Below are positions 1 to 37,561 of a stretch of DNA of 37,561 bases, in pieces. The DNA comes from Dysgonamonadaceae bacterium. Lineage in GTDB: Bacteria; Bacteroidota; Bacteroidia; Bacteroidales; Dysgonomonadaceae. The stretch lies in contig JAQVGF010000004.1 of NCBI GenBank assembly GCA_028696875.1, forward strand, positions 1-37,561. Reading direction: 5' to 3'. The notes below the pieces were generated by a model. The model made no database searches. It was not told where the DNA came from and saw nothing but the letters and a program-made list of their open reading frames with translations. Made by a program: the position numbers and the translations under genes. Position 1 is the stretch's first letter, and each line of letters starts with the position of its first letter.

Positions 1-2364
1 CAAGGAAAAAGTATTGTCAACTCCATTTCGCTGAAAAATGGTGAAGAAGAATTCTTGCACCAAGCCCGGTTAATTAAATCGTACGGCGCAGCCGTAATGG
101 TAATGGCATTTGACGAAAAAGGGCAGGCAGACAGTTACGAAAGACGTATCGAAATTTGTGGCAGAGCTTATAAGCTGCTTGTTGATGAGGGAATCAATAA
201 ACAGGATATTATTTTCGATCCCAATATTTTGGCAATCGCCACAGGAATTCCGGAACACAATAATTATGCCGTCGATTTTATCGAAACCATCCGATGGATT
301 AAAGAAAATTGTGAAGGTGCAAAGGTTAGCGGTGGTGTAAGCAATTTATCGTTTTCGTTTCGCGGAAACGATTATATTCGAGAAGTGATGCACTCCGTTT
401 TTCTGTATCATTCCATCAAAGCAGGATTGGATATGGGAATTGTGAATCCATCTCAATCTATTATCTACGAAGAAATTCCTGAAGAGGTTAAAGCTCTTGT
501 TGAGGATGTTATTTTTAACCGCCATGAGAATGCCACTCAAAAATTAATCGATTTTGCCGTAAAAGAACAAAATTCAATCACAACTTCCACTCATCAACAA
601 CAAGCAAAATGGCGAGAACTTTCTCTGGAAGAGAAATTGAGCTATGCTTTGGTAAAAGGGATTGATGGTTTTTTGGAAGAAGATATTTCTGAAGCATTAA
701 AAAAATATCCTCGGGCAGTAGACATCATTGATAAACCGCTTATGAGCGGTATGAACAAAGTGGGAGAACTGTTTGGCAGCGGAAAAATGTTTTTGCCACA
801 AGTTGTGAAAGCGGCAAGGACAATGAAAAAAGCGGTTGCGATATTGCAACCTGTTATCGAGTCGGAAAAAGCTACTTCGGACGAAAGCAAAAATGCCGGA
901 AAAATCCTTTTGGCTACCGTAAAAGGCGACGTGCACGATATTGGCAAAAACATTGTCTCCATCATCCTTCAATGCAATAATTACGAAGTAATTGATTTAG
1001 GTGTGATGGTTTCTGCCGAATCAATCGTGAATAAAATACGTGAACACAAGCCCGATATTGTCGGTCTGAGTGGACTGATAACTCCTTCGTTGGAAGAGAT
1101 GAGTATTGTTGCCACCGAAATGCAAAAAGAAGGATTTGATATGCCGTTGTTGATTGGTGGTGCCACCACATCGAAGCTGCACACGGCTCTAAAAATTGAT
1201 AGTAGTTATCCAAACGGCTCCGTAGTATATGTGAAAGATGCATCGCAAAGTCCATTTATTATGGCAAACCTTATGAATCAGATATCCAGAACAGATTATA
1301 TTATAAAAATAAAGGAAGAGTACGAAGAGTTACGAACTACTTTTGAACAAAAAGAGACAGATTTAGTATCGTTAAAAACTGCTCGTGAGAAATCGTTTAA
1401 AATTGATTGGGATAATTTCGTTGCGGTGGAACCTAACTTTTCCGGGAGAAAAGTATTGAATGAGATAAAGATATCTGAAATTGTTCCTTATATCAACTGG
1501 AAGTTCTTTTTTTATGGCTGGAATTTATCGGCTAAGTTTGATAGTATAAAAAACGTAAGTCTTTGCGGACATTGCCGCGCACAATGGATTGCCATGTTTA
1601 AAGAAGATGAGCGTGAAAAAGCAATTGAAGCTGCAAAGCTTTACGACGATGCACAAGCTATGTTGCAAAAACTGATTGAACTTGATGCAGAATATATTAA
1701 AGCCGTTTTTGTTATTGGCAAAGCATACAGCGAAAACGACACCATCTACATTAACAACATTCCACTCCCCATGTTGCGCCAGCAAAAACGAAACTCCAAA
1801 GAGGAATATCTAAGCTTAAGTGATTTTGTTGCCACAAAATCTTCACATAAAGATGATTTCATAGGAGCATTTGCTGTAACTGCCGGAGCAGGAGCTGATT
1901 ACTTGTTGAAAAAGTATAGAGAATCGGGTGACGAATACAGTTTCTTGCTGCTTCAATCTCTCTTGGACAGATTAGCCGAAGGAGCCACAGAGTGGTTGCA
2001 CGAAAAAATCAGAAAAGAGTATTGGGGATATGCACACGATGAGGATTTAACCATTCCGGCACTATTTGCCGTAAAATATTCTGGCATTCGCCCTGCAGTT
2101 GGTTATCCTTCTATTCCGGATCAATCCATCAATTTTGATTTGCACAACACGTTGTTAAAATCAGAAGAAATAGGAATTTCGCTCACCAAAAATGGAATGA
2201 TGCATCCGAATGCCTCCGTTTCTGGTTTTATTCTCGCACATCCACAATCAAAATACTTTGCAGTAGGACCAATTTCTGAGGAACAAGCGAAAGATTATAT
2301 GAAACGTAGAGAAAAATCATTAACTTTGGATCTAAAGTTTTTAGCTGCTAACTTAATTAAGTAG
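1..2364 (+). CDS. metH: Methionine synthase (cobalamin-dependent), C-terminal part; gene truncated by the window start
   Basis: Frame open from base 1; pterin-binding segment ([30 protein letters not shown]...), B12-binding motif ([11 protein letters not shown]) and AdoMet-activation domain (GYPSIPDQ) all present. Confidence 0.97.
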
Positions 2365-2419
2365 TCTTTGCAAGAAATAGCATGTTTTTTGTAAAGATGC
2401 TTCATAATAAAAAAATAAA

Positions 2420-3445
2420 ATGAGAAGTTTCGGAAGTGATAACAATTCGGGTGTTCACCCGCGCATCATGGATGCAATTGTAGCAAGTAACAGAGATCAT
2501 GCCATTGGTTACGGAGACGATGATTGGACAAGAGAGGCTGAGAAAGCGGTTCAAAATTTGCTCCAAAATGATTCTATCAAACCCTATTTTGTTTTCAACG
2601 GCACCGGAGCAAACGTCATTGCTTTGCAAGCATGTGTTTCTTCGTTTCACAGCATCATTTGTGCATCCACAGCGCACATTGCAGTGGATGAATGTGGTGC
2701 GCCAACAAAATTGACCGGTTGTCATCTGAAAGAAATTTCTACCAAAGACGGAAAACTGACACCTGAATTAGTTTATCCGCATTTGCAAGGTTTTGGAGTA
2801 GAACATCAGTCACAACCAAAAGTAATTGCGATTTCGCAAACTACTGAATTGGGTACGCTTTATACTCCAAAAGAGATAAAAGATTTGGCTGATTTAGCTC
2901 ACAAAAATGATATGTATCTCTTTGTTGACGGAACTCGCCTGCCAAATGCCTGTGCTATCTCGAACCTTTCTTTGAAAGAGATGACAGTTGATTGCGGAGT
3001 AGATATTTTTACGTTTGGTGGAACAAAAAATGGTTTGATGATGGGTGAAGTTTTAATCGCTTTACGACCGGAATTGCAGAAAAACTTGAAGTATTATCGC
3101 AAACAGACTTGTCAGCTTTTTTCTAAGATGCGTTACCTTTCAGCTCAATTAATTCCCTATTTCAATGAAAACATATGGCTGGAAAATGCAAAAAAATCAA
3201 ATGCCGCTGCACAAAAGTTAGCCAATGAAATGAGTCGAATAAAGGGCATTAAAATAACCCAAAAGGTAGAATCGAATGCCATCTTTTTTATATTACCAAA
3301 AAAAATTACCGACCAATTGCGTCAGCATTACTTCTTTTACGATTGGGACGCATCGCGTAATGAAATGAGGTTGGTTTGCTCGTGGGATACTACCGAGAAG
3401 GATGTTTCAGACTTCATTGATTATCTTACAAAAATAACAGACTAA
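2420..3445 (+). CDS. ltaE: Low-specificity L-threonine aldolase / beta-eliminating lyase family PLP enzyme
   Basis: 341 aa; N-terminus SDNNSGVHPRIMDAI and FTFGGTKNGLMMGE (PLP lysine region) typical of the family. Confidence 0.9.
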   Translation: MRSFGSDNNSGVHPRIMDAIVASNRDHAIGYGDDDWTREAEKAVQNLLQNDSIKPYFVFNGTGANVIALQACVSSFHSIICASTAHIAVDECGAPTKLTGCHLKEISTKDGKLTPELVYPHLQGFGVEHQSQPKVIAISQTTELGTLYTPKEIKDLADLAHKNDMYLFVDGTRLPNACAISNLSLKEMTVDCGVDIFTFGGTKNGLMMGEVLIALRPELQKNLKYYRKQTCQLFSKMRYLSAQLIPYFNENIWLENAKKSNAAAQKLANEMSRIKGIKITQKVESNAIFFILPKKITDQLRQHYFFYDWDASRNEMRLVCSWDTTEKDVSDFIDYLTKITD

Positions 3446-3456
3446 ATATTAATATC

Positions 3457-4020
3457 ATGTTCGACTTTTTAGACACGTATCCCTATCTGCTGCCTTTCAT
3501 CATATTTTTCGGGAGAATTTTCGATGTTTCACTGGGTACCTTACGCATCATTTTTGTATCGAAAGGGGAAAGATTAAAAGCTCCAATCATCGGATTTTTC
3601 GAAGTTTTTATATGGGTAGTTATTATTTCACAAATTCTATCTCGTGCAAACGATATGATTGCCTATCTTTCATATGCAGGAGGTTATGCAGCAGGAAATT
3701 ATATCGGAATTTTACTTGAAAAACAGATTGCCTTTGGCATTGTTCTCTGCAGAGTTTATACGAACAAGCCGGGATTAAAGCTCGTAAATCTATTGAGTCT
3801 TAAGGGATTTGGTGCAACAATGATGCATGGTACCGGCTCGGTTAATGAAGTAGATATCATTGAAACAGTTTTTGATAGAAAAAAGCTAAAAGAAGTAACG
3901 GGTGTGATTCTGGAATTCGATAAAGAGGCATTTTATGTAATAGAAGATGTACGCACTCGTCAACGAGGAATTTTTCCTAAATCGTACAATTTATTGAAGC
4001 GTTGGCGACCGGGGAAATAA
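3457..4020 (+). CDS. UPF0316 / DUF5698-DUF2179 family membrane protein
   Basis: 187 aa; hydrophobic N-terminal helices, GRIFDVSLGTLRIIFVSKG motif and C-terminal DUF2179-like domain. Confidence 0.85.
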   Translation: MFDFLDTYPYLLPFIIFFGRIFDVSLGTLRIIFVSKGERLKAPIIGFFEVFIWVVIISQILSRANDMIAYLSYAGGYAAGNYIGILLEKQIAFGIVLCRVYTNKPGLKLVNLLSLKGFGATMMHGTGSVNEVDIIETVFDRKKLKEVTGVILEFDKEAFYVIEDVRTRQRGIFPKSYNLLKRWRPGK

Positions 4021-4104
4021 AAAATAGAGCTCAACATGGTTAACTTGACATTAAACCCTTAGTAACAGGAGAATTAGCCCTGCAATCCGAACCTTATTAT
4101 CCCA

Positions 4105-4130
4105 GCTGGCGCAAATCTCTGGCTTGTGCC
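4105..4130. repeat. Palindromic dispersed repeat copy (GCTGGCGCAAATCTCTGGCTTGTGCC)
   Basis: Same motif as the inverted pair at 36948..37012 (GCTGGCGCAAGTCTTCAGACTTGTGTC / GGCACAGGTCAGAGACCTGCGCCAGC). Confidence 0.7.
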
Positions 4131-4363
4131 AAGGGCCAAAAGCCAACGACAGCGAGGGGAAAGTATTATTATTATGCTGTTTTTATCTGTAAATAAGAGT
4201 TTTGCATAAAAGGACAACTTTATACAAGAAAAATATATACAATTTGTTTTTTTATGATATAAGGAGTTTTTATATCTTTACCATATATAAACGAGTTAGC
4301 ATTCATGCAACAAAAAAACCTTCTCAAACTAAAGAGAATTGATTATTTTTGAAAGAAAACAAA

Positions 4364-5368
4364 ATGGCTAAAGAATCTGAAATCATATTCTATCAAAGCG
4401 AGGACGGAAATGTTAAAATAGAAGTTCTCTTCAGAGGTGAAACGTTTTGGATGACACAAAAGAAACTTGGAGAACTATTTGATGTCCAAAGACCTGCAAT
4501 TACAAAACACCTGAAAAACATATTTCAAAGCGGAGAATTAGAAGAAAAATCAGTTAGTTCCATTTTGGAACATACTGCCGAGGATGGGAAAAAATACAAG
4601 ACAACATTTTATAACCTTGATGCAATAATTGCTGTTGGTTACAGAGTAAATTCCAGTAGAGCAACTAAATTTAGAATATGGGCAACTAAAACGCTCAAAG
4701 AATTTATAATAAAAGGATTTGTAATTGACGATGAACGATTAAAGCAAGGTAAACACTTTGGAAAAGACTACTTCGACGAATTACTTGAACGGATTCGAGA
4801 AATTCGAGCCAGCGAAAGAAGATTTTACCAAAAAATTACTGATATATATGCACTTTCAATTGATTATGATAAATCAGACCATATAACCAAAGATTTTTTT
4901 GCCTCAGTCCAAAACAAATTACATTGGGCAATATCAGGTAAAACAGCTGCCGAAATAATCTACACATCAGCTGATGCTACAAAGCTTTATATGGGCTTAA
5001 CTAATTGGAAACGTGCTCCTGAAGGGAAAATTTTGAAATCCGACGTAACTATTGCTAAAAACTATCTCAATCAGCAACATATTAAAGAACTGAATAGAAT
5101 TGTATCAGCATACCTTGACTTAGCAGAAAATAGAGCAGAAAGACAAATCCCAACGAATATGGAAGACTGGTCTGTCTTCCTCAATCAATTCCTTGAATTA
5201 TCAGATTATCCAATATTGAAAGACAAAGGACAAATAAGTGCTTTAAAAGCAAAGCTTAAAGCAGAACAAGAGTATGAGAAATACAGAGTTATTCAAGATA
5301 AAAATTACATCTCAGATTTTGATAAAGAAATAAAACGAATCAAAGGAAAAGAGGAAGACAAAGAATAA
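4364..5368 (+). CDS. RhuM family (virulence-associated RhuM-like) protein
   Basis: IIFYQSEDGNVKIEVLFRGETFWMTQKKLGELFDVQRPAITKHLKNIFQSGEL... typical RhuM N-terminus; ATG at 4364 is preferred over the TTG at 4349. Confidence 0.92.
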   Translation: MAKESEIIFYQSEDGNVKIEVLFRGETFWMTQKKLGELFDVQRPAITKHLKNIFQSGELEEKSVSSILEHTAEDGKKYKTTFYNLDAIIAVGYRVNSSRATKFRIWATKTLKEFIIKGFVIDDERLKQGKHFGKDYFDELLERIREIRASERRFYQKITDIYALSIDYDKSDHITKDFFASVQNKLHWAISGKTAAEIIYTSADATKLYMGLTNWKRAPEGKILKSDVTIAKNYLNQQHIKELNRIVSAYLDLAENRAERQIPTNMEDWSVFLNQFLELSDYPILKDKGQISALKAKLKAEQEYEKYRVIQDKNYISDFDKEIKRIKGKEEDKE

Positions 5369-5378
5369 AGCACGAAAT

Positions 5379-5508
5379 GCTAACATGTGGTATAAAAAAT
5401 TGCTGAGACAGTAGGTTATTCAAGGTTTGTAGCCCGCTTCAACTTTCTTGTAACTTGACAGGAAATCGCCCGCAATCGGCAACTTTTCATACTGTTAAAC
5501 GTTAGTGC
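5379..5508. repeat. attC-like long imperfect inverted repeat (possible recombination site or cassette end)
   Basis: Left arm GC--TAACATGT---GGTATAAAAAATTGCTGA pairs with the reverse complement of the right arm, GCACTAACGTTTAACAGTATGAAAAGTTGCCGA; ends in CTAAC...GTTAG; directly downstream of the rhuM stop codon. Confidence 0.5.
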
Positions 5509-5604
5509 TTATGGCAAGAGACCACAAACTTGAAATCATCTGATTAAAAGAAAAAAAGCAAAAGTAGTCATCATTGATTCATAAAAAATCGTTACTTTTG
5601 AATT

Positions 5605-5896
5605 ATGAAAACATTACAGGAAATAAAATCAACTCTGAGTAATCATAAACAACGCCTTTTTTCGTGATTATCCTCTAAAATCTATGGCAATTTTTGGTTC
5701 GTATTCTCGTAGAGAACAGAATGATAATAGCGATTTAGATATTATCGTTGAGTTTAAGGATAAAATTGGTATTCGATTTATAGATTTGGCTGACGAGATT
5801 GAGGACTTGGTTGGATTTAAGGTTGATTTAGTATCTAAAAATGGAATTAAAGAAAAATATTTGAAAGCAATTGATTCAGATTTAATTTATGTTTAA
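5605..5896 (+). pseudogene. Minimal nucleotidyltransferase (MNT-type, COG1669-like), frameshifted
   Basis: MKTLQEIKSTLSNHKQRLF | +1 frameshift at the CCTTTTTTCG homopolymer | RDYPLKSMAIFGSYSRREQNDNSDLDIIVEFKDKIG...LIYV; GSYSRxExxxxSDLDI catalytic motif. Confidence 0.85.
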
Positions 5897-6137
5897 ATGT
5901 GACACAACATCAGATAAAATCTTGGACAAGTACTTCGGTTACTTGAAGAATTTGGACAACAACACTAAAAAGAAATTGATTATAAAGCTGACAAAGTCAA
6001 TCGAAACAAAATCTATAAAGTCGTTTGATATCAAAACATTTTTTGGTACTTGGGACGACGAAAGAACTTCTGATGAAATAATTGATGAAATCAAAGCTTC
6101 CTGAGCTGAAAAGACAAACAGAGCGAGTTTAGAATGA
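5889..6137 (+). pseudogene. VapB-like antitoxin with premature TGA stop (6102-6104)
   Basis: ORF 5889..6104 is antitoxin-like (LFG/FFGTWDDERTSDEIIDEI). Reading TGA as CGA continues RAEKTNRASLE* and ends in an ATGA overlap with the vapC-like start at 6134. Confidence 0.7.
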
Positions 6138-6294
6138 AATATTTATTGGACACAAATATCTGCATACATCTTTTTCGTGGGAAGTTTAATCTGATAAAGA
6201 AATTTCAAGAAATAAACCTTGACGACTGCGCTATTTTGTGAAAGAATTCGAACGAATCTTAGACATTGAAATAGAAAATTGGGTTGAACGTTAA
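6134..6294 (+). pseudogene. VapC-like PIN-domain toxin with internal deletion
   Basis: 6134..6241 encodes MKYLLDTNICIHLFRGKFNLIKKFQEINLDDCAIL* (PIN N-terminus). 6235..6294, in another frame, encodes FVKEFERILDIEIENWVER* (PIN C-terminus). The middle of the domain is missing. Confidence 0.85.
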
Positions 6295-6400
6295 AACACT
6301 ATTTGCAACATTCTGTGAATTTCATGACTGGTGAGGGAATATTGTCTACGGAACACGTGTTGCCCCGATGTCCCTTGATTATTATTGAAAATGTAGTACA

Positions 6401-6709
6401 ATGGCTAAAAAGGAGATTGTAGAGATGTTGAAAAAATATATTTTTGTTTTACGTTCAGAGGGGATAATCATAGATAAAGCATATTTGTATGGTAGCTATT
6501 TGTCAAATACAGCTACCGATGAAAGCGATATTGATGTTATGATTGTGGTTGAAAAAGAGGATGACTATTTGACTGGAAAAATCTGGAGTTTAACTAAAAA
6601 AGTTAATTCAAAAATTGAACCTTATCTTGTGGGAAAATTGAGGTTCAATAATAATGAGGATTCTCCTTTGATTGATTTAGTAAAAAGGACGGGGTTGGAA
6701 ATAGCATAA
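6401..6709 (+). CDS. Nucleotidyltransferase domain protein (MNT-like)
   Basis: 102 aa; LYGSYLSNTATDESDIDVMIVV = GSxxx...SDIDV nucleotidyltransferase motif. Confidence 0.85.
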   Translation: MAKKEIVEMLKKYIFVLRSEGIIIDKAYLYGSYLSNTATDESDIDVMIVVEKEDDYLTGKIWSLTKKVNSKIEPYLVGKLRFNNNEDSPLIDLVKRTGLEIA

Positions 6710-6907
6710 AAAATTGCCCCATGGCTGGATTACGAAATTTACATTTTGTACTCATTGTCTATTAGTTAGATAATAAAAGATAGTAACTATTAGGTGGTCA
6801 ATGGCACGGATGGATATCTGCGTTAGCTTGGGAACCAAAAGAGTTTGAATTTTGTCTACGCCTAACAGAAAACTTGAAAAGAAATGGACAAACTCCGCAA
6901 AGACTAT

Positions 6908-7342
6908 CTAATTATTTTGTCCCTCTTTCGCTTTATATGCAATAGCATAAAATCTGATTTGTTTGATAACAGAAAGCAAACCGTTGGAACGGGTTGGAGA
7001 TAGATGTTCCGTAAGTCCAACTTCTTTTAAAAAGCGCAGATCGGCTCCAATAATTTCATCCGGAGTTCTACCCGAAAAAACGCGTAAAACCAAAGCTAAC
7101 AAGCCTTTCACAATAACCGCATCACTTTCGGCACGAAAGTGCAGTTTGCCGTTTTCGTAATCGGTTTGTAGCCAAACACGACTTTGACAACCTTCAATGA
7201 TATTGTTTGGTGTTTTATATATATCATCTAATTTCTCGAGACTATTACCCGCTTCAATGATAAGTGCATACTTATCCATCCAGTCATCGAAAATGGCAAA
7301 TTCATCAATTATCTCTTCTTGTACTTCGTCTATTGTTTGCAT
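6908..7342 (-). CDS. sufE: SufE family Fe-S cluster assembly / cysteine desulfuration protein
   Basis: NIIEGCQSRVWLQTDYENGKLHFRAESDAVIVKGLLALVLRVFSGRTPDEI is diagnostic for SufE. Confidence 0.95.
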   Translation of the reverse strand: MQTIDEVQEEIIDEFAIFDDWMDKYALIIEAGNSLEKLDDIYKTPNNIIEGCQSRVWLQTDYENGKLHFRAESDAVIVKGLLALVLRVFSGRTPDEIIGADLRFLKEVGLTEHLSPTRSNGLLSVIKQIRFYAIAYKAKEGQNN

Positions 7343-7435
7343 TGTAATATGTTTCGTTTTTAATTTTATTTTATATAATGTCGGCAGAAAGTGATTATTT
7401 CTTGAGTCTTTGATATGAAAACGAAAAAGACTTAT

Positions 7436-8458
7436 TTATTCTTCCAAATAAATAACCTCCATTACGGTCTGTCCCACTGCCTTAAGTGTTGATTTATTAA
7501 TAACGCTCATATCGTCGTTGTGTGTATGCCAAAAATCGCCAAATCCGTGACGTGAATCTTCGGATGTATGAATAATGTTCACACTGGGAGCTCTGTGAAA
7601 TTGATTCACGGGGACGTGGTCATCTGTAATATATCCTCCTCTTTTGTTAATAAAAAAACTGCCGTATCCTAAGCGTGAACCTAATTGCCAAATTTTTTCA
7701 GTAATATTCGAAGCGTATTGAACTGAATATCCTTCTTTATAAAAAGTTGCATTGGACGCACCAACCATATCAAGCAAAATACCGTAATTGGCACGATAGT
7801 TTGGCGTGTGTGGATTTTCAGCCCAATATTGAGCACCCATACACCACCAATCTCCCGGAACATGATTGCTCTCGTAACTTGGTTGTCCCCAATCTTCTGC
7901 ATCAAAAAAGATAATATCTATTCCGATATTTAGGGGAGAGAGATTCAATTGTCTTGCTATTTCAAGCAATACACCTACCCCACTACCACCATCGTTTGCA
8001 CCCGGAATTGGTTGAGTTCGTTTCGATTTGTCGGCTTCTTCGTCTGCAAAAGGGCGTGTATCCCAATGTGCAAAGAGTAAAACTCTTTTTTTGCTCTCAG
8101 AATTGTATACTCCAATTATATTGCGTGCATTTAAAGAAATACCGTCATAAGTTTTGAGCACCATTTTTTGTTCGGTAACGTCCGCACCAAACTCTTTCAA
8201 TTTCGCAACCAAATAATCTCCGGCCAATTTATGCGCTGCACTATTTGGCACACGTGGTCCAAAGTCTACTTGAGTTTTTATGTACAAAAAAGCGCTATCA
8301 GAATTAAATTCAGGTGAAACCTGTTCGTAAGAATAATCGGAAGAAGGAGCAGACGACTGAACTGTTGATTTATTTGTTTGACACGAGTTACATGAGACTA
8401 AAAGTAATCCAGCAGCAATAAATAGAAAAATGAATAAAACCTTATTGTGTAACTTCAT
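7436..8458 (-). CDS. M28-family peptidase / glutaminyl-peptide cyclotransferase-like lipoprotein
   Basis: Lipobox (LLLVSC) and metal-site motifs HWDTRPFAD, GANDGGSGVGVLLEIA, DAEDWG. Confidence 0.9.
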   Translation of the reverse strand: MKLHNKVLFIFLFIAAGLLLVSCNSCQTNKSTVQSSAPSSDYSYEQVSPEFNSDSAFLYIKTQVDFGPRVPNSAAHKLAGDYLVAKLKEFGADVTEQKMVLKTYDGISLNARNIIGVYNSESKKRVLLFAHWDTRPFADEEADKSKRTQPIPGANDGGSGVGVLLEIARQLNLSPLNIGIDIIFFDAEDWGQPSYESNHVPGDWWCMGAQYWAENPHTPNYRANYGILLDMVGASNATFYKEGYSVQYASNITEKIWQLGSRLGYGSFFINKRGGYITDDHVPVNQFHRAPSVNIIHTSEDSRHGFGDFWHTHNDDMSVINKSTLKAVGQTVMEVIYLEE

Positions 8459-8465
8459 AATTGTG

Positions 8466-9983
8466 TTATTTGTTTTTATGATATGAAAATTCTGAAATTC
8501 CCATGCTTTTGTATGTTGCTTTCAGGGCGTGTTCATCGTCCGAAATAACGAGTAATTTATCTCCTACTTTTAATTCTGTTTGTCCGGTGGGAATAAAATA
8601 TTTCTCGCCGCGCTTCACCATAACAGCAAGCGTTTTGTCAGGTAATGACATTTCCATAAGGTTCTTGCCATGTTTTATCGCATCATCAGTAATAAGTATT
8701 TCGGTCATCGCCGATTTTATCTCTTCGGCAAACTCTACATCAAAATCTTCCAAACTTCTATATTGAACAGGATGTTGGGAAAGTTTCAGCCACGATGCAA
8801 CCCAATTTAAAAATGTTCCTTGCAGAATTAAAGATACCAAAGTAATTATAAAAACAATATTAAAGATCCAACGTGCATGTGGTACATCGGCCGCCAAAGT
8901 AAGAATTGCAAAAATAATGGGCACTGCACCACGTAAGCCAACCCACGAAATAAAAGTTTTATCTCGTAAAGAGATCCTTTTAAAAGGGATTAATGTTAAA
9001 AATACTGTTACTGGACGTGCAATAACAATAATGAAAGCAGAGATAATTAGACCCGGCACAAGAACATTGGCACTCAAAAGTTCGAGAGGATTTACCAGAA
9101 GACCCAATGTAAGAAACAAGATAATTTGACTCATCCAAGCCAAACCGTCCATAAAACGCATGGATGTCCGCTTGTGAACAAATTTTGAATTACCTATAAC
9201 CAATCCGGCAATGTAAATTGCTAAATAACCATTTCCTTGTAGGAAATAAGTAAGAGAAAATATAAACATTCCAAACGTAAAAAGGAGAATGGGATAAAGC
9301 GCACTGTTGTCTAATCTTATTCGGTTTATTAATATCACAGACAATTTGCCCAAATAATAACCGGCTAATGCTCCCACAACCAATTGGACTATGATGAGTA
9401 ACGAAACTTGCCAAAAATTGACACCGCCGGCATTAATTATGGTTATAAATGTTACTGTTAACATGTATGCCATGGGGTCGTTACTCCCGCTTTCCAACTC
9501 TAAGAGTGGGCGTAAATTATTTTTCAAAACAGTCCCTCGCGAACGTAAAATACCGAAAACAGATGCGGAGTCCGTTGATGATGTTGTAGAAGCCAATAAA
9601 AGTGCAGTTAACATACCTATTCCCAGTGAAGGAATTAGGGCGTGTGAAAGCCACCATATAAAAACGCCGGTAAATAGTGCAGTAAGTACCACGCCGCCCG
9701 TTGCTAATACCACACCGGGATATATTATTGGTTGAATCTCTAAGAACTTAGTATCTAAACCGCCCGAAAATAAAATAATGCTTAAAGCAATTGTGCCAAT
9801 TATTTGAGCAGTTTGAATGTTGTGGAACTGCAAACCAAAACCGTCTTGTCCAAATAACATTCCAACTCCCAAGAAAAGCAAAAGCACGGGTATTCCAAAT
9901 TTATGTCCGGCTTTACCCACAACCATGCTTACAAAGAACAGGACAGAAGAAATCAGTAATATTAGTTCTATTGAAATGGACAT
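8466..9983 (-). CDS. Potassium/proton antiporter (CPA1/NhaP2-CvrA type) with C-terminal TrkA-C domain
   Basis: 505 aa; multiple TM helices, STDSASVFGILR, WVGLRGAVPI, C-terminal RCK_C-like sequence. Confidence 0.93.
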   Translation of the reverse strand: MSISIELILLISSVLFFVSMVVGKAGHKFGIPVLLLFLGVGMLFGQDGFGLQFHNIQTAQIIGTIALSIILFSGGLDTKFLEIQPIIYPGVVLATGGVVLTALFTGVFIWWLSHALIPSLGIGMLTALLLASTTSSTDSASVFGILRSRGTVLKNNLRPLLELESGSNDPMAYMLTVTFITIINAGGVNFWQVSLLIIVQLVVGALAGYYLGKLSVILINRIRLDNSALYPILLFTFGMFIFSLTYFLQGNGYLAIYIAGLVIGNSKFVHKRTSMRFMDGLAWMSQIILFLTLGLLVNPLELLSANVLVPGLIISAFIIVIARPVTVFLTLIPFKRISLRDKTFISWVGLRGAVPIIFAILTLAADVPHARWIFNIVFIITLVSLILQGTFLNWVASWLKLSQHPVQYRSLEDFDVEFAEEIKSAMTEILITDDAIKHGKNLMEMSLPDKTLAVMVKRGEKYFIPTGQTELKVGDKLLVISDDEHALKATYKSMGISEFSYHKNK

Positions 9984-9984
9984 T

Positions 9985-10893
9985 TTAGTAGCGTTGTTTT
10001 AATAAAATAACATCTTTTTTTACGGTCAATGTCGCGTTTCCACCAATAATCATTGGCAGGTTTGTTTTAACATGACCAACCGGAAATCCAAAACAGACCG
10101 GAAAAGAAAACTCCTTCACTGCAGAAAGTATCGACTCATACACTGTGCCATACATTTCATTGTCTTCTTCATAATCTGTAAATTGACCTATGATAAGCCC
10201 TTTGATTTTATCGAAAAATCCTGCCAATTTTAATTGATGAATCATTCTATCCACCCGATAAGGTTTTTCTCCGATATCTTCCAAAAACAAGATTCCATTT
10301 CTTGGAATCTTAACAAACTTAGATCCTAAAATTCCGGCATAAACAGAAAGGTTGCCACCAAAAATGGTTCCCGTGGCTTTTCCCTCTCGGTTTAAGTAAG
10401 GAAATTCAGATGGAATTGTGTAATTGAGTGGTTTGCCGGATATGGCAGCTTTTGTGTATAGAACCGACAAATCGGAGGGTCCTTCGTTGGAGAAATGTTC
10501 TGCCATGGGTCCGTGAATAGACATGATTCGATTAATTAAAAACGCCGATTGCAGTGCTGTAATATCACTAAAGCCAATCATCCATTTAGGGTTGTTTTTT
10601 ATTCCGTTAAAGTTTAATCTGTCAAGCAGATGAATTGCTCCATAACCACCACGTGAACAAAAAATTAATTTCACTTCCGGATCATCCATTGCAGCTTGCA
10701 AGTCATCCAGACGTTGCTTAACAAAACCACTAAAACATCCCGCTTCGCGCAGTGCATTTTCCGATGTTTTTACCTCTAACCCCCATTCTTGGAGAATAGA
10801 GATCGTGTTATTAACAAAAGTGGGAGAAATTTTTCCTGACGGAGAAACAATAACTGCTTTATCATTCAATTTTAGAAAAGGTGCCCGTATCAT
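9985..10893 (-). CDS. ldcA: LD-carboxypeptidase (MEROPS S66, LdcA-like)
   Basis: IVSPSGKI...CSRGGYGAIHLLDRLNF (nucleophile Ser), WMIGFSDITALQ, GGNLSV, LFLEDIGE. Start MIRAPFLK (10893) preferred over the ORF-track start 10971. Confidence 0.9.
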   Translation of the reverse strand: MIRAPFLKLNDKAVIVSPSGKISPTFVNNTISILQEWGLEVKTSENALREAGCFSGFVKQRLDDLQAAMDDPEVKLIFCSRGGYGAIHLLDRLNFNGIKNNPKWMIGFSDITALQSAFLINRIMSIHGPMAEHFSNEGPSDLSVLYTKAAISGKPLNYTIPSEFPYLNREGKATGTIFGGNLSVYAGILGSKFVKIPRNGILFLEDIGEKPYRVDRMIHQLKLAGFFDKIKGLIIGQFTDYEEDNEMYGTVYESILSAVKEFSFPVCFGFPVGHVKTNLPMIIGGNATLTVKKDVILLKQRY

Positions 10894-11027
10894 ACATTTA
10901 AATTTAAGCAAGAAAATGAGAAGCAATTTCGATTTTGCTCTCATTTTCAGGTTTTTCAAAAAAAACAACAAGGTTTTCTGGCAGACACTGTCAATTAATA
11001 TATTTGAGAAAATATTGCAATTAATTG

Positions 11028-13007
<1,980 letters not shown>

Positions 13008-13199
13008 TTATTGAATATAAGATTTTTATGAATTATACTTCGTTCAAAAACGAATGAACAAATATACTAAATTTCTATGATATAGGCAATAGAAATAGCA
13101 CCAATTAAGCCCTTTTTTTATATTATTGGGATATGGAGAATAGTGCATTAAATGGATTTAACGCCTAAGTAAAGAGTCCTCATTTTTTTTTCAAAAAAA

Positions 13200-13767
13200 C
13201 TAAAGCACATAATCTATTGCTGCGCAATGTGTCTTGACTTTTGAAATAAAAGAAACCACTTTTTGATGCTCCGGATGGTTTATGTATAAATTCAAATGGT
13301 TAATACTCTCAAATTCTGTCATTAAGATTAAATCATAATTCTCCGTTGATATCTCAGGATCGTTAATGTGTACTTCAATTTTCAGAAGAACAGGAATTAA
13401 CCCGTATTATTCACGTTTTTAGCTTTGCGTAGATGCAAGGCGTCGAACTCCGCTGATATGTACGCTGCCGCACGATTGTATCGTGTGGTATTGCAACCCT
13501 ATCTTAAACCACGCGAAAGATTCGCGCGGTAGCGACGTAAAGATAAAAGCGAACAATACCCAAAAATGGATATAAATATCAAAGCGTAATGAGGATACAA
13601 GTCATTGATTACTAAATGTATAGTGTTTACGTTCTTTAATTGTGATGAATAATGCGGGTTAAATGTTGCAAGTTCTCTAACTTTTCTTTCAGATAGAGTG
13701 CATTTTCTTGCTTAGAATTTCCTTTAGCAAAAGGAGCCAATTTAAATAGAACAATATGCTTAATCAT
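13200..13767 (-). pseudogene. Dabb (stress-responsive A/B barrel) domain protein gene disrupted by a MITE-like insertion
   Basis: N-terminus MIKHIVLFKLAPFAKGNSKQENALYLKEKLENLQH (13767 down to 13663) and C-terminus LIPVLLKIEVHIND...THCAAIDYVL* are split by 13397..13662; excising 262 bp gives an uninterrupted 101-aa ORF. Confidence 0.9.
13397..13662. mobile_element. MITE-like non-autonomous element, 258 bp plus TTAA on both sides
   Basis: Termini TTAA-CCCGTATTATTCA ... TGAATAATGCGGG-TTAA (16/17 match as inverted repeats including TTAA); no internal transposase ORF; inserted in a reading frame restored by precise excision. Confidence 0.85.
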
Positions 13768-13865
13768 GTTTCAAATTTATTTTTAATTCCTACAAAAATA
13801 GTGCTTTTTAGTTTTATAAATAAATAAAATACTACATTGCGATTGTATCGTGTGCAGACAATCGA

Positions 13866-13944
13866 ACATTGCGCCTCCAACCCGCATTGTCCATATTAGC
13901 AGTTTTTGTTCTTATGCACAATGCGGACTGAAGTCGCAATGTGC
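13866..13944. repeat. Two-hairpin intergenic repeat, copy 1
   Basis: ACATTGCGCCTCCAACCCGCATTGTCCAT ... GCACAATGCGGACTGAAGTCGCAATGTGC; cognate copies at 32416..32505 and 33988..34071. Confidence 0.7.
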
Positions 13945-14090
13945 TTTTGATAAACTACCCTATACTGCTACACTTTCGTGCGATTGCATTGCGTGGTTTT
14001 AATTGCATTTCTTAAAAGTTCAATCCCGAGTTAAAACATATAAATTTAACAAGATCAACGGGGCAGAATCAAAAACCATCGACACAAAAA

Positions 14091-14130
14091 AAACGTTGAG
14101 CCAAACAAAATTTGTTCAGCTCAACGTTTT
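14091..14130 (-). terminator. Rho-independent terminator hairpin downstream of rpsT
   Basis: AAACGTTGAGC...GCTCAACGTTT stem with an A-tract on + (T-tract on the minus transcript). Confidence 0.8.
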
Positions 14131-14153
14131 ATATTAAATAAACAATCTGTGTC

Positions 14154-14408
14154 TTAAGATAGTTTGCTCATATGAGCTGCTAACTTAGATTTCAAGTTGT
14201 TTGCTTTATTTTGATGAATCACATTTTTCTTCGCTAATTTATCAAGCATTGAACAAATTGAAGGATACATTGCTTGAGCTTCTTCCTTTGAAGTTAATTC
14301 GCGAAATTTGCGCACAGAGTTACGTGTTGTTCTCGAAACATATCGATTGCGCAAACGACGTGTTTTTGACTGTCTGAGTCTTTTTGCTGCTGATTGATGA
14401 TTTGCCAT
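14154..14408 (-). CDS. rpsT: 30S ribosomal protein S20
   Basis: [22 protein letters not shown]... canonical bS20. Confidence 0.97.
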
Positions 14409-14444
14409 AACGTGTAAGTAATCTGAAAATTATATAAATTTATG

Positions 14445-14516
14445 TAGCCCATAGGGGAATCGAACCCCTCTTTCAAGAATGAAAATCTTGCGTCCTAACC
14501 GATAGACGAATGGGCC
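14445..14516 (-). tRNA. tRNA-Glu (UUC)
   Basis: Reverse complement GGCCCATTCGTCTATCGGTTAGGACGCAAGATTTTCATTCTTGAAAGAGGGGTTCGATTCCCCTATGGGCTA folds as a cloverleaf; anticodon TTC; CCA not encoded. Confidence 0.95.
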
Positions 14517-14764
14517 ATTTGTGCTTTGTTTATAGTGCTAATCACTACTACTGCCTCAAATGCGGGTGCAAATATAGAACCTTTTTTTATAGTGGCAAAA
14601 CTTTCACACTATTTTCTACACTATTTTTCGTAAACATCCAAATATGGAGAGGGAGGTTTTTTGATTTCTAAAATTAATATGGGTGATTCTTTCCGTAATT
14701 GGTTTTTTTTTACTATTTTTGCGCTCCAATATAAAACGATAAACATAATAAAAACGCAATAAAG

Positions 14765-14911
14765 ATGAAAAGGACATTTCAACCATCCAACAGAAAGAGA
14801 AAAAACAAACATGGTTTTCGCACACGTATGGCTACCGCCAACGGAAGAAAAGTGTTGGCTGCACGCCGTGCAAAAGGAAGAACAAGACTAACTGTATCTG
14901 AAAAGATGTAA
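14765..14911 (+). CDS. rpmH: 50S ribosomal protein L34 (absent from the ORF track because it is short)
   Basis: Translation [48 protein letters not shown]. Confidence 0.97.
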
Positions 14912-14934
14912 AGCTGGAATCAATAACATTGATA

Positions 14935-14977
14935 AAATGAGCAAAAAGATAGATCGTTATCTCTTTGCTCATTTTTT
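14935..14977 (+). terminator. Rho-independent terminator after rpmH
   Basis: AAAATGAGCAAAAAGATAgatcgtTATCTCTTTGCTCATTTTTTT hairpin plus T-tract. Confidence 0.85.
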
Positions 14978-15392
14978 TATTCGGATATCTCCTATAGTCT
15001 TTACGAGAAAAGAGTAAACCATGCGTTACTCTCGTTTTTGAAACAGTCATCTCGCCTTGGCGAGACTCTTTTCATTATAAACCACAAAAGCGAGAATAAC
15101 CTGTTATACTTTGAGCCTGACGAAATGCAGTATTTATCATTTTTTTGCAGAAACTATCTATATGAAATTAAATACTTTTAAATGTAGCAATCCGTTTTTT
15201 TTATACCTTTGTTTTATCATATAAAGAAAACAACTATTTTAGCGACGTTTTTTCTTACGAATAGACATTTTATTATTGAAGAGTATTATATTAGTAAAAA
15301 TCAAAAACAAAATGAGCAATATTGGTTTTTAAAAAGATTATCTTTACGATGATTTTCCAACTTACATGACATCAATTGAATCTTAAGAACAT

Positions 15393-16076
15393 ATGAATGC
15401 AAAAAAGGCTAAAAAGAAAAATCCTATTAGAAATAGCATTATCAAAAACATATTATTAATTATTGCTACGGGCATTGCTTTGCTGATTATAACGTTGGTG
15501 TTATTGAGTGTATACACACGCTATAACAAATCAGTAGATGTGCCTCAAGTGAAAGGATTACAACTAAAAGAAGCAAAAGTTTTGCTCAAATCACAAGGAT
15601 TAAAGTTTGCGGTTGTAGACTCTCTTTACGATAAAGATGCGGTTCCGGGAGCAATTATTGAGCAAGTTCCAAGTGCAAACAGTCGCACAAAATCAGGTCG
15701 CGAGGTTTTTTTAACCATCTATTCCACAAATCCCCCGGAGTTAGCCGTTCCTGGATTGGTTGACTACTCTCATCGGCAAGCCGAAGCTTTACTTACTTCA
15801 ATGGGATTTGATCAATTAACTATTCTCGAAGTTCCTTCGGAATATAAAGGTTTGGTAAAAGCTGTTGAATATAGAGGAAAAGCATTGAAACCGGAAGAAA
15901 AAATTCCGGCGGGCTCTCCTCTCACAATTATTGTTGGAAGCGGCATCCTTTCGGATTCATTAGAGGCTGAAAGAGAATTTATTGTTCCTTCTTCTCAAAT
16001 AAAGAATGAACAATCAAATCAAAACAGAGAAAACAAATCGCAAGGAACACAAACAGTGGACGAATCGTTTTTTTAA
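15393..16076 (+). CDS. PASTA domain-containing membrane protein
   Basis: One TM segment followed by PASTA-like repeats (VDVPQVKGLQLKEAKVLLKSQGLKF..., AVPGLVDYSHRQAEALLTSMGF...); no kinase domain. Confidence 0.88.
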   Translation: MNAKKAKKKNPIRNSIIKNILLIIATGIALLIITLVLLSVYTRYNKSVDVPQVKGLQLKEAKVLLKSQGLKFAVVDSLYDKDAVPGAIIEQVPSANSRTKSGREVFLTIYSTNPPELAVPGLVDYSHRQAEALLTSMGFDQLTILEVPSEYKGLVKAVEYRGKALKPEEKIPAGSPLTIIVGSGILSDSLEAEREFIVPSSQIKNEQSNQNRENKSQGTQTVDESFF

Positions 16077-16082
16077 ATTGAA

Positions 16083-17162
16083 GTGCAAAAAGAAGAATTT
16101 AATGAAATAGACGAACTGTTGAATGATGATGATGATTTAACAGAAAATTCGGTTAACACAACTGATCAGAAGTATATACATTATGAGTTCACAGCTGATA
16201 AAGGTCAGGGTTTATTACGGGTTGATAAATTTCTGATTGACAGAATTGAAGGTGTTTCGCGCAACAAGATACAGCAAGCTGCGGAAGCCGGCTATATTTT
16301 AGTTAATGGTCATCCTGCAAAATCAAATTATAAAGTAAAGCCTTTGGATAAAATTGCGCTGGCTATGGATAAGCCACGCATCGATTTTCAAATTATACCC
16401 GAAAATATTCCTCTAAATATCGTTTACGAAGATTCTGAGTTATTGGTTATAAACAAACCTGCGGGATTGGTTGTACATCCGGGACATGGAAACTATTCCG
16501 GAACACTTATTAATGCAATTGCCTATTATTTGAAAGATATGTCGGGGTTCGAAGCAAACGACCCACGTTTAGGTCTCGTGCATCGCATAGATAAAGATAC
16601 ATCGGGCTTACTTCTTATCGCAAAAAATCCGGAAGCAAAAACATTTTTAGCCAAACAATTTTTAAATAGAACCATCAAAAGAGAATATATTGCACTTGTG
16701 TGGGGATCGGTTGCTGAAAACGAAGGTCGAATTGAAGGAAACATTGGGCGCGATCCAAGAAATCGCATGCTTATGCACGTTACAACAGAAGATAAAGGCA
16801 AAACAGCCATTACTCACTACCAAGTAGAAGAACGATTGGGCTATGTAACTCTAATAAAGTGTCAACTCGAAACAGGGCGTACACACCAAATACGTGTTCA
16901 CATGAAACACATTGGACATACCGTATTTAACGATGAGCGTTATGGAGGAAACGACATATTGCGTGGAAAAAACTCATCGAAATACAAACAATTTGTACGC
17001 AATTGCTTCAAGGAGTGTCCGCGTCAATGCTTGCATGCTCAAACGTTAGGTTTTATACATCCGGCTACAAAAAAAGAGATGATTTTTAAAAGTGAACTGC
17101 CCGATGATATGTCATCTGTAGTAAATAAATGGAGAAGCTACATGCAAAACGAAGAGATTTAA
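16083..17162 (+). CDS. rluD: RluD-type 23S rRNA pseudouridine synthase (GTG start)
   Basis: S4-like N-terminus; LGLVHRIDKDTSGLLLIAK (HRLD-type motif), GRTHQIRVH. Confidence 0.94.
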   Translation: MQKEEFNEIDELLNDDDDLTENSVNTTDQKYIHYEFTADKGQGLLRVDKFLIDRIEGVSRNKIQQAAEAGYILVNGHPAKSNYKVKPLDKIALAMDKPRIDFQIIPENIPLNIVYEDSELLVINKPAGLVVHPGHGNYSGTLINAIAYYLKDMSGFEANDPRLGLVHRIDKDTSGLLLIAKNPEAKTFLAKQFLNRTIKREYIALVWGSVAENEGRIEGNIGRDPRNRMLMHVTTEDKGKTAITHYQVEERLGYVTLIKCQLETGRTHQIRVHMKHIGHTVFNDERYGGNDILRGKNSSKYKQFVRNCFKECPRQCLHAQTLGFIHPATKKEMIFKSELPDDMSSVVNKWRSYMQNEEI

Positions 17163-17191
17163 AATAAAAGAACAAATCGCAATATAAGAAA

Positions 17192-18211
17192 GTGATGAGA
17201 AAAAAAAACATAGCTGTAGTTTGGGGAGGTTATTCTAATGAAAAAGAAGTGTCCGAAAGAAGTGCAGAAGGGATTTATAATTTTATCGATAAATCCCGAT
17301 ACAATCCCATAAAAGTATGCATTGACCGGAATGGATGGATAGTAGAGTTCGAGAACATCTTGTATGCTATCAATAAAAATGATTTTAGTTTCGATATAGA
17401 TGATAAAAAAGTAAATTTTGATTTTGCTTACATTATAATTCATGGGACACCGGGTGAAGATGGTCCGTTGCAAGGTTATTTTGATATGATTGGAATTCCT
17501 TATTCCAGTGCCGGATTATTATCTTGTGCGCTTACATTCAGCAAGTTTACTTGCAACAATTTTCTTAAAAGCTTCGGATTTAAAGTTGCCGATTCAATTT
17601 TAATACGGAAAAACGAGTTATATAACGAGAACGAAATAATTAATCGATTAAAACTTCCTATGTTTGTCAAACCAAATGTTGGGGGCTCCAGTCTGGCCAT
17701 AACAAAGGTGAAAAATCCTTCTCAGTTGCAGACAGCAATCGACGATGCATTTGAAGAAGCATCTGAAGTGTTGATTGAAAGTTTTATTGAAGGTGTGGAA
17801 GTTACATGCGGTTGTTTTACAACCGAAACCGGAAAAACTATCCTCCCAATAACTGAAATAGTTCCGCATAACGAATTTTTTGATTACGAAGCAAAATACG
17901 AAGGTCAAGTTGAAGAAATAACTCCGGCAAGGATATCGCGTGATATGACTGATTACATTCAAAATCTTACATCGGAAATATATGATCTTGTTGGAGCCAA
18001 AGGAATAGCAAGAGCCGATTTTATTATCTGCAACAACGAGCCGATATTGTTAGAATTAAACACCGTTCCCGGAATGACGGAAACAAGTTTTATTCCTCAA
18101 CAAGTTGAAGCAGCAAATTTGAATATGACAAATGTTTTGACCGATATAATTGAATACGAATATAATAAATTGGAAAATTTACGTAATAATGAGAAGCCCA
18201 AATACAGATAA
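17192..18211 (+). CDS. ddl: D-alanine--D-alanine ligase
   Basis: VVWGGYSNEKEVSERSA, KPNVGGSSLAITKV, ELNTVPGMTETSFIPQQ. Confidence 0.95.
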   Translation: MMRKKNIAVVWGGYSNEKEVSERSAEGIYNFIDKSRYNPIKVCIDRNGWIVEFENILYAINKNDFSFDIDDKKVNFDFAYIIIHGTPGEDGPLQGYFDMIGIPYSSAGLLSCALTFSKFTCNNFLKSFGFKVADSILIRKNELYNENEIINRLKLPMFVKPNVGGSSLAITKVKNPSQLQTAIDDAFEEASEVLIESFIEGVEVTCGCFTTETGKTILPITEIVPHNEFFDYEAKYEGQVEEITPARISRDMTDYIQNLTSEIYDLVGAKGIARADFIICNNEPILLELNTVPGMTETSFIPQQVEAANLNMTNVLTDIIEYEYNKLENLRNNEKPKYR

Positions 18212-19373
18212 AAAAAATAGTTTAAGAGAAACAACTTATGACGATATTCGTCCGTTTAATGACTCAGAAGTAAAGAAAGCAATAGATTCTTTGTTACGCG
18301 ACGAGCAATTTAAAAAAACTGTAGAATCAATTATTTTGCCCATTTCCTGGACAGATTTTTCGGCGGGAATGCGAAACTATGAAACTATATCAGATTTTCA
18401 GGAAAATGTTATTTACACCCTGATTTCGAAGTTTATACAAAAAAACATTGATAAACTCGAGTTGACAAATCCCGCCAATGTGGACATAAGTCAAAGTAAT
18501 ACGTACATATCAAATCATCGTGATATCATTTTGGATGCTGCTTTATTCAATATTCTTTTGCATGAAAAAGGATATCAAACTACCGAAGTGGCCATTGGCG
18601 ATAATTTACTTATTTATCCCTGGATTACGACTTTGATGAAACTAAATAGATGCTTCATTGTGAAACGAGGCGTTTCTATACGTCAAGTAATTATCGAATC
18701 AAAACATTTATCAAATTATATCCATCAAAGAGTTACCGCCGATAACCAGTCCGTATGGATTGCTCAGCGCGAAGGACGAGCAAAAGATTCAAACGATAGA
18801 ACGCAAACAAGCTTGCTAAAAATGCTCTCACTTGTGAATAGCAAAAACCCGATAGAGCCTCTAAAAGCATTAAATATGGTTCCATTGTCTGTTTCTTATG
18901 AATATGATCCGTGTGATTACCTGAAAGCCAAAGAATATCAACTCAAACGTGATTTCTCCGATTATAAAAAATCGAATGAAGATGATCTTGAGAATATGCT
19001 TACAGGCATTGTTGGATATAAAGGAAGAGTTTGTTTTAAATTAGGCAAACCTTTGAATGAAAAAATAGACTCCATAACAGATACACATAATAGAACAACT
19101 ATTTTACAAGAAGTTGCAAATCTGATTGATGAAGAAATTTTCAGAAATTATGAGTTTTATCCACATAATTATGTGGCTTATGATCTGATAAAGGATGCGG
19201 ATAAATTCACTGATAAATATACAGCGGAAGAGAAAGAAACTTTTATTGCTTACGTAGACAAACAAATTGATAAAATTGACATTCAGAATAAAGACACTGA
19301 TTTTTTGAAAGAAAAAATCATAGAAATGTATGCAAATACTTTAATCAATCACTTGTCGGTTGTACAAAATTAA
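18189..19373 (+). CDS. 1-acyl-sn-glycerol-3-phosphate acyltransferase family protein
   Basis: ISNHRDIILDAALF (HxxxxD-type motif) and WIAQREGRAKDSNDRTQ; start ATG at 18189 (MRSPNTDKK) overlaps the end of ddl. Confidence 0.85.
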   Translation: MRSPNTDKKNSLRETTYDDIRPFNDSEVKKAIDSLLRDEQFKKTVESIILPISWTDFSAGMRNYETISDFQENVIYTLISKFIQKNIDKLELTNPANVDISQSNTYISNHRDIILDAALFNILLHEKGYQTTEVAIGDNLLIYPWITTLMKLNRCFIVKRGVSIRQVIIESKHLSNYIHQRVTADNQSVWIAQREGRAKDSNDRTQTSLLKMLSLVNSKNPIEPLKALNMVPLSVSYEYDPCDYLKAKEYQLKRDFSDYKKSNEDDLENMLTGIVGYKGRVCFKLGKPLNEKIDSITDTHNRTTILQEVANLIDEEIFRNYEFYPHNYVAYDLIKDADKFTDKYTAEEKETFIAYVDKQIDKIDIQNKDTDFLKEKIIEMYANTLINHLSVVQN

Positions 19374-19391
19374 TATAATTAGCTGTTATAA

Positions 19392-19997
19392 ATGGGGAGG
19401 AAAAACATACTGTTATATTCATTTATTTTTCTGTTGCTTTTTTTTGGTTGTGATAAAGAGTCTACTCGTATTGATGATTTTTTAGTGGAATTTGCAATTG
19501 TAAAAAAGGTGGGCGATGATGTCACTTTTCGCTTGGATAACGGAACAATCTTAACTCCCGAGGGAACAACAAATTTAGAGATCGAGGATGGAAATCGAGT
19601 AATACTAAATTACACACCTTTGGAAAAAGGTGTTATAAAAGTAAATAGTGTTCGCCGAATTTTTATGGGCTCTATCAAGAAAGAAGGTTATCCGAATGAT
19701 GTAAAAACAGATCCGGTAAGAATTATTAGCGTTTGGGTTAGCGGCATCTTTTTAAACATCTCTTTTGAGGTAGATTATCACTCAAAATCGCATCGAGCCG
19801 GCTTATATAGAGATATGAGTGCTGACGAACAAACGCTTTATTTTAGCTATTCCCGCGAAGATGATCCTCTGGGAGCTCCTACCCTCTCTTATATGTCATT
19901 TAATCTGGAGAGTTTGCAAAAGAAAAACTTCACGGTTTTTATAAACACGTATGAGGGGCAAAGGAAGTTTGAGTTTGAAAAGGAGGGTGAAGAGTGA
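19392..19997 (+). CDS. NigD-like lipoprotein
   Basis: 201 aa with lipobox (LLFFGC) and an N-terminal barrel followed by a beta-rich C-terminal domain typical of Bacteroidota NigD-like proteins. Confidence 0.75.
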   Translation: MGRKNILLYSFIFLLLFFGCDKESTRIDDFLVEFAIVKKVGDDVTFRLDNGTILTPEGTTNLEIEDGNRVILNYTPLEKGVIKVNSVRRIFMGSIKKEGYPNDVKTDPVRIISVWVSGIFLNISFEVDYHSKSHRAGLYRDMSADEQTLYFSYSREDDPLGAPTLSYMSFNLESLQKKNFTVFINTYEGQRKFEFEKEGEE

Positions 19998-20935
19998 AGA
20001 GTGGTATGGGGTGTGGGGTGTGGGGTAGCCGATATGATATTGAGATTGGTAGTGAACTTTGAACTTATTGAATTACAAATGACTAATTACGAATTACGAA
20101 TGAATGATCTCGATACTCGTTACAAGAATTAAATATTGCATTATGTTCCCAAATTCCGATTTTCGATTCTTGCATTTTAAAAACCTTATTTGGATTTGGA
20201 TTTGTATTTGAGCTTAGTAACCGTGAGAATCACCTCTAAACCTAACCTTATTACCTTATTAAATGGGGAGTGAGGAGTTAAGAGTGAAGAGTGGAAAGGG
20301 GTGTGGGGTATGAGTTTTGGGGTATGGGGTAGCCGATATGATATTGAGATTGGTAGTGAACTTTGAACTTATTGAATTACAAATGACTAATTACGAATTA
20401 CGAATGAATGATCTCGATACTCGTTACAAGAATTAAATATTGCATTATGTTCCCAAATTCCGATTTTCGATTCTTGCATTTTAAAAACCTTATTTGGATT
20501 TGGATTTGTATTTGAGCTTAGTAACCGTGAGAATCACCTCTAAACCTAACCTTATTACCTTATTAAATGGGGAGTGAGGAGTTAAGAGTGAAGAGTGGAA
20601 AGGGGTGTGGGGTATGAGTTTTGGGGTATGGGGTAGCCGATATGATATTGAGATTGGTAGTGGACTTACTCCTTATTGAATTACAAATGACTAATTACCA
20701 ATTACGAATGGTAAAATGCCGCGCGTTATGTATTATGAGTCTTAAATCCCCACTATTAACCTAATTCCGATTTTCGATTTTCGATTCCCGATTCCCGATT
20801 TTCGATTCTTGCATTAAAAAAACCTTATTTGGATTTGTATTTAGAGCTTAGTAACCGTGGGAATCACCTCTAAACCTAACCTTATTACCTTATTAAATGG
20901 GGAGTGAGAAGTGAGAAGTGAGGAGTGAAAAGTTG
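19990..20935. repeat. 304-bp tandem repeat (about 3 copies, two identical) built partly from degenerate heptanucleotides
   Basis: AGCCGATATGATATTGAG recurs at 20027, 20331 and 20635 (period exactly 304); 20027..20330 and 20331..20634 read identical; third copy diverged. Confidence 0.95.
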
Positions 20936-20963
20936 ATACGTGAAATTACCGTTGATAAAAAGG

Positions 20964-20992
20964 TCATTCGTAATTCGTAATTCGTAATTAAC
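20964..20992. repeat. Heptamer array (TAATTCG)n
   Basis: TCATTCG-TAATTCG-TAATTCG-TAATTAA; inverted relative to AATTACG-AATTACG-AATG inside the 304-bp unit. Confidence 0.9.
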
Positions 20993-21853
20993 CTACTCAC
21001 CACTCACCATCTCCTCTTCATCAATTTTAAAATCGATAGGCAAAATACATTTAACACTTACAGTTTCGTTGTTATTTTTGCCGGGTGTCCATTTTGGCAT
21101 CATGCTCAAAACGCGCAACGCTTCGTTGTCTAACTCGTTATCTAAACCGTTCACAATTTCCAGGTTTGAGATAGTACCATCTTTTCGGACAATGAATGCA
21201 CACAATATGCGACCTTGAATACCTTCTTGTTTGGCTCGCACGGGATATTGAATAAATTCTGAAAGAAATCTACCCAAACCTTCTTCTCCAGTAGGAAATT
21301 CGGGCATCTGATCCACGATGGTAAAAATCTCCTCGTTTGGATCGATTGGCATAACTTTGCGACTTTGTGCTCTTCTGGATGAACGAGCATTTTTATTTAA
21401 CTTAAAATACATGGGAACGTATTGGCGTGCTCTCACATTTTCCCCTTTATAGACTGCAGGTCGCCAGGCAGGCATCGATTTAATTATACGTAAAGCCTCT
21501 GCATCTAAAAGTGGATGAGCGCGATGCATAATTTCAAAGTTGGATAACGATCCATCTAATTCTACCACAAAATTATAGACCACCAATCCTTGTATATTTT
21601 TTTCTGCTGCCTCTCGCGGATATCTCAAAGATCTTGAAATAAAACGATTCATTTCGTGACTTCCACCCGTAAACATGGGGTCAATATCGGGAACTTCAAT
21701 TATTTTACCGGTCGGGCTGGGTGGATTTTGTTGTGCTATTAAATCGTGGGCTAATTCAATATTTTCTGTTGGCTTTGCTTCAATGTTTAAAACGTTTCCT
21801 GCAAACAGGATAATTGTAAACAGTCCGCATACCATCGTTGTGTTAACTCTCAT
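20993..21853 (-). CDS. Secreted/periplasmic protein with two tandem TonB C-terminal domains
   Basis: Signal-like N-terminus; two copies of [RYPREAAEKNIQGLVVYNFVVELDGSLSNFEI...] and [QYPVRAKQEGIQGRILCAFIVRKDGTISNLEI...]. Confidence 0.88.
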   Translation of the reverse strand: MRVNTTMVCGLFTIILFAGNVLNIEAKPTENIELAHDLIAQQNPPSPTGKIIEVPDIDPMFTGGSHEMNRFISRSLRYPREAAEKNIQGLVVYNFVVELDGSLSNFEIMHRAHPLLDAEALRIIKSMPAWRPAVYKGENVRARQYVPMYFKLNKNARSSRRAQSRKVMPIDPNEEIFTIVDQMPEFPTGEEGLGRFLSEFIQYPVRAKQEGIQGRILCAFIVRKDGTISNLEIVNGLDNELDNEALRVLSMMPKWTPGKNNNETVSVKCILPIDFKIDEEEMVSGE

Positions 21854-21987
21854 CTGAATAAAAAATAGAAATGTCTGTTTGTAATTAATTAATAATGCAA
21901 ATATAGGGAAATTTATTGCGACAAAATAACCTCTTTAGCAGATTCTGATAAATTTTAACTGAATAAGTTCCTCAAGCGACTAAAACA

Positions 21988-24033
21988 TCAAAAATCCCAA
22001 ATCAACCCGATATATGCGTGTCTTGGTAATCCCGGATAATAATAGCGGGGTTCGTCAGACCCAAATGCCTTGGCATTTACAATTACCATGGATGCATAGT
22101 GCGAATTGGTGATATTGTTTACACCTATATATGCTGTAAGAGAAGAATCTTTGAAAGCATCAAATCGATTTGAGATTTTCAAGTTGCTTAGAAAGTAAGA
22201 TGATTCGTACAGCGTGTTGGCATCGTCCAAAAACTGTCGACCAACGGATTGAAATTGCGCATCAATCAGTATAGATTTAATGGGAGACCAATGGAAACTT
22301 ATCTGAGTGGAATAATTAGGAATACCTGGCAATAGATTATCATCATAATTTATATCTTCACTTGTGAAATCGATAAATTTATTTTTCGAAAAGGTGTAAC
22401 TAATATCTGAGGTTAGATTGCCCGGGAATTTTTTATACGAAAACAGTCTGTTTCGAACAGATAGTTCAATGCCGCGATGGCGAGTTTTACCCGCATTTAT
22501 ACCGGTAAAGATATCTTCGGTATATCGTTTTGTAACCAACAGATTGTCTAATTCTATTGCATAGAGCGTACCATCAACTTCCATTTTTTTGTTAAACAAA
22601 AATAGGCGTGCGCCCAATTCATACTGAACTCCTTCTTCCGGTTTAATATCCGGATTGATGTTGCCTTCGGGCAACAAAGTTTCGTCGGGGGAAGGAAGCG
22701 AAAAACCGTGACCAACCGATGCATACAAAGCCAATTTTTGGTGTGGAGCATAGTTGATGCCAATGCGAGGCGAAAACATGGAGGGAAAACTCCGATTGCC
22801 TGATTTGTCGCCATCTTCCTTAAATTGGTCTTCCAATTTATAGCCAATTTTGTTGAAAGCACCTGCAATGGAAATATTTATTTTCGAGGTAGGTTGATAG
22901 TAAACAATACTAAACAGATTCAGGTGATTTCTGTTTTCTTTATTTTTATTTAGCAGGACATCATCCTTTTCCATCAACCATTTGTAATCGTCAGTAATCC
23001 ACTCAAAGCCCACAATTACATTTATCTTTGAAGAAGTGTAACTCAATTTATTTCTAATTCCTCCACCGCGTGACCCGTCATCTAAGTCGTTGAAAGGTCG
23101 TCTCTCAAAACTATCGTTCCATTTTCCAAACAGCATCAATTTATTTTGCCAGTGCTCATTCAATCGATTGATAAATGATGCTCCTGCAACACCTTTTTGA
23201 TATCTTTTATAGCCGGCAATCTCTTTCCAGTTTTGTGCTGCAGCTTTGGGATTAGTATCAAAAAGTGTTCTGCCAATAGAACTTGGTATCCCGGCATTCA
23301 TGTAAGTGGTATAGAAAAAGTATTCAAGATCAAACAACTTTAAATTTGCGTCCCCGGCAACAAGTGCTGTACGTTTTTTCAAATAATTGTTTTCGCGATA
23401 GCCATCTGAATTTGTGGCAGAAAGGTGAGCTTGCAAAGAGAGATTATTCGTGACAAAACTTTGGCTTATATTAGCTTTCAATGTATTGAAAGCTCCGTAA
23501 TGAAATTGTGCGTTGGTACCTGTCTGTTTCTTTTCGGATGTATACATATTGATTGTTCCACCCAATCCTGATCCGTACAAAGCAGAAGCGGGACCTTTTA
23601 CGATTTCTAATCTGTCAATCATTTGTAAATCTATATCCTCGGGATTGGAAACGCCGTCGGAGGAAGTAATCGGAATATCGTTTAAATAAAATTTAATTCT
23701 ATTGGTATTATAAGGTGTTCGGCTACCCATACCTCTGATAACAATTCTGCTGGTGGCATAAGTTCCGCTTTGCATAGAAACTCCGGGCAAAGAGTTGATA
23801 GTTGTTGCCATGGAATTAGCATCCCAAGCCGAAATAGACTTATTGATAAGAACCGATAAACTCCCGGGAACACGATTTAATTTACTGCTTGATTGATATG
23901 CATTTACAATTACTTCTCCCAAGGGTATAATAGTGTCTGTCTCGGAAACAGTGTTATTGCTTTGTGCAAATAAGTTCCACGTTGTGAAGATGAAAAACAG
24001 AAAAAAAAGAGAAGTTTGGAAGAAATTAATCAT
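21988..24033 (-). CDS. TonB-dependent outer-membrane receptor
   Basis: 681 aa; signal peptide, plug domain (RIVIRGMGSRTPYNTNRIKFYLNDIPITSSDG...RLEIVKGPASALYGSGLGGTINMYT), C-terminal beta-barrel strand ending in F. Confidence 0.95.
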   Translation of the reverse strand: MINFFQTSLFFLFFIFTTWNLFAQSNNTVSETDTIIPLGEVIVNAYQSSSKLNRVPGSLSVLINKSISAWDANSMATTINSLPGVSMQSGTYATSRIVIRGMGSRTPYNTNRIKFYLNDIPITSSDGVSNPEDIDLQMIDRLEIVKGPASALYGSGLGGTINMYTSEKKQTGTNAQFHYGAFNTLKANISQSFVTNNLSLQAHLSATNSDGYRENNYLKKRTALVAGDANLKLFDLEYFFYTTYMNAGIPSSIGRTLFDTNPKAAAQNWKEIAGYKRYQKGVAGASFINRLNEHWQNKLMLFGKWNDSFERRPFNDLDDGSRGGGIRNKLSYTSSKINVIVGFEWITDDYKWLMEKDDVLLNKNKENRNHLNLFSIVYYQPTSKINISIAGAFNKIGYKLEDQFKEDGDKSGNRSFPSMFSPRIGINYAPHQKLALYASVGHGFSLPSPDETLLPEGNINPDIKPEEGVQYELGARLFLFNKKMEVDGTLYAIELDNLLVTKRYTEDIFTGINAGKTRHRGIELSVRNRLFSYKKFPGNLTSDISYTFSKNKFIDFTSEDINYDDNLLPGIPNYSTQISFHWSPIKSILIDAQFQSVGRQFLDDANTLYESSYFLSNLKISNRFDAFKDSSLTAYIGVNNITNSHYASMVIVNAKAFGSDEPRYYYPGLPRHAYIGLIWDF

Positions 24034-24182
24034 TGATATATATTGTAACTTTTCAGGTTTTTTGATTAAACAATTCGTTATTAGAGGTCGATTCTTTGTA
24101 AAAGACGCAAAATATTGCGTCTCTTCTACATTCTATCATTTATCATTTTTAATTCTAAGTTCACTCCAAAAAGATTCCAATA

Positions 24183-24276
24183 CTGATTATTAGACTTTTT
24201 CTGCCCTTTGTCCCTAAAGGGAGAAGCCTAATAATCAGCGTTCTGCCAAAGTTCCCTTCAGGGGATTTAGGGACGG
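24183..24276. repeat. Dispersed intergenic repeat with inverted ends (CTGATTATTAG...CTAATAATCAG) followed by CTTCAGGGGATTTAGGG
   Basis: 11-bp perfect inverted repeat; the second half recurs inverted at 36556..36604. Confidence 0.75.
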
Positions 24277-24309
24277 GAATGAGTGAGGTTAGCATTTCAA
24301 AGTGGGACT

Positions 24310-24336
24310 CAATTCTTAATTCTTAATTCTTAATTT
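24310..24336. repeat. Heptamer array (TAATTCT)n
   Basis: CAATTCT-TAATTCT-TAATTCT-TAATTTT. Confidence 0.9.
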
Positions 24337-24339
24337 TTT

Positions 24340-25764
24340 TCATTCCACCGGAATTAGCCTCACAATCCTACCCGGCTGTTCCAGTCCGATGTAAACCAAC
24401 CCATCGGGACTCATTACAACATTTCTTACGCGACCAATTCCTTCAACTAATTTTTCTTGATGAACCACCTTTTGCCCCTCTAATACAATTCGTTCAATGT
24501 AATCAAATCTGAGAGAACCAACAAGGATGTTATTCTCCCAATTTTTGAATCTCTCTCCAGTCACAAAAGTCATTCCGCAAGGAGCAATTGAGGGAGTCCA
24601 TTGAATAACGGGTTGTTCCATGCCTTCTTTGTGTGTTAATTCCGTTAAAACTGTACCATCATAATTTTTACCATACGATATAACAGGCCAACCGTAATTT
24701 AAACCGGGTTTTATCAAATTTAGTTCATCTCCGCCCATTGGACCATGTTCTGTTTCCCACAAATCACCTGTTTCAGGATGAAAGCTGTTGCCTTGTGGAT
24801 TTCTATTGCCATAGCAATAGATAGATTTTATTGCACCGGGAGTATCCACAAACGGATTGTCTACGGGAATTCTTCCATCGTCGTGAATTCTGTGTATTTT
24901 CCCATTGGAGTTGTCCAGCTTTTGTGGGAAATCAAAATGTTGTCCTCGTTCTCCTATTCCAAAGTACAGGTATCCTTTGCCATCGAAAGCCAATTTGCAA
25001 CCAAAATGATGTCCTCTATCCGTATCCGGAGTTCCTTTGTACAAAACCTCTTGATCAATAAGTTTATTGCCTTGCAAACGGGCACGCATCACTGCGGTAT
25101 TACCAATCCTCCTGTCGCTCTCTGTGTTTAACGCTGAATAAGAGATATAAATCCATCCATTTTCATCATAATCAGGATGAAGCGCTAAGTCTAACAATCC
25201 ACCTTGACCAAATGCCATTATGGGTGGTAAACCTTCTATTGGAGGTGATAATTCCCCATTGGAAAAAGTGTGCAGGGTGCCACTTCTTTCAGAAATCAGT
25301 AAATCACCATTTGGTAAAAATGCAAGACCCCACGGAACATCCAATCCCAACACAACAGTATCCATCACAAAACGATGAACCTCAGATTCTATAATTTGAT
25401 CGGCATGAACACTTGGTTTCAATAAATCTCTATCTGTAGGAATTCCTTTTCTAACATAGTGTGCTAATGCTTCAATTTCAGAATCAGAAAATGCTTTTTC
25501 GAAAGCAGGCATTCCAATTTCTATTATTCCATTTTTAATGCTCTCCTCAATTGAAGTTGTCCCTTCTTCATCCATCCATACTTTATTCTCAAATTTCTCC
25601 AGATTATCGCCATGACACCCGGCACAATAATTTACATAGTTTTCTGAAGCAACTCTCTCTTTATTGTTGCGCTGTTGAGAGGTAGAATTACACGATAAAT
25701 AGCCAATTAAAGTAACAAACAGTAGTAGTGCAATAGTTGCAAAATAATCTTTGGAAGTTTTCAT
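24340..25764 (-). CDS. Lipoprotein fusion: N-terminal cytochrome c domain plus glucose/sorbosone dehydrogenase-type beta-propeller
   Basis: Lipobox (IGYLSC), heme-binding CAGCH, then LDVPWGLAFLPNGDLLISER...ETEHGPMGGDELNLIKPGLNYGWPVISYG. Confidence 0.93.
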   Translation of the reverse strand: MKTSKDYFATIALLLFVTLIGYLSCNSTSQQRNNKERVASENYVNYCAGCHGDNLEKFENKVWMDEEGTTSIEESIKNGIIEIGMPAFEKAFSDSEIEALAHYVRKGIPTDRDLLKPSVHADQIIESEVHRFVMDTVVLGLDVPWGLAFLPNGDLLISERSGTLHTFSNGELSPPIEGLPPIMAFGQGGLLDLALHPDYDENGWIYISYSALNTESDRRIGNTAVMRARLQGNKLIDQEVLYKGTPDTDRGHHFGCKLAFDGKGYLYFGIGERGQHFDFPQKLDNSNGKIHRIHDDGRIPVDNPFVDTPGAIKSIYCYGNRNPQGNSFHPETGDLWETEHGPMGGDELNLIKPGLNYGWPVISYGKNYDGTVLTELTHKEGMEQPVIQWTPSIAPCGMTFVTGERFKNWENNILVGSLRFDYIERIVLEGQKVVHQEKLVEGIGRVRNVVMSPDGLVYIGLEQPGRIVRLIPVE

Positions 25765-26250
25765 AATGTTGGTTTTAATTGTGTTCTGTACAAATATAGT
25801 AAAACTACTTTAAAATAGATCAAAACTCACTTAAAAACGACTACAAATTGAAACAACTTGATAATTCACTCATGTTAAATTTGACAAAATCCTCGCTAAA
25901 TTCTAAAACATAAATGTGTGAAATAGCTGTTTTTACAAAGCAAATGACGGATGCATGGAATAAACATTTTGCAAGTTATCAAGGCTTTTAATTGTCACAT
26001 TGATTAAAATTCGATATTAAAATTTGATTACACTATTAAACACATCGGTAAATCTTTCAATTTATTATTTCACTTTCTATATTATATTAGATTTCTACAG
26101 TATAAAAGTGAGATTAACATAATTCCGTCACGTTCTCATTATAGAACTAAACTATGATTTGAGTGTTATAAAAAACGGACAATCTTTTTTTTTCAATCAA
26201 ACTTAATTACATAAAAACTTTAAATAACTTCAACTTAAAAGATTAGATAA

Positions 26251-27345
26251 ATGATTTTTAAAAAATTCAATCCATTAGAAGATAAAATGCTCAGGATTAT
26301 CGATAATGACGGTAAAGTTGTGAACCAAGAGCTAATGCCTGATTTAGACGATGAGACGATTATTAAAGCATACAAAGATATGCTTTATGAGCGCGTTGCT
26401 GATGAAATGGCTGTTTCTTATCAACGCCAGGGGCGTATGTATACGTATCCACCCAACCAGGGACAGGAAGCTATTCATATTGCTGCTGGAATGAACATGA
26501 AAGAAAACGACTGGCTTGTTCCGGCATTTCGAGAATTGGGCGTAATGCTTGCAAGAGGTGTAACAATGAAAGAAATTTTCTTATATTACAATGGTAATGA
26601 ACAAGGGAGCAATTTTAGTAACCCTAAAGCAAAAAATGTTTTACCGGTAAGTATCTCTATTGGAACACAATTCCAACATGCTGCCGGAATTGGTTACTCT
26701 ATTAAATATCAAGGCAAAAAAGATGTTGTCTTCCCCTTTATTGGGGATGGTGGAACATCGACCGGCGATTTCAATGAAGCATTAAACTTCGCTACTGTTT
26801 GGGATGCTCCTGTAGTATTTACAGTTCAAAACAATCAATATGCTATCTCCTTACCGGTTAGCAAACAGACAAAAGCAATTAATTTGGCAGTAAAATCTGT
26901 TGCTTACGGCATGAAAGGTATCAAAGTAGACGGAAACGATTTCTTTGCCATGTACTTAGCTTATAAAGAAGCAGCGGAACATGCGCGTTCAGGTAAAGGT
27001 CCTGTTTTGATAGAGGCACTTACCTATCGAAGAGGTGCTCATACAACTTCCGATGATCCCACTAAATATCGCACAAAAGAAGAGGAAGTGGAATGGGCAT
27101 TGTCCGATCCATTAATCAGATTGAAGAAATATATGGACAACAAAGGGTTAAAAGTGGAACATGAAGATGATCTAATAGAAAAGAAGAGAAAAGAAGTTGA
27201 TAAAGAGTTCTTAGAGGCAGAAAATTTCGGACCTTATCCATTGGATGAAGTATTTGACTATATGTATGTAGATATGCCCGAAGACCTAAAAAAACAAAAA
27301 GCAGAATACAAACAGTTTTTAAATTGGAAGGAGAATAGAAAATGA
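26251..27345 (+). CDS. pdhA: Pyruvate/2-oxoacid dehydrogenase E1 component, alpha subunit
   Basis: YPPNQGQEAIHIAAG, FIGDGGTSTGDFNEALNFA (ThDP-binding), TYRRGAHTTSDDPTKYR. Confidence 0.95.
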   Translation: MIFKKFNPLEDKMLRIIDNDGKVVNQELMPDLDDETIIKAYKDMLYERVADEMAVSYQRQGRMYTYPPNQGQEAIHIAAGMNMKENDWLVPAFRELGVMLARGVTMKEIFLYYNGNEQGSNFSNPKAKNVLPVSISIGTQFQHAAGIGYSIKYQGKKDVVFPFIGDGGTSTGDFNEALNFATVWDAPVVFTVQNNQYAISLPVSKQTKAINLAVKSVAYGMKGIKVDGNDFFAMYLAYKEAAEHARSGKGPVLIEALTYRRGAHTTSDDPTKYRTKEEEVEWALSDPLIRLKKYMDNKGLKVEHEDDLIEKKRKEVDKEFLEAENFGPYPLDEVFDYMYVDMPEDLKKQKAEYKQFLNWKENRK

Positions 27346-28319
27346 GTGTAATGACATTGGTTAAGGCAATTAATAATGCCTTAGACATTAAACTTGCCGA
27401 AGATAAATCGGTGGTTGTATATGGAGAGGACGTAGGCGTTGAGGGTGGCGTTTTTAGAGTGACCGAAGGTCTACAAGTAAAACATGGCGTTGAAAGAGTA
27501 TTTGATACTCCTTTGGCAGAATCTGCAATTGTTGGAACAGGATTAGGGATGGCACTGTCAGGATTGCGTCCGGTTATAGAAATGCAGTTTGAAGGTTTTT
27601 CATATCCTGCATTTAATCAAATCATCTCGAATGTATCACGCATGCACAACCGCTCTCGAGGCAGATTTAAAGCCCCTTTAGTAATTCGTTTTCCATATGG
27701 TGGAGGAATTAATGCATTGGAACATCACTCCGAAAGCCCGGAAGCATTCTATTCTCATATTCCGGGTTTAAAAGTTGTGGTTCCCTCTACACCTCACGAT
27801 GCGAAAGGTTTGTTAATTGCAGCTATCGAAAGTGACGATCCGGTTATTTTTATGGAGCCAAAACGTATATATCGTGCGGTGAAACAAGAAGTTAATGATG
27901 ACAAATTCAGTATCCCTCTGGGAAAAGCTAAAGTGCTGAATGAAGGAACGGACGTAACTCTGGTAGCTTTTGGTGCTATGATTCGCGAATGCCAAAGAGC
28001 AATGGTGATGACCAAAGAAGCAGGCATATCTGTAGAATTGATAGATTTAAGGACCATTTATCCGATTGACAAAGAAACAATTATAAACTCTATTCAAAAA
28101 ACAGGACGTTTAGTGGTGGTTGCAGAAGCCCCAGAATCGTTTAGTGTTGGATCCGAATTGATTGCTATTGCAAACGAAGGAGCTTTCTTGCATCTTGAAG
28201 CACCGCCAAAACGGGTAATGGGTTTTGATACAATTGTTCCGTTGGCACAAGGTGAAAAGCACTATATGATTTCACCTGAGCAGATATTCTACGAAATAGA
28301 GAAAACAGTCAAATTCTAA
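27342..28319 (+). CDS. pdhB: Pyruvate/2-oxoacid dehydrogenase E1 component, beta subunit
   Basis: YGEDVGVEGGVFRVTEGL, DTPLAESAIVGTGLGMA; ATGA-type overlap with pdhA. Confidence 0.95.
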   Translation: MSVMTLVKAINNALDIKLAEDKSVVVYGEDVGVEGGVFRVTEGLQVKHGVERVFDTPLAESAIVGTGLGMALSGLRPVIEMQFEGFSYPAFNQIISNVSRMHNRSRGRFKAPLVIRFPYGGGINALEHHSESPEAFYSHIPGLKVVVPSTPHDAKGLLIAAIESDDPVIFMEPKRIYRAVKQEVNDDKFSIPLGKAKVLNEGTDVTLVAFGAMIRECQRAMVMTKEAGISVELIDLRTIYPIDKETIINSIQKTGRLVVVAEAPESFSVGSELIAIANEGAFLHLEAPPKRVMGFDTIVPLAQGEKHYMISPEQIFYEIEKTVKF

Positions 28320-28330
28320 ATTTTAATCAA

Positions 28331-29620
28331 ATGAGATATATATTTAATTTTCCCGATATAGGTGAAGGTCTTGAAGAAGGAACCATTCTTGAATGGTACG
28401 TAAAAAAAGGCCAAGAAGTGAAAACCGGAGATAATCTGGTACAAATGGAAACCGATAAAGTGGTTGCCGATATTCCCTCTCCGAAGGATGGGACTATTGT
28501 GGCACTATTTGGTGAAGTTGGCGAAGTAGCTATTGTAGGAGAACCATTGGTTGAAATAGAAATTGAAGGTGTACATGGTGAAGATGCGCAAGAAGAGGCT
28601 AAAAAAGAGTACGCTCCCGAGCCTGAAGAAGAGGATTTCGAAGAAGAAGAAGCTGCTGCTGTAGTAGGCACAATGGAAACAGCCGGAAAAGGTGCAGTAA
28701 TGGCAGCCAGCGACGAAGGCTCGGAGAAAGAACCTGAAAAGGAAGCAAAACCTGAACGTAAAGCTTTAGCTACACCGGTAGCAAGAGCTATGGCTAAGGA
28801 AATGGACATTGATATCAACGAAGTGAAAGGAACCGGTCCTTCCGGAAGAGTTACCAAAGCTGATATCGAAAACTTTAAACCTGCCAAAAAAGGCAAAGTA
28901 AAAAAACATGAAATTCCAACCGATGAGTTTACTTATGAGCCATTAAGCCAGATAAGAAAAACTATTTCGAGAAACATGCTAAACTCTAAACAGAGCGCAG
29001 CACACATGACTGTGTTTGAGGAAGTGGAAATATCAGAACTTATCAATATAAGAAGTAGATACAAAACATCATTTGCTGACGAAGATGTCAAATTGACCTA
29101 CTTACCTTTCATTGTCAAAGCTGTAGTTCATGCATTGAAACATCACAGACAAATAAATTCTCAAATGGATTTAGAGAATGATAGAATGATTTTCAACAAT
29201 CGGTATAATATTGGAATAGCTGTAGATACTGCTGAAGGACTTGTTGTACCTGTTATAAAAGATGCAGACCAATTAAGCATCAAGGAAATAGCACAACAAA
29301 TTACTGAATTGGCTGACAAAGCGAATAGTCGCAAACTTAGCATGGATGACATGAAGGGTGGCACATTTACTATCACTAATTATGGTTCTATTGGAGGCAT
29401 TTTTGCCACACCGGTTATCAACTATCCACAGGCAGGGATCTTAGGTGTTGGTCGCATTGTTAAGAAACCAATTATTAAGGACGATGCCGTAGTACCTGGA
29501 AATGTCTTAGCGTTATCTCTTTCTGTTGATCATCGTATTGTAGATGGTGGAGAAGCATCACGCTTTGTAAATAAAATTATGGAATACCTTTCTGATCCCA
29601 TTGCATTGATAATGGATTAA
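28331..29620 (+). CDS. Dihydrolipoamide acyltransferase (E2) with a single lipoyl domain
   Basis: VQMETDKVVADIPSP lipoylation motif, peripheral-subunit-binding domain (ATPVARAMAKEMDIDINEVKGTGPSGRV), catalytic SVDHRIVDG. Confidence 0.95.
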   Translation: MRYIFNFPDIGEGLEEGTILEWYVKKGQEVKTGDNLVQMETDKVVADIPSPKDGTIVALFGEVGEVAIVGEPLVEIEIEGVHGEDAQEEAKKEYAPEPEEEDFEEEEAAAVVGTMETAGKGAVMAASDEGSEKEPEKEAKPERKALATPVARAMAKEMDIDINEVKGTGPSGRVTKADIENFKPAKKGKVKKHEIPTDEFTYEPLSQIRKTISRNMLNSKQSAAHMTVFEEVEISELINIRSRYKTSFADEDVKLTYLPFIVKAVVHALKHHRQINSQMDLENDRMIFNNRYNIGIAVDTAEGLVVPVIKDADQLSIKEIAQQITELADKANSRKLSMDDMKGGTFTITNYGSIGGIFATPVINYPQAGILGVGRIVKKPIIKDDAVVPGNVLALSLSVDHRIVDGGEASRFVNKIMEYLSDPIALIMD

Positions 29621-29691
29621 CACACTAATCTATCCCTTATGAATAAAAGTTGGGGATAGATTTCTTTTATAACTTTAGAACAGAATAATAA

Positions 29692-31062
29692 ATGAACTCA
29701 CAAGAACAAAATAACATGGATTACGATCTTATAATTATAGGTGCCGGCCCAGCAGGATATGTCGCAGCAATTAGAGCCGGGCAATTAGGCCTTAAGACTG
29801 CTATTGTAGAAAAACAATATATTGGTGGCATGTGTCTTAACTGGGGATGCATACCCTCAAAATCAATGCTGGAAAGTGCTAAAGTGTTTGAGAAAACAAA
29901 AATACTTTCCGAGTTTGGAATCGATGGTGTCGATTTGGATAATATCTCTTTCAATTGGGATACCGTTAAAAAAAGAACTAAAAAGATTACAAAGAGGCTA
30001 ACAGCAGGTGTAAGCTTCCTTCTCAAGAAGAATGGCATTGAGGTTATCAATGGAACAGCAAAAGTTGGTTCAGACAAAAGTGTGTATGTAGACGGTAAAA
30101 AGATAACTGCAGAAAACATTATTGTTGCTACCGGATCTAAACCTAAAAAACTGGACGATAAATTAGAAAATGCTCCAAGTGTGGAAATGGAAAATCTTTT
30201 TGATTTAGATGATTTCCCCGAAAAAATAGTTGTAGCAGGGAATCATGTTTCAGCAGTAGAAATTGCTCAGTTCTTTAAACTAATTGACAAGAAGGTTACA
30301 CTTGTTGCCAATAGTTCGTACTTTTTGGATGGCATTGACCCATTCCTTATCGACTACATCACCAAAAATATAGCTTCAAACGGAATTGAGCTGATTCAGG
30401 AGGGCTACCCTTCAAAATACTCCGAAGGAAAATTAACTGTTGGCGATAAAAAAATAGAATGTGATTTGTTGGTAAATTGCAGTTCACGTAAAGCAATCAT
30501 CCCCGAAAGTGAAACACCTTTTGAACTAACCGAACGCGGTTTTATAAAAACTGATAACGACTTTAAAACAAACGTACCGAATGTATATGTCATTGGAGAT
30601 GCAGCCGGTAAAAGCTTTGTTGCACACATGGCATCAGCACAAGGCATTCACGTTGTGAATGCAATAAAAGGTGTGAAAGGAAGTTTTGACTATTCAACCT
30701 ATCCCATCAACATGTATACCAGTCCGGAGATATCACAGATAGGTATGACCGAGGATATGATAAAAGAAGAAGGTTACGAATATAAAGTAAATGAATTCCC
30801 ATTGTCGGCAAACGGAAAGGCAATGATTGAAGGTAACACCGAAGGCTTTATACGTATGCTTTCTGAAAAGAAATACGGACAAGTGTTGGGTGTTCAAATT
30901 GTGGGCAAACATGCCACCGATATGATTGCTGAAGCGGGAGCTTATCTCAAAGTTGAAGGCACAATATATGACGTAGCAAATACTATTCATGCTCATCCTA
31001 CGATTTCAGAAATATATTTTGAAGTGGGGTTTGATGCGTTTGACCAGGCAATTCATAAATAG
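29692..31062 (+). CDS. lpdA: Dihydrolipoamide dehydrogenase (E3)
   Basis: IIGAGPAGYVAAIRAGQLG, GGMCLNWGCIPSK redox-active CxxxxC motif. Confidence 0.96.
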   Translation: MNSQEQNNMDYDLIIIGAGPAGYVAAIRAGQLGLKTAIVEKQYIGGMCLNWGCIPSKSMLESAKVFEKTKILSEFGIDGVDLDNISFNWDTVKKRTKKITKRLTAGVSFLLKKNGIEVINGTAKVGSDKSVYVDGKKITAENIIVATGSKPKKLDDKLENAPSVEMENLFDLDDFPEKIVVAGNHVSAVEIAQFFKLIDKKVTLVANSSYFLDGIDPFLIDYITKNIASNGIELIQEGYPSKYSEGKLTVGDKKIECDLLVNCSSRKAIIPESETPFELTERGFIKTDNDFKTNVPNVYVIGDAAGKSFVAHMASAQGIHVVNAIKGVKGSFDYSTYPINMYTSPEISQIGMTEDMIKEEGYEYKVNEFPLSANGKAMIEGNTEGFIRMLSEKKYGQVLGVQIVGKHATDMIAEAGAYLKVEGTIYDVANTIHAHPTISEIYFEVGFDAFDQAIHK

Positions 31063-31080
31063 ACCAAGCAATTCATAAAC
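31042..31080. repeat. 20-bp tandem duplication spanning the lpdA stop codon
   Basis: GACCAGGCAATTCATAAAT-A-GACCAAGCAATTCATAAAC. Confidence 0.9.
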
Positions 31081-31307
31081 AGTCTTTGAGAGACTTAAAA
31101 GTAAGTATTTTACTTGGGGATTGATTTACTTGGGGATTGTGCCGAAACAACTTGACGCTTTGAACGTGCTGTTTTTCTGATTGTCATTTTATTTTATCTT
31201 GATAATAAGAAAATTTGAGATGTTTATTTTATGCGTTAAAAACGCTGCACCATAGACCCCTCGTTGCAGAAAGGGAGTGAAATTCTTTCTGCTTCGTAGC
31301 ATTCACC

Positions 31308-31351
31308 CTGTGGAATAAATCAAAGATTTAATACAAAGCATTATTCCACAG
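31308..31351. repeat. Intergenic inverted repeat CTGTGGAATAA...TTATTCCACAG
   Basis: 11-bp perfect arms separated by 22 nt. Confidence 0.85.
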
Positions 31352-31420
31352 AGCAAGCCGACGGTCATTGAACGAAGTCGAAATGTTGTAAATTGGCGCG
31401 AGCGGTGAATTTGTCTGTTT

Positions 31421-31466
31421 AAAACGTGTGTTACATCGATGGATTTGAGTGTAACACACGTTTTTT
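31421..31466. terminator. Strong hairpin followed by a T-tract (probable bidirectional terminator)
   Basis: AAAACGTGTGTTACA...TGTAACACACGTTTTTT, 15-bp perfect stem. Confidence 0.8.
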
Positions 31467-31532
31467 CAAATTACCAAAATCTTCTTATACAGTTTTTCGA
31501 TCAATTAATTCGCAAGAATAAAATAAATAAAA

Positions 31533-32171
31533 ATGGTAATCGTTTCTGAATACAATCTTCCTGATATCCATTTATTGAATCAACAATCCAATAAGTTTCT
31601 TTTGTGGATACCCGACAAACAATATATTGTGTTGGGTGCGTCTAACAAAGCTGATGACTCAGTGGTTGAATCACTTGTTCTGAGGGACAACATAAGTGTA
31701 TTAAAAAGACGAACGGGCGGACAAACAGTAATGCTAACACCCAACAACTTAATTATTTCGGCCGTAATTACCGACAAGAATGTAATGAAACCAAAAGATC
31801 TGTTCAATAAATTCAACAATCACATTATTGCAGCTATAGAAAAAGATCATTTTGTTAGGTTTAGAACGCGAGGGATATCGGATATTGCACTGGGGGAGAA
31901 AAAAATAATGGGTTCTTCGATGTATCGAGGCAAAGGTATGCTGTTTTATCATGCCGTACTAAATTTTGATGAACCAGCTACCACATTTCAGAAATACCTC
32001 AAACATCCCAAAAATGAGCCTGATTATAGAAAAGGGCGGTCGCATCATGAATTTGTTACATCGTTAAAAGAAACCGGGTACACAAAAAGTATTTTTCATC
32101 TTAAAAATGAGATAAATGACTCTTTAGAAAAAATGATACCCAGTTGCAAGATAATGGATGAAGCAATGTAA
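31533..32171 (+). CDS. lplA: Lipoate-protein ligase A family
   Basis: LKRRTGGQTVMLTPNNLIIS (RRxxGGG-like), ISDIALGEKKIMGSSMYR; adjacent to the E2 gene cluster. Confidence 0.88.
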   Translation: MVIVSEYNLPDIHLLNQQSNKFLLWIPDKQYIVLGASNKADDSVVESLVLRDNISVLKRRTGGQTVMLTPNNLIISAVITDKNVMKPKDLFNKFNNHIIAAIEKDHFVRFRTRGISDIALGEKKIMGSSMYRGKGMLFYHAVLNFDEPATTFQKYLKHPKNEPDYRKGRSHHEFVTSLKETGYTKSIFHLKNEINDSLEKMIPSCKIMDEAM

Positions 32172-32276
32172 CGAGATTCTATTTTTCTTCTTTCAGAATT
32201 GAAAACCTTAAACATCCGCTTTGCACCACCTCTAAAGGTCATATGTTTAATGCCTATTTATAAATATACCGTTGCG

Positions 32277-32306
32277 CGTGATTAATTATCCGGCTAATTA
32301 ATCACG
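32277..32306. repeat. 12-bp perfect palindromic hairpin CGTGATTAATTA-tccggc-TAATTAATCACG
   Basis: Perfect arms, 6-nt loop, no T-tract. Confidence 0.9.
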
Positions 32307-32415
32307 AACAGACACACAGTTTACCCCGCAAATCCACCAACATATCATTTTCTAAATCCTGCTACCACGCACTTGCATGATTTGATAAGAATTTCCTTAT
32401 GGAGATTCTAAATGA

Positions 32416-32505
32416 ACAATGCTGTTCCAAAACCGCATAGGCAATAGATTACAATTGAAAGCATTGAAGTTTTATGCACAATACGGACTGGAAGCCTCAA
32501 TGTGC
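32416..32505. repeat. Two-hairpin intergenic repeat, copy 2
   Basis: ACAATGCTGTTCCAAAACCGCATAGG ... GCACAATACGGACTGGAAGCCTCAATGTGC. Confidence 0.7.
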
Positions 32506-32524
32506 TATTTAACTCTAAAATCAA

Positions 32525-32556
32525 AACCCCTGACTATCAACCGACAATCAGGGGTT
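32525..32556 (-). terminator. Terminator downstream of tRNA-Leu
   Basis: Minus strand AACCCCTGATTGTCGGTTGATAGTCAGGGGTTTTGATTTT; 9-bp stem plus T-rich tail. Confidence 0.8.
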
Positions 32557-32563
32557 CCCTTCG

Positions 32564-32647
32564 TACCCGGAGCCGGGATTGAACCGGCAAGGAAATTAAT
32601 CCACTGGTTTTTGAGACCAGCGCGTCTACCGATTCCGCCATCCGGGC
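32564..32647 (-). tRNA. tRNA-Leu (CAA)
   Basis: Reverse complement GCCCGGATGGCGGAATCGGTAGACGCGCTGGTCTCAAAAACCAGTGGATTAATTTCCTTGCCGGTTCAATCCCGGCTCCGGGTA; anticodon CAA; class II variable arm. Confidence 0.95.
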
Positions 32648-32869
32648 GTTTTTTAAATAAGTAGATCAGTTTTGATACTGCAAAAATAGACATATTTTTT
32701 GGATTGCAAAACAGTTGAACACTTCTTTGTGATAATATTCTAAAATTAAATCTCCTTGGAGGTAAATATATGAACAAGTGATGCTGAAAAGACGTTATAA
32801 GCAGACATATCTTTGTACATAGAAAGAATGAAGCAAATAGCTATTTGCTCACGCATAAAAATGAGATAA

Positions 32870-33949
32870 ATGAAAAACAACAATTACTGCATCATCATGA
32901 GCGGTGGCATTGGAAATCGCTTTTGGCCATATAGCAATGAGAAAATGCCGAAACAGTTTTTAGATTTTTTTGGTACAGGCCGTTCCCTCCTTCAAACAAC
33001 TTTTGACCGATTTAATAAAATAATTCCTCCAGAAAACATTTTCGTTGTCACACACGATGGGTATGCTGAGATAACCAAAGAGCAATTGCCTGAACTATCG
33101 GACGACCAAATTTTGTTAGAACCCATTCGACGGAACACGGCTCCCTGCATTGCATATGCAACCTATCGTATTCAGACCATTAATCCCGAAGCTAACATAA
33201 TAGTTGCTCCGTCGGATCATTTGATTCTAAAGAGCGATCAATTTATTGAGGATATCGAAAAGGGTTTAGAGTTTGTAACCAAACACGATGTGCTGCTTAC
33301 ATTGGGAGTTAAACCAACGCGTCCGGAAACGGCCTACGGATACATTCAAGTGTGTAAGGACAAAGTAGATGGTGTGCATAAAGTAAAAACATTTACCGAA
33401 AAACCCAACAAAGAACTCGCAGAGGCATTTGTGAAGAGTGGCGAATTTGTTTGGAATTCAGGGATCTTTATTTGGAGTTTAAAATCAATAATGAAAGCAT
33501 TCAGAATGCATTTGCCCGACATATCCAACACGTTTAACGAGGGCGCTCATCTTTTTAACACAGCCAAAGAAAAGGAGTTTATTAATACAAGTTTTCCATT
33601 TTGTCCCAATATATCCATCGATTATGGAATATTGGAGAAAGCAGACAATGTTTTTGTGATTATATCTACGTTTGGCTGGTCCGACTTAGACTCATGGACA
33701 TCACTACAAGAAGCATCGCCACGCGATGAGAACGACAATGTACATTTAAGAGGCGAAGTGATTTACATTGAAAGTTCGAACAACGTGGTTGCTACTAACA
33801 CGAAAAAATTAGTGTTAGTTCAGGGTTTAGATGATTACATAATTGCCGAATCGGACAAAATATTGCTTATTTGCAAAAAAGAGGACGAACACCGTATTAA
33901 ACATTTTATGAACGATGTAAGGTTTAAATTAGGTGAAGATTTTTGCTGA
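32870..33949 (+). CDS. manC: Mannose-1-phosphate guanylyltransferase
   Basis: MSGGIGNRFWPYSNEKMPKQFLDFFGTGRSLLQTTFDR, EKPNKELAEAFVKSGEFVWNSGIFIW. Confidence 0.94.
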   Translation: MKNNNYCIIMSGGIGNRFWPYSNEKMPKQFLDFFGTGRSLLQTTFDRFNKIIPPENIFVVTHDGYAEITKEQLPELSDDQILLEPIRRNTAPCIAYATYRIQTINPEANIIVAPSDHLILKSDQFIEDIEKGLEFVTKHDVLLTLGVKPTRPETAYGYIQVCKDKVDGVHKVKTFTEKPNKELAEAFVKSGEFVWNSGIFIWSLKSIMKAFRMHLPDISNTFNEGAHLFNTAKEKEFINTSFPFCPNISIDYGILEKADNVFVIISTFGWSDLDSWTSLQEASPRDENDNVHLRGEVIYIESSNNVVATNTKKLVLVQGLDDYIIAESDKILLICKKEDEHRIKHFMNDVRFKLGEDFC

Positions 33950-33987
33950 TGAGAGTTAGTAGTTACTGAAATATAGGAAACATTCGG

Positions 33988-34071
33988 ACAATGCGGTTCC
34001 AAACCGCACGGTCCATTTAATGCCCCTTTATTTTAAAATTATTCACAATACTGGTTAGACCCGCAATGTGC
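33988..34071. repeat. Two-hairpin intergenic repeat, copy 3
   Basis: ACAATGCGGTTCCAAACCGCACGGTCCAT ... CACAATACTGGTTAGACCCGCAATGTGC. Confidence 0.7.
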
Positions 34072-34158
34072 ACGTTGTGGGAAAACCCGGAAAAACAAAA
34101 GAGAAAAGAGATTAACACTCTCTTCAATCACTTTCTCTAAGATGCTCTTTTTATCTAA

Positions 34159-36357
34159 TTAGCTGATAAACAGCAACTCCCTATATTTTGGCAATGGCCA
34201 AATTTCATTATCCACAATAAGCTCCAATTTATCTACATGATACCGAATAACATTGAAGTAGGGCTCAACCATATTGCTATAAGCAATCGCTTTCTCACGT
34301 GCATCTTCCATTTTGTTGGCTACTTTTCGGGCTTCCACCATAGCATCAACATTCTTTTTAATTATGGAGATGTGAGTAGCAATTTGCTCAATGAGTGATG
34401 CATCCTCTTCTGATAACTCAGCCGCACGCACTTCATCGAACACAATTTTTATTTTATAGAGATTATCCAACAATGCCGATTGATATTTTGTGGCTACCGG
34501 AATGATGTGATTGATTGACAAATCGCCCAATACACGTGATTCGATCTGAATCTTTTTGGTATATACTTCCCATTTCACTTCGTTGCGTGCCGATAACTCA
34601 ACAGTGTTGAGTACACTCACACTGCGGAACATTTCAACCGATTGTTGCGAAGTATAAGCATCGAAAATAAGTGGGACACTGGTTTCGCAATCTAAACCGC
34701 GTTTCTGCGCCTCATCTTTCCATTCATCGCTATAACCGTTTCCATCGAAACGAATGGGTTTCGACTTTTTAATATAGCTGCGCAAAGTATCGAAAATGGC
34801 TTGCTCTCTGTGCATGCCTTCGTTAATTTTTGCAGAAACCTCTTTGGTGAAAGAATTTAATTGTGCTGCGACCACTGAATTGAGAACAAACATTGCTGAC
34901 GAACAGTTGGCCGAAGATCCTACTGCTCGGAACTCAAAACGATTACCTGTAAAGGCAAAAGGAGATGTTCTGTTGCGATCGGTATTATCGATTAATACTT
35001 CAGGCACATGGGCAACGCCCAGTTTCATGCGTTTGAGTTCATCCATGGTGATGATGTTATTTTCAGCGCTCTCTTCAATTTTATCTAACACAGCCGATAT
35101 GTGGGTTCCCAGAAACACTGATATAATGGCTGGAGGCGCTTCATTGGCTCCAAGGCGATGTGTATTGCTCGCAGACATGATGGAGGCTTTCAACAACGCA
35201 TTGTGTGTATAGACAGCCATAACTGTGTTTACCAAAAAAGTTACGAAAAGCAGGTTTTCTTCGGCTGTTTTACCGGGAGTAAAAAGTCCTACACCGGTAT
35301 CGGTTCCTAACGACCAATTGCAATGTTTGCCGGAACCGTTTACGCCTTGAAATGGTTTTTCGTGCAAAAGCAACCGAAAGTTGTGTTTATTAGCTATTTT
35401 GTGCATCAACGACATCACAATCAGGTTTTGATCGACTGCCAAATTGGTTTCTCCGTAGATAGGTGCAAACTCAAACTGATTGGGAGCAACTTCGTTGTGA
35501 CGCGTTTTGATAGGAATTCCATAGCGGTAAGCTTCAAACTCAAGTTCGCGCATAAACGCAGCAACTCGGGGAGGTATCGCGCCAAAATAATGATCTTCCA
35601 ACTGTTGATTCTTGGCGCTGTCATGTCCCATAAGTGTCCTGTCAGTCAACATCAAATCGGGACGAGCCGAATAAAGAGCTTGATCTACCAGAAAAAATTC
35701 TTGTTCCCATCCCAAAAAGGAATAAACCTTTTTCACATTCTTATCAAACAGGTTACATACCTCAACAGATGCTTTATCAATTGCTGAAAGCGATTTTAAA
35801 AGCGGAGTTTTATAATCGAGGGCTTCGCCCGTATAGGAGATGAAAACCGTGGGAATACAGAGCGTGTCCTCAACAATAAAAGCGGGTGATGACGGGTCCC
35901 AAGCTGTGTAGCCTCTCGCTTCGAAAGTATTACGAATACCTCCGCTGGGAAAGCTGGATGCATCGGGTTCTTGTTGCGCAAGCAATTTTCCCGAGAATCG
36001 CTCGAGGATATCACATTCCAATGGGCTACCGTTATATTCTATAAATGAATCGTGCTTTTCGGCTGTTCCCTCTGTTAGGGGTTGAAACCAATGGGTGTAG
36101 TGCGTTGCTCCCATTTCCATAGCCCACATTTTCATTCCGGCTGCAACATGCTCCGATATGTTGTGAGGCAACGTAACTCCTTCGTCAATAGCTTTGATAA
36201 TAACGTTCATGGTATCTTTCGATAAGTATTTCGACATTTTAGTGCGATTAAACACATATTTGCCAAAATATTCCGAAGGAAACTCTTTGGGGACAGTGAT
36301 AGAAACAGGCTCTCTTTTGAAAGCTTCTTCAACTACTTTAAATCGTAATGTGGACAT
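34159..36357 (-). CDS. glnN: Glutamine synthetase type III
   Basis: 732 aa; GWEQEFFLVD, KTRHNEVAPNQFEFAPIYGETNLAVDQN, GVNGSGKHCNWS, typical of GSIII. Confidence 0.96.
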   Translation of the reverse strand: MSTLRFKVVEEAFKREPVSITVPKEFPSEYFGKYVFNRTKMSKYLSKDTMNVIIKAIDEGVTLPHNISEHVAAGMKMWAMEMGATHYTHWFQPLTEGTAEKHDSFIEYNGSPLECDILERFSGKLLAQQEPDASSFPSGGIRNTFEARGYTAWDPSSPAFIVEDTLCIPTVFISYTGEALDYKTPLLKSLSAIDKASVEVCNLFDKNVKKVYSFLGWEQEFFLVDQALYSARPDLMLTDRTLMGHDSAKNQQLEDHYFGAIPPRVAAFMRELEFEAYRYGIPIKTRHNEVAPNQFEFAPIYGETNLAVDQNLIVMSLMHKIANKHNFRLLLHEKPFQGVNGSGKHCNWSLGTDTGVGLFTPGKTAEENLLFVTFLVNTVMAVYTHNALLKASIMSASNTHRLGANEAPPAIISVFLGTHISAVLDKIEESAENNIITMDELKRMKLGVAHVPEVLIDNTDRNRTSPFAFTGNRFEFRAVGSSANCSSAMFVLNSVVAAQLNSFTKEVSAKINEGMHREQAIFDTLRSYIKKSKPIRFDGNGYSDEWKDEAQKRGLDCETSVPLIFDAYTSQQSVEMFRSVSVLNTVELSARNEVKWEVYTKKIQIESRVLGDLSINHIIPVATKYQSALLDNLYKIKIVFDEVRAAELSEEDASLIEQIATHISIIKKNVDAMVEARKVANKMEDAREKAIAYSNMVEPYFNVIRYHVDKLELIVDNEIWPLPKYRELLFIS

Positions 36358-36555
36358 ACTAATGTGGTAATGCTACAAAAAGTAGAATTATCTGAAACAA
36401 TGGATATACTACAATTTTGTATTAATTTATCGCAAATATACGCATTATGACACAAAAAACAGGTTTTTTGTGATTTTTATTTAGTGGAGGAGCGAATAAG
36501 GTGTGCAAAAGTAATTGTGAGAATAATTATGAGTCTATTCCGATAAGTCTACTGC

Positions 36556-36604
36556 CACTAAATCCCCTGAAGTGGAGACTCAGATTGAGTGCAGATTATT
36601 AGGT
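36556..36604. repeat. Dispersed intergenic repeat, second copy (inverted relative to 24228..24276)
   Basis: Reverse complement CCTAATAATCTGC...CTTCAGGGGATTTAGTGG matches CCTAATAATCAGC...CTTCAGGGGATTTAGGG. Confidence 0.7.
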
Positions 36605-36759
36605 TTTCACCTTCATAAATAAAGGGCATAAAAGATTAACAATCAGCACTTGAGGATTTTCAAACTGGGTTTATAATTTTTAATTTTTGAAATTAGTTCT
36701 TTCTATTTTCTATTGCCCTTAACCTTAGTCAAGGGATTAAAGTTTGTGCATCTGTTATT

Positions 36760-36859
36760 GGCTTTAGCCACTATTCCTTTCAGGTTTAAACAAAGAGTTT
36801 TAAAATGTGGCTAAAGCCAGGTTTCATCTAATTCTTATATCCGTCGGTTAAAACCGACG
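36760..36859. repeat. Cluster of intergenic palindromes (GGCTTTAGCCAC...GTGGCTAAAGCC and CGTCGGTTAAAACCGACG)
   Basis: 12-bp inverted arms at 36760..36771 and 36807..36818; perfect hairpin at 36842..36859. Confidence 0.85.
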
Positions 36860-36947
36860 TCTATAAAAACTCGAAAATATTTCATTCCGTTGTTTTCCAG
36901 AGACATAATTCGGTTATATTTTTCATAAACTCATCAACTTTCTTACG

Positions 36948-37012
36948 CTGGCGCAAGTCTTCAGACTTGTGTCTTTTAACTCCCAAGGCACAGGTCAGAG
37001 ACCTGCGCCAGC
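36948..37012. repeat. Inverted pair of the GCTGGCGCA...TGTGCC repeat
   Basis: GCTGGCGCAAGTCTTCAGACTTGTGTC (36948) and GGCACAGGTCAGAGACCTGCGCCAGC (to 37012). Confidence 0.85.
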
Positions 37013-37026
37013 CAGGGATTTTTTAT

Positions 37027-37474
37027 CTCGCTAAGATGATAAGAACGCAAAGTGTTTATTTAATTGATAAAAAGAAGTTCAATAAATTCTCTTTTGCGTT
37101 CTCCGCAACTTTGCGTGATACATTCTTTTGTTTTCTCTCTCGCTAAGATGATAAGAACGCAAAGTGTTTATTTAATTGATAAAAAGAAGTTCAATAAATT
37201 CTCTTTTGCGTTCTCCGCAACTTTGCGTGATACATTCTTTTGTTTTCTCTCTCGCTAAGACGCTAAGAACGCCAAGTCTTTCTTTAAATTGATAAAAAGA
37301 AGTTCAATAAATTCTCTTTTGCGTTCTCCGCAACTTTGCGTGATACATTCTTTTGTTTCTCTCTCGCTAAGACGCTAAGAACGCAAAGTGTTTATTTAAT
37401 TGGAAAAAAGAAGTTCAATAAATTCTCTTTTGCGTTCTCCGCGATTTTGTGTGAGATAAGATATCTTTTTTGCT
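37027..37474. repeat. 112-bp tandem repeat array, about 4 copies
   Basis: CTCGCTAAGA starts at 37027, 37139, 37251 and 37363 (period 112); copies 1 and 2 read identical; copies 3 and 4 diverge. Confidence 0.95.
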
Positions 37475-37561
37475 AAAACATGATAGAAGCTAAGAATCTC
37501 ATCATAAGTTATTCGCAATTCGGGTTATTCCATCTTTGATTAACGCCTCATTAAAGTTGAT

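Follow-up and report, generated by a model that had tools for sequence, protein, structure and literature searches.

A TTAA-flanked miniature element with IS1380-type ends interrupts a Dabb gene in a Dysgonamonadaceae bacterium

Overview

The window, that is, the whole 37,561-bp stretch of DNA that was analysed, contains a 258-bp element that belongs to the MITEs: it is short and non-coding, has inverted ends, is present in several copies and has generated independent target duplications. Comparison with related genomes makes it very probable that the ends of this element are bound, cut and pasted by a DDE transposase of the IS1380 family supplied in trans. Because there is no transposase ORF, the element is filed here as a MITE with IS1380-type ends and not as an IS1380 element proper. 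It is a new and well resolved member of a known element type.

The element and the interrupted Dabb gene

Read on the window strand, the element starts with CCCGTATTATTCA and finishes with TGAATAATGCGGG (Table 1). The 13-bp ends, written CCCGYATTATTCA, agree with each other at 12 of 13 positions; read further inward, the left end is CCCGTATTATTCACGTTTTTAGC and the right end CCCGCATTATTCATCACAATTA, the first 19 bases of the right end being CCCGCATTATTCATCACAA. The left terminal inverted repeat is followed by a conserved subterminal stretch, CGTTTTTAGCTTTGCGTAGATGCAAGGCGTCGAACTCCGC. The ORF list contains no frame of 60 aa or more overlapping the element, and an Rfam search started with it gave zero matches. 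The predicted fold is much stronger than that of shuffled sequences (z -4.95); strong folding is common among MITEs.

Table 1. Positions in the window of the element, its duplicated target and the two parts of the interrupted gene
Feature	Positions	Strand	Evidence
Dabb gene, 3' part up to the stop codon	13200..13396	-	rejoined frame, homologues, Pfam
Duplicated TTAA target, left copy	13397..13400	.	single TTAA at the same point in the G001 orthologue
Non-coding MITE, 258 bp	13401..13658	.	boundaries from five other copies and the empty site
Left terminal inverted repeat, CCCGTATTATTCA	13401..13413	+	alignment of copies; same end type brackets IS1380 transposase genes
Internal module with two small hairpins	13455..13534	.	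alignment, dispersed pieces, predicted fold
Right terminal inverted repeat, CCCGCATTATTCA	13646..13658	-	alignment; 19 bases identical to an IS1380 element end from the same genus
Duplicated TTAA target, right copy	13659..13662	.	read from the sequence
Dabb gene, 5' part	13663..13767	-	rejoined frame, homologues, Pfam

The insertion point lies about one third into a gene for a Dabb (stress-responsive A/B barrel) protein. When the flanks are joined with one TTAA, a 101-aa ORF is obtained on the minus strand, from 13767 to 13200 (MIKHIVLF...KLENLQHLIPVLLKIEV...IDYVL), and its product matches the Pfam family PF07876, Dabb, over residues 2-100 with an E-value of 3.5e-21. With the element present, the N-terminal Dabb frame enters it for 8 residues and then meets a stop codon (...LENLQH-LTRIIHHN-stop), and the function of the gene was probably lost through the insertion. 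Uninterrupted, full-length Dabb homologues are found in most of the searched genomes of the family. The orthologue in G001, which belongs to the same genus, is 68% identical and is adjoined by rpsT on the same side as in the window; at the insertion point it reads GGGAATTAAATCTC, with a single TTAA and no insert. The empty allele of the Dabb site would read CAACATTTAATTCCTG. The sequence-only reading of this locus had described a 258-bp non-coding element with inverted ends, TTAA on either side and a Dabb gene split by it, and had claimed both the exact boundaries and the ancestral allele. The boundaries proved exact to the base, the frame recovered by excision is indeed a Dabb gene, and the occupied and empty states that it proposed to compare are seen in the host and in the G001 orthologue, which has one TTAA at that very point.

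Copies in the host genome and target duplications

A search of the host assembly (2.35 Mb, 258 contigs, 86% complete) reveals six copies of the element with E-values down to 2e-136, which rules out a chance resemblance; one is that in the window, and the five others are 218-259 bp long. The window copy (C76) and a 259-bp copy (C20) are 94% identical and occupy different sites, and the four remaining copies (218-220 bp) show 73-76% identity over the full query. Placed in a common orientation, the copies agree in both terminal parts, and their differences lie in the middle. The element is internal to several contigs, each with different flanks. A search of a plasmid collection gave zero matches.

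The flanking 4-mers are TTAA/TTAA in three copies, TTAT/TTAT and CTAA/CTAA in one copy each, and CGAA/CTAA in copy C95, so that an exact 4-bp repeat is present at five of the six insertion sites and C95 alone has unequal flanks. A second empty site comes from copy C20, which is inserted in a dispersed repeat and reads ACC-TTAT-element-TTAT-TACC; unoccupied copies of the same host repeat in the window (20207-20298, 20511-20602 and 20841-20932) read ACCTTATTACC, with a single TTAT. The two empty sites, TTAA in the Dabb gene and TTAT in the dispersed repeat, thus indicate that insertion duplicates 4 bp. The five further copies bear out the earlier description of the element as a mobile MITE; the TTAA-type target proposed with it holds for the window copy and has to be relaxed for the set of six, where TTAT and CTAA also occur. 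The window copy is the only one that interrupts a recognisable ORF: rejoining of the flanks at the other five sites yields no frame longer than 70 aa.

In the window, the repeat just mentioned forms about three copies of a non-coding unit of ~304 bp after a 201-aa ORF (19971-20989), and it is the copy of this repeat on contig C20 that served as a landing site of the MITE, with a TTAT duplication. The window also contains, at its end (37019-37466), four head-to-tail copies of a different repeat of ~112 nt, 74-98% identical to the reference copy, and two short ORFs (5684-5896 and 6401-6709) that by eye resemble minimal nucleotidyltransferases (GSYSRREQNDNSDLD, GSYLSNTATDESDID).

The longer form of the element, represented by two of the six copies, contains an internal module with the hairpins CCGCACGATtgtATCGTGTGG and CCACGCGAaagaTTCGCGCGG. 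Since pieces of this module devoid of MITE ends are found elsewhere in the host genome and in its relatives, the module looks like a REP-like repeat that the MITE has either captured or exchanged. REP-like hairpins of the CACGATTGTATCGTG type, which lie within the module, appear by eye to have similar counterparts in the adjacent intergenic region, at about 13840-13990.

IS1380 transposases between ends of the same type

Related genomes were searched independently with the end pattern and with the IS1380 transposase family PF13701, and both searches converge on the same places in three genomes, where the bracketed genes match NF033539 and/or PF13701. One of these elements (L171, genome G081) measures 1623 bp, has the same 16 bp, CCCGGATTATTCATAA, at either end and TTAA on both sides, and encodes a 435-aa protein matching the NCBIfam model NF033539, “IS1380 family transposase”, with an E-value of 1.7e-94. 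Another (L172, G093) spans 1570 bp between CCCGAAAAATTCA and CCCGCATTATTCA, also with TTAA on both sides, and carries a decayed transposase gene. Genome G002, of the same genus as the host, has at L170 an intact IS1380 transposase of 432 aa (8.6e-96) between CCCGCATTATTCA and CCCGAAAAATTCA; the flanks are unequal, with CTAA in front of the former and TTAA after the latter. In addition, a contig of G001 (L281) breaks off within an IS1380 transposase gene; its last 35 codons (89% identity to the G002 transposase) lie 0.2 kb from TTAT-CCCGCATTATTCATCACAA, which equals the right end of the MITE over 19 bases. Other IS1380 transposases of the same order (L296, L297 and L298) have related ends of the CCTG type, e.g., CCTGAATTATTCA, with TTAA duplications.

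The MITE thus has ends of the IS1380 kind (CC(C/T)G...), together with a ~4-bp duplication. An IS1380-like mover had been guessed in the sequence-only reading from the ends alone; this guess gains support from the direct association of like ends with IS1380 transposases at L171, L172 and L170, and insertion sequences with matching ends, for which it proposed a search, do exist in the relatives. Neither the lack of other copies nor the lack of such insertion sequences, which it had named as refuting, is observed. Among the elements found, no full-length insertion sequence has a counterpart of the MITE left end, CCCGTATTATTCACGTTTTTAGC. Derivation of the MITE by simple internal deletion from any of the sampled insertion sequences was rejected because the resemblance to their ends does not extend past the first ~19 bases.

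Proposed mechanism and alternative explanations

The copies, the ends, the duplications and the association with IS1380 transposases, together with the known behaviour of DDE insertion sequences, point to the following scheme. An IS1380 transposase acting in trans would bind the two CCCG...TTCA ends of the MITE, move the element and join it to a YTAA-like site cut with a 4-bp stagger, and insertion at a YTAA or TTAT site would produce the 4-bp duplication. The window copy would have entered the TTAA in the Dabb gene, with the reading frame ending 8 residues later; we infer that this copy, too, was mobilised in trans by that transposase. The host assembly, 86% complete, yielded no IS1380 transposase in a profile search or in a query with the same-genus protein. 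For this reason, the MITE seems to be either stranded or mobilised in trans, its mover being either absent from the host or missing from the assembly with its 258 contigs. Repeats are often lost from assemblies, and the autonomous partner with the same ends that is usual for MITEs need not persist in the same genome.

The lack of a detectable IS1380 transposase in the host assembly would also suit a mover from a different DDE family that makes A+T-rich duplications of ~4-5 bp, e.g., of the IS701, IS1634 or ISH3 type; in such families, the direct repeat measures about five bp (PMC2266710). However, it is IS1380 transposases, one of them from the same genus, that are found between ends of the CCCG..ATTATTCA type, accompanied at L171 and L172 by TTAA duplications, and the loci examined showed no recognisable transposase of another family within such ends, which makes a mover of this kind improbable. 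A dead remnant of a longer insertion sequence that decayed in place, as opposed to a mobilised miniature, appears more improbable still. The genome without a transposase would fit such a remnant, as would the divergence of the copies to 73-76% identity over the full query, which suggests that several insertions may be old; but independent target duplications contradict decay in place, and C76 and C20, though inserted at separate sites, share 94% identity. Moreover, the six short copies fall into two near-constant lengths and have intact ends and separate target duplications, and therefore the short form itself must have transposed.

The REP-like hairpins and the strong fold could, in principle, belong to a non-mobile intergenic repeat or a structured RNA with inverted ends that arose by chance, and the configuration in the window might be an assembly join. 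We consider this the least probable explanation, to the point of being hardly credible: the occupied and empty sites, the 4-bp duplications and the matching ends of insertion sequences all argue against a non-mobile repeat, as does the Rfam result, and the same element is found inside several contigs with different flanks. Mobilisation in trans by an IS1380-family transposase accordingly remains the preferred reading.

Wider spread of the ends

When genome contigs are scanned for one end only, TAACCCGYATTATTCA, at least 119 loci are obtained, from Bacteroidota, Nitrospirota, Mariprofundaceae, Planctomycetota, Acidobacteriota and other groups. Among the matches listed, a second inverted end is located 60-400 bp away in 51 cases, and in 32 of these 51 pairs the right 4-mer equals the left one, compared to a mean of 13.8 and a maximum of 24 in 1000 shuffles; the right-hand 4-mer played no part in the search. 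The short elements delimited in this way are too small for a transposase, the longest open frame listed in one of them being 128 aa. Across the order, an IS1380-type protein above the Pfam cut-off is present in 7 of the 19 genomes with the exact end vs 49 of the 374 others (hand count), a modest association. No direct IS1380 partner was found for the short elements in distant phyla; a Ghiorsea genome with these MITEs encodes many IS1380-like transposases, none of which has these ends in the five loci examined.

In Bacteroidales STF2_160, the two ends of a compact 142-bp family (L113, L036, L129 and L141) are unequal, CCCGCATTATTCATCAAATTTG versus CCCCAATTATTCATTCGAATAA, and several of its sites show TTAA or CTAA; no PF13701-type transposase was found in this genome. 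Transposase-free elements of 170-190 bp with CCCGCATTATTCATGA-type ends and TTAA or CTAA duplications at several sites are present in Nitrospira and relatives (L079, L118, L098, L099 and L119). Genome G053, an 80% complete assembly, has 36 matches to the end pattern with one mismatch allowed and no IS1380 transposase and is, like the host genome, a MITE-rich genome without a visible partner.

It is conceivable, at somewhat less than even chances, that CCCGCATTATTCA ends with a YTAR duplication represent one shared IS1380 signal, and that transposase-free elements of ~75-390 bp carrying it occur across all the groups listed above, outnumber or outlive their autonomous partners and form a bacterial counterpart of TTAA-flanked piggyBac MITEs. 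Their recurrence in distant phyla makes the ends useful for annotating many unlabelled repeats and for testing how the IS1380 family recognises its ends and chooses its targets.

Comparison with known systems

With the IS1380 family (NF033539; PF13701, DDE_Tnp_1_4), the MITE shares ends that start with CCCG or CCTG and read CCCG.ATTATTCA, and a 4-bp duplication of the YTAA type. It differs in its length, 258 bp instead of about 1.6 kb, in having no transposase and in that only the terminal ~13-19 bases are shared. The described IS1380 member IS1247 makes a 5-bp duplication (PMC3281130), so that a preference for 4-bp YTAA sites may be a trait of the present subgroup. Bacterial MITEs resemble the element in being short, non-coding and multi-copy, with inverted ends, target duplication and a strong fold; the distinctive feature here is the existence of two internal forms, of ~220 bp and ~258 bp, the longer one with the hairpin module. 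A search of open-access texts for these end sequences or for TTAA MITEs of Bacteroidetes retrieved nothing relevant, which is weak evidence of novelty. The locus provides a clean MITE case in little-studied bacteria: both the occupied and the empty allele are available, the ends are exact and the transposase family is identified.

The element partly resembles the eukaryotic piggyBac transposons and their TTAA-flanked MITEs, which have a 4-bp TTAA target and CC..GG termini; piggyBac has been paired with IS1380 in publications that also note 4-bp duplications and CC..GG termini common to both (PMC10045372, PMC5718144). The element described here has CCCG..CGGG termini and no transposase; in contrast to piggyBac, it resides in a bacterium and its duplication is looser, with TTAA at three of the six copies and CTAA or TTAT at others. 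As a TTAA-targeting, CCC-ended, IS1380-linked bacterial MITE, it offers a simple parallel to the piggyBac MITEs of eukaryotes.
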